In this document: positions 1 to 64,000 of the stretch, in pieces
How the letters are laid out: each line of letters opens with the position of its first letter
How positions within the stretch are numbered: position 1 is the stretch's first letter
Assembly: GCF_003473485.1 (NCBI RefSeq)
Contig: NC_053049.1
Location: forward strand, 8,556,001 to 8,620,000
Reading direction: 5' to 3'
Origin: Medicago truncatula
Taxonomy: Eukaryota; Streptophyta; Magnoliopsida; Fabales; Fabaceae
Length of the DNA stretch: 64,000 nt
The notes under the pieces: generated by a model
What the model was told of the DNA's origin: nothing
The model's database searches: none
The model's input: only the letters and a program-made list of their open reading frames with translations
Position numbers and translations under genes: made by a program

Positions 1-88
1 AAAGTTGATGTATTTTGACTAAATTTTTAACTAGATACATCAACTTTTATTGACTCAAGTTTCTCTTATAAATAAGACCGGAGGAAGT
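1..88. mobile_element. Stowaway-type MITE, right part only
   Basis: The window opens inside a small TIR element. Its end reads outwards as a CTTCCTCCGGTC-type terminus followed by TA, typical of Stowaway/mariner MITEs. The internal phrase about a 'gatacatcaactttt' stretch followed by 'gactcaa' matches the complete copy at 49338-49468. The left end lies outside the window. Confidence 0.7.
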
Positions 89-1938
89 ATGTATCAAATT
101 ATATCTTCTGATTGCTCCCAGCCCAACGAAATTGTATTGAGAAGTCAAGTAATGTGGGACAATGCAATGGTTTCTACAAACTTCTTGAGGATATAATGCA
201 GCAAGACTGCCTTGTTTCGGTCTCTATATTTGAATTGGCCACTTCCTTGAGGCAATCATGACTATGTAGAAGCTATATGAGGTCTAAGGGCAAAAAGACA
301 TTCTTAAACAAAAAAACATTCTACTTCAATCAAATGCACCAAAGACTTGAATAAACATCAGGATGCTGAAATTACTATATAAGAAATTAGATGATTTACA
401 ATACAAGAATTGATGGTCTTTTGTTTGTAAGCTATATCTTTATATAACACGGCCTACAATAGTCAGACCCTGCGTCACCCTTTAATTTTATTCCATGAAA
501 TTGCTGCTAGAATGACTTATAGTTGGTGAAGAGTGCATTATTTTAATCAATACTTCTGAATTCTATAATTGTTGGTCATATCTTTTTTATGCTGCTTTCT
601 GGTTTTCATTCTTGAATAATCATAAGTTCAATTCTGCCGTTTAATTATAAATATTTGTTGGAATTGTAAGGTTGGAGGTACAAAGTCTTCAACCATCAGA
701 ATTAGTTCAGTCATCTCCGTTGACATATTAGTAACGAGTATTCATATCATTGTTCATGTTACGGTCTTACCGATGGTAATTTATCATTTCAGTCTACCTT
801 GATTTCTACTTAGGAATTCATAATATCTAAGCTGGATAATCCGGTTATTTATTACGAGTTGTTTACATCTTAGCTTGTTGTTTCGAATATAAAATAACAA
901 TCAAAGTATTTTCTCTCTAGGTGGGATTGCCTGCATAGATCAAACGACTCCATATCTTATAGGGAAGTTAATCAATTAAACAGTTATCAGAATTTAGGAT
1001 GGGCAATAATAAATTTGAGTGAGCGGATTTAATAAATTTGCTGTTTCAAAAAAATAAAAGACGGGTGATAAGCTCTTCATGTCCTCGCTGGGATGCCTCT
1101 ATCAATTATATTGATTGGTTTTTCTGTAAATGTTTGATAAATATTTTGAACATTAAAAGATTCTTTTGGTTATTCTTTTCCCATGGCTCTCTTGAACGTT
1201 AAAAATGCATTTTGCAAGCTATAGACATTTATACCGCAATTAGAATTCAAAACTTTTGTCTTCTATATTTTGGTGTACTTCAGATTCAGAAGAGAATGAC
1301 GAAAACTCAACAACAGAAAATAGAGGATATATTGTGTATACGCAGATGAATCGAGCCTCAGACCTTACAAGACTGTTCAGCGCCTGAGCTCCTCAGAGAG
1401 AGAATATCCTCTCAGTCACAGCCATAATAACAAACAACTCAATGATCCTACCACGCATTTCCCTTTCCTCCTTTATTCCCTGTACTAATTATCAGGTATC
1501 TATCATTGCCACCTCCTTCAGTACAGTCTTTTCTGAAAGCTGAAACGAGGAAACTGACTGTGCTTAATGTCTCAGCACCTCCGCATGTCCTTTCCACTGC
1601 ATCAAAAACTGTTTAACCAGATCTCTAGCTATAGAAACATCCATTCCTACGAGTATTTTTTTGGTTCTATAACTGTGTCAGCCTCCACTTTGGTTTGCTG
1701 TATTTCTCTGTTCTGAGGGTGCATACTTGATTGTTTTAGATGTGATGTCTCATATTTATGTGGTGCACTTGGAGACTAATGTGAAATACTACTGAAATTT
1801 TCCCAAATTAAAGACTTGTGATATTTGATGGCTAACTATTGACCAAATTAAAAATTGTCTTGTTGAACAGGATGGGTCATATCATGTATAATTAAGTGAG
1901 TTTTGTATTGTTTTAGTCATGTTTTATTGTTGAAAGTT
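89..1938. other. Gene-free flank of the large MULE
   Basis: AT-rich DNA without a convincing reading frame. Around 1700-1740 a stretch of about 45 bases resembles 15030-15075 at the start of the CACTA/PttA remnant (shared phrase 'gtgcatacttgatt'). Together with a similar match on the other side of the MULE (about 10715-10890 against 17430-17910), this suggests that the MULE landed in an older, badly decayed relative of that remnant. Nothing else is recognised. Confidence 0.4.
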
Positions 1939-2249
1939 GAATTTTTTTTTTCCTGCCCTTGTTTTTGTCGAAAAATCCAAAAATACCCCCTTTTTGAAAA
2001 AAATTGCAAAAATGCCATACTTTTTCAGTTTTTCTGGTACCTTGCTACCCCCACTTGCGGGGTACCTTTAATTTTTTTTTTAAAAATATTAAGTACCCCG
2101 CAAGTCAAACTTGCGTCCTATTTTTTGTATTTTTTTTTTTAAATTTTTATTACCTCGCAACCCCCACTTGCGGGGTATTTTTTGATTTTTTTTTTTAATT
2201 CCCGCAAGTCAAAATGACTTGTTTTTTTTTAAATTTTTTTTTAAAATAC
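1939..2249. repeat. Left terminal inverted repeat of the MULE
   Basis: About 310 bases pair with 10338-10646 in inverted orientation with few mismatches. The repeat is built of T-rich runs separated by GC-rich phrases of the form CCCACTTGCGGGGTA (2050-2064 and 2163-2177) and CCCCGCAAGTCAAACTTGCG (about 2096-2115). These phrases are the likely transposase contact sites, by analogy with the MURA site in maize Mu ends. Confidence 0.9.
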
Positions 2250-2496
2250 CACTCTAAACAAAAAAATTAATAAGGACAAAAAAAAATAATAAACAAAAAA
2301 AATACCACAATATTTACATGTATTATTTCATCTACTATAAATACTTCGTTTAATTTTTCAATTTATCATACCATTTGAACTTATATTAATAATGTAAATC
2401 TAGGCGTTGACAAAAAAGTAATTATAATAATAATCATAATATTTACAAAATTAAAAACATACGAAATACAATAAATATGAAATAAAGACTAGAGTT

Positions 2497-5204
2497 CTAC
2501 TGATGTCTAATATTAATGCAATCTTTGCGGGAATGACCAGGCATCCTACAAACGCCGCATCTTCTCTCAGTTTCCACATCGTCCATTTCGGTCCTAATGC
2601 GAGTAATTGGTGGACGACCTTTCTTTGCCCTACGCATAGACTTGTCGGGAACCACCTTCAGTCCTTCATAATTAGGCCAATATGACTGGTGGTGAACCAC
2701 GTCAAAGTGGATGTTGTATACGGCGTATACACACTCATTCGTGAATTTGTTATCGACAAAAGTCTTGTAGTCATGACAAAAGCTAGAACATGCGGCAATG
2801 ACATGTGAGCATGGTAGGTGTAACGCTCTGAATCGTCCACAATCACACCATTTATTTTGCAGGTCTACCTTGTATTCTCCCTTTGGTAATCCTTCTCTAT
2901 GGTCGATGGTTTCACGGACGAAAAAGGTATACCGATCCCGATCAAACTGAGTGACATGATGACTGTTGGATTTAATCACCTCATTCCTCAGATATTTCAT
3001 GCTGTTTTCTGAGAATGGCTCACCAGAATTAACCCTTGCCGCTGCCTCATGTCCTCTTTTAGCAAACAAGGCCGCCAACCTGTAATATGATGCTTTCACA
3101 ATAGCTGTGATCGGGAGTCCTCGAATACCCTTATACACGTTGTTTTGTGACTCTACCAAGTTACTTGTCATATGGCCCCATCGTCGACCATCGTCATGTG
3201 ATTGAGTCCACTTTTGTTTGGGAATATTGTCGACCCATGCTAAAGCCTTTCGGTCTGCAACAGCAATTTCAGAATGGTAATATTCGAATGTAGGGATGTT
3301 CATGGCGTAACTTGCATTGTTTGGGAAAAAGTTAGATGTGTCTTTTTAAACAAATAATATGTCGAATTTACGTGGAAAGAGATATGTTTTTTACCCATGC
3401 CTTCAACTTTCTTCTTAAGTTCCCCATCCTTGAATGATCTCATAAAGTTTTGTGCAATGTGTCGGACACAATACACATGGCTTGTCGGAGCACCGTGCCA
3501 TCCATTCTGTGGATCATCATACGCGCTCTTTATCGACACATGTCTATCGGAAATGAGGCATATGTTCTCCTGTGGGGTGACATGCTGCCTTAGATTCTTC
3601 AAAAAGAAACTCCAAGCCTCCTTGGTCTCGCCTTCCACGATTGCAAAAGCAATGGGAAATATCTTGTTGTTCCCATCTTGCGCAACAGCTAACAACAATG
3701 TTCCTTTGTATTTGCCATACAACCAAGTTGCGTCAATTTGGACAATGGGTTTACAGAATTCGAAACCTAAGATGCACGGACGAAAGACCCAAAAGAGACG
3801 CTTGAAGACGATCTCATTTACCACTTCTGTTGATGAGACTGTTTGAAAATCAATTATTGTTCTTGGCAAATCTTTTTCCATGACCATCAACCATTGTGGT
3901 AGTTCTTGATAAGACTCCTCCCAATTACCATAAATTGATTCAATCGCCTTATTCCTTGCTCTCCATGCCTTTCTGTATGAAACTGTGTAATTAAACTTCT
4001 CTCGGATGTGTGCAATTATAACCTTCACTGTAATTGAAGTATCCATATGTAGAAGTGACTTAACACTTTCACATATCACATTGTAACTAAGTTTGTGATG
4101 ATCTTGCGTCATTTCTGTTGAGACACATGTATGATCATTCATATTGCCGATCTCCCATTTATCAGTTTTTTTCCTCCACGAGGCCCGCAATTTGAAACCA
4201 CATTTTGTATCTTTACATTTGATGACATACCTTTCAGAATCTGATTTTTTCACAATATAATCCGTTGATTTCTTCATGTGATAAAATTTAATTGCAAGAA
4301 TGCAATCATTTTTGTTATGGAATTGCATCCCCGACGCAATACCTTGATCGACCGAAAGAGCCATTGAATGATAAAGTTCAGTTGAGTGGTCATCATTGAC
4401 GTTGCGCATGGACCTTGGTGGATTGTAAGAAGCTCGGATTGGTAAAATTGGTAGTTGTGGCAGATCGTCGTCTTCATCTTCGTCCTCGTCTTCTTCGTTC
4501 TCATCACCGTTTTGTGCAGCAAGGAGCTCTTCATCATCTTCATCATCTTGAACTTCATCATTTTCTTGGTCTTGGAATTGGGAGGTGAATATATCGATTT
4601 CAGCGTTTAAAGTTTCGAGTTGTGTTGAACGGGATGGTGTTTGAGAGGAATAAGGTTGAGTTATTCTTTGTGACGGTTCATACACATTTTGTGACCACTG
4701 TGACTGAAAAGGTTGCGATGAGGATGCACCATAAATGGATGACGTGTTGTAATGTGGTTCGGACGATGAAGGGTTGTTGTGTTGTGTACTATATTGTTGT
4801 TGTGGTAGACTTTGGTGTTGACTAGAACTTGATGGGTAATTTAACTCAACATTAGATGTTGGATTCTTCATCTCAAACATAACATAAAGCTCTATATAGG
4901 ACAAAGAACTGTGACTTTTATGTACGTTAAACATAAACTCGACATCGTCGTTATCAGTTATTCTTAACGCCTGGTAGTGAATTGTGGTAGTTCCAACAAA
5001 CATGGGATTCCGACATATAATTTCAGACACAACCATGTTATCTCCGAGACATAACTTTTCCACTATTCTTTTTTTGAGATGCAAGTAAGTACTAGCCATG
5101 CTCACTTTAAAACCTTTGGTATACTGACTTTGGAAAAAAATGCCGGATTCATTTTGTTTAACTTCTCCATTGTAGTACACAAAAATGTTTATATTTGGTG
5201 CCAT
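2497..5204 (-). CDS. MURA-type (MuDR) transposase of the MULE
   Basis: This enzyme cuts and pastes the element by binding its inverted ends. Exon 1 runs from ATG 5204 to about 3395; an open frame extends further upstream, but MAPNINIFVYYNGEV is the natural start. An 84-base GT-AG intron (3394-3311) separates it from exon 2 (3310-2497). In order: an N-terminal PB1-like part, an acidic Ser/Gln/Asp/Glu-rich linker, the Mutator DNA-binding zinc domain (YVIKCKDTKCGFKLRASW...HTC), and the DDE-like core (VQIDATWL with the first Asp, ICLISDRH with the second). These are followed by a SWIM finger (WCDCGRFRALHLPCSHV) and a C-terminal CCHC knuckle (CGVCRMPGHSRKDC). With the obvious splice sites the two exons are one base out of phase (expected EGM-GYAMN), so either a base was lost at the donor or another junction is used. 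It is transcribed divergently from the PMD gene. Confidence 0.9.
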
Positions 5205-5930
5205 TGAATGGTTTGATGTTAAGAAATGAGGAAGAGTATGAAGTAGAGTGGTGTGATACAATTATAACAGGTTCACCACTTTTATAATAATGAAATGGTG
5301 TCAAAATAAAATGGAATGCTTCCTCACGTGCCAGCTTAGATTGGAGTACCACGCAGCTCCCACTTGCGGGGTAGGTGGCTCACGCGCCAGTTGTAGTGCA
5401 ACTCCCACTTGCGGGGTAGCTGGCACACGCGCCAGCTGAGAGGGCACCTCGCAACTCCCACTTGCGGGGTAGGGTGTGCACGCGCCAGTTTATGCGCCCT
5501 TCAGAGATAGCTGGTCGGTCATTTCAATTTATTGGCCCTCACACGTGATTTAGCATGGTTTGGTCATTTCAGTCAAAAATTTTATGCAGAAAATAATGCA
5601 TTTTTTGCATGCATTGGTCATTTCATGAGGCAATAGATGCAATACTGTTGAACAGCATGCTTCTGCTTTTACATGCAATTGTCATTTCTACATTTATTTG
5701 AACACTATTGGCATGCATGCATTGCAGTAGTAACACATGATTTCTTCACTTCAATTAAAATACCACACTACTATTTCAATTTCTTTACACATAGTTTAAC
5801 ATTATAAATACCGCAACCTTATTCTTACTGTCCTCCCATATTCTTTTTATATCAATCCTTTTCTTCCTTACTCGCTCACTCACTCACTCACGTAACAAAT
5901 TTTTTTCTTCCTTACTCACTCAAGTAACAA
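5205..5930. promoter_or_regulatory. Bidirectional promoter region of the MULE
   Basis: This region lies between the divergent start codons of the transposase and the PMD gene. A TTATAAAAG-like TATA box on the minus strand near 5281 suits the transposase, and TTATAAATA near 5803 suits the PMD gene. Three imperfect tandem units (5359-5373, 5404-5418, 5457-5471) each contain CCCACTTGCGGGGTA followed by a CACGCGCCAG phrase. The same 15-base core occurs in the terminal inverted repeats, so transposase could bind its own promoter. That role is inferred. Confidence 0.6.
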
Positions 5931-8900
5931 ATGGCATACTTGTCGTTGGAAAATGATCATAGATCTACCGAAGAACACATCAGAAAATGGGTATATATGA
6001 ATATTAATTTGTTAATTTTACTTACATTATTTAAATTACTTATTATATCTTATCTTTTTATTTTTTGTTAGGATGCAGAGGGTGTACCTCTTGTCACTCG
6101 TACACGACAACACATAGTACCAAGTCCGTTTATTCAAGATTATCTACGTCAGGCTAGATTTTTTGAGGTTTCTCAAATAGGGTGTTACAAAATTGATAGG
6201 CACATTGTAACCACTCTTGTAGAAAGATGGCGGTCCGAAACCCATACTTTTCACTTTCGAACGGGTGAGTGTACTATCACTTTGGAAGACGTCTATATGT
6301 TACTCGGCTTACCTTTTGGAGGTTCAATTGTTACGGCTCCTCCAACTCTTCCGTGGAATCTTTGTGCTCATTTGTTGGGAATAACTCCTCCAGCACACAA
6401 AACTGATGGTTTTACTCTCTCCTTGTCGTGGTTAAAGGATAATCTAGTCGATAATAACTTCAATGAACAATCTCCTCCGGAGGTAAAAATACAACACACT
6501 AGGAGGTACCTACTATACCTCTTTGGAGGGTTCTTGTTTCCAAATACAACTGGATTATTTGTGCACACCTCTTGGTTGTCTTTGTTAATGGATTTTAATG
6601 AAACAAGAAGATATAGTTGGGGATCGGCAGTTTTGGCTTACCTTTATCGTGGCTTGTGTGAGGCCTCACATCCAAATATAAAAGCACTAAATGGATGTCA
6701 TTTCTTGTTACAAGTTTGGGGATATTTTCGGTTGAGTCATATCGCTCCGAGAAATGATAACCCACTCCAGTGGCCGCTAGGATTAAAGTAAGCGTGACCA
6801 ATTTTTTTTTATTAACCCACTCACATATTCTCGCTTCTTATTAATATTATTATTTGATAAATTAGCTACTAATTTCTTTATATCATTTGTTAGATGGACA
6901 GGTGTAGGTTCTGTAACGCCCTAGTCGTTATTTATTTATTTTTAGAGTTATTTAGAGTCTTTTATGCATTTTATGTAATTATGTGTGACTTATTTGATGT
7001 GTTATTTTATTTATATGATTTAATTTAATATAAATCGAATAAAATGAATAATAGAGTTATTTAGGAGGTTAGGGATTAATTAGAAATTAATAGAATTTAG
7101 GGGAGGTTTAATGTAATAAGAGGAGTTACACTTTAGGAAAGAAAAGGAAAAGAAAAAGGGAGAAAACTGTTTTAACGTGAAAACAAGTGGGAGAAGAAAA
7201 AGCTAGGCAAAGGAGAAGACCAAGAGAGAAGAACTTAGAAATTGGTTTGCTGCACTTTATCTTTGCAATTCTAAGGTAAGGGTGGGATCATCTTTCAATA
7301 ACGATAATATATGATTTCTGAAAATTAAGCAATTTAACTGTTTTTATGGTAAAAATTGGGAAATTAGGGTTAATGGCAATTTTGAAGAAAATGTGTAAGA
7401 TTTAGGTTTATAAAGTTGTATTTGATAATTAATATGATTTCCTACTCTGTATTGTTGATGTTGATCATAATTGGATGAAGGTAGAATATAATGGATGAAG
7501 TTTTGAAAGTTCTGAATGAATGTTTGATTTGAATGAATTGTTGTTGTTGGTGTTGAATTGCTGTTCTTTTGATAGCTGGTTGTACATAGGACTTGTAAAC
7601 ATTTCAGGAAAACGTTTTGGGTGAATTGGGGATTAAAATTGGGTTTTTGGGGTGAGGAGAAGTCTGAAAATCGTAGCTTTTACCCTGCCCAGACGATTGG
7701 TCGCTTAAGCGAAGCATCCGTCGCTTAAGCGAACATTCATGTGAACTACCCAGATTGTGATTTTACCCGTTCGCTTAAGCGAACAGTGAGCGAACTGGTA
7801 AGCGAAAATTAAGTTTGATTCTATCCAAAGTTCGCCCAAGCGAACCGTGAGCGACCCGTAAGCGAACTGAACCCAGACCTACTGTAAGTTGGTCGCTTAA
7901 GCGAGCTAGCCGTCGCTTAAGCGAACTGAGTGTTAGTTAGCCTTTTTCTGAATCTTGCTTCACACACTAAGGGATCCTTTTGAGTATTTCTAGATGTTCC
8001 TTACAGCTTGTATAACCTTTGTATAGACTTAAAGTCCTACTTAAAATCATGATGATAATTAGTTGGTTAATTTTATGAATTTGAATGTTGGAATGCTTGA
8101 ATCAATTAGATGAACATGTTGCATTGAAAAGGTGCTGAGTCGTATGAGTACATATGCATTTGTTGTTGAGTTGTAGGCAGATATACACAAGTGGAGTCAG
8201 TTGCATAAGCATAAAAACGATGAGAACTTCGGTTCTGGAACGCTTTGTCGTTCAAAACGATGGAACACGATGTTGTTCAAAACGATGTTAACGATGAGGA
8301 CTCATGTCCTGATAAAGAATGCTTTAACCATTCTATAACGATGAGAGCTTCGGCCCTGATATGGTACCACATGCATAATTGCATTTGTTGAGGAGTCTTA
8401 GAAGAGTTGTCATGTCTTGCATGAGTCTTAGAAGTGAAGTCGAGTAGTCGCATGAGTCATTGTTACTGTTATATTATGATTGTTGAATGATGAAGTTGAT
8501 AATAAATGTTGTATTATGATTGTTGAACGATTATGATGATAGAGTGTTAGATTCATTATGTTATTATATATTATTATTATTGTTGGAGAATCTCACCCCT
8601 TCTGCTTGAAAATGTTGCCCTTCCTATGGGTAACTTGCAGGTGATCCTGAGTAGTAGGTGGTGGCTCACAAAGTTTAGGGCTCTGATACGTGGGATGGGG
8701 TTTTATTATTTGAATTCTTTCCTATGTATCAACTTTGAATTATAACTGATGTAGTTATTTGGTGATCGACTATTATGTTGAAATGGCCTTTACGCCAATA
8801 ATAATTATTGTAGAATGAATGACGATGAAAATAATCCGCTGCGAGTTAATGACAATTTTATGAACGACGTTTGATTAAATAGATTTTTATATATCCTCTA

Positions 8901-9116
8901 TTTAACAATTTTTTTTTAAATGAAGAAATGTAGCATGCCTGTTATGATTACTCTGATTATTGTCGTATTATTACTATTTAAGTAATTTTGGGAAACGGGG
9001 TGTTACAGGTTCAAGATACTACGAGAATCCAAGCCATGACACTATATCTTACAGAAAAAAGTTTGATGACATACTACCACATGATGTAATATTTTAATTG
9101 ATTTTTTAATTATGAG

Positions 9117-9171
<55 letters not shown>

Positions 9172-10263
9172 AAATTGTTAGCCTTACAATACAACTTCTC
9201 TCTTGTGCCAGTTTAAATGGAGACCTTACAAGAAGGTTCCATACAACCAGCCTGAAGACTATTGGGAATGGACAACAACAACTGACCTTATCTGTTTTGA
9301 CAAAGTTGAATGGCATCCAACTGATAGGGTGAAGCTTCAATTTGGTTTGCCACAAGAAATACCCGGGGCCCCAAGAGACATGCGACAATTCCATACGGTG
9401 GACAAACGGTTCAAGACGTGGTACCAATCAAATGGTTTTCGCTTTCCGATAGAGAGCCAACATTGGGACAACCGACGGAGTTATACTTTACCTCGCATGC
9501 AGCCAAGATCACTCACCCCAAGTCATGCATATATTGAGTGGTTGACAACCACATGCAACCCACGTCTAAGGATTTCAGTTGAGACAAAACCATCAGATTC
9601 AGATCCAGACGAACAAGAAGAGCCGGAGCCGGAACATGAACCTGAAATTCACAACAACCAAACACCAATTCATGATGATTTTTGGGATCAAGACATTTTT
9701 TCTCAACTACAAGATCATCAATCCCAACCACATACAACACAAAACATTCATGGTTCTGTAATGTATGAATTTCTCGACACCCCCCAACAAAATATCATCC
9801 AACCACCACCATATACCTCCCCGAGAAATGCATATGAGCCCCAATATCAGTCAACTTACCAACAAAATTCAATGCCAAATTATGGTTACAATGACCCAAA
9901 TCAAGCTACCACATCCAACAACAACTACTTCTCCTATAATGACCCAAACCAAGCTGGACCGTCCAACACCAATTACCCCCCTACAACAGCCCACAATACC
10001 CAATGTACACCAACCAAAACTACAACCATCCACCAACACCAACAAACCTATTATCTCACTTCTCTCCGGCTTCGTTCAACGACAATGAACAATTTCTGGA
10101 TATTGGATGGCAAACAAGGGAACACGATGTGTCGTTGTCATTGGGTTATGGTAGTCAAATACAATCAACTACAGATAACAATGACGAAGACCAACATGAC
10201 CCTCAAGTAAATCGCGGAAGAAATCGTCGAAGACGAGGGTGTGGGACAGCCGGGCATTTATAA
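5931..10263 (+). CDS. Plant mobile domain (PMD/MAIN-like) protein, interrupted
   Basis: This gene encodes an aminotransferase-like plant mobile domain, a family shared by transposons and the host MAIN/MAIL proteins; its role in transposons is not settled. Exons: 5931-5990 (MAYLSLENDHRSTEEHIRKW), 6072-6787, 6894-6911 joined to 9013-9085 across a solo LTR, and 9212-10263. The core motif ETHTFHFRTGECTITLEDV is typical, and a later block reads FKWRPYKKVPY...VEWHPTDRV. After about residue 390 the protein becomes an Asn/Gln/Pro-rich tail ending RGRNRRRRGCGTAGHL. In the tail the frame shifts by one base at a six-C run near 9976-9981; the C-terminal phrase is only in the shifted frame. An (AT)n tract lies in the last intron. 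The gene is unlikely to give full-length protein now. Confidence 0.85.
6912..9007. mobile_element. Solo LTR of a Ty3/gypsy-like retrotransposon (fossil)
   Basis: The 2096-bp insertion begins TGTAACGCCC and ends GGGGTGTTACA. It is flanked by the perfect 5-bp duplication GGTTC (6907-6911 and 9008-9012). There is no coding part, primer-binding site or second LTR, so this is a solo LTR left by recombination between two LTRs. The length and the TGTAAC...GTTACA ends suit Ty3/gypsy elements of legumes; the lineage is not assigned. It interrupts an exon of the PMD gene, so it is younger than the MULE insertion or at least than the MULE lineage. Confidence 0.9.
7690..7935. repeat. Cluster of CGCTTAAGCG palindromes inside the solo LTR
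   Basis: The phrase TCGCTTAAGCGA or a close variant recurs at least five times (about 7700, 7720, 7770, 7895 and 7912), with degenerate GAGCGAACTGG/TAAGCGAA units between. Each is a near-perfect palindrome. It forms a distinct GC-richer block in an otherwise AT-rich LTR and may be a regulatory or protein-binding array; function unknown. Confidence 0.75.
9120..9170. repeat. (AT)n microsatellite
   Basis: About 50 bases of uninterrupted TA dinucleotides in the last intron of the PMD gene of the MULE. Confidence 0.95.
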
Positions 10264-10337
10264 TAATTGTAGATATTATGATATTTAATTTATTTATTAT
10301 TTTTTTTGTCCTTCTTTTTTATTTATTATTTTTTTTT

Positions 10338-10646
10338 GTATTTTAAAAAAAATTTATAAAAAAAAACAAGTCATTTTGACTTGCGGGAATTAAAAAAAAA
10401 TCAAAAAATACCGCGCAAGTGGGGGTTGCGAGGTAATAAAAATTTAAAAAAAAAATACAAAAAATAGGACGCAAGTTTGACTTGCGGGGTACTTAATATT
10501 TTTAAAATTTTTTTTAAGGTACCCCGCAAGTGGGGGTAGCAAGGTACCAGAAAAACTGAAAAAGTAGGGTATTTTTGCAATTTTTTTCAAAAGGGAGGCA
10601 TTTTTGGATTTTTCGACACAAACAAGGGTAGAAAAAAAAAAAATTC
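10338..10646. repeat. Right terminal inverted repeat of the MULE
   Basis: Inverted partner of 1939-2249. It contains TACCCCGCAAGTGGG at 10520-10534 exactly and at 10409-10423 with one change, and is followed directly by the target duplication TTGAAAGTT. Confidence 0.9.
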
Positions 10647-10655
10647 TTGAAAGTT

Positions 10656-12560
10656 ATTGACATATATTTGTACACACTGCCTATTCACAATAATATGAAT
10701 GGATAGATTCTCTTGCAAAGTCTGTTTATGTAAGTCCCATCGGTTTTCTTACATAAACATGTATTTTTTTTTTTTTATAAAGCTCTTGATTCTGGTACAT
10801 GGTTATGGGTCTATATATCTATTTTGTTTTTCTCTTTACTTGGTGTTGAATTTTGCTGTTTGTCTGGTTGGAAATTAATTAGTTCAGCTGTAATGTATCT
10901 CTGAAAGGAATTAATTTTCATTTTGATGGCAGATAAATCCATTTCAATTTGGATTTCAAGTTGACCATATGAAATATCAACCCTTCATGACTAGGATTTA
11001 CTTCAAATAAATTGGCTACAAAATTGTTAAGAACCTCTTTATCTTTAGCCTTCTTAGATCTTGCTTTGTCATTGGGGGATCCAAGGGCTTATAAGTTTTC
11101 TATGTTTGTTGGTTATGCCTCATTTTGTTAGAAAAATTAGGAAAAAAGATTTAGTGGACACGTGAGAGGAAGAAAAATGAGATTAACATGAACAAATAAT
11201 ATAGTTTAGTAACTTTAGTTTCTGCTAAAAAGTACGAGCAAATATTATAAACTAATGAGAACTTTTATAAAGTTGGTGAGAGAATTATGGTAAACAAGGC
11301 ATCCAACTTCAATTATTTGAATGAACTTATGAATTTTAATTTATCTACTGCAATTTTAGTCTAACGCACATATTTTAGCAAAATATTTTGATTAGAGTTT
11401 CTACAATTTTTTTCTTCAAGATTTATATTCCAATAATAATCGTAAAATATTTTGTCAACACCACAATTTCTCCTACAAACTTAATTTTGTACGATATGTC
11501 TTACCATTTAACATTTTTTTTGTTTGAGGAAGTCTTACCATTTAACATAAACTTCAACTTGTAAAAAAAAATTTATGATGAAATTTATATCAAACTAATT
11601 TCAACTAGTTTTTTTAGTGGTGGGATTCGAACCCTGGACCTTACGTATATTATATATTGTCCATAACAACTGAGCTAAACTCACAAGGATATTTCAACTA
11701 ATTTTTGATACAACAAGTTTATTTACAAAAATATTTACATTCATGTCATTTAGATTTAAATCAATAATATTTATTTTTTATAAAGTAATTTAGTCGTTAA
11801 AAATTAACGTTTTAAAATAAATTAATATAAAATAGATGTTCAATCTTCGATTCTTTAACGTCTTTACTTATGTTTGTGCTACCATCAATAAGAAATTTGG
11901 TTAGTAACTCATATGTTCGGTGAAGACGAAAGGAGCAACAATGATGGATGAAGTTAGTGCAATGGCGACGAGGTCTTCACGATGGAACAGAGGATGCTTC
12001 TAGGCACGTTAACACTCGAACGCTCAAGTCAGTGTAGGAAATAAAGTTGAATGTGAAAAAAGTGCAGAAAATTAATCGTACCATGAGGATGACGCGAAAT
12101 CATCCTTATATAGAGCACTGAGGCGCTAACTGCTTCCGAAAATTGCGGCGTCTCATCAGGAGGCTGTTAGAGGCCACATTTATGGCGGGAGATGTGCGAG
12201 GGCGTGCTTCAGTAAGCCGGTGCACTGTTGTTAGCATATTCCTTTAGACAATGCGTTTGGTCTGATTGACGTTTAGTCCACGTGTCATCGTATGATTGGC
12301 TTTATGGTTGGTCCAGATCCCGTAACATCTTGTGAATATATTATATTTTTTTTTTATGTGAATCATTGTTAAATGAAATTTCTCATGAAATTAATTAATT
12401 AATTTTATTTTTTTTAAAGAGAGAAGCTAGGACTTAAACACTATGAAAGTATGAAGTAAGAAAAAGACACACCTCACCAGCCACCACACTGTTGCAGCAT
12501 GTCTTAAAACTGTTAATAAATAAATGAAAATATTAAAATTTAATTAAGCAAAATATAACC
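10656..12560. other. Intergenic DNA with repeat fragments
   Basis: No gene is seen. About 10715-10890 resembles the intron region 17430-17910 of the CACTA/PttA remnant (shared phrases TATGTAAGTCCCATC and CTGGTTGGAAATTAAT). A minus-strand SINE lies at 11608-11690. The block 11900-12330 is richer in G+C than its surroundings, with a minus-strand CTATATAAGG box near 12110. It could be a fossil LTR fragment, but I see no ends. Confidence 0.4.
11608..11690 (-). mobile_element. tRNA-derived SINE
   Basis: Read on the minus strand it starts CCTTGTGAGTTTAGCTCAGT (box A like) and contains GGGTTCGAATCCC (box B like). It ends in CCACCACTAAAAAAA. It is flanked by the perfect direct repeat ATTTCAACTA (11598-11607 and 11691-11700). 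It belongs to the same family as 28966-29064 and 52019-52113. Confidence 0.85.
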
Positions 12561-13330
12561 AAAAACCCTATCCCTCTGTTTGCCTAGTAAGACGAAACCC
12601 CTATTCCATTTTAATTCCATCCCCAAAAAAAACCCTAATTTTCTCTCACTCACATTCGATCTTGTTCAATTTATCATCTGTGACGCAAATAATCGAAGCT
12701 TGATTTCGATTCGGCGTTTCCTGATTCGGAATTTGCTCTTAAAAACAAGAGGAATAGTAGATTTATGTCTTCTCAGTCTATACTTGAATCACTGATTGAG
12801 GCTCTGTTGAAGAACCTCTGGATTTTCTCTATTTCTTCTCTTCTGCTTACTTTTTCTGTGTTCTATTCCGTTCTCTATATGCTCTTTGTCATCAAGAGCA
12901 AATTTTCAATGCGATTGAGGCCAAAAAGGTTCGTTTTTTTATTTATTTATTTTTTCATTTATTAATTTCTTCAATATCACTTGTTATTACTTATTATTAT
13001 GTCTTTTAATATTTATGTTTTTTTATTTATTATTATTTTGATGATTATTGTTTCATGGTTGGATTCTGGGTTTAATGATGTTTTTGTTTTTTTTTGTGAT
13101 TTTTCAGGACTTGTTACCGAGTTGTGTGTTTTGGAGGATTTCTTATGCAAAAAGTTTGTAATCTCTTTTTGTTCTTAAGAGTGGATCTAACTTGAGAGAG
13201 TGAGAGATTTTGTCACCATTTTTGCCTTTAATTCATTTTCTTTAATTTCATTTCCATTTTCTAAAAATTTTGTGGGGATTCTGAAGGGGCTTTTGAAGGG
13301 TTTTTCTCAAACTATTTTTCATTATCCATC
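12560..13330 (+). promoter_or_regulatory. Spliced 5' leader of the CRF-type gene
   Basis: A leader rich in CT and AACCCTA phrases, with a GT-AG intron at about 12929-13107, precedes the main ATG at 13331. It carries a long upstream ORF (separate entry). The exact transcription start cannot be read from sequence. Confidence 0.6.
12765..13195 (+). CDS. Upstream ORF, 83 residues, spliced (probable CPuORF)
   Basis: ATG 12765 opens MSSQSILESLIEALLKNLWI and runs to 12928. It continues in phase after the intron at 13108 as TCYRVVCFGGFLMQKV and ends with TGA at 13193-13195, ahead of the main ATG at 13331. The middle is hydrophobic and the junction is basic (MRLRPKRTCYR). The frame stays open across the splice, which is unlikely for a random leader. 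I recall that Arabidopsis CRF10/CRF12-type genes carry conserved peptide uORFs (CPuORF53/54); this looks like the same arrangement and would lower translation of the downstream factor. The match itself was not checked. Confidence 0.7.
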
Positions 13331-14422
13331 ATGTCTGGTTCTAGAAAATCTAGAGCCAGACAAAGGCCTAACCCTTTGAAACAATCCAAATTGATCACAA
13401 GGAAATTGCAGCTTGTTTACGATGATCCCGACGCAACTGATTTATCTGAAGATGAGTCACAACAACCACGAACCACGACAAAAAGAAGTTTCGTTGAGGT
13501 CCCTCTCCCTCTTCATGTACCTGCATCAGTGTCTTTGGCTTCTCAGAACAGCTTCTCTCTGAAGCAAAAGACTGTAACAAGGAGAAATACATGTCTTTCA
13601 GCACAACCTCGAACCAATAAGAAGGTTGTTCCAACAACAACTTCTCCAACAACCGGGAGACGACGATCTTGTGCCATATACCCTGGTGTTCGTATGAGGA
13701 AATGGGGCAAATGGGCCGCTGAAATCCGCGATCCTTTCAAGAATGCTAGAATCTGGTTGGGAACTTTCAATAGTGCTGAAGAAGCTTCTCAAGCTTATGA
13801 ATCCAAAAAGCTTCAATTTGAACTTAAATCTCATGCAATGGAGGTAGAAACATACATAAAAAAGGGTTCCGCTTCTGCTGCCCCACCAGTTGCTGCATTG
13901 AACAAAAACTATTCAGCAGATGCTCATGCTGCTAATGCTTCTGTGTCAGAGAAATTCTCAACTGCCGAAGACTCTGAGAATTTGTTCTCACACACATCAC
14001 CTTCTTCCGTGCTTGAGTTGGATACCTTAACATCCAATTCAATTGAGACTGAAGCTGCTGCTGTCACTGCTGTCAATGAAGCAAGTGAAATGGTCTCTTG
14101 TCAACTTGAAGAGCTAGAAATTCCAGATATGAGCGTTTTAAACTTGCCTGAGCCAATTACTGCTGAGAATCCAACTGGAACTGATCCCAATTTTGGTTTT
14201 GGATTTGATTTTGATCGGTTTAACATCGACGATTTTGGACCGGATTTTGATGAATTTGGTGACTACGGTGACTTAGTTGACTTCATGGATATTCAAATAC
14301 ATGGTTTTGATGACAATGAACCAAGTGAGCTTCCTGATTTTGATTTTGGTGATATCGGTGATGATGATGAATTTGCTGGTTGGATTGAGGAATCCCTTCA
14401 ACACAATATAGCTTGTGTGTAA
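13331..14422 (+). CDS. AP2/ERF transcription factor with CRF domain
   Basis: A single-exon CDS of 363 residues. An N-terminal CRF domain lies at about residues 24-43 ([20 protein letters not shown]). One AP2/ERF DNA-binding domain follows at about 116-173 ([20 protein letters not shown]...[17 protein letters not shown]), then the SPSSVL motif at 223-228 that CRFs use as a putative MAPK site. The C-terminus is strongly acidic and Phe/Asp-rich, suited to activation. CRF proteins are nuclear factors tied to cytokinin response and development. The slightly divergent AP2 start (IYPGVR rather than YRGVR) and the uORF point to the ERF118/CRF10-12 side of the family. Translation is probably controlled by the spliced upstream ORF. 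Confidence 0.9.
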
Positions 14423-15000
14423 GTTTTGTAGTCTCTTAGGAGTGAGACTATGAAGTAGTAGTACTACGATATTCTAGATTATGTTAATGCTTATGCAGTT
14501 TTGCGAGATAATAGGAGGAGATGCAATTTCAAATTTTGGTTGAGAGTTAGTCTAATATCATTTTAAGTTTATATTTTGTTTACTGAGTTGTAATATTTAG
14601 TTGAATGTCATAGAGAATCCTTTGGTTTTCTTGTGCTATTAGAGCCGTCCGAAGGGTTTTTGAACTTTCCTATATTGCTTGGAGTATTGTAATTTGAAAG
14701 TTATATTGCTGCATATGGATGAACCGTCTAATATTTTGGATGCATCGTTTTTTTTTTCTTCCTTCTTTCTATTGTTTGATGTCTACGAGGTTACATAGTT
14801 TTACATTATTCACATTCGTCCATATGATGCTGATGCACTAAGTAAATGGCATCTTATTCTTTCTCAAGTATGGTTGATTAAAATACTAATCATTGATTCA
14901 TTATATTGATTCTGGAATCTTGAATTATCTGTGTTGGATAGGTTGAGAATAAACTTTTTCAAGATTTGATTAATCGGTAGGGGTAAAATCTGATATCTTA
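14423..15000. other. 3' region of the CRF-type gene and spacer
   Basis: AT-rich sequence following the stop codon. It should hold the 3' UTR and polyadenylation site, but no unambiguous signal is seen. No other gene is visible. Confidence 0.5.
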
Positions 15001-15689
15001 AATATTATGATAAATTTTTTATTTGCTGCATTTCTTTTTTGTTCTGAGAGTGCATACTTGATTGAGTTTTTGAAAGGCCTCAAAGAGTTTCTTGAATTTG
15101 CTTGTCAACAACCACAATATTTGAATGACTGTGAAATAGGTTGTCCATGTAAGCTGTGTAAATATGAAAGCTTTCTAAATTTTCATATTCGTCAAAAAGG
15201 GTTTACACCCGGATATTAGTATTGGAAGAAGTCCCTCGCATTAATCTCGATACCGATATGGACATAGACGCAATGCCTTACAGTTTCAACAAGACACAGG
15301 GTTTGCAAATGTGGAAGCAACCAAATTTTGTATATTTAAAAGACTAAATTGCTCAATCTTTACAATTACGAGGATGAAAAAAATTATTTACTTCATTTTA
15401 AGTGCATTAGTAAACTTTTGATATTATCACAAATTTTCCTACAAATTTAAGTAGCGTGTGGGACAATGTTCTACTAGCATTTAACTACAAAATTCCAACT
15501 TACTCAAAAATTTGCAGGAAATCAAGAACCCTATCTCTCTCTGCAATTGATTCTCACTGCTATCTCTCGCTATTCTTTTGAATCCAAGGTATCGTTCTTC
15601 TTCAATATTGCTTTTGCTTCTATGTGACTGTGTTTGAAACCGTTTCTGTAACATCTTCAGCTATGATTGTTGTTTTGACATTGCATATT

Positions 15690-15890
15690 AATGTTCCGGT
15701 TTTAAGCTTGTATGAAAATATTTAACCGCTTATAGCATAAGCACTTACCATATAAGTGCTTATGTATAAACTATAAGCTATTTGCATAAGTTATCCTGGA
15801 GAGCTTGTAGAAATGAGCGGAAAATAGCTTTGGACATGTCATAAGTTGTTTACGGTAGCTCTTTCAATCAGTCTCAGAAGTATAAACTCA
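15690..15890. mobile_element. MITE-like fragment of the 'cttat..ataagtgcttat' family
   Basis: The phrases CATATAAGTGCTTATGTATAA, GGAGAGCTTGTAGAAAT and CATGTCATAAGTTGTTT occur in the same order as in the copies at 41110-41390, 41450-41725 and 60509-60776. The ends are not clear here. Confidence 0.5.
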
Positions 15891-17502
15891 AATAATTCAA
15901 TCCATGAAGACTCTAATTAATTATCTTTTGTAGCTGAATGCAATGTTTTATACACTATGATCAAAGTAATCATTTACGCTCCTTATACTCGTGATGAGTG
16001 AGAGATATCTTGAGATTTTTTGTCTTCAAAGTGGCTTTAACATCTGTTTGTTTAATGCAGTAATAGTATGCTTTATTCTCTGCATTAGGAATTTTCCAGT
16101 TAACCAAATGCACGCAATATCAGTGATAATTTACTGTTAATTGTGTTGCCAAACTTTTAAGGGCCATGTTTAATTATAATGTTTTATCTAGCTAAGCAAT
16201 CTGTGGTATAGGGTAGCGAATGGAACAAATTAACTAGTCAGAATTTGTTAAGTAGTTTGTGTTGGTACTAAAAAATGTATTTCCCTATGTTGCGTTTATA
16301 GGTTCGACGAATACTCCAACCTTTCTGCCTCTATTTTCGGCACTCTTTTCTCTTCTTTCACAAATCTTTTAGTGTTAGTCCCACGAGGTATGGACCTCAA
16401 CCCAACAAACCTCTTACACGAGTTCAACTCCAAACTCAGTCTCAACTCTCTCAACCTCAACTCCACCTGCAACCCCAACCCACTGAACCTCGGCCACAAC
16501 CTAAACTCCGCCTGCATCCCGAACCCACTCCGCATCCACCTCCGCCTCGATCTAGACTTCAACCTCTCCCCAAGTCCTTCATTGGAAAGAATTTCCAATG
16601 GTCAACGAAACACCATCTTCTACTACTAACCATGTTCGTGAAGAGAGTAATGGGAACAAAATCCCTTTACGACCAGAAGGTGATGGGTGAGTCCTTCTAA
16701 CGTGATGACATATATGAGTTATTCCTATGTTTTTGTAATTATTTTTTATTGTTTTACACAGGTTTGATCAACACAGGTTGGTAGGAAAGGCAATTGCTTC
16801 AATCTTACGTACTAACTTGGAGGAGGGAACCATCATGGAAGCAGTTATCAAAAAAGCAACGAGATTTGTGGTTTAATATATTTAAAGTACTCAAGTTTCA
16901 AGCTTTGATTAAATTGTTTTGGTATTGTTTGAAAAATGTGTCTAATGTAGTAATTTTCTTATCTGGCAAAATCAATGTAGTCAAAGTTTACATGGCCACC
17001 TCAACATAACGACTTGGTGCGACATAACTTTGAGAAAAGGGGTTCAGCTAAAATGATTCCGTTAATCCAAGAAGCTCGTAAAAAATTTAGATCAAAAACC
17101 AATTTGGATGGAAGAGTGTGTCTGGGCACAATTGAAGGCACATTGGGAATCCTTAAAATACAAAACAAAGTCTGAAATAAATAAAAGAAACTTTGAGTCT
17201 ATGGCTGGTGCAACTCTTCACACTGGCAAATCAATTCCTCGTCGTTTGCATTGGAAGCGAATGGTATCATTAATTTACTATATTATGTTTTGTATTTAAT
17301 GTTCAGAATGAATAACGTTAAAAAGTACTTTTATCATTTACAGGAGGCAAAAGGGACAGATCCATCACCGGCAGAGTCTTATTTCCATACTCATCGAAAA
17401 AAGGATCAATGTTGGGTTGGTCCTTGTTCATAGTCTGCTTATGTAAGTCCCATCTGTTTTTTAACATAGACTAATTTGGTTTTTTCTCTAATAATAACAC
17501 TG

Positions 17503-17740
17503 GTATCAGGACCTATCGGGTCCATCGTTGGGCTTCCTGCATCGTCCACGATTCAGGCCCATTGGGCCGGGCTGAAGCGTGAGGGGGTGTGTTAGCGGCC
17601 AACACTCGGTGACATTTAGTCTCACGTCGGATAAATAGGATTCTTGAGAAGAGTTTATATAGAGGAGGCACTCCTCACTGTACAAGCCGGTTTTTAAGGA
17701 TGAGTTAGACCCCGATTTTCATGACAATGCATATGAGTTT
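17503..17740 (+). mobile_element. TRIM-like LTR element remnant (fossil)
   Basis: TGGTATCAGGACC at 17503 resembles a primer-binding site for initiator methionine tRNA. About 85 bases later a purine-rich tract (GAAGCGTGAGGGGGTG) leads into TGTTAGCGGCC..., which looks like the start of a 3' LTR with a TATATAGAGG box. The very short internal part is typical of TRIMs (terminal-repeat retrotransposons in miniature). No 5' LTR is recognised. The element is incomplete and old; the right end is approximate. Confidence 0.55.
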
Positions 17741-18835
17741 TGTATTTCTGTTTTGCTGGAATTAAATATATGTTTTGTCCAGTTTTATTTTGTTATCTGT
17801 TGTTACATTACTGTTATTTAAGAATGGTTTCACTTTGCACTCTTTTGCTGTTTTGATTTTCTCTTTACCTGGAATTGACTTTTACCTGGCTGGTTGGAAA
17901 TTAATCATTTTTCATTCAGCCTCTCTGGTTTCTCATGTGCTTCTCTAATAGAAACCAAACAAATAAACATTGAGCTCACACACACAAGAAAATTGTGTCC
18001 CGTCATTCTTACTTGTGAACTTTGCTATCATTTCTTTTCTTTGCCATATTCCAACACAACCCTTTATTAGTTTCCAAGCCATGACTCCGCGCTGGTTTTA
18101 ACTATCTGCAATTGGAGTCAGAGAGGCATACGATCGATCTTATATGAGATAAATATTTGATTCAATGTTATTTTCTTAGAACAACAAATGTTAGTGGTTA
18201 GTGGAGTTGAATCAGGATCTCTGTCATTTCAATGCTTATGTCCTCCACCACCCAAACCAATTCATCTGTTAGTGCTGTGATTTTAGCAGTAAATTTTTTT
18301 GTCATTCTCCTATCAGAAATGTTGATTCGGATACAAGTTCAATGCCTGTCATTCTGTTTACTGGTTCATATATATATTTATGCTTTCTGTCCTTTCACTG
18401 CATCTTTAATTAATTTGGTTCTAACTTCTAACTTTCTCCTTTCTAATAGTTATTTCGTTTTTTCTGATGTGTTCAAATGTGATGCAGGATAAATTTGAAA
18501 AAAGAAAATTGGAATTATCTTCCAAGTTTGTTTCGGAAGAGAATGGAGGTGATAACTGATAATCAACGATATGATCCACATAAATACGATCTGGCTTACA
18601 TATATGAATAGATTTGGTTGTAAAGGTTTTTGGTCTCGGATCTGTAAACAAAACATTGGTTACATCTGTTAAACTTCCCATTAATTCAGCAGATGTCAGT
18701 GCTTTAAGAAGTCAGATACATGCACTTAACAAATCACTGCAAAAACAGGAACAAGAGAAAAAAGAAATAAAATTGAGAATGATGATAGTGATAGTGATGG
18801 TGATCATATGGAGTAGGACTGTATCTGATTTATAG

Positions 18836-19700
18836 GACTTGAAGTAGTAGTATATTTGTTTAGTACAAAAAAGTTTGAACATAAATTATGAAACTGCAGG
18901 GTAGTGAGTGTGATTCAGTAGAACGACTACATAATTTAAGGCAACTAACATATCTCAATGTATTGAATATCTAACATTTTTATGAAACTGTGTCATAGAC
19001 AAGCAAATAAACTCAATTATGAAAAACAATCAAATAAACTCAATTAACTTCAAAATTAAATTTAAATAAACTCAATTTTATAAAATCGAATTTGTAAGAA
19101 CCCAACACCAAAAAGCCACACTATCCAAACAGCCCGGTATATATTAAATATGAACTCATAATTAACTATATTAAAGCATCAAGTAAAATTAAGTTGTATG
19201 CACTGATTACTGATTGAAAAAAAAATTATATTCCCTGATAATATAAACTAGTTTTTTTTTTTCATAGAAAGAAATTTAGATGAGTTGGTCTTGAGGGCTC
19301 GTGAGACTTGAGACTTATAGCAAACGCTGACAAAGACATTTATATATTCCACACCAACGAGTTGCTCATAAAAAAAAGTTGTATGCACGATAATGTAAAA
19401 AATTTTTTTATAGAAAAAAAATTAGATGAGTTGGGTCCCGATGACTCACTAGGATAAGGACATATCTCTAGACTCAAAATATTATCAGAGACACTTACAA
19501 ATCACCCACTAACAAAATCCTTACATAAAAAAGGGAGTTGAACTCATCTTTTGCGGAATATGAGTCACCTATCAAATAAAACAACTTTAGCAAAATAGTT
19601 TCATACTATAAACAAACAAATCAGACTATTTAGATATTTGTGCGGTCATAGTAAGTTGTCATAAAATAATATTGTATACTTTAATAAACTAATATTTACT
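18836..19700. other. Gene-free AT-rich spacer
   Basis: No gene is seen. A short local duplication links about 19190-19285 with 19370-19450 (shared AGTTGTATGCAC and TTAGATGAGTTGG). Confidence 0.5.
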
Positions 19701-20879
19701 CATGTCCAATGGTGTTGAATTGCTATGTTGAAAGTAACTTTCAACAAGTGGAAGTGCTCCAATGGTGTGTTGAATGATGATGTGGAGGAGAGAGATGTTG
19801 AATGGGAGAATGGTGGGCCAATCTGAAGATGATGTAGCGCAAAACAAGTGGTTTGTAGGGAGAGTGCACTACATGCGCCTGACAGGCCGACTGGTCTTTC
19901 TCCAGACGCAGATAAGAGCTGCCATGTGGCACTTGTTGATTGGCTTGCTGGATTAATCTCATCTTAATTATTTAAACTCAATTATTTCATGACAAATGAT
20001 TTTTTTTTTTTTTTTTTTTTTTACAAAATTCATGATTTTTTTTGTCTATAAATAGATATTTGGTTCATTTGATTTGGACACAAAAAAAAACGAAATTTTC
20101 CACTATCTTAATATTATTATCTTTCTATTAGTATGTTGCCTTGCATTTTAAATTATTTGTGTGACGCGTGCTTAGTTTATTGTATTGCATTTTAAGTAAA
20201 GAAAATAAAAATAAATTATTTAAATAAATTTTGTTTCTACAAAAAACAAAAAAAGAAATCGTTAAGTGTTTTTTAATTTAATTATAATCGATAATTGTAA
20301 TTTTATGCAATTATAAAAACAAAAATATAAAATTAAATAAGAATAAGAAATAAAAAGGACTAATACCTTAAATTCGTCCTTGAATTTTGAAAAATCGGTC
20401 AATTTCGTCCCTGAAATTTTGCGAAATATCAAATTAGTCCCTGAATTTATAAAATGTCAATCAAATCAGTCCCTCCGTTAAGTTGGTCTGTTAACGGAGG
20501 TGACGTGTAACGTTAACCTCTGACAAAGCTTACCACGTCAGATGCAACGCAAGCAGGGACCAAACTGATTGATTTACACAAAATTTCCAAGGACCAAATT
20601 GATGGATTTTCAGAAAATTGGCAACGGCTATTTCTCTTCTTTGTGAGTAACGGCTCTTTCTCCTCTTCCTCGTTAAGGGCTATTTCTTCCCCAAATATAT
20701 AAATTTGGAACCCTAATGCTATAATTCCTTACATAGAGTTCAAAATCTCCAAAATTTCTTCCATGAATTGATGTCAAATTTCTTCCCCAATTCAAAAAAC
20801 TTAGAACCCTAATTTTTTTGATTAAATTCGAAATTCATAAATCAAGTGGTCTGCATTGTAGATTCGGTGTTCAGAATTG

Positions 20880-21056
20880 ATGGGTGGTGCGCGAATGGGC
20901 AAAAACAACTACAACAACCGGTATTCATCTTCAAGCTCTATGTACAATGATGATGTGAGAGAGCTTCAGCGTTGGTGTCCTAGAATTTGTGTTGTAAGAA
21001 CAACAAACACTGTCAATAACCCAGGAAGGCCTTTCTATGCTTGCCCTCTGCATAAG
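20880..21056 (+). CDS. GRF-type zinc finger exon carried by the small MULE
   Basis: ATG 20880 opens MGGARMGKNNYNN, followed by a Ser run and CPRICVVRTTNTVNNPGRPFYACPLHK, which fits the GRF zinc finger (paired cysteines, NPGRPFY, C). A splice donor (AAG/GTTTGT) lies at 21056/21057; no downstream exon was recognised on this strand. The finger is usually found in nucleic-acid-binding proteins and in plant transposon ORFs. It is probably the first exon of a gene whose remainder was deleted. Function unknown. Confidence 0.6.
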
Positions 21057-21471
21057 GTTTGTTTAACAATGGTTATTTGATGTATGAATGTTTTGTTTAA
21101 ATTATATTGATTTTGCCTTTTGCCTTGCATATCCATCATTTCGATCCTCAAATTAGTGAAAATACCATCAAATAGGTCCTTGAATTTTCACAACAGATAT
21201 CACTGTGATCCTTGGTGCATACATTTGCTGAACAAAGTAAAAAGTAAAAGACAGACACTTTGATTATAAAAAGACACACATTTGCATACCATCATAAGTC
21301 ATCTATTTGATGTTCATAAGTCACTACATAGCCCAAAAAATAACATTACATAGTCATCAAGTCATCAAATCATTTGATGTTCTTAAGTGATTACATATCC
21401 AAAAAAGCATAAACTAAACAAGTCCAAAAAACATTAATTAAACTAGTCCAAAAGCATAATTTAAACAAGTA

Positions 21472-21663
21472 TCAATGCTTTGGAAATCCTGGAGTTGGGA
21501 TAAACTCCATGTATTGGCGTTGAGTAGAAGCGGATTTTGGATTTGAAACTCTAATAACTCCCGGAGCAATTGGATTTTGTGGAGCAGGACCCCTCAGTGG
21601 TGTTTGTTTATGCATGTCATTTGAAATCACTGGTCCTCTCATGCCATATCTCCTTTTACTCAT
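21472..21663 (-). CDS. Terminal exon of unknown protein in the small MULE
   Basis: On the minus strand a CTGCAG acceptor (about 21669) leads into AGAATGAGTAAAAGG. The open frame MSKRRYGMRGPVISNDMHKQTPLRGP... ends FIPTPGFPKH. It is basic and proline-rich with no recognised domain. It looks like the last exon of a gene running inwards from the right end, possibly the tail of a lost transposase. The upstream part is missing. Confidence 0.4.
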   Translation of the reverse strand: MSKRRYGMRGPVISNDMHKQTPLRGPAPQNPIAPGVIRVSNPKSASTQRQYMEFIPTPGFPKH

Positions 21664-22203
21664 TCTCTGCAGATAAAATCAATCATATCAGCCCTTAAAT
21701 TATAACAAAATCCATCAAATTAGTCCTCAAATTATGCCAGTAAGTCTCAAATCGATCCATATTTTAGAGGGGTATAATTGGAAACACAGGAAAAATTATA
21801 CTGAAAAGTTAAGTCTCGAATTTTTACCATTTCCATCAATTTAGTCCTTGTACACGTGGCTGCCTTGTCGACACGTGTACAAGACAACACAGCATGCAAG
21901 GGACACGTCATCACCACTAACGGAGCTTTTGGACGGAGGGACCATTTTGATGGACGTCTGTAAAATTCAGGGACTAAATAGATATTTCGCAAAATTCAGG
22001 GACGAATTTGGCCGATTTTTTAAAATTCAAGAACGAATTTGAGGTATTAGTCAAGTAAAAAGTGGTGGGGGTAAAGTGTTGAATGAAAAACCATTGGAGA
22101 GGGTAAAAGTTGAATGAGTGTTGAATAAAAGAGAGAAAATGATATGGAGTGTTGGGAATTGAAAAAGTGAATGTTGAATGGTGTTGAATTAAAAAACCAT
22201 TGT

Positions 22204-24518
22204 GCATACAAGAATAGAAAATGAGACATTAGTCCCAAATAAGGAAATTTCTTTCATCAATAAGACTCAAACTCAATACCCTAAAATTGACAACACTCGT
22301 AGCATTATTTTGAAGTTATAGCATGACATGATACCAAATCTGAATGTTATCTATCCGTACTTATCCAGGGAAGCTTACTAGCAATTTCTAGTGAAATTTG
22401 AAATCATCAAATTCTAGCATGATATGATTGCATGCACTTTGAGAAGCATAATGTTATATCTTTCCATTTGATTTTGTGTCTAGTGAAAGTTGGTTAATCA
22501 TGCATAGCCTAGCATTATGTTTTTTGATGCCCCACCACTGAAAATTTAACCTCACATTTAAATGGACAGGAATGATTTTCTTCTTTGTAACCAATGCAAC
22601 CAAAAAGATGGATACTGAGTCAATATAGTAGTCATTAGCAATTTACATTTGTGCTATGTCACATCTCCAATAAGCTTCCAACATCTCTCTCAACTATTTC
22701 CATATTATGATACCTTGACACATGCACACACACCAACTTCGGATACGAAACTGTCACTTACACGTAGATTAGGAGAGAAATGGAAGTGATTGAATGTAAC
22801 CATGTGCATTTGTACCGTAAAATACACTGTCAATCTAAATTGCCAGTGCTGAATAGTTTTCTATATGCTATCTTTATAAAGAAAAGAAGCTGAAAACAAT
22901 TTATTGTATATCAGAAGTAATTTTTGTGAGTTCTTTCAAACAATTGAATGTGTTTGAAAGTGTTAATTTAACTTATTTCAACTTATATAATAGTATAAAC
23001 ATGTAAGTTTTTGGAAGAGTTTACGAAAATAGCTTATGACATGTGGATAATGTGTTTATCCAAACACACCTAGACACATTCAGCAAGCCTAAATAAAATA
23101 TAAATAAGTTCTCTAAAAAGTCTTTTACATATCACATCATTCTAAAAATTAGATTTCCAAAAGAAGAAAAAAAAAAAAAACAAATCAAAATGTTGATTTT
23201 GCTTGCGTGCAATTCTGATTTTGTTTTTTGGCCTTACATTTTTTCTTGATGTATAATAATACTTCAAATTAACAAAATACATGCTAAATGCTAATAAACA
23301 ACTGTCAACATTCTGATCTGGAAAGCATGTTAGCTTCACAGTGCAAATTCTAAAATGTCAATTATTGTTGAATCACACATCACCAAACCATGAAGTTCAC
23401 AGTATCAAAAGATGAATGTACCGTGTGTTTCCTCTTCGTGTTGAAAAAAGTTTGGTCGCTTAACACGACTTATTCTAATTTTAGATGATAGACAGAAGGA
23501 AAATCTCTTCAGCATCGTATTGAAGACGTGTCTGGTCTCCGACACATCGATGTTCAATATCAACACATGCAATTGTATTCAATTAATTCATTTTTCAAAC
23601 TATTATCATTGCCTACATGTTAGGGTCAATATCGTGTCTGTGTCAAAGGTTCATAGAAGGTAATAGACATTAATGGTTTCGGTCTACTGTCACATGATTC
23701 CACTAAGGTGCGTGAACAAAACCAAGACCACTAAAATACACTGCATATCTTGATACAAACAGAAGGAACATGAAGGCAAAGGAACATAGACTGTTATTTG
23801 TTTTATCATGACTAGTTGTTCTGTGATTGAAGCTGTTCCATGTGTATTCATAGAAAATTTCCTTAAATAGCAAAATTAAACCATTTGGACCGATGTATGT
23901 TAGTTCTCCTCAAGCAGAGTTATGTATTCATGTCAGTAGACACCGAGAGAACTTCGCCTCTAATACGGGTTCATTTAGCTCGACTCGGATTAGTCGGAGT
24001 TCAATATAATTTCTGGATACCGAGTGTCTAGACTAAAAAAAAAAAAATTGAAATGCGAAATTGGCTTCCATTTTATTAGATGTCCAGTTCCAGTATGTAC
24101 TCTCACCAGTTTCATTAATCTACCATGAATTAAACTCAGAAAGTTGTAGAACCGCCACAGTAAGATTGAGAAGTAAAACAAGAATTGATCTAACAGAGGC
24201 CTGCATTGCCTAAGATGATGTATTCTTAATCAGATAGTGTTATTACAAGCTATTGAAATGTGAAGGAATAGCTTCTGCACAAGCAATAACACTAGTTCCT
24301 ATATACAGAGTTCTGCAACTAAAAATGGACGATATTGATCACATAATACAATTCACAAAATCTTTATGCCAATAATATTCTCACAAGTTGAGTCAACATA
24401 TATGATTGGTAAAAAATGACAATCTGTATTTATAGAAAAGCAAAAAAAAAAGTAAAATTTGCACAAGTATACAATATCTACTGTCACAATTTCGTTGAAT
24501 TACAAATGTTCCTCTTCT
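22204..24518. other. Intergenic spacer downstream of the receptor kinase
   Basis: No gene is supported. About 22915-23070 has phrases similar to the hairpin MITE family seen in the TCF25 intron. About 23520-23580 carries a GTGTCTGGTCTCCGACACATC phrase of a dispersed repeat that also appears near 37980, 38340, 49210 and 50940. Confidence 0.5.
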
Positions 24519-27500
24519 CTAGTCTTTATTTCTGGGAACATTCTTTAGCCATTCAACAACTTCTCTGATGGTTGGTCTCTTGAAAGGATTCATATTAACA
24601 CACATGCATGCTATATCAAGTACTTGCAGCATCTCTCCTTCAAATCCCTTCCCTCGTAGATTTGAGTCGAATACTTGTTCTTGTTTTCCTTCGTTTTTCA
24701 TCTGTTGAACCCAACTGACCAACTCCCTTGAAATTTTAGGCTTGCATACATCCATAGGTCTCCTTCCGGTGAGAAGCTCAAGCATTACAACACCAAAGCT
24801 GTACACATCTCCTCTAAGAGTAGCCACCCATGCTTGCCCATACTCCGGAGGAATGTAACCCAATGTACCTACAAGTTCCGTTGTAACATGAGTCTGATAC
24901 GGAAGAATCAACCGCGACAACCCGAAATCAGCAACACGCGCTTCAAACTTATCATTGAGTAGTATATTGCTTGACTTTATATCACGGTGCACGATGTGTG
25001 GATCACATATCATATGCAAATAGGCCAAACCACAACCTGCTCCTTGTGCGATCTTCAAACGAGTCGGCCAATCGAGTTGAGATGCACCGTCAGACTTTTC
25101 GTGCAGCCAGTAATCGAGACTTCCATTCTCCATGTAATTATATATGAGTAGCCGATAACCGTCGTGCACGCAGTAACCTTGCAATGATACCAGATTCTCA
25201 TGTTGTGCTGTTGACAAAGCCTCTACTTCTGCTTTAAATTCCCTTTCCATAAGGCCTAAATCTCCTGAAAGTTTCTTGATGGCTAGCTTAGTTCCATTTT
25301 GAAATGATGCTTTATAAACCAAACCAAAACCGCCACAACCTATTATATTCGCCTGACTGAAATGTTCAGTGGCTTTTATGATCTCTAATATGGAAAGATC
25401 CTTGGTTTCATTATTTTTGTTTGGAAACAATACCACTAGGCTAGCCTCCTTATCAACCTCAGGATGAACGCCGCTGTTTGAGTATGGCGAAATTGATTCC
25501 AGTTCAATCTTATCAGAATCTCCTCTGGGGTTAACCCTTCTCTTGGAGAGTATCCACAGTGTCAATAATGTTATCAGGGTAGCTATGCCGAAAGAGACAG
25601 CAATAATAAGTATTACTATTATTTTTTTGCTGGGTTTGCTACTAACTGAAGTACTAGTATTATTTTGTTGAGAAGAACAAGGGTGCTGAATAGGCAAACC
25701 GCACAATTGCGAGTTTCCTTCAAAGCTGGTGTTGGAAAAAGTATTAAACTGACCACCAGTTGGTATCTGTCCTTGAAGATTATTGTGTGCTACACTGAAA
25801 AAGGACAAGAAATGTAATCTAGTGAGTGAAACAGGAATTTCACCGGATAGGTTGTTTCCCGAGAGGTCTAGTTTCTCCAAGTTAACCAAGTTTGAAATTT
25901 GATCGGGTATATTGCCAGAGAAGTTGTTTTTCTTCAGGTCCAGCTGAAGAAGAGCTTTCAGTTGGCCAATCTCAATCGGGATGCTGCCACTGAGGTGATT
26001 GGTTCCAAGGTAAATTGCTGGTGGAAGGCTTGAAAGTTGATTGTATTGCAACAAAGAAACATTGTTGGCATTAGCAAAGACAGGTAACTCCAAGTAAGTT
26101 CTTTCTACTTTATCATTTGCTTGTTGTGATGCTAGTGCCGGGAGTTTTGTGAGCTCGATCGGAAACAGACCTGTAAGTAGGTTAACTGACAGGTCTATGT
26201 AGAAAAGCTGAGGAAGTGTACCTAACCAGGAAGGAATTGAACCACTGAATTGATTAAAAGACAGGTCTATGGCCTCAAGCTTCTTTAAATTTTCAAGCCA
26301 ACTTGGTATCTGACCGGTGAAATTACAACCACCTAACCCTAAAACTTGGATACTTTGGAATCCGTTAGGGTCTATGATGTTCACACCATGTGGTATCATT
26401 TCATTGTAAAAATTCTTGGAGAGCATAAGGGTACTGAGCTTCTTAAGGCCAGTGAGTATTCTAAGAGCACCAGTGATATTCTTCAACCTGTTATTAGAAA
26501 TCGATAGAAACGAAAGAGACTCGAGTCCAAGTATCTCAGATGAAACCTGTCCCTCAAGTTGATTAGTTGCAAGCCTTAATGCTGCAAGTGACTTACAATC
26601 ATAAAGGGTCGGCGGTAAAACACCGCTAAACCTATTGTTACCAAGATCAAGGGTAGCAAGTCTTACAAATCCCGAGAAATTGAACGCAGATAGATTTCCT
26701 TCCAAATTATTCACCCTCAAATTCAACACAACAAGATTGTTACAATTCATCAAAGATGGTGGAATTGTACCAGTTAAATTATTGACATGAAGAAGTAACT
26801 TTTCCAACTTGGAAAGTCTACCAATATCCCTAGGAATAGGACCTATCAAATGATTGGAATAAAGCTCCAAAACAGTGAGATTGACAAGTTTGACAACTCC
26901 ATCACCAATTGATCCATTAATCTTATTAAGTGGCAATGATATTTCAATGAGTGAAACAGCATCATAAATATCATTTGGTATATCCCCTGATAGAACATTG
27001 AAACCAGCCCTAAATCTCTCAAGCTTAGAACATGCTCCTAAACCATTCTCAATAGTACCACCAAAATCATTGGAAGAAAAATCCAAGAATCTTATAGCAG
27101 AATTGTTCAATTGATTAACACAAAAGATTGAAATTGGAATTGGACCTGTGAAACTGTTGTTACTTACATTGAAAGAAATCAAATTCCCTCCTTCTTCAAG
27201 ATACTGAATCAGAGAAACTGGTAATGTTCCATTGAATGAATTACTAGACAAATCCAATTCCTGAATAACACTACTATTTCCAGTTCCAGTTCCATTGCTA
27301 GGTTTAACAAAAGTTGGTAATTCAGAAGAGAAGTGATTATAACTCAAATCAAGGACTAAAAGATGATTAAGAAGATCAAAAAAGTGATTTTGAAGATTAC
27401 CATAAAATCTATTATGTGAAAGATTAAGATGAGAAAGAGATTCAAGGGAAGTTAAAAGAGAAAATGAAATGAAACCAGTGAGTCCTCTAGAAGGTAAGAA

Positions 27501-27785
27501 AAGATGTGTAACATGGTGATTATTTTGATCACAAGTTATACCTTCCCAACTGCAACAATCAATGGAAGAAGACCAGTTAAGAGGTGGTAGGTGAGGTGAA
27601 AAAGATGAGAAATTTGAAGAGAAAGATAAGAGAGAATCTTTGTCAAGTTGGTTACAAGAAGAAGAGACATGGACAATGAATAAGGTTAGAAAAAAGGTAG
27701 TTTTTTTGAAAGAGGACATTAGTTTGGAGAAAAATAAGTAGTTTTTGGAAGAAGGGTTGGAGGGTTGGTTTGATGTTGATCTCAT
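24519..27785 (-). CDS. LRR receptor-like kinase, PSY1R-like
   Basis: An intronless gene of 1088 residues. A second Met at residue 23 ([10 protein letters not shown]) sits just before the hydrophobic signal peptide and could be the used start. After [10 protein letters not shown] come about 20 leucine-rich repeats, broken by an island before the last repeats ([20 protein letters not shown]). A transmembrane segment follows ([25 protein letters not shown]). The Ser/Thr kinase domain starts at about residue 814: GCGGFG loop, Lys of AIKK near 836, VHRDIKSSN near 933, DFG near 953, APE-like PPE. All key residues are present. The family reads peptides at the cell surface; the closest match I recognise is PSY1R, the receptor for the sulfated glycopeptide PSY1, with PSKR as the nearest alternative. 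Confidence 0.92.
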
Positions 27786-28021
27786 GTTAGTTAGTTAGTT
27801 AGTTTGATGGTAAAGTTTGAGAGTTTGGTTTGAATTTGAAGGTTGGAGTGTTGAAGATGGAGGAAGAGGAAGAAGATGAAGGGAACATAAGGGTGAGATG
27901 AACCAATGAGGGAATAGATTTTTGGGGGTGGCATGGGGTGAGACCATGACCATCCATTGACCATGAGAAATGAAGGTGGGAGAGAGAGAGAAAGAGAGAG
28001 AAGTGGGGGTGACGTTTTCAT
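27786..28021 (-). promoter_or_regulatory. 5' leader of the receptor kinase with GA/CT repeats
   Basis: Upstream of the start codon is a GA-rich tract (about 27975-28003 on the plus strand, CT-rich in the sense of the gene) and a TTAG repeat just before the ATG. CT-rich leaders are common in plant genes. A 76-residue frame here has no recognisable content. Confidence 0.45.
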
Positions 28022-30144
28022 TTGTTTATTATTGAATTCAATTCAATATATAAAAATTTAGATCAATGTCTACAATGATGTTGCTAGAATTGGTCATTAC
28101 CTTCAATAAAAAATAAAAAAGTAGATGTTTTTGGTATACACACAAGTCTGAGTAAGGTTATTACCCTCAATAAAAAATATAAAAAAAAGTAGATGTTGAG
28201 TAACATCTTTGTATTCTTTTGGTGTAATTATCCTCTACGCGCAACTTTGAAGATTAATCTCTTGAGTATTATGAGACTCAAATGGACGATAAACTTTCTT
28301 TAAGAATTTTAACACGGATGCATGTCCAAGGTTAGATTTAAACACATGACTTTGGTTAAATTAGAAGAGACTTTTGTTATCTCATCCAAGTGTTTTTGGG
28401 TGCAGTATCTTCATACTTGAGATCACATATATATTTACTGCTTTAATATTTTGAGGTAAATGTGATGTTTAATCTGGTTTATTTTTTATTTTTAAGGAAT
28501 GTTTAATCTGCTTATATTGTTGTTTAAAATTTAAATGATGATCGTTTGATTTTTTTCTCATTGGATTAGCCATAATCGGTCTAAATATTTAAGTTTATGT
28601 AGATATCATAAGAAGTTCATTGATCAGCTAAAATTTTTAATTACTGTGAGTTAGTGGAAAAAAGGATAGTTATGGAGGATTAGGGAGGCATGTCGTGTGT
28701 TTGTATGTGTTGCAGTAGAGGATCTAAATCTGGTATTGATCCCTCTATACTCAAAGAATGGTCACTTTTTTAAGAATTTATGATAAAGTTTAGAGTAAAT
28801 TGTGAAATTAGTCCCCCAAATCTCTCTTCTACTTTGTCCAAATTCAAAAAAAAAAAAAATTGAAAAAGAAATTCGTCAAATTATTCTCTAAATTATATGA
28901 ATATGAAATGTATTTTGAAGTGTCTCTTGTTGGTATACAACAAGACTTATTCGATAAATTTTATAATTTTTTTTTTGTGGTGATCGATGGTCGAACCTCA
29001 AACCTTATATATATTATACATTGTTCATATCAAGTATCAACCGAGTTAAGCTCACGAGGACCAGATTTTATATATATAGTTTAGTAATTTGAATAATTAC
29101 TTATATATTTAGATTAAAACTCAAGTAACATTTAATGGCCGTTTAAAAAAATATACTATATCAGAAGGTTAGACTATATGTGCAATTGAATTATTTAAAT
29201 GGGGTGAAGTTGACAAGTGGAGACAAAAACAATTCATTATTAAAAGTAGCAATGGATGGTTCCTTCCTTTTGGCATTAAAAATAATTTAGTGAAATGGAT
29301 ATATGAGCGTTTACTTTTGGGCGGCCAGTAGTGGAAGAGTGGAATTTCTCAACGATGATGATGAACAATACATGTCATGATTGATTGACAAGTATTTTCC
29401 ATTAACATTATATACTATATAGTCTATAACATTTAAATGTGTGGTGTTAGATGGACCAATATTGGAGACAAAATAAAAAAAGATAATGGTGCTTTGCTCT
29501 TCTTCATGTCTCTCCTCTTTCTCTTCTATGGTGCCACCAAACTGAATCAACTATTGTTTGCTACTCCACTGGTTTATTAATCAATCATTTTTCTTTGAGA
29601 ACCACTATATGAGTTTATTAATTAATTGTATGTTTACACTGTAAATAAAGTCTTATGCAAATATTTAATTATATTGTTATGCAATGTTATGATCTCAAAA
29701 GATAACTTAAAAGATTAGATTTGTCTAAACTTTATAGAACAAATTTAATTATTTTTATTGCCATCAATTCAACATAGAAGGTTAGATGAGCGTTTTAATA
29801 TTTTAGATGAAGATGTGATATCCAAACTAATTTGTTTGATTGATTTTTATCTAATGTGTTGATCTATCCAAATGTTTTAAGATTATTTCAACGACAAGTA
29901 TCAAAGTTTTTGGTTCGGTTTGGTGAAGATGTGGAGTAATTTCTAGTGTTGGATCATGGATGTGGAGATCTTATATTTGAAAAACAAATGTTTGATGTAT
30001 AAATGTGAGTTAGAATTATCACATTGGATAAAAAAGTAAAACATCGTATAAGTAAGAAAAATTCATATGAATCAAACACCTAATGCATTAAAGTAGAAAT
30101 ATAAGTGATAGAAACTCAAACCCAAGACCTCTAAATTTAAGACA
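28022..30144. other. Gene-free spacer
   Basis: No supported gene. It includes a short tandem duplication at about 28095-28195 (ACCYTCAATAAAAAATA) and a SINE at 28966-29064. Confidence 0.5.
28966..29064 (-). mobile_element. tRNA-derived SINE
   Basis: On the minus strand it reads CTCGTGAGCTTAACTCGGTT (box A like), then GAGGTTCGACC (box B like), CACCACAAAAA. The perfect flanking repeat ATTTTATA (28958-28965 and 29065-29072) is the target duplication. Confidence 0.8.
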
Positions 30145-30146
30145 TA

Positions 30147-31567
30147 CTTCCTCCATCCTATAATAACTGAGTTATTTGTAAAAAAATATTGTCCCAAAAA
30201 ATTGACCAATTTCACTTTCCAATACTATATTAATTACTTTTATCCAATTATAACTTTAATTAATACTATTTTTACCACTTCCAATTCAATATATTATATT
30301 TTACATTTATGATAAAGAATAATGCACCAATACTTAACAAAAACACTTAAAACCTTTTTTTTTTTTTTTTTCTATTTCACTTATACACATTTTTTTTTTA
30401 CAACCATAAACTTATTATTTTATTCATCCCAAGGTTTGTAATACAAGATGGAATCAAATCGAAGAAATGGTGACGAGGATGTAATATTGACACCCTTGCT
30501 AAGCTATGAGCGACAACATTCGCTTGTCTCCTAACAAAACTTATCTTGAAGTTTGTGAATTGTTGTAAAAGTGACCTACAATCAGCTATGATATTGCCAA
30601 ATTTGGCTTGGTTATTATTCTTATCACATATGCTATCAACCACTAGCTTACAATCTAGTTCGATGTGCACATCTGATAATCCCAACTGTCCAAGCCATAA
30701 AATAGCATCACGTAAACCCAGCGCTTCAGCTTCTTGAGGAGAGGATTTCCTTCGTACCAATTTGTAGCAGCCTTTATAATATGGCCATGATGATCTCTAA
30801 TACAAATACATGTACCAAAACTCTTCTGCTCATTGAAAATTTCCACATCGACGTTGCATTTCAGAACACCTTGTGCTGGTGGCTGCCACTGTATTGTTTG
30901 TTGATGTTGTGTCTGATGTGGTGCTGCAGTGGTCTGTCTTGCAATCTGCCATTGGAATAGCGCCTCACGTGATAACTGAATTGCGATCGAAACTGGCTTC
31001 AGATCACCGTCTCATACTTTGTCATTACGGCGACACCATATGCACCAAAGGATCATTGCCATGTCTTTTCACTTATCAGCTGTTAACCTGCATAATAATG
31101 AGAAAAAACAGTCTGCAAAACTCGCGGCATCAGCAACTGTCTCAGCAATTAAATCCCATAGGCCTGTTGTTCTCCAAATAGTTTTCACTTCTTCACACCC
31201 CATGAAAACATGCCAATCGTTCTCGTAATTTGTTTCACAAAAAGGACAACAATCCGTACATGGAACACCTTTATCTTGCATCCGCATACGCGTAGGAAAA
31301 ACACCCCTTACAGCTCTCCAAAGGAAAACTTTTACCCTTTGCGGAATCTTCAAACTCCACATTTTTAACCATTCCCCCAGAATTCGGTATTCCACATTAT
31401 CCACAAGTGTTTTCATTGCATATCTATATGCCGACCTTACCGTATAAATTTCATGACGATTAAACTTCCAAATGAGCCTATCTTTCCCATCCCGGTTTAG
31501 TAATGCTAAATTAGATATCGCTTTTCTGAAATGAGTAAAAAACTCAATTATAATGGGATGGAGGGAG
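30147..31567. mobile_element. Stowaway-type MITE split by a LINE fragment
   Basis: The left end CTTCCTCCATCCTATAATAA and the right end TTATAATGGGATGGAGGGAG are inverted copies flanked by TA on both sides. The left arm extends to about 30354. The rest is a minus-strand LINE fragment, so the MITE was hit by a 5'-truncated LINE insertion. Confidence 0.7.
30355..31535 (-). mobile_element. 5'-truncated L1-type LINE (ORF2 3' part)
   Basis: On the minus strand the zf-RVT region (IPQRVKVFLWRAVRGVFPTRMRM, CPFCETNYENDWHVFMGC; 31530-31069) is followed by an RNase H domain (FGTCICIRDHHGHIIKAA..., EAEALGLRDAILW, DCKLVVDSI, RRQANVVAHSLAR; 30850-30401). The RNase H part needs a frame change near 30755-30765. 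The stop is TAA at 30400-30398, followed by a short tail and an A-run (T-run on plus, 30355-30371). No reverse transcriptase core remains. Confidence 0.85.
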
Positions 31568-31893
31568 TATCTTTTTACCATTAAACCAAACTTTAAAGTA
31601 AAAAAAAAAGTATTTCCATAGGAAACACTTCTTTTTTGGTAGGTATTTATGTATGCTTTTTTAGAAAACTTTGTAAAAAATTAAGGTCACAACTTTGTAA
31701 TGAAAATAGAAACATTCTCTCAAAGCAAATTGAAGTGTATGCGGTATACATGGAGTAAACGATTATTTTGCAATTTGGACTTGATTATTAATATATAGCA
31801 AAGATTAATTACACATGAATAAAAGTTAAGCGGACAATAAGCTGCATTGTTAGGCCTTTTTGAAAGGCAAAATCAATCGTCGTAAACACAACA

Positions 31894-32232
31894 TTATGAA
31901 TTAGAGACATGACATTGTTGTGCCATTTGAGCTCTATGTCGAAAGTCAACAACCTCTGGTGTTAGAAAGCCAAAAATGTTAAAAACAAATGGTATAAAAG
32001 CACGTTGATTGTCAAAATACGCTTTTTCATGTTTGACCATTTTACTTGACGCAACTTTTAGGGCTGTCTGTTCTATCGTAAAAGTCACGATCTCTAATCC
32101 CACAAGTGGTGAAACCCCAGTCAAGTTCACACATTTTCCTCTTACCCATTCGTACACCATAACATCTGGTGTCGATCTTTTATCTAATGGGTCAATCAAA
32201 AAATTTACATATGTCTCCTTCTTTACTGACAT
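31894..32232 (-). pseudogene. Fragment of a mobile-element-associated protein
   Basis: An open frame of 112 residues: STPDVMVYEWVRGKCVNLTGVSPLVG...KVASSKMVKHEKAYFDNQRAFIPFVFNIFGFLTPEVVDFRHRAQMAQQ. I have a memory of this phrase as a dispersed plant sequence, often at the C-terminus of reverse-transcriptase-like proteins. The spacing PD...V(D/N)LTGVS...K resembles a PD-(D/E)XK nuclease fold, with the expected acidic residue replaced by Asn. It is isolated, with no partner gene, and is probably a remnant. Function is not assigned. Confidence 0.4.
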
Positions 32233-32319
32233 ACAAGGGATTGGAAGATCGACGAAGAATCAACAAGAGTTCATGTATTTTATTCCAACTTCTATTAGTG
32301 TAATCCACAACAATTTAGG

Positions 32320-34703
32320 TTAGACAATTTGATATTTGATAAGTGTTGGGTCCTAAATTGTTAGACATTTACAATTTTAAGGCCTAAAATTCTGATCTAC
32401 TCCATAATCCATTTCATTTATTTCAACTCAATTTAATTGATCTTTTTTTACACAATTCATTTTTTTTTTTTTGGAAAATAAGAGGGTCCAAAACCAAAAC
32501 CCAAGATAGAAAAAACTAAAAAGCAATATTTATATCTGTTCAACCATTTGCTTCACGGAAAGAAAATGATAAACCTATTTTGTTTCCTCTAAATAGGTTG
32601 GAGATCTTATACTCTTGTACTTGTATACATACAGTTATGTTCTTTGTTTGTAACATGTAAGTAAATCTGTCGCAATCAGACACTGGTTTTTTGTGTGAGT
32701 TTGAAACACACACGAGATTAATGACAATAATTTTAACTTTATGAAACAAATTGTATAAGCCGTGTGAGATCTAGACTCCACCACCACCACCGGTGAAGTT
32801 GTACATGATACGTTTCTATATATTTCACAAATGTCATTATGAGTTAACTTTGTAATAGTGTAAAGATTATTTAAAGTACATAATTTATGTGTGAAAGTTT
32901 TTGTATATAGTCAAAAGCTTATATTTTAACAGACTAAAATAATCTCTCAGAAAAAAAAAATTAACTAAAATAAATTATTTTAGTAGCTTTTTCGTTTTTT
33001 TGGTAGCTTCTCATTTATAATTATATTATCGATGAAAAATATATATTGATTTTGCTGATAATTAATCCTTGTTGGAGATTTTGACGAGTCACTTTTGATG
33101 GAATATTCCCTCCAATTATATACTTTTTTCATCCACTTAAGTTCGAACATGAGACATTGTTTAAATAATCCAAGTTATTGTAGCTTCTAATCAAACAATA
33201 GTTTTGAGATAAATACCAATTGTTTCAAAATAATCAAACATTAATTTTCACTATAAAAATCGTCAACTTTGAGTGTTGACACCCTCCACAGAGATTCTTA
33301 AAACTATGGGAGACATGATTGTAAACCATTGAGAGTTCTTATAAGACTATTACCACGTATCATGTAAAATTTTCAAAAATATCCTCGAATTTTTGGATTA
33401 TAAAATCCTAAGTGAGTTTAGATTTTATAATCTTAAATATGCTTATGTATAATGAACAATTAGAATTTCTCCCATTTTAGCAGTTTTGAATTTTGCTTTT
33501 AAAAACAATCAAAAAAACAAAGTAAAAAAATGATAAAAACATGTCAAATAAAATCATAAAAATATTAAAATATCACTAAAATTTCTAAAATTCTAAGGGA
33601 GTCATAATCCTTGATTTTTCCTGATTTTATGGCCAATGCCAAGTTTCGGAGCAATCCGATCAAGTAGCTCAAAAATTGGATTTTTGACTAAGAACAACTA
33701 ACAATGACCTAAAATGATTATCCATAAGAGTTAGAAAGATTAATATTATCCTTAAAATGATTATCCATGTTACGAACAAATTCAAATTTGTGCTGATACA
33801 GTTCGGGTTATATAATCCTAATCCCAACTGAGTTCAGATTATATAATCTTAACTGTTTTTCCCCTTGAAATAGGGTGTTTAGGGTGATGTTCGGATTCTA
33901 TAATCCGAAAAATCAAATAACGCGCTATATTTTTTGAGGTTTTCGTATTATAAAATTTAAATTGGTGAAAAATTCATTTTTTTCACCTCATAACAAAGGA
34001 AAAACTTTATTCGGATTCTAAAATCCGAAAATCATCAAAACATTTTTGGAAAAAAATAGGACGCGAGAAATGAACAAGGTGGAAAAAATAATATTCTTCT
34101 TATAAATATGATGCAGAGTGTCCTAATTAAAAGTTGAAAGGGATGTCATAGTGCAAATCATCCACCATAACATTAGATGAGTAAAGTACAATAGACCTTT
34201 GTTTTTTAAGTTATCTCGTTCTAGATTAAAATTTGATTGCGTGCATAGAAATGTCAAAGTAATACCATAAAAAGAAATCGAACAAAATAATGCATTTGAT
34301 ATAGATTTGGTCTCTAACCTTTAGGTCTAAAATATACTATACTATATTTTTATGCACCGTTTAGAAAAACTTGTTGAGTCATTTTCCAATACATAAAACA
34401 ATTTTGGATTGTTTTTTTCAATGTTGAGGACGAACACAAAACTCTCGCTGACATTCTTTTTATTTCATTTCTTAACAAAACAATTACGACTTTTAAATAA
34501 AAGTATGCATGAAGCACTGGAATATCCAACGCATATTACGCAAATTGTCAAATTATTTATTTGTATTGATAAAATGTATAAGGTTTGAAACGAATTTTAA
34601 TATACTTAACAATACAGCTGTTGACTTCCTACATTACACTAGAGAGAGGGGGGAGAGAGCAATTTGTAAATAAAAAACAAAATTGAATAATCACATATTT
34701 CTT
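32320..34703. other. Gene-free AT-rich spacer with palindromic motifs
   Basis: No gene is seen. Between about 33380 and 34030 short near-palindromes of the form TTCGGATTNTANAATCCGAA recur (33890-33912, 34008-34030, degenerate at 33384-33405 and 33825-33850). Their origin is unclear. Confidence 0.45.
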
Positions 34704-34723
34704 AACCAATTGCTTTTATCTAA

Positions 34724-34990
34724 TTCAAGATATTAAAGATCTCTTGTCAACAAGGAATTTCTCCATTCACTATTGCCTCAGAGAAGAGAATCAATGTGCA
34801 GATCTTTTAGCCAAACTCGGTGCCACATTGAATGAAGAATTTTCTACTTATGATATTTCGCCAAGCGACCTTATCCCGCTGATCAAGAACGACGCTATGT
34901 ACATTTTGTTTCCTAGAGCTTAGGGTTTTCTTTTTCCTGTTGTCTTTTTCTTTTTTTCCTTTTATTAGCTTTGTAACAAAAACAAAAAAA
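34724..34990 (+). mobile_element. 5'-truncated LINE, RNase H tail
   Basis: The frame from 34726 to TAG 34921-34923 reads QDIKDLLSTRNFSIHYCLREENQCADLLAKLGA..., the end of a plant LINE RNase H domain (REENQCADLLAKLG). A T-rich 3' UTR and an A-rich tail follow. It is flanked by 20-bp direct repeats with two differences (34704-34723 and 34991-35010, AACCAATTGSTTTTATMTAA), the target duplication of a LINE. Confidence 0.85.
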
Positions 34991-35010
34991 AACCAATTGG
35001 TTTTATATAA

Positions 35011-37487
35011 ATTTAGAGAATAATGGTGACATAGTTTTCCACATTCAAAATAATATTTCAGTATATTTTCATATAAGTCCATTTTATAATTATATTAAAA
35101 AAATTAATTGTCAAACTCTAGTCTCTCATTAAATGTTAGTAATTTTTTTTTTATCAAATAGTATAATGACTAAATTTACATATTTTTAAATGTGAAGAAG
35201 TGAAGAAATTTCGGTTCGAAACCGATCCCTGTCAATATTGTTTCTGGTTGATATAGTTGAGCTACATACCGGGCGTATAAAATTAATTTATGGAAAATGT
35301 TAACAATGTCTGACCCATTTTTTCATAAATTTTTAAAAGAAATAAGTTTATCAAAACTATTTTCTTATTTTTGAAGTCTTCCTCAAGATTAGGTAAATTA
35401 TATTCAATGGCCAGTCCAAAACTAAGTTCCATTGGGTGCACGTTTGATTAGACTTGCTCAAACTCATATTACAGAATTCAAAGTTTTTTGTTCCTTTCTT
35501 TTCTTGCATACAATTAAACAAAAACCATTTGAAGTATATATAATCGTGTGGTTGGCGGTCAATGAACGATATATTCACACACATATGGTTAGTTGGTAAA
35601 ATTCTGTCACTATGTGATTGTTGAAATCAAGTTGAGAACTGCATATTTTTTTAACAACAAGAACTGAATGTGCATGTCGTTTATTATACGGCAAGTTTGT
35701 ATCCTAACTAAACATATTTTACATATTAGCAACAAAAAAAATTACATATTAATTAGATATTTTCTATAATCACATCCACATTCAACAATATTTATCCAAG
35801 ACCAGTTCAATCCTGGCCCCTATACTATAGGTCATTGTAGGTGTATCTACTAATAATTTATAGTTAACAATAAGTAATATAACAATATAAGAATTACATG
35901 AATATTTTTCAATTTAAATAATTTAAAAAATATTGCATTGATGAGCAAAACGTGTACTATGGCTTTTTAGTCCCCCCCTATTTTATTTAAATTAAAGTTT
36001 TAGCCCATGCATAAACTATATTTTCAGTCCACTATTTCATAATTTTAGGATTCTACACTCAATTTTTTATATTTCATTGTTGATGTGGTATGCTTGATTA
36101 AGTAAAAAGAAAGAAAGAAAAGAGGCTGTATGGTTATTCGTTAAAGGGGAAAATTTCATCTTTATTTCCCTCTCCTCTTGCAACATTTGGGGTGACCATT
36201 CTTCCTTATTTTTATTTTTAGAGATTGCATGTAAACTGTTTCACAAATATTCTTGATAGTTGTTACTTGTTAGTACCTAAATGAAAATACATGAAGATAA
36301 TGTGGGTTAGTTTTCATTGTTCAGCTTCATTGTGTTCAAAATGTCTTCTTTAAGGTGTGTTCGGTGTTGAAAGATAACATATATCATTATAAGTGTTGTT
36401 ACATTTAATTATACAATTTTTTCAAATTATTATTATTGATGTGTTCGTGTTTGCTATATTGTGTTCGGTGTTAATGTCTTGTTTGTATCAGTGATTTACA
36501 ATATGAGTTTTGCATAGTAAAAGTTATGAGCATTCTGTATGATCAGGGAATTGTGTATGAAATGTTATCGTGATTGTATGAATTAAGCCCTCAAATGAGA
36601 TGCTAAAGTTGCATGCTCTATGAGAAATGTTTTTGTTTGCAATTTTATACACCACTTCCTAAGCAATTAATTCAAAGTAAAAGCACATATTTGATGTCTA
36701 ATGTGTTACGAATATAGTACTTCTATCTTTTGACTCGTTATAGGCACCAAAGGGAGGCACATAGTTTTTTAGCATTACATATGTAAAAAAAAAAAAAACA
36801 CAATTAAATAGATTTTTGAAATAAATAATTTTTTTAGTTAACATATGTTAAAATTAAAAATTTGAATTAGACAATAATTTTCCCTAAAAGGCATACGATA
36901 AATTTATTAAAAAAATAAAATGATATAGTTTGTGGATATAATCAAAGTAATATATTATATAAGGGGCTGCTAACTTACACTCACCTAAAAACACTAAGGT
37001 GCAAGTTAGTAAACTACACCCACATAAAATTATTAAGGTGCAAATTAGCATCCTACACCCACTTGATTATTTACACTCATTTTTATAAGTATTATTAAGG
37101 TGCAAGTTAGAAACCTTCACTAATTTACACTCACTTTCATTATTCCAAATATTGTTTCCTTAAAAGTTTGTCTTTATTACATGTTTTGTACCTTAAGCAT
37201 GTCATTGTCTTTTTTATTTATTTTTTTAAAGATCTCTTTTAAGTTAGTTACAAAATTGCCCTTCTATTTAAAATTAATTAGAATTAGAATATAAACAAAA
37301 TGGTGTTTTATGAAAACAATCAATTAAAAATTACTTAAATCACATTGAAATATAAAAAAATTCACAATAATAATAACATATACCTTATACTATTTAAATA
37401 ATCGATTAAAAAATTATTTAAATCTCATTGAAATATCAAAATCCACAAAAATATAAACAATATTGATTTTAATTAAAATACGAGTCA
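35011..37487. other. Gene-free spacer
   Basis: No supported gene. At 36965-37135 a local array holds three AAGGTGCAARTTAG units (36994, 37034, 37096) alternating with inverse-like TTACACTCAC units. A weak tRNA-like pair of boxes on the minus strand at 35196-35275 may be an old SINE. Confidence 0.45.
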
Positions 37488-37648
37488 TGTTAATTAGTGT
37501 CTCCGGAACACTAGTTAAGAAAAACAAAAGTAAAAAATTTACATTGAAAAAAGTATCTTTACACTTTTAAAAGTTTGACTAGAAGAGTTTTAAGAATTTT
37601 TTACTATATTAGTCTATTTAACTAGTGCTCCAAAGACACTAGTTAACA
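37488..37648. mobile_element. 161-bp TIR element (MITE)
   Basis: ATGTTAATTAGTGTCTCCGG at the left pairs with the inverted right end at about 37618-37648 (CTAGTGCTCCAAAGACACTA), over about 30 bases with few mismatches. Superfamily and target duplication are unclear. It lies about 200 bases upstream of the FKBP-like gene. Confidence 0.65.
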
Positions 37649-37848
37649 TTGAAAATTGCTAACAAATGCTCCTCAAACACTTTTTAAACGCTTTAAATAG
37701 TAATCTTTTATGAAAAAAATTATATTCAATGCATTCAAAATTAAACTATTTGACCTTTTTAAATAATAATAATATTTTAAATAACTATTTGACCTTTCTT
37801 TCCCAAAATCATTCTTTTCTATTTCGTTTCCTAAGCGAAGTCATCAAA

Positions 37849-39888
37849 ATGCCGCCGGCTGTTCCCGTTCTCGACGTCGGCAAAGACAAGGAATTCGGTA
37901 AGCTTGTTTTCATTTTTTTTTTTTTGCTGTATTATTTTTATGTGTAGTCTCTGCAGCATCGACATTTTTTATCGAATGTGTGTCCGACACCAACAAATAT
38001 AATTGCTGTTGTCTACGTGTCCGGTGTTCATGTCTGTTTCAGTGTTTCATAGTGTGTAGTTCATTTTATTGCGACTTTTCTTGATGGTACTACTACTAAG
38101 TTTAATTTCCATGTTATACAGTTACAATTGAATGAATGCTTATTATATCAATGTTTGCGCTAATGTACTGTGAATGTATGTAGTTCATTTTTTTTTTTTT
38201 TTTTTTTTTTAAGAAGTGAATGTAATGTAGTTCATTGTTTTCATATAAATTGTCATCAAATAAACCAATGTAAGCTGCACATATGCTCTTTCAAATAATT
38301 TGAGAAAATGAATTATTTAAACGTAATCACTTATATAGTTGTCGGACACCGGATACACCAACGATTAGAGGTGTTGGTGCTACATGCATTTATTGAATTG
38401 TTAATTTGATTAGTTTCTCCAATGCAGATGCTACCATTACAAATGGGAACTTTGAGTATTTTTTTTTAATTGGAATTATGAATTACTAGTACGATTTCTT
38501 AATTGTGAATGTGCAATCTTTGTTTGACAAACATAAGCTACCTTGGCTTTGCAGCGAGAGTTGTCACGCCTGAGTTAGTTCACGGTGAATCTAGTTCTTT
38601 GGGTTAAAAGTGTTCGTGTCTCTAACATATTTGTTTTTTGGGTTAAAAGTGTTTTAACCCTTAGGTCATTTTCGGTTTTACTCTTGTAAAACATTTTTTT
38701 TTTTTATTTCGTCCTTGTAATTTGATGATTTTTGGTTTTGGAACTACATGAATTTTGACCGTACAAAATTGAAGATATGAGAGGAGGTAAACCAAAATTT
38801 GCTCAAAAATTAATGGAGGTAAACCGAAATTTGCTCAAATTACAAGGGGATAAACCTAAATTTTCTCAAATTACAGGGAGCGAAATTTTCCATGAAGATC
38901 CAAAACCAAAAAATTTCAAATTACAAGGATGAAATTAAAAAAAAAAAAAAATTTACAGAGGGTAAAACTGAAAATGACAGTCTTGGTAATCCGGATGTTA
39001 ACCATGAACTCCTCTCGTGCTATTGCAGTTAAGTACGAAGCACGTCTTGATGATGGAACGCTTGTAAAAAAATCTGATGGGGTGGAGTTCACAGTGAAGG
39101 ATGGTAAGTGCATACAAATTTTAATGTTGTCTCGTTTAACTTCCTTTTCCAGAGAGTCTTCATTAATGTTTACCCGCCATGTGATAGGTCATTTTTGTCT
39201 TGCATTGTCAAAGGCTGTTAAAACCATGAAGAAGGGAGAGAAAGCGATTTTGACTGTGAAGCCCCAACGTAAGTTGTCTACAAATCACTTTGGGCCAGAT
39301 TTTGTTTGCTTGTTACTATTTTATCATATTGTTCTGAAAAATTGTATTTTAAAACAAGTTTGATTTGATTTTTCAGTTTTAATTATAAGAAAAGAAGTTT
39401 TGTATAACAGTTTTACAAAATAAGAAATAATACATCATTACTGGATTCCACTAGTTATCTTCATATTGTGTTATAGATGGATTTCGTTACATGGGAAAGC
39501 CAGCTCACGGCAATGAAGGTTCAGTTCCACCTAATGCAACGTCGTTGCAGATTACTCTTGAGTTGGTTTCTTGGAAGACTGTTTCTGGAGTAATCTTTGA
39601 TAAGAAGGTCGTCAAGGAAGGAGAAGGATATAAGTGTAATGAGGGAGCTGTTGTGAAATGTAAATCATCATTGATTCTAATGACTGCTCATTTTTTCATT
39701 TTGTTTGTTTTAATGGGTTTTGATATGATATTTCCTCATTTTGCATTTTCGTAGTGAAACTAATTGGTAAGCTGCAAGATGGCACTGTATTTTTTAAGAA
39801 GGGCTACAATGATGGTGAATCAGAGCTGTTTGAATTTAAAACAGACGACGGTAATTTGAATTTTTCCAATGTTTCACCCTCACATTAA
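37849..39888 (+). CDS. Shortened ROF1-type FKBP (peptidyl-prolyl isomerase) gene
   Basis: Exons 37849-37897, 39029-39103, 39188-39268, 39477-39659 and 39755-39888 join in phase into a 173-residue protein. It starts MPPAVPVLDVGKDKEFVKYEARLDDG, then HFCLALSKAVKTMKKGEKAILTVKPQ, GKPAHGNEGSVPPNATSLQITLELVSWK and LIGKLQDGTVFFKKGYND. These match the second FKBP domain and the start of the third of plant FKBP62/65 (ROF1/2). The first domain, the rest of the third and the TPR part are absent. The last frame reads through an apparent splice donor (GACG/GTAAT at 39850) to a stop at 39886-39888, so the gene may simply be cut off there. A TIR element fills part of intron 1. It is either a decaying partial duplicate or a small new gene; catalytic competence is doubtful. 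Confidence 0.6.
38665..38978. mobile_element. Long-TIR element in intron 1 of the FKBP-like gene
   Basis: GTCATTTTCGGTTTTACTC at the left pairs with GGTAAAACTGAAAATGAC at the right. The pairing continues inwards for about 75 bases (CGTCCTTGTAATTTGATGAT against the inverse of CAAATTACAAGGATGAAATT). Internal phrases such as AAATTTGCTCAAATTACA repeat three times. It is a non-autonomous foldback or MULE-like element; no target duplication was found. Confidence 0.65.
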
Positions 39889-40616
39889 TTTGTTTGTATA
39901 ATAGAGTTTAAAATTATATGTTAATGAAATTGTGAATAAAAAATAGTGAAAAATATGTATTGAAATTTTGATTATATTAAAATAGATCCGCCATACTATT
40001 TTTTTCGAAGTGTGTTAGATTATTACTATTTTGTTAGATTATTAGAAATAAATAAAAAATATTGAGGGAGTAAATGGTAGATTTTAACTTAAGAGGGGAG
40101 GGAAATGTCATTCAAGCTTCTCTTAGGGGAGGGGAGTGAAATGTATTCTAAAATGTTTTGAATAAGAGGGGAGGAGAGTGTATATTTTAACATAAGAGAG
40201 AAGAAAAGTGTAATTCAAGCATCTTTGAAGGGAGGAGAGTGTAATTTACTCTTTATAATATAAGAAGCATAGACGTTGGTATTGTACCATAACATAATAT
40301 TTCCATGACATCGTCCTTGGTACCGTAACGTAACATAATATGTTAAATATAGCGAGACAGATTAACATTTATAAGTAATAGATTAAAAACACCCTTCTAC
40401 ATCTACGACAAACGGTGTAAAGACACATTAAAAACACCCTTCTACATCTACGACATTTTGAATTTCATAATCCAAGGTGCGAAAAGAAATTCATATTGGG
40501 CCGCATTGAGTGGTCAGCCCATTTCATACTGTCCATATGGGGGAGATGAACGCAGTCTTCTTCTTCATTCGAGTTTCTTCTTCGTTCTTTTCTCTTCTGC
40601 GATTCAATTTCTAATA

Positions 40617-40663
<47 letters not shown>

Positions 40664-40697
40664 CTCTGAAAATTATTCAGCTGAAACTCACAAAACG
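39889..40697. other. Spacer and leader of the TCF25 gene
   Basis: Contains three GGGGAGGRGAGTG-type units (40096-40255), a direct repeat of 'cacccttctacatctacgac' (40391 and 40435), and a (CT)n run at 40620-40660 that lies in the likely 5' UTR of the next gene. Confidence 0.5.
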
Positions 40698-43600
40698 ATG
40701 TCGGGTCGATTGGTGAAAAAGATTCTCAACGAGCAACATCAACTTTCTCAACAACAATTCATCAAAGAAGAAGAAGAAGAAGATGATGATAATGAACAAG
40801 AAGAAGGTTCCACTGCACCTTCCACAATCAACCCTTTCGATCTTCTCAACGACAATGGTTCTGAACCCGAAAACCAGGTTCTAAAATATTATTTTTTATT
40901 TATTGAAGCTATTTAATTAATTTATGTAACATTATTTAACCCTTTTGAATTTCGCAACTGGGTTTTGTTTTTTATAAGCTAAATGTGAATTGGGTTAGCT
41001 AAAAATTCTAACTTGCCATTGTATTTGGAACTAGGTTAGAAACAAATAATTCATTAGTGTGTGTTATGGTGTTTAGAAAATATCGTTATCATAAAGTATT
41101 ATAGAGAATGATATGGGTTTTGTTTGGATAAACATTTTAAGTATAAGTGTTTATCATATAAGTGCTTATTTATAAGCTATTTCTATAACAAAATAAAATT
41201 GAGTTAAAATGTTTTTATATAAGCTATGTTATTTTCATTAGCTATATTGGAGAGCTTGTAGAAATAAGTTAAAAACAACTTATGAATATTTTATAAGTTG
41301 TTTTTCGCTTTTTATTAGCTCTCTCAAGCAGTCTCACAAGTGCTTATGCCAGTAGGTAAGCTTAAATAAGCAAATCCAAGCTGTCCCATGGCGTTATGGT
41401 GTTATATTGAATAAGCTTAACAATTGGGCCACATTGTTATATAAAGAATGATATAGGTTTTGTTTGGATAAGCAATTTAATGCGCTTAAAGAATAAACGC
41501 CTATCATATAAGTTCTTGTTTACAAGGTATTTCTATAACAGAAGATAAAATAGTTAAGCTGTTTTTATAAAAGCTATAAGTTGTTTCATTAGCTATACCG
41601 TAGAGCTTATAAATAGAAGTTGAAAACAACTTATGATCATGTCATAAGTTGTTTTCATAAGTTCTCTCAAACGGTCTCACAAAGTAGGCAAGTTTTAATT
41701 AAGTCAATCCAAACAATCCTGTGGTGTTACGGTGTTGTATTAATTTTACTAGAAACCTTTCTTTGGTGTTTTTAGCTTAAAGATAGATTATTGGGTTCTT
41801 GCTCATCCGAAAGAAGATAGGTACCTCTAATTGTATATGCTTATTGCTCATCTGGATTTGGTTGTATTGATTGCAGGGAGATGAGTCTGCGGATGAAACG
41901 TCGGTGAGAGATAATGATAAGGAGAGGACATCCTCATTGAAAAATTCTGCTCAGGTATCAACATCAAATCCAAAATCAAAGAAAAAGAAGAATAAGAAGA
42001 AGAAAAGCAAGGACAATGCTGTTTCCGGTAAAAAGGGAGATGAAAAAGAATTAGACTTGATTTTAGAAGATTTGGCTCTGAATGCGAACTCTTCAAGTGG
42101 GCAACATGTTTCAACAGAAGGAAAAGCGGTGAATGCTAAGGACAAAAGTAGAGCTGTTAAGGAGGATGCTGTCTCCATATTACAAGTGGATCCTAAACAT
42201 TTGAGTGCCGAAAATGAGCTGATAAGAATATTTGGATCTAAGGTTGTGAAATCATTTGAGAATCAGAATAACAATCAACCAAGCAGTTCTAGGCAGATGC
42301 GAGGGGTGAGGCGAGTACGCCATAATCTTAAGAAGACCGTTCTTGTCACTCCGGCAAACACTTGGCTCCCATGTGATGATTCTTTGTCCATGGAATTTCT
42401 TGAAATGAAGAACGGATATTACTACTTTAGGTATGTAGTTTGTTATCATTCTTATTGTGTTGATTTATAATATTTTGTGCTTTGGCTTTTGGGACAATTC
42501 CCCTCTCTGTATGCATGTCTGGTTGTATATGCTAAAGGCTAAGGACTTTTAGTATCCAATCTTCAAATGTGTGATGTGTTCTTCTACTATCGAATCATAC
42601 ACATGCGGATGCCGTAGAAATAAGCACATACAAAAGATATTATGTCCATTGATGGGAAGAATCAAACATAGAACAGGGCATAAAGATAAAACCTTACGAA
42701 GAACTTTGAACAAACAAAAGGTTCCAATTTTAAGACCTTGGAATAGAAAAAAATAACATAATGGCTAATATTGAGTCATGAAGAGTTGATAGATTAAAAG
42801 GTGGACGTTTAAACTAGAGAAACAACATGGGAAAATTACTTTCTTTGGGCCAAATATTGATATATTTTATGCACACAATCTATATATATATATGGGAGCC
42901 TAGTATGGACCTTATATACAAGAGTCCATGGGTGAACCCATATTTTTATTTTATTTTCCTGACACAAGTCTTATATCTGGACAATAATGTTGAATAGCGA
43001 GGTAGAGTAGAACAACACCACCTATTAGCGTCCTTTGTATCAATCACCAGTCACCACTATCTTCATCCTTTTGCATCAGTAGCTCATTCACCCTAAAAGT
43101 TCAGTGAATATGTGTTTACAACCACAATGATTCACTGCATCTTAGATAGAAAGAGAGAAAACTCATCTTGCTGTCTCAAGGATAGAGATGCACTGATGTC
43201 AACGGAAAAAAAAGACACGTCAAAAAGAGTGAAAATGAAAAATAAATTAACCTCCAGTTGCCGGTAAAAACAATGGGTGCACTGTGGACAATTGAATATA
43301 AGGTTCATATTAGGGTCTCCTTATATACATTGCAGTTCTACTAAATAACTTTTTGTAAAATAGTTAGATAATCCAAATGTTGAATTATGCAATATTATCT
43401 TCATGATAATTGTGAGTTTTAGATAATTTAGTCATCCATAGATGTGATATATACTAGTGGATATCTAATTACATTTTAAATAACATATTTTGCATAAAAA
43501 TAATGTATTGTGAGGAAATATCAATTAGTTTATGGTCAGTATGATTTTTTTAGTAAACTTGATCTACTTCATAAAAATCTTCAATCCAACGATTGGATTG

Positions 43601-45343
43601 CATGAAGGGCATATGCACAGTTGAGTCCATTGGTTTTGACTTTTGGGTTTATGGTTAACAAGAGTGGGATTGGGAGACATAGGGTTTTCTATCTATCTGG
43701 TTGATGATTATGTGCTTTATTTGTGTTGGAAATTGAATATATATTTTGTGTAATGATTCCCTATTTTAATCTGTGATTGAAGATTTTTCAGATGTTGGAA
43801 TCATAAATTATAAAAATAGTTGCATCCTTTTGAATCCCTTTTAACTACTGTTCAACCCTTTTTTTTACTTTGTAGATATGTGCACTCACCATCCTACTCC
43901 CAGTATCAGAAATCGTTTGAAGCTGCCAAAGCAATTAATGACATAAATGGTGTAGCGAGCATATTACAGCACCGTCCTTATCACATAGATTCCCTTCTAA
44001 CAATGGCAGAATATTTCAAGGTAGTGGGTGAACAACAGATGTCTGGAGATACTATTGCGAGGTGTCTATATGCGCTTGAATGTGCATGGCATCCCACATT
44101 CACACCACTGCAGGGTAATTGCCAATTGAAGTACAAACACGACACAAACAAACCTATATTCACAGCTCTTTTCACTCACATGAAAAACTTGGATCGACGA
44201 GGCTGTCACAGATCTGCTTTAGAGGTCTGTAAATTGTTGCTTTCACTAGATTCGGATGATCCCATGGGGGCTATTTTCTGCATTGACTACTTTTCTCTAA
44301 GGTCTGAGGAGTATGCATGGCTGGAAAAGTTTTCTGAAGCTTATAAAAGTGATAGCTCTATATGGTTGCTTCCAAATTTTTCTTTTTCCCTTGCCATTTG
44401 TCGGTTTTACCTTGAGCGCGCAGCCTCCGAAGATGCTTGTGTTGATTCTAAAAAGTCTTCTTCATCTGATCTTATGACACAAGCATTGATGCTTCATCCT
44501 TCAGTTATAAAGAAGCTAGTGACAAAAGTACCACTGAAAGATCGTGCATGGACAGATATTCTCAAGCATGCCTTTTTCCGATCAGATCAAACAGGAATTC
44601 CATCTCAAGATCACTTGATTAATATATATGTCGAGAGAAATTATCTTATATGGAGGCTTCCTGATCTGCAAAAACTGCTGATTGGTGCTGCAAAACAAGT
44701 CATGGAAACTCTAGAAAGTAACAAAAGTGAAGTTAACGATTGGTCTTGTGTCAGAAAAGAAGCATTTTCCTCTGAGAAAAATGAGTAAGTGAATTATTTT
44801 GTCTTTAGCTAAAAAAAATTCCCGTTTACTTTTATGGCATTCTTTTGTAGAAGTGGAACTTCTTCTGATCCCAAAGAAACATCAAATATTTAAGTACGTT
44901 GTTTCACAAACCATCTTTAACGACATTTATAGATGCATCTGTATTTATGATCTTCAAAACTTGGTGCAAATTATTTCAATTTGGAACACGCATTTTGTGT
45001 TGACCAATCGAAGTTATGAATGAGTACATGTGGCAATGGCAATTCATTTTACAATCTTTTGCTTGTCAGGTATGGACATTTGTTGGTGTCCGATTTCTCT
45101 GATTCAGTAACGGCAATCCCACAAGAAAATCTTCAACAGTTTATGGGCATTCCAAGGGCAGGGGAGGCTATGCTGGACGAAAACCAATTTGCTAACCAGC
45201 AAGGCAATGGCCATGCTCCTCGTGGTGTTGCAAATAGAAACGCATTAGCTGTCTTATTTGAGTCAATGCTACCGTGGGTTACTTACGAGGAAGGTGGACC
45301 TGATGTTAACCAACCTGGTGACGGCGAGCAAGACAATCAGTGA
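40698..45343 (+). CDS. TCF25: TCF25/Nulp1 family protein
   Basis: Exons 40698-40877, 41877-42430, 43876-44784 and 45070-45343 join in phase to 638 residues, the usual plant length. The start MSGRLVKKILNEQ is characteristic. An acidic stretch follows, then a Lys-rich block (KSKKKKNKKKKSK, about residues 92-104), and then the TCF25 domain (YVHSPSYSQYQKSFEAAKAINDINGV, HIDSLLTMAEYF, ALECAWHPTF...). The C-terminus is acidic (YEEGGPDVNQPGDGEQDNQ). The yeast relative Rqc1 and mammalian TCF25 act in the ribosome quality control complex on stalled 60S subunits; the plant role is inferred from that. Introns 1 and 2 contain MITEs. No defect is seen. Confidence 0.95.
41110..41725. mobile_element. Two MITE copies in TCF25 intron 1
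   Basis: Two related hairpin-like units (about 41112-41400 and 41448-41725) share GGTTTTGTTTGGATAA at the left, ATCATATAAG, GCTATTTCTATAACA-like phrases, and AAGTTGTTTTC...TCTCTCAA...TCTCACAA towards the right. Each is preceded by a similar flank (GTTATGGTGTT, AGAATGATATRGG), so the pair may have arisen by tandem duplication of element plus flank. It is the same family as 60509-60776. Confidence 0.6.
42891..43323. mobile_element. MITE in TCF25 intron 2
   Basis: GGGAGCCTAGTATGGACCTT at about 42893 pairs with the inverse of AAGGTTCATATTAGGGTCTCC ending near 43320. The flanks are AT-rich and no target duplication could be fixed. Unclassified TIR element. Confidence 0.5.
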
Positions 45344-47970
45344 TACTGGATATAACACAACCTTCCTGCTCTAGAAGCCTTTTTTTCCGGAGTGTGTTGA
45401 ACTCCATGATGAGATGTCTTTCATGTATAGAGCGACATTTAGGGAGCTTGATATCTTCTGCAATCATGTTGATCCTTGTGAACCATCTAGGTTCAATATA
45501 ATTGCCATATACTATGGTGTCAGATTTTTGGGATATTAATATCAGATGTTATACCTTTTTCCATTATGAATTTCTACTTTTATTTAATTCTGATCCTTTT
45601 CAGCACTGTTAGTCATTTACTGTCACATTAAGAATTTAGTTATGGTAACAACTCCCTGAGAGGTCAAATAATCTTATTTATGATACAATACAATAGTGCA
45701 ATTGGATGATTATGTAAAAATGAAAGCATTAGATCAAAGGTAAACACTTTCATAATCCCATTGTGGTTTGATCAGTGTAGGAATAGTACTGTGTCAACAC
45801 CTCATTCTTTGTGTACATATGGCATGACTCACTATTTCTCTAAAATGTTGAGCCATTGACAGCATTAGTGGATAATCTGAGTAGGCTACTATTATAAAAC
45901 CGTGTCGATGGTCAAGACCGTAATTGCTGCGACTGCTGACTGCAGAACCCATTTTTGATGTTATGTGTTTATGATGAAATTATACTCCAACAAAACCCCA
46001 GAAGCCAAATTCTGAGATTCAAGAGGCGTGTATAACCTAATGTTCACATAGAGCATGTTCATAAATGCAGTACACAGGTTTTTTCATGTGTCGACTTAAA
46101 GTTTTGATGTATAAGTTTAGAGCAATTGTACAATCACACCGTGATTCCTATGCAATCCAAACACATACTTAGCTTATTATCCTTGTTGCAATGTTAGAGG
46201 ATTTTTCTGACATCAATGTGATCATGTCTCAAAAGAACGTAAACTACTCTCTGTAAGCAAATCTTAACATATTGGTCACGTGGTTTCATGATATTTTAAA
46301 AGCGAATTGACATAGGTGTATGTGAAACTATGGCTGCATTTGTGTATGATTTGTAAACTGCAATAGTTACAAGAATAACATTACAATGTACAATATTCCA
46401 ATAGGCTAACAATATATAAAGACCTTGTATTTTTTGGTTTAAGAACTTGCACTAAAGTATACAATATTCCAACTAATACCATACCTAAAACTATTTATCA
46501 ACGGCAAGCTTTATACAAAGTAATAACTGCAGAAAGGCTACTCATTTAACATACTGGCCTAGGCCTTCTTGTGTGTGTAGCATGCTTTGTACATAGTGTC
46601 CCTCCAACTCAAGCGTGGCATTGAAACCTTTTCTTTTCTTTTCCTTCTTTCTGCAAATATTGAGGGGATTTATAGAATGTTGCCCTTTAAAGATTATGGA
46701 AGCAGGGTGAGAAGTGGGGGGGACCAAGATTATATGATAAAGTTGTCATGTGAGAGGATTCAATACATGATTAGGGGCACAATTGTATAAGCTGCAAACA
46801 TCATCACAACAATGCTAAGCATTATTCCTTCAAAAAAAAAAAAAAAACAATGCTAAGCATTATTGGATAGTCTTGCTGAAATTCTTATAAATATATATTG
46901 TGTGAGATAACTTGGCTGTGGGGACATAAAAGATCGCCTAATCATATTGTGTGAGATAATGAATTATTTAGCTGATTATATCACCAGGTGAGCGTGGCTT
47001 TATGTGGGAAGCCACAAGCAGAAAGCGCATTGTGTCAATTAATTAATCATTTAGGGTGCCTTTTTCTCTTTTTTGTGTTCCGAAGCGGTAAACATCACTT
47101 GAAACTCACACACATACTGTAAAGTTTTGAATTCGAATCCTTATAAAAATATTTAATCTAACTAACAATATTGATATTGTCAGTTGAACTATGTCTTATG
47201 TGTTTTTCTCCTTTATTAATAAAGGATAGTTTATATACAGTTGAGTTGAATAAATTAATTACTAGCAAATAAATGATCATATAACATAATTGTAGGGCTA
47301 AGATAAAGCATGGGTGGTTTCGCTAAACTAGCAACCAAATTAATTTTCCTCCTAATAAACTCAATCTTGTAATAAGAAAATGATTAATAATTTGTACTAA
47401 AAGAGGAAGAAAAAAAATGATTGAATTCCCATACATTGCTTGAAATATCAAACGCTCTGTATACGCCTTCTTAATTCACAAGTAAACTTTTTTGAAGAAG
47501 TTCATAAGTAAACTAAAGAATTTTAAAAAAAATGGTGTATAGTTATTACAATAATTGTTGTCTATCATCACTAAAATTCGGATTATCAAAATCTTTCGTA
47601 AGAACTAGAGGGTTAAAAAAAATGACGTTTATTAGATTTTTTTTCTTTTCAAGATTAGATTGCAAATTCTATCACATAATCATGTGGAAAAAAAAAATAG
47701 CACCTCAGAGAGTTTATAAAATGTGGAAAGAATATCTTAATAATTACTATGCAGTCAATAGCACCTCCGAGAGTTTGTAAAATTCCTGGGAATCAACAAT
47801 TATAACTTGAAACAAACACACTCTTAATAATTTAGTCAATAGTTTGACTTCTCACTACCAAAAAACAGTTTGATTTCTGATTGGTCCAGGCAAAAGATAT
47901 TCAAAATCAAGTCCAACTATAAAATTGGAACTCAACTGGTCACAAAAACACACACACAAACCAAGACACA
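45344..47970. other. 3' region of TCF25 and intergenic spacer
   Basis: No supported gene. A direct repeat CAACAATGCTAAGCATTATT (46808 and 46846) brackets a short A-run. The stretch 47265-47500 is copied at 55724-55930 as part of the tandem duplication and lies upstream of the reductase gene. Confidence 0.5.
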
Positions 47971-50777
47971 ATGGTTTGTAATCAAAATTTGAAGAATGCT
48001 ATCATAGCAATATTAGTTCCTCTTCCATCAATCATCTTCTATCTCACATTCCTCAACAACTATCACTCATCAATTTCCATCCCAAACAACCCTTCTTTTT
48101 TCTCAACTCTATGGACATGGTGCTATCACCACCCTCTTCTCTTTGCCAATGCTCTCTTCTTCTTCAATGTCAATATCATCTTCTGGCTCATTGGTCAAAT
48201 CCAATCTAGTCACTGGGTACATACAAATCCAATCTTTCATCATATTAATTGCATTCGTCCCACTGACAGAGACACCTGACACAACTATGACACCGACACA
48301 TTAACACTGATCATTACTTGAGAGAATCACATAATTGAATGTAATTACATCGGTGGCAGACTTGTCGGACATCAGACAAACACATATTAATTTGATATTT
48401 GATTAGAAGTGTCGTGCTGCTGCAGAGTACTAATGTGATTGAAAAATTTAAAATTTTGCTAATTTAAACGACCCAGTTGATTAAATGATTCAATTTTTAA
48501 ATTTTGCTTTCTGAGTATGTATAAAGTTGACATTTTTATTGTTAGTGATGATGCAGTTGATTGATCCATATTGGACAGTGATTCCTGTGATGCTTGTTCA
48601 TTACTATGCAACACACCCTTTGGCTCAATATGATTTGTGGAGGTCTAAGATTGTGATTTTGTTGACTTGGGTTTGGAGTATTAGACTCACTCATAATTAC
48701 TTTAGACGTGAAAAATGGCAATGGGGTGCTAGAGAAGATTGGCGTTTCACTCAGATGAGTCAACAATATGGAAAACTTTGGTGGTGGGTTTCATTTTTTG
48801 CTGTTTACGTCTCTCAGCAGGTTGGTTTTTGGTTTACTTTAGCAACTTGAACATGTTTGATGAATTGTCTGTTTGGTTTAATTTTTGGATAAATAATCAA
48901 TTTGGTCCCTGAAATTGTAGAACTGTATCAACATAATCTCATACATTAATAGTAATCCAAAGTGATCCTTGAAATTGCAAAATGCTAATCAAATCCGTTC
49001 CTTTGTTGGTAGTGATATGGACTAAAGTGACATTAAGTTGGTAATGTCGGAGATGCAAGTGAAAATAAGTGAATAATGTCTGGGATGCATTTGATATCAG
49101 ATCAGATTATGAAAGAGGGACATATTTGATTGAAAATTTTACAATTTTAGGTCTTATTTTGAATTATATATAATTTGGAGGACTAAGTTCCTGCTTAGTG
49201 GGATTTGACATGTTCCGGTGTCCAACACCAACAGATTTGGTTACAGTTATTAATTATTTCTATTTTTTGGTGTTAAGGGGTGACCTTTAATAATGTGCTA
49301 ATTATCTGTCTGCACATGACAAATTTTTTCGACGTAATACTTCCTCTGATATAAAATATAAGCAATAGTTAGTCAAAAAAAATTGATATATTTGGTTCAA
49401 AATTTGGTCCAAATACATCAATTTTCTTTGACTCAATTTTGCTTATATTTTGTAACAGATGGAGTGTTTGTGTTACAGTAAAAACAATTATACAATTAAT
49501 AGATCCAGTCATATCTATAAAAAAATAAAACAGACTCTGTCAAATGCACTAAATTCACTTCTTGGCTCACTGAAAAGTAATGGCGATAAAAACATTTCAT
49601 AGGATTTTGTGTGTAATCGACATTGTTATAACATTGTTAATCGTTCCCACATCTTTCACTGGAAGTTGTTTTAGAACAATTAATAACTAGTTTGTGTGTG
49701 CGCTCGCATGTGTGTGTGCACTTGCGTGCGTGCGTGCGTGCTCACGTGCGTTCCTGACTAATAATAAAAATAGACAACCAAGTTCAAATTTCACACACGT
49801 CACTCAAAATGGACGGCATGCCGATGCCTATGTGTTAGCGGTGTTTTTTATGTCTCTATCTGTATCAATGTTTTGTTGATTGTGTCTTCTGAATTTGAAA
49901 TGCTACTTTTTTCTAACAATAAAATGGACATAGTTCTGTGAAGAATTGATTTCTGTAGGAGAGTTGTCTGAGACGTAGTTTAGACAATCTTGATAAAATT
50001 AATATCATTGTGCTATGGAAACTCACATTGAATTCGAAGATATGCTCACAAGAGTTGCTTTTTTCCATCTCTTAATCTTCTATATTTCCTTCTGTCAAAA
50101 AAAAGAAATCTATATTTCCTTTGTGTTAGGTCTGTTATTTTTCAGCAGCAGAATCATGTAAGCTTTTTGTTATTGTGAGTTGTTAGTCAGGAGAGTGAAT
50201 TTGAATTGCAATGGAAATCAACACGGAATATTTTTCTGTTTTTTTTAAATCTTGTGATTTGTGCATTGAAAATGTTTTTTCTTTTGTTTTGTTGCAGATA
50301 TTTTTGATTGGATTGTCCCTTCCTTTATATGTTGTGCACTTTGTCAACAAGCCTTTGAGTATCTTGGACTTGGTGGCTATTGTTGTTTGTTTAAGTGGCA
50401 TTGTTATAGCATACTTTGCTGATACACAACTCCATGACTTTATGAGTAGAAACAACCAGCTGAAAGGCCTTGGTAAACCTGTAATCCCTGTACTTGACAC
50501 TGGCCTATGGTATTACAGCCGGCGTCCGAATTACTTTGGTGAGACGCTGTGGTGGTGGGGACTGGTTGTGTTTGCATGGAACCTTGGACATGGATGGACC
50601 TTTATTGGAGCTTTGGTTAATACCTTTTGTTTGGCTTATGTGGCTAGGCTTGTGGAGGACAGAATGTTGAAACAAGAGAGTAGAGCAGAAGCTTTTAAGC
50701 TTTATCAGAAGACAACTTCAGCGTGGATACCTTGGTTCAAGTCATTTCCTTCGGATGTTAAAAATAAGAATGCTTGA
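47971..50777 (+). CDS. DUF1295 membrane protein, steroid 5-alpha-reductase-like
   Basis: Exons 47971-48216, 48557-48820 and 50298-50777 join in phase 0 to 329 residues. Several hydrophobic segments span the protein (AIIAILVPLPSIIFYLTFL, LLFANALFFFNVNIIFWLI, IFLIGLSLPLYVVHF, LVAIVVCLSGIVIAYFA). The C-terminal signature GLWYYSRRPNYFGETLWWWG is typical of DUF1295 and related steroid reductases and methyltransferases of the ER. The natural substrate in plants is unknown to me. Intron 2 (48821-50297) holds a Stowaway MITE and a GT/GC-rich tract. The start MVCNQNLKNA is supported by its copy in the duplicated unit. Confidence 0.88.
49338..49468. mobile_element. Stowaway-type MITE in reductase intron 2
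   Basis: The left end ACTTCCTCTGATATAAAATA is the inverse of TATTTTGTAACAGATGGAGTG at the right. The inner arms (AAAATTGATATATTTGG / CCAAATACATCAATTTTC) also pair, making a near-complete hairpin of about 131 bp. Confidence 0.75.
49694..49752. repeat. Alternating purine-pyrimidine tract
   Basis: GTGTGTGCGCTCGCATGTGT-type sequence with GCGTGCGTGCGTGC. It is unusually G+C rich and alternating for this intron. Such tracts can adopt Z-form DNA; function unknown. Confidence 0.7.
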
Positions 50778-52018
50778 TGTTTTTCTTAATGCAATGTTTT
50801 TTTTTTTATTGTAGTAAAATTTTCATGTTTGTATCCTGCAGTGTTGTATTGTTTTCCTTGTTTATTTGATAGAATCATGATTTGTATGTGTTCTAGTATG
50901 TAACAGCGATACTTTAGACTGTGTACATGCGTTTGATTGTTCGACACATCCGACAAGACATTAACACATGTGGCAACATACAATTACTTTTATTTTCTTA
51001 AAATATTATATTTATTTACGTGTTTGTGTCGTGCCTGATGTTTGTGTATGTGTCAGTGTCTAGACATGTTGGTTGCATGATATATTTGTATACATTTTAT
51101 CTATTCTATTCTATTCTATATATCTTTGAATTCTAAACTTAACTCATTCAAATGCTAGGATTGTGACCATGTTGTACTTCTAAGAAACTTTCTCCCACTA
51201 TGAACAACTTGGCATCCTCTTTTATTCTATCATTAAAGAATTGATTAATTCTCAATTTTATACCTGTATATTTTATGCTTTTTTTTTTTTTGAAGAAAGT
51301 ATATTTTATGCTAATTGATTTTTTTTTAACAAAGTCAAAATGGTATTATATAACCACAATATCAATTCTAAAAGTACAAGGCGTGCCTAAGAGACCACTA
51401 AAAAATGTACAAAGTGTAGTATTGTCGAAACATAAAACAAGAAGCAGTTAGCCAATGCCCAAACAAACTAAAGGGCTCGACCACCACCTCTGCGTATCAA
51501 AAACAAATTTGATTTTTTTTAGCTTTCAACCAACCTAAAGACAACAATTTAACCTTATCCAACAATTAGGGATGGGAGTTACAGCTCAAAATAAGCTCAA
51601 TCCAAAGGGGTCTTAACATATCTGCAAAAATTATTCAAAAAATATATTTCAATGTTCTTAACATTTCTTATAATTCTTTGTCAAAAAAAAAAACATTTCT
51701 TATAATTCATTAAGCATAATTAAACCAATTTTAATTTAATAGGAACTAAATTTGCGTGCCGAAATTTTTTATAGGAAACAAAATATGTCACTTTTTTTTT
51801 ATGATGGCTAATAACAAAAATGAGTATATTTATAAGAACTAAAAACTTATTTAACCCTATAAATAATAACATGCAAGTTATTTATGGGTCCTCTAAAAAT
51901 TTTCTTCAACTTTTATTCCTTTAAAAGTTTTTTATCTTCACTTTTGGTCCTCCTTTAAGGTAAAACTATGTTGAATTCATATTTTTGATTAAAATTTTGC
52001 AAATTATAAGAACCTCTC

Positions 52019-52113
52019 TCAGTCCTCGTGAGCTTAGCTCAGTTTGTATGGACAATGCATAGTACATGCAAGGTTCAAGATTCAACCTCGGCCACCACCA
52101 AAAAAAAAAAAAT
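52019..52113 (+). mobile_element. tRNA-derived SINE
   Basis: It starts TCAGTCCTCGTGAGCTTAGC, with box A like AGCTTAGCTCAGTTTGTATGG and box B like GGTTCAAGATTCAACCTC. It ends GGCCACCACC plus an A-run. It is flanked by AACCTCTC (52011-52018 and 52114-52121). This is the clearest copy of the family. Confidence 0.88.
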
Positions 52114-52792
52114 AACCTCTCCCAAAAAACATTAGATTTTTTTTAATAAAACATGAATTTTTATTTTTTTTGGTGGTAAAAAAATTCAAATTTAATTTAT
52201 ACTTTGTCAAAAAAAATTAATTTATTTTGGGAATAATTTTTACAATAATCTACTCATTTCTGCACAATTTCATTAAAAATACAAAAATTAACTTTAAAAC
52301 AGCGATAAAAAATAGTGATTGAAAATTTTGTATGGACTAAAAGTTGAAGAATAATTTTAGAAAAATTAAAATGAAAAATTGATATATTTAGAGGGACCAA
52401 AAGTATATTTAAACCTTTATTTTTTTTAAAGTGATTTTTCTTTTTAAAAAAATATAAACGGGACGACTTTTGACTCTAAGTCAATCCCTTCAAAGAACAT
52501 ACAAACCAAATTCACGACTTGTATGTATGCAGCGTGTCTTCAGTCTTCAGTCAAGTCTGGTTGGCGCACGCGTTACAGACTTACAGTACATTAATTTTTC
52601 CACTCATGGTTCTTGAACTTTATCATCATTAACCGAAACAATGACAGACAAGTCCCTAAGATATGTTCCTTGGAAGAAGTAGGAAAGTGAAAGGGAAAGT
52701 GATGAGGAAAATATGAAGAAAAAGTGGTTGATTATTTTAATATTACGTCGTTAGAATTTTTTGTGCAGTAAAAATTTAAAGATTTTCATTTT

Positions 52793-52796
<4 letters not shown>

Positions 52797-52837
<41 letters not shown>
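52797..52837. repeat. (TA)n microsatellite in phosphatase promoter
   Basis: About 40 bases of TA dinucleotides some 80 bases upstream of the first phosphatase ATG. The second gene copy lacks it. Confidence 0.95.
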
Positions 52838-52838
<1 letters not shown>

Positions 52839-52915
52839 ATAAACAGACCCTCAAACTCCAACTCAACAAGTTTAGATTTTAATTAGTATTAGCCACTTGA
52901 ATTATCAAAACAGTG

Positions 52916-54490
52916 ATGAATTTGAGTAAAAAATTTAATTTTGACACCAAGAGAGAAATGAGTTTGAATTTTATGATTTTGGTGATTATGGTATCATGGT
53001 TTTGGTCAATTCCTACTACTACATGTGCCTTGGCTGCAAAACAAGAAGAGAATCATAAACTGAGGTTTGATAAAAATGGTGAATTCAAGATATTACAAGT
53101 GGCAGATATGCACTATGCAAATGGAAAGAATACACTTTGCTTAAATGTCCTTCCTTCACAAAATGCTTCTTGTACTGACCTCAATACTACTGCTTTCATT
53201 CATAGGATGATCCTTGCTGAGAAGCCTAATCTTATTGTCTTCACTGGTATTCTTTAATATACTTGTTTAGTTTTTGGTTTCTAGTTATCTTTTATTCATA
53301 ATTGTTTCTCCTTTTACCTTTTGTTTAATATAGTTTTTGGATTTTTGTTCATATGAGATAACCAATTTTGCAAATTTATTTTTTGGTATGACAGGAGATA
53401 ACATCTATGGTCATGATTCCTCGGATTCGGCTAAATCGATGGACGCTGCATTTGCTCCTGCAATTGAATCAAACATTCCTTGGGTGGCTGTTTTAGGGAA
53501 CCATGACCAAGAAGGATCACTCTCTAGGGAAGGTGTGATGAAATATATTGTTGGATTGAAAAACTCTTTATCTAAAGTCAATCCTCCAGAAGTACACATC
53601 ATTGATGGTTTTGGGAACAATAACTTGGAGATCGGTGGTGTTCAAGGTACTGTCTTTGAAAATAAATCAGTTCTCAATCTATACTTTCTTGACAGTGGAG
53701 ATTATTCCAAAGTTCCGACGATTCCTGGTTATGATTGGATCAAGCCCTCACAGCAACTTTGGTTTGAGCGAACGTCTGCTAATCTTCGGGTACTATCACA
53801 TTAGCTTATACCAAATTATCTAGTTTCTCTTTATTGTTTAGTATCTGACTTCACTCTTTATTTATTCTGCAGAATGCATATATAAAAGGACCGGCGCCAC
53901 AAAAAGAAGCTGCTCCTGGTCTTGCATACTTTCACATCCCCTTACCGGAATATGCAAGTCTTGATTCATCAAACATGACAGGTGTGAAAATGGAAACATA
54001 TAGCGGTGATGGCATTAGTTCTGCGTCGGTGAACTCTGGTTTCTTCACAACCTTGGTCGGAGCAGGAGACGTGAAGGCCGTTTTCGTTGGCCACGATCAC
54101 CTGAATGACTTCTGCGGCAAGCTAATGGATATACAACTTTGTTATGCTGGAGGGTTCGGATACCATGCTTATGGAAAGGCTGGATGGTCTCGGAGGGCAA
54201 GAGTGGTGGTAGCTAGCTTGGAGAAGACAGATAAAGGAAGCTGGGGAGCTGTCAAATCAATTAAATCATGGAAGCGCCTCGATGATCAGCATCTTACTGG
54301 AATTGATGGTGAGGTCCTATGGAGCAAGAGCACTCCCGGTAAGATATCATGTAATACTGCTTGGAGTATACTCTTTTTCATGTTCTTATAAAATTATGAT
54401 TCTTTTAATCTTATGCTGTCCTTGGACTAATGGTCTAGTTTGGTTTTCATTACAGGAAGTAGTGGAAAAAAACAAATTGGTGGAAATTAA
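52916..54490 (+). CDS. Purple acid phosphatase, PAP28/29-like (copy 1)
   Basis: Exons 52916-53246, 53395-53789, 53873-54338 and 54456-54490 join to 408 residues. A signal peptide (FMILVIMVSWFWSIPTTTCALA) suggests secretion. Metallophosphatase ligand blocks are visible: ADMHY (Asp64, His66), GDNIYG (Asp112), GNHDQEG (Asn146, His147) and GHDH (His316, His318). PAP28/29-type enzymes are small PAPs, often named 'probable inactive', which would hydrolyse phosphomonoesters at the cell surface if active. The start MNLSKK is preferred over the GTG one codon upstream. It is followed about 6 kb later by a sister copy. Exons 2 and 3 are nearly identical to the sister at DNA level. Confidence 0.92.
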
Positions 54491-55655
54491 GAGTTTGAAA
54501 GAAATGCAGTGCAAGAGAAATATTGGTGTGTATTCACATTACATGATTACTTATACAGATTTTTATTCATAAAAATTGGAAACTCTAAATATACATATCA
54601 TGTAATTTGAAACTGCAATAGAAGGCTGAAGATTACAAAGAAGAAATGAAGTTCATTAACTACTTAGGAGTATTGCATTAATTTGAAGTTTATATGTATC
54701 GCCTTAGAACCAAAAAGAATTTGAACAACTAAATCAGAATTGTTTTTTTGGCCTCAAGGGAGTAATCAAGTTAAATTAATTCAAGGGGAACTCTAATAAT
54801 ATTGATAGAAACATAAGACTGCAAAAGGATTCATCTAATTTTTTTTGGGTAAATCAAGATGTTTTTCACACATATTTCTGAAGACTAATTTCTTGAAGTA
54901 ATTGAGATTCATTTTAATTGAAATATTTTAAAACACATTGTTTTAGACACAGTCACGTAATTAACAATTCATGTTGGTATGCGGTATAGGTTTGCGGTAC
55001 GCGACATGAGACGAATTCTTATCATCTTAGCGATGTGTCTAAAACATATTTAAAGAATCCAACTATTTGTCATTTGTGTCATGCCATGCTTAACGGATTA
55101 TTATCATTTTAGTTATCCTAAAATTCACCCTTATATATCTATTGTTAAACGTATAAGGGTGAATTTAAATATTATTGTCCTTAAAGTTATGAGATGAATA
55201 TCTTTTTGGACGTTATTCCCTTGGTAGCAGCAATAGATAAAATCAGCTCAAACAATTCTAAAATAATAATAATGATATTTTATATAATCAAAGTTATATA
55301 TAAAACTAAGTTAGAAGAAGAACAAACTATAGGATTACTCTCAACTAGTCACAAACACTCACTCTCACACAGTGGCGGATCTTGATATCATTTTTTGGAG
55401 GTGCCAAATATTTGTCGAATATATATTAAAACGTTTCAAACAATATACAATATTGTAAACTGGTGTGAAGGTGCAAATGTTTGATTGTAACATAAAGGAT
55501 GCCGGTTCAATTCCTACTGGGAGATATTTTTAGTATAAAATATGAAGAATTCGGTAAAAAAAATATAGAAAAAGGGTGCCAAGGGATCAAACAACACAGG
55601 ACCATTTACATAACCGCTGGAACAACAACACATTACTGTTAATATCATGCTCACA
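54491..55655. other. Junction between duplicated units
   Basis: No gene. About 54540-54800 is similar to 62395-62830 downstream of phosphatase copy 2, and about 55125-55335 is similar to 63075-63655. An unclassified insertion (about 55371-55611, starting CAGTGGCGGATC and ending ACCGCTGG) splits sequence that corresponds to the reductase leader. Confidence 0.55.
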
Positions 55656-55683
55656 CACAACATTAGATCAAAACCAAGACATA

Positions 55684-56885
55684 ATGGTTTGTAATCAAGA
55701 TTTGAAGAATACCGTCATTGCAAATAAATGATCATATAACATAATAGTAGGGCTAAGATAAAGTATGGATGGTTTTGCTAAACTAGCAACCAAATTAATT
55801 TTCCTCCTAATGAACTCAATCTTGTAATACGAAAATGTTAATAATTTGTACCAAAAGAGGAAGAAAAGAAAATGATTGATAATTCCTTTACATTGCCTAA
55901 AAATACCAAACACTCCATTTATGTTCATAAGTAAACGTAACAAAAGGATTAAATAAATAGTGTATAATTATTACGATAATTGTTGTATCATGGTCAAAAT
56001 GAAAGAAATGGAGAAACTTCTTTGTGCTTATCTCTCCAAATGGAATAAATGGAGGGAAGAAGGTATATCATGCGCAATTACATCGATTATTTCATTTGTT
56101 CAAGATAACTGACATATATTTTCGACAAATGTTTTTTCATATTGTTGACTAAATGATTAAAAAATTCAAACATCTATAACTTATGTCACATTACGTTTAT
56201 ATAACAAGACTTGAATCCCCAATAAAAGAAATAAGATTCAAGTCATGAAAAATATGGTTAAAAGTCAAAAGAGAAGACCGTACCAACTTGTCTAGCCAAA
56301 TCCTTCAACAGAGTTTCAATAAAGTTGATAAATAATTTGCCCTAAAAAATATCCTTTCAAACAATTTACAAATCCTAAGAGCATCTACAATGGTGAGGTC
56401 TTCACCATTTAAGACCTAGTACCTAATAGGTACTCCCATTGTGGGAAAATTTTTTTGGGGGTCTTCTAAAACATGAGGTCTAACTTAAGACCCCATCTTT
56501 AAGTGGTCCTCACACACTTTTTTATTAAAATAATATAATAGTGGTGGAATTTAAATGATTAAAAGTTAGTGGTGAGACCCATTTAGACTTTTTGTTAGAA
56601 GATCTCCATTGAGTGATCGAGTACCTATTAAATACTGTTATTATAAAATAATAAAAAAGTGATGTGTAGAAGTAAGACCCACTTAAACCCTTCAATTTGA
56701 GGATCTCCATTGTGGATGTTCTAAGACACTATTTTTTTTCCCACATGATTGTGTGATAGAACTTGCAAATCTAATTGTTGTCTTGGACATGAATGGACCT
56801 TTATTGGAGCTTTGGTAAATACCTTGTGTTTGGCTTATGTGACTAGGCTTGTGGAGGAGAGAATGTTGAAACAAGATATACTTTT
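55684..56885 (+). pseudogene. DUF1295 reductase pseudogene (copy 2)
   Basis: Two pieces remain. The first, 55684-55723, reads ATGGTTTGTAATCAAGATTT and corresponds to the start of exon 1 (MVCNQDLKNTVIA). The second, 56784-56876, matches exon 3 (HEWTFIGALVNTLCLAYVTRLVEERMLKQD). Between them lies sequence like 47265-47500, which belongs upstream of the gene, so the copy is rearranged as well as deleted. A Harbinger-type MITE is inserted before the second piece. It cannot make a reductase. Confidence 0.85.
56379..56721. mobile_element. PIF/Harbinger (Tourist-type) MITE
   Basis: A 343-bp element with ends GAGCATCTACAATGG and CCATTGTGGATGTTC, flanked by TAA on both sides (56376-56378 and 56722-56724), the target preferred by PIF/Harbinger. 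It has no coding content. It sits inside the reductase pseudogene. Confidence 0.85.
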
Positions 56886-59224
56886 ACATAGTTGCATATT
56901 GATATCCAGTGAATGGCTAAATCCCCAACCTTGATATATTGGCATGAATGCTGATCAACATAATATCTTACACCCAAGTTAAGGAAATATATATTTCTTG
57001 GTCACCTAATCTTATTTATTGGCTAGTGAATAACCTGCAAATACCTATACTATCTATATTATTGTGGTCTGGCTTACTATTCATTCACAACGGACCAATG
57101 ATTAGTATCACGGACAGAATAGGAATGGTAATTTATAAGACAGGTGGCAGATGGAAGCTAGTAAATAATAAAGGGTTGTCAAATATTAACAATGGGTACA
57201 ACGTAACATGATACAGCTTTATTATATTATTGAACACAAATAATATTTTATCTCAAGAGGAAGAATTATATTATGAAATAGAGAAATGATATTTGAACAT
57301 CCATTTGGTGATAATTTTTGGGACAATTTTCTCTCTCATACTCATATCATTTTTACTTTATCTCTCTATTGTTTTGGTTTCCATGCAAATACTTATTTTT
57401 TCTTTGTAAAATATGATTATCACATAAGTTATCAACCAAATAACCAAATTGGTTGTTCAACGGTGACTTTTCAATCCAATAACTATTTGTAAAACATCCT
57501 CACACGTAAGTGTATAGTTTTTAAATGCAATTAATTTTGTCTTACATTAATTACATATTTGTATTTTTTTTTATAAATTTGTTCGACATGGACTTTGAAA
57601 TCATTCCTCTATCCTAATGCTAAATATTTCTTCTTTTTTTGAAGAAAACTTTTATATAATTCAAATGACTTGTTAATGAATCCCAACCTTACGGGGGATT
57701 TTACTATGGAGATTGATTGTTTTATAATAGTTATACTTAAATCCAAGTGACAAAAACTAGAGATGCATACTTGTGATGATAGGTGAATATTTTACTAAGA
57801 TGATCAAACCAACTTCTCACTTTTGTTTATTATGGTACGTATCCATCAATATAAGTCATTTAAGTAAAAAATTATCTCACTTTATATGTTATTTTACGGT
57901 ATGATAGCTCGTGAGAGGAATAGACACTTGTTGCATGATTATCATCACACAGTTCTAATTGCATTTTCAAACTTGCTTGAGTGTGCCTTTTGGGCATATC
58001 CACAGTAGCATGTTAACAAGAGTTAGAGGCGGGGCCGGACCTTGTGGTGTGCAAGGAGCTCAATGGAACTGAGCCTCCTCAAAGTATGAGCTTTAAAAAA
58101 AAAATTATAACTCAGTAGTACTACCCCACTAAAAAAAAATTATTTTCTTTCTCTCTGATACCACGCGTTTCATCACTATCACTCCATCATACTTTCATTT
58201 TCTTCTTCCCTGATTTGATTTCCTTTTCCTCTTATGTTGTCTTGTTTTAGGCCTATTCGAATTAGGTCATCTTGCTTTTGGTGTTAGGTGTGTGTTTTTT
58301 TGGGAGGGTGGTTTGAGTTTGAGGTTTCTTATGTATACGGTAGTGATTTTCACATTTGCGTGTATGCATATATACGATACCTTGTATTTATCTTTTAAAA
58401 AATTTAAATAGAACATTGTTCTTTTAAAAAAATTACGTTTTTATTTTATTAAGGATCTCTTTTGACTTACAGGATCGAACTTTCAGATTCGTAAGAACGG
58501 CCCTGGTTAGAGGCATAAGGCTCGAAATTTATTTAGAGTTTTATTACAATATATATAGTCCAAAAAAGTCATATATTGTTAAAGATGAAAATGAATATGC
58601 AAAGCATATTTCTTCAAAAAAAAAAAAATATGCAAAGCATATAAAAAAGATTCTTTTGATACCAAAATAAAAAAAATAAAAAAAAAAACACTTAAAATAG
58701 GAATTGGATTAGATGATGTTGATTTGGATGCAATCATGATCAATCTCTATCTTTAAATCGTTCGATCAAGATCAAATGATAAAAATCTTAAATTCAATGT
58801 TAAAATTTGAACAATCCGATCTTAATCGAAACAACATTAAACTAGCCAACTAATTGTCTTCATGAAGTTGTGACTGAAACTCAATCTCTTAAAAAACCAT
58901 ACAATCCAAATTCATGTCTTATATGCAGTGTTATCAGTCAAGTCCAGTTGTCACATGCATTACAGTACATTGAATTTTGCACCAATTAATCTGAACCTTA
59001 TCATCAACTAAGACAAAGACATGTCCAAGATAAAAAGATTTCTTCCTTGTTCCTTGTTTTACAAAGCAATCATGTTTTGTCCTTTTTCTCTCCTCAATAA
59101 ATAAAATCACTTTACTTTGCTTCTTTCACCACTATCATCATCATCCATATACATAGCCCACAAACCCCATTTCAACAAGTTTAGATTTTGATTAGTGTTA
59201 GCCGCTTGAATTACCAAAACAGTG
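56886..59224. other. Spacer and promoter of phosphatase copy 2
   Basis: No gene is supported. It contains a hAT-like element at 58031-58506. The last 350 bases resemble the promoter of phosphatase copy 1 (AACAAGTTTAGATTTTRATT near 59178). Confidence 0.55.
58031..58506. mobile_element. hAT-like non-autonomous element
   Basis: A 476-bp element starting GGGGCCGGACC and ending AACGGCCCTGG, with a perfect 8-bp target duplication TTAGAGGC (58023-58030 and 58507-58514). The 8-bp duplication and GGGCCGG ends suit the hAT superfamily. It has no transposase. Confidence 0.82.
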
Positions 59225-62200
59225 ATGAATTTGAGTAAAAAAATTGACTTTGACACCAAAAGAAAAATGGGTCTGAATTTCATGATTTTGGTGGTTATGG
59301 TTTCATGGTTTTGGTCAATTCCTACGACATGTGCCTTGACTGCAAAACAACAAAAGAGTCGTCAGAAGCTGAGGTTTGATCAAAATGGTGAATTCAAGAT
59401 ATTGCAGGTGGCAGATATGCACTATGCAAATGGAAAGACCACACTGTGTTTGGATGTACTTCCTTCTCAGAAGGCTTCTTGTACTGACCTCAATACTACT
59501 GCTTTCATTCATAGGATGATCCTTGCTGAGAAGCCTAATCTTATTGTCTTCACTGGTATTGTTCTTTCTTTTACCTCTTGCTTTTTATGTAATCTGAATA
59601 TTGTTGTAACAATGAAACCCTAATTAATTGGCAGAACTGCGTAAACAAAGACCGTGTCTTATTGTCTTGCGATTTTAGTGTCTTTTATTTTTCTATTACT
59701 AGTTGGTGTTCTAACACATTGATTCATTCATTTTTATTGTGTTTCTTATATGTGTGGAAAAACCTATAACAATCATTTAGAATTGGAGGGAGTAGCATGA
59801 TGTTCTACTAGTTACTTGTAAATGGATGGAAATGAAATGAATTGGAGTCGGCACTATAATGTTTTTGATATTTTTCATTTATTTAATCATCTTTGGTACA
59901 TCTAAGCAAATTGCAGTTACAAGTTTTTTTTATTGTTGATAACCAATTTTACAAATTTATTTCTGGTATGACAGGAGATAATATCTATGGCTATGATTCC
60001 TCGGATTCGGCTAAATCGATGAACGCTGCATTTGCTCCTGCAATTGAATCAAACATTCCTTGGGTGGCTGTTTTAGGGAACCATGACCAAGAAGGATCAC
60101 TCTCTAGGGAAGGTGTGATGAAATATATTGTTGGATTGAAAAACTCTTTATCTAAAGTCAATCCTCCAGAAGTACACATCATTGATGGTTTTGGGAACAA
60201 TAACTTGGAGATCGGTGGTGTTCAAGGTACTGTCTTTGAAAATAAATCAGTTCTCAATCTATACTTTCTTGATAGTGGAGATTATTCCAAAGTTCCGACG
60301 ATTCCTGGTTATGATTGGATCAAGCCCTCACAGCAACTTTGGTTCGAGCGAACGTCTGCGAAGCTTCGGGTACTGTCTCATCTGTTAATTATCTTATCTA
60401 GCTATATTTTACTTACAATACATGAGTCCAAAGACTAGCTTAAACCAAATATTTAGTTTTTCTTTATTGTTTAGTATCTGCTTACCATTGGAATTTTCTT
60501 TAGATCCTTAGGGTCTGTTTGAAACAACTTAAGTAAGCGCTTATCATATAAGTGCTATGTATAAGTTATTTAGCAAAAGATAAAAAAGTCAAATTATTCA
60601 TATAATTATAAGCTATAAGCTGTTTTCATACGCTATCTTGGAGAGCTTATGAAAATAAGCTGCAAATAGCTTATGGACATGTTATAAGTTGCAGCTACAA
60701 ACTCTCTTAAACAATCTCACAAATAAGTTCTTGTGTCAGCATATAATCTCAAATAAGTCAATTCAAACAGACCCTAATTTAATTCAAACAGACCCTATAT
60801 TTTTCCATTGTTATATATTAAAATTAATGTTGAGCACTTGACTCTTTATTTGATCTGCAGAAAGCATACATAAAAGGACCAGCGCCTCAGAAAGAAGCTG
60901 CTCCTGGTCTTGCATACTTTCACATCCCCTTGCCGGAATATACAAGTTTTGATTCATCAAACATGACAGGTGTGAAAATGGAAACGGATGGCGGTGATGG
61001 CATTAGTTCTGCTTCAGTGAACTCTGGTTTCTTCACAACCTTGGTTGGAGCAGGAGACGTGAAGGCCGTTTTCGTTGGCCACGATCACCTGAATGACTTC
61101 TGCGGCAAGCTAATGGATATACAACTTTGTTATGCTGGAGGGTTCGGATACCATGCTTATGGAAAGGCTGGATGGTCTCGGAGGGCAAGAGTGGTGGTAG
61201 CTAGCTTGGAGAAGACAGATAAAGGAAGCTGGGGAGCTGTCAAATCAATTAAATCATGGAAGCGCCTCGATGATCAGCATCTTACTGGAATTGATGGTGA
61301 GGTCCTATGGAGCAAGAGCACTTCCGGTAAGATATGATGTAATGCTTGGTGTATACTCTTTTGCATGTATTAAATTATTCTACATATTGAAAGGGATGAA
61401 ATCTATCTATTTTTATAATTTATCTATAGGAAATTCCTTTTGGACATAAACAAAATCCTTTTGCAACTATGCAATGACTATGTAAAATAGTTTTACACAT
61501 GCATCCAATCAAATATAATAGCGGTGTCATATGTGATAATATTATTTCCTAAAAGACCAAAACAAATATCCACATTGTGAGAAACGATTTGATCATGCGT
61601 AAAACTTGTTTACATTGTTGGTGCATAGTAATTAACTTCTAAACAAAATATGACATGAAAATAATAGTTAGGGGAAGAAATAATTTACGCAGTGAACTGT
61701 AAACTATATTTGGGGTATATATTTGCTGACCAATATCACAAATAAAAATCATAAGGATTTAAACTCAAGACAAGAGAACAAGTAGATACAGAAGAATGTT
61801 GCTCAACTCGACGCTTTCAAGGAAATTAGAAGAGAAACATTAAAAGTATTATCTGAGTTTAAAAGTGTGTTACCGCAGTTGAGTAAACCATAATTGGAAT
61901 ACGATGAATGTAGAGATACTGAGGTTTCTTTAGATTCTGAAATGCTTTATTTGAAGGCTCAGATGGTGTTAAAACGGGAAGCGAAGAGCTGAATCATCAA
62001 TTTGCAAGTTCAAAATCACAAATGTGGTCTGTAAAATGAAGTTCATGAATTGCAAGGGAAGGTTCTTTCAAGGTAGGATAAGAACGAACAATCACTATAT
62101 GATTGTAATTTCTTTTGAGAAAATCTTCCATGGAAGTTTTATATTCTAAAGAAACTTGCACATATACACAAACAATGGATCTAATCTCCATTTTGGTTTG

Positions 62201-62357
62201 TATTATTTATTGAAGGCATTAGTGACATTTATGTTACATGATTGTTTTTTTTGTGTTATGACATGATCTTTTTAATCTTATGTTGTCCCTGGATTAATGG
62301 TCTAATTTGGTTTTCATTACAGGAAGCAGTGGCAAAAAAGAAATTGGTGGAAATTAA
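59225..62357 (+). CDS. Purple acid phosphatase, PAP28/29-like (copy 2)
   Basis: Exons 59225-59555, 59975-60369, 60861-61326 and 62323-62357 have exactly the lengths of copy 1 (331, 395, 466, 35) and give 408 residues ending GKKEIGGN. The same signal peptide and ligand blocks are present (ADMHY, GDNIYG, GNHDQEG, GHDH). Exon 1 differs at many sites (IDFDTKRKMGLNFM, AKQQKSRQKLRF), whereas exons 2 and 3 are almost identical to copy 1. Introns are larger: intron 2 holds a MITE and intron 3 an insertion of nearly 0.9 kb. The gene looks functional if these introns are still removed. Confidence 0.9.
60509..60776. mobile_element. MITE in intron 2 of phosphatase copy 2
   Basis: TTAGGGTCTGTTTGAA at the left is the inverse of TTCAAACAGACCCTAA at the right. 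Inside are ATCATATAAGTGCTATG, GGAGAGCTTATGAAAATAAG and CATGTTATAAGTTG. It is absent from copy 1, so it inserted after the duplication. A second ATTCAAACAGACCCTA phrase follows directly (about 60783-60799). Confidence 0.75.
61372..62262. other. Insertion in intron 3 of phosphatase copy 2
   Basis: Copy 1 has a 117-base intron here; copy 2 has 996 bases. The outer parts match. The insert contains a coding-like stretch at about 61795-61890 (frame NVAQLDAFKEIRRETLKVLSEFKSVLPQLSK) and further interrupted phrases to 62100 (EVSLDSEMLYLKAQMVLKREAKS), helical and charged. This resembles a captured, decayed exon. No terminal repeats were recognised. Confidence 0.5.
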
Positions 62358-64000
62358 GAATTTGAAAGGGATGCAGGCAAGTGTTGGTGTATCCATATGA
62401 TTACTTATTTTGGAATTTGTAATGAGTTTCTATACAAATTTTTATTCATGGAAATTGGAAACTCTGATATACATATCATATGTAATTTGAAACTGCAATG
62501 GAAGGCTGAAAATTACAAAGAAGGAATGAAGTTCGTTACTGAGGTGTGAGATTATATGCATATGAAATTGCATACTTCATACCCTACTTATAAGATGATT
62601 TCATTAATTTGAAGTTTATATGTATTGCCTTGGAACCAAAAAGAATTCATATTGCATGAATATTTTGCTATGTGATGATTATGAACTCAAAGCCTTTTTG
62701 CCTGCACAATTTCTGAATACAAGTGCACATTTATTATTTATAGCTGATTTTAACTACTAAATCAGAAAGTAGTTTTTGGCCTTATACAGAAATCAAGGGA
62801 GTATTCAAGTTAAATTAATTCAAGGGGAAATCTAATAACAATGAAAAAAACACAAGACTGCAAAAGGATTCTTGTTATTTTTTGTTGGTAAGTCTAGATT
62901 TTTCCACACATAGTTGTGTAGACTAATTTCACAAAGTAATTGAGATTCATTCTAAGAATTGATATGTTTTAACACACATTCTTTTAGACTCATCACATCG
63001 CTAAAAGATTGAACTCGCGACCACATATTTAAGGAACTCGACTATTTAACAGATTCTTGTCGTGTTAGTTATCCTAAAAATTCACCCTTATATATCTATT
63101 GCTAAACGTAGGAGCCAGATTCATCTATGTTATGTTACCTTATGTTTATTGTCACATATTTATCTGTGTCCTTAAAGTTATGAGATGAACATCTTTTTGA
63201 ATGAAGATTTAGCAGGTTATAATACAATCTATTATTCCCTATATTAGTTTCCCATTAGATGTTATTTCAGTCCTTTATATCATCCATGCAAAAACGTAAC
63301 TAGTTACTTCCTGGATTTACATTCAAAACATCTAAACTTAAAGAGGTATTTATACATTGAACCATCAACCTGTGCATCACATAGAAGTAGTAGGTAGCCA
63401 TTTTACAACCTTTCACCAACATAAACACTCCTCCCTAAAAAAACATGTAAGCCTTACTACTTAGTAAAACAGGTTCACCATTGTTTCTTCAAGGCTTACA
63501 ACCTCATAGTTGTCCTTCCTAGCTCTTCTCACTTGGGAGTGAAAGCCTGTAGTAGCAATAATATATAAAATCAGCTCAAACAATTCTAAAATAATAATAA
63601 TATTTTATATATTCACAGTTATAAAACTAAGTTAGAAGAAGAACAAACTACGGATTTCTTTTCTTTGTAGTAAAGTGTAGAGTTCAGCTGAAAGATAATG
63701 AAAGTCTGATGATGAAGGACTGTTTTAGTGTGGAATCAAACTCGAGTATTACTCAAACGATTTTATCTTAACTAAAACGCATCAACCACCTGGTTTCAGT
63801 TAGGACTGTTTAAAAACAAAAAGGAAACAAAAACTGAACCAAACCGTTGAAAAAGACCTTGAAAAATCAAACTGTGACTTACAGTTTACAAACAGAACCA
63901 GTTCGGTTTAGCTTGACTCAGTTCATGAACTATCTGTCACAATTCGGTTTTTTACGGAGAGTTTATGTTTGGTTCAAGTTAATAATAGTAATTTAGTACA
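62358..64000. other. Right flank of the duplicated block
   Basis: No gene is seen. About 63075-63655 repeats 55125-55335 in two parts, with extra DNA between, ending at GAAGAAGAACAAACTA; the block may once have continued as a third unit. The last 200 bases contain GGTTCGGTTTAG-type phrases. Confidence 0.5.

Follow-up and report, generated by a model that had tools for sequence, protein, structure and literature searches.

What kind of element lies between 1939 and 10646 of the window (the whole 64,000-nucleotide stretch analysed), and what might the second of its two genes, encoding a plant mobile domain (PMD), contribute to it? We addressed these questions by comparing the element with its relatives elsewhere in the genome and with known systems.

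Boundaries and insertion of the element

The Mutator-like element (MULE) spans exactly 1939-10646 and is flanked by an exact 9-bp target duplication, TTGAAAGTT, at 1930-1938 on the left and 10647-10655 on the right, in agreement with the initial annotation. The 5' terminal inverted repeat (TIR; 1939-2326, plus strand) pairs with the 3' end from 1942 onwards, and the 3' TIR (10260-10646, minus strand) was placed by alignment to the 5' end. The alignment of 1942-2326 with 10260-10642 (388 columns, 89.2% identity) upheld the inverted ends that had been described but not their length of about 310 bp, as the TIRs measure 385 bp. We then joined both flanks through one TTGAAAGTT and used this sequence as the query for an empty site. 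The results showed a paralogous empty site about 16 kb upstream of the element (C8:8541380-8541760), which holds a single TTGAAAGTT and is identical to the joined flanks, across the junction, in 214 of 242 columns, indicating a single insertion event; the empty target proposed earlier was thereby found. A second, weaker paralogue at C8:8555000 also crosses the junction (71/90 columns). Searching for TTGAAAGTT as a pattern whose right-hand part was permissive did not discriminate, with 872 matches against 786 for the control. The genome search for the ends that had been suggested gave at least 78 matches elsewhere (40 of 128 candidates scored), and at 10 of the 12 loci checked the flanking target duplication was exact and at least 9 bp long. 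That the ends derive from two separate insertions, with an accidental layout, has next to no probability, because the empty site holds one TTGAAAGTT and other loci carry the same ends, each with its own target duplication. These results support a single insertion of one MULE carrying PMD as its second gene.

The transposase gene lies on the minus strand (2497-5204). Domains, open reading frames and an intron comparison of 10 copies gave exon 1 at 5204-3395, a predicted intron at 3394-3312 and exon 2 at 3311-2497. Three profile matches on this strand passed the Pfam cut-offs: the MULE transposase domain PF10551 (3447-3746, E 1.3e-16), the MuDR DNA-binding domain PF03108 (DBD_Tnp_Mut; 4149-4334, E 1.8e-8) and the SWIM zinc finger PF04434 (2782-2874, E 3.2e-6). 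With the 9-bp target duplication (9-11 in the superfamily) and the long TIRs, these are traits of the MULE superfamily. The PMD gene lies on the plus strand (5931-10263), as judged by open reading frames, the domain match and comparison with open copies, with predicted exons at 5931-5990, 6072-6787, 6894-9085 (split by an LTR) and 9212-10263; its end is that of the frame used by the open copies, exon 4 being frameshifted in the window. PF10536 scored above the cut-off in exon 2 of the window copy (E 9.4e-53) and in exon 4 of a related copy, L039 (E 2.1e-13). The two genes thus stand head to head, as originally noted. AlphaFold2 applied to PMD exon 2 alone gave a mean pLDDT of 58 and a pTM of 0.56.

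State of the window copy and of its family

The element had been described as nearly intact, with both genes readable, and as a good reference for the function of the second gene. A 2.1-kb LTR (6912-9007, plus strand; 2096 bp, TG...CA), flanked by the 5-bp target duplication GGTTC at 6907-6911 and 9008-9012, splits PMD exon 3 and is missing from all 10 fetched copies that span the insertion point. Its sequence forms at least 12 same-strand pairs 5.5-7.9 kb apart elsewhere (40 scored matches of 1262 candidates, pairs being judged by strand and distance), while one copy only is present here, indicating a solo LTR. The reading frame of PMD exon 4 is shifted, a defect common to four other copies (5/9 compared), and in the transposase intron the predicted 3' splice site, kept in 9/9 other aligned copies, is altered. 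These three defects contradict the description as nearly intact and readable, and the window copy most likely yields neither protein in working form. With defects in both genes, it also serves less well as a reference than cleaner copies of the family. Three such 6.6-kb copies, L039 (C5:32112798), L040 (C2:43117799) and L041 (C7:53061298), retain open main exons in both genes. They are 99.2-99.6% identical, and each lies on a different contig with a target duplication of its own, which indicates recent movement of the family in this genome; as near-copies, they were counted as one witness. As part of the explanation that we favour, with moderate confidence in the whole, the window element would be a decayed member of an autonomous-type MULE family with two genes.

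We called the family of the window element family A and a second family family B. The two are 41% identical in PMD, 47% and 59% in the transposase and 60% in its DNA-binding region. A transposase match lay within 5 kb of PMD in 32 of the 39 long PMD matches of both families that were listed, and among these matches all 32 pairs were head to head. Between subfamilies, pairwise dN/dS estimates were below 0.5 for both genes: the comparison of the window copy with L039 gave 0.24 and 0.44 for PMD exons 2 and 4, and 0.17 and 0.10 for the transposase exons. The recurrent pairing and the PMD values make it unlikely that PMD is a mere passenger. Within the older subfamily, dN/dS was mostly 0.2-0.9 and exceeded 1 in two comparisons; together with the frameshift in 5/9 copies, this suggests that copies mobilised in trans may not need the tail of PMD, or even PMD as a whole. 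In a PMD tree with long branches and no named MAIN/MAIL, families A and B grouped with the stand-alone locus L072, away from L080 and L081 (99/97), which we take to be Gypsy-type PMD loci.

A fixed-spacing dyad in the ends and the centre

Pattern matching identified a strict 17-bp dyad, CGC[AC][AG]-N7-[CT][TG]GCG (5-7-5), in three parts of the element. Two copies lie in the 5' end (2099-2115, CGCAA-N7-TTGCG, and 2156-2172), two in the centre (5352-5368 and 5450-5466) and two in the 3' end (10414-10430 and 10470-10486). The central region, which was also aligned across copies, comprises the 726 bp (5205-5930) between the start codons at 5204 and 5931, and putatively holds the promoters of both genes.

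To describe the dyad across copies, spacings of 2-14 were scanned. The spacing was 7 in all 60 matches from 13 family-A copies, and in 34/34 matches from the seven distinct ones. Family B gave spacing 7 in 19/19 matches from 10 centres, and in 6/8 in one long element. The spacing-7 dyad was absent (0 matches) from the approximately 55 kb of the window outside the element; genome-wide, there were 1519 dyad sites, compared with 444 for the reversed pattern. In addition, the centre and ends of the window copy have 23 GC-rich 9-mers in common (shuffle mean 0.28), a count reached by 0/300 shuffles, and the same was true of the counts of each of four other elements tested. The strict dyad is missing from the centre of L044 and the 3' end of L042, and L049 has one in the whole copy. 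The pattern CGCNN-N7-NNGCG was not found in L084 or L085, two decayed loci (transposase core 62-63% identical) in which neither PMD nor ends were detected. Nor was the dyad found in PMD loci L063, L072-L075, L080 and L081 or in L065, mostly fragments of 1-2.6 kb.

Possible roles of the dyad and of PMD

PMD genes on MULEs were already known, as the initial annotation stated: the accessible text of Dupeyron et al. 2019 (PMC6446971) describes an antisense PMD gene in the MUDRAVI2 group 49 and the MUDR group 50, and contains nothing on the dyad. The window element has this antisense arrangement and, judged by its features, resembles these groups in its 9-bp duplication, long TIRs, SWIM-type transposase and opposite-strand PMD; its 385-bp TIRs, however, exceed the 80-290 bp of group 49 and the 30-320 bp of group 50, and lie within the 14-421 bp of group 47, MULE-Monocots (PMC6446971). 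The accessible text of PMC5418596 describes MULE PMDs as transposase fusions in grasses and Amborella, and that of PMC7156037 reports mainly genic PMD-C in eudicots, whereas here a separate PMD gene sits in a eudicot MULE. The PF10536 domain is shared with host MAIN/MAIL1 (PMC5418596, PMC7156037, PMC9899485), but those are host genes outside elements, while this PMD lies inside a MULE. The available portion of PMC4334395 contains nothing on PMD. In mainly open-access literature, with preprints outside its scope, we found no publication on this element nor, judging by titles and abstract beginnings, on the dyad.

Maize MuDR (mudrA and mudrB) likewise combines two genes, long TIRs and a 9-bp duplication. 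According to PMC3310237, its two genes converge and are transcribed from promoters within the TIRs, which also carry transposase binding sites, whereas the genes here diverge from the central region. The second gene also differs, being mudrB in MuDR and PMD here. Spm/En belongs to the CACTA superfamily, and its proteins are not known to be related to those of the MULE. Its TnpA offers a parallel: this transposon protein is reported to switch on the element that encodes it, with demethylation of DNA (via PMC10398659). VANDAL21/Hiun is a MULE in which a short motif, varying between related families, is repeated in the noncoding DNA between the genes and at the ends (PMC5735166, PMC10398659), where VANC binds (PMC5735166). 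VANDAL ends, as reported, are absent or short and degenerate, unlike the 385-bp TIRs here, and the VANDAL motif is a tandem repeat, in contrast to the fixed-spacing dyad here.

On balance, sequence comparison and analogy lead us to favour, with reservations, a model in which transposition and the control of both genes are coupled by a protein of the element that binds the dyad, PMD acting as an activator or anti-silencer. The protein would bind as a dimer, readying the DNA for cutting at the ends, and through the central dyads the element would regulate both of its genes itself. At the ends, the default binder would be the transposase, and PMD would most likely act at or near the dyads, or at neighbouring motifs on its side of the centre, keeping promoter and ends open as VANC does for VANDAL MULEs. 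PMC5418596 speculates that MULE-borne PMD serves anti-silencing. A rather speculative extension, which we regard as less probable than not by a wide measure, is that PMD is a sequence-specific anti-silencer reading the dyad in the ends and the two-way promoter. If so, one site would couple keeping the genes on with marking the element ends, the dyad, with a CpG at both edges, could serve as a methylation-sensitive switch, and host PMD genes acting via promoter motifs would share an anti-silencer ancestry. A defined dyad makes the vague idea of PMD anti-silencing testable: recently moved open copies and a 17-bp site in three places allow a simple binding test for each protein. Families A and B differ in both candidate binders, transposase and PMD, and share the dyad layout despite very different PMDs, so specificity swaps could be tested.

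Somewhat more plausible than this extension, though still unlikely, is that the dyad serves the transposase only, which would repress or activate its own promoter through the central copies, and that PMD has an unrelated role, for example in chromatin compaction, as a gene captured from the host, or as a passenger. Consistent with this, the deletion derivatives L048, L049 and L050 retain dyads in their ends, and PMD has diverged more between the families than the transposase. MURA moreover binds TIRs and, like TnpA, is reported to cause hypomethylation, in its case of the TIRs (PMC3310237, PMC10398659). However, the head-to-head pairing in 32 of the 39 listed matches, across two old families, and the low PMD dN/dS between subfamilies argue against it.

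Finally, PMD might act independently of the dyad through a CATGCA cluster on its side of the centre (5606-5721; 6 occurrences, overlaps counted, compared with a shuffle mean of 1.25), which we consider improbable. CATGCA is the RY element, a word frequent in plant promoters, and this weakens the argument. The cluster recalls the DOWN motif of MAIN/MAIL1-dependent genes, a comparison made with one instance, CATGCAGTTT of the MORC1 promoter (PMC9899485), and not with the motif matrix. Family-A centres are enriched, with 5-9 occurrences (overlaps counted) against shuffle means of 0.8-1.4, and in each of nine centres at most 1/200 shuffles reached the count. Family-B centres, by contrast, have only 1-6, a count that was reached by at least 15/200 shuffles in seven of the 10 centres.

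Insertion site and state of the genes

We searched the 429.9-Mb assembly (42 contigs) with a query in which both flanks of the element were fused with one TTGAAAGTT. The results showed a paralogous unoccupied site at C8:8541380-8541760, identical in 214 of 242 columns, continuous over the junction and carrying a single TTGAAAGTT. A second, weaker flank paralogue at C8:8555000 also spanned the junction (71 of 90 columns), and the alignment of a third, at C8:8547990, ended there. The initial annotation had described a single MULE insertion with a target duplication and had proposed an empty target at a paralogous site as its test; since C8:8541380-8541760 is unoccupied, that reading holds. The element covers exactly 1939-10646 of the window (C8:8556001-8620000), is flanked on both sides by TTGAAAGTT, and has inverted ends with 89.2% identity across 388 aligned columns. 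The surroundings are locally repeated, with three paralogues of the left flank (window 1735-1938) at most 17 kb upstream, at C8:8541453, 8548066 and 8555120.

With exon limits predicted from comparison of copies, transposase exon 1 runs on the minus strand from 5204 and encodes a MuDR DNA-binding domain and a MULE domain; exon 2, on the same strand, encodes a SWIM finger. The plant mobile domain (PMD) gene starts at 5931 on the plus strand. The copy, which had been called nearly intact, is broken: PMD exon 3 holds an insert, PMD exon 4 a frameshift, and a transposase splice site is altered. The insert, 2096 bp of TG...CA form with GGTTC duplications, was absent from all ten fetched copies spanning that point (the point is not covered in L047, L049, L050 and L052). 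Its first 239 bases are repeated genome-wide, with at least 12 same-strand pairs 5.5-7.9 kb apart among 40 scored of 1262 candidates, and because such pairs occur elsewhere, the insert here is a solo LTR. Within it, TCGCTTAAGCGA palindromes are repeated at 7701-7924. The exon 4 frameshift was found in five of the nine copies with exon 4 outside the L039 group (window, L043, L045, L047 and L051). In the transposase intron, all nine other aligned copies kept the predicted 3' splice site, which is altered in the window copy; L043 gave no match to the probe and was outside this alignment. The last PMD intron of the window copy contains a long TA run (9117-9172).

Related copies, gene pairing and selection

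A query with the 5' end of family A, to which the window copy belongs, gave at least 78 matches genome-wide (40 of 128 candidates scored). Exact target duplications of at least 9 bp were present at 10 of 12 other family-A loci inspected; that of L043 was 8 bp (9 with one mismatch), and none was found at L045. Three copies of 6.6 kb each (L039, L040 and L041) were 99.2-99.6% identical across the whole element, lay on three contigs with different target duplications, and had open main exons in both genes (625, 282, 239 and 340 codons), PMD exons 1 and 3 being read in L039 only. L048, L049 and L050 were shorter deletion derivatives that retained their ends. A divergent copy at C5:31955923-31958168 (L065, L076; PMD 82%) had only 1.1 kb between PMD and transposase core and an 827-codon open frame across that core; a deletion probably took out its centre. 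The gene halves of a 14.9-kb copy at C2:30939053-30953962 (L051, L052) were far apart, and it likely holds another nested insertion.

A second family, B, represented by the long element L053, whose 3' tip lay outside the fetched stretch, had the same layout, with 47% (exon 1) and 59% (exon 2) identity to family A in the transposase and 41% in PMD. An inverted family-B end directly adjoined this element (L053:673-899). Pairing was counted from two match lists that cover 150 scored candidates each, from totals of 735 and 327. The matches listed included 39 long PMD hits. Family A, taken at 80% identity or more across 190 or more positions, supplied 25, and family B, taken at 40-44% across 210 or more, supplied 14; 32 of the 39 (20 A, 12 B) had an opposite-strand transposase hit within 5 kb, always head to head. 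The seven unpaired hits among those listed were C4:27181460, C3:12083274, C7:44031362, C2:40608998, C2:30940801 (partner 11 kb off), C7:30500384 and C6:6517015. Excluded from the count were C8:40953683 (49%, with five stops), C6:40032621 (39%, with three), the stand-alone PMD at C3:21947037 (40% over 199 positions) and shorter fragments.

Pairwise Nei-Gojobori dN/dS between the window copy and L039, given as point values with no significance test attached, was 0.236 (exon 2) and 0.437 (exon 4) for PMD, and 0.169 (exon 1) and 0.099 (exon 2) for the transposase. Five pairs of the older subfamily gave mostly 0.2-0.9 with few changes; two comparisons, both from L042-L044, exceeded 1: exon 4 of PMD and exon 1 of the transposase. 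Our reading of these sequence comparisons is that both genes were retained during family activity and then decayed.

In the PMD tree, A and B were sisters (100/99) and grouped with the stand-alone locus L072, not with the other PMD loci L080/L081 (99/97, with a long-branch warning). Eudicots are stated to have mainly genic PMD-C (PMC7156037). Because of the long-branch warning and because the tree contains no named MAIN/MAIL sequence, membership of the PMD-C clade is only plausible. The element type is already known, since Dupeyron et al. list MULEs with an antisense PMD gene (PMC6446971).

A dyad common to ends and centre

We compared GC-rich 9-mers between the ends and the centre (between the two start codons; 5205-5930 in the window copy). 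Shared words numbered 23 in the window copy, 8 in L039, 17 in L044, 23 in L042 and 11 in L053; shuffle means were 0.28-0.47, and the observed count was reached in 0 of 300 shuffles for each of the five elements. The common unit was a dyad, CGC[AC][AG]-N7-[CT][TG]GCG. When spacings 2 to 14 were scanned, 13 family-A copies gave 60 matches, every one at spacing 7; the seven distinct copies among them account for 34 of these. Spacing 7 was also found for 6 of 8 matches in the long B element and all 19 in ten family-B centres. The rest of the window, about 55 kb, had one match at spacing 11 in the same scan, and eight 3-kb genomic loci had one at 8; neither set had any at 7. Genome-wide, the dyad occurred at 1519 sites versus 444 for the reversed pattern. 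Among the first places listed on C1, A and B copies accounted for the repeated sites (6.46 and 12.92 Mb), and single sites were mostly unrelated.

In the window copy, each end holds two dyads and so does the centre. A strict dyad occurred at least once in eight of nine family-A centres scanned, L044 having none, and in all ten B centres. The usual form is CGCAA/TTGCG in family A and, in family B, CGCCA or CGCCG/TGGCG, so the site changed jointly in ends and centre.

We propose that one element-encoded protein, PMD or transposase, binds the dyad in ends and centre, which would couple transposition to expression of both genes; PMD could then be an activator or anti-silencer. Published work reports that Mutator terminal inverted repeats carry transposase binding sites and promoters (PMC3310237), that VANC proteins reverse the silencing of VANDAL MULEs, in whose noncoding DNA they bind short motifs (PMC5735166), and that hypomethylation is also caused by MURA and TnpA (PMC10398659). 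An anti-silencing role for MULE-borne PMD was already speculated by the authors of PMC5418596. The dyad is not mentioned in the available text of PMC6446971 or the other cited work, and our literature search found no publication on it, which is not proof of its being unpublished.

CATGCA exceeded expectation in every one of the nine A centres, with 5-9 occurrences versus about 1; three of the nine are near-copies, and the excess was uneven among B centres. The word resembles a DOWN motif instance, CATGCAGTTT, of the MORC1 promoter (PMC9899485), a likeness we treat as a lead only. CGCGTG-type words (CACGCGCCAG; CAGGCGCGTG) were repeated in the centres of both families (window 5205-5930 and B centres), where CACGTG was also present.
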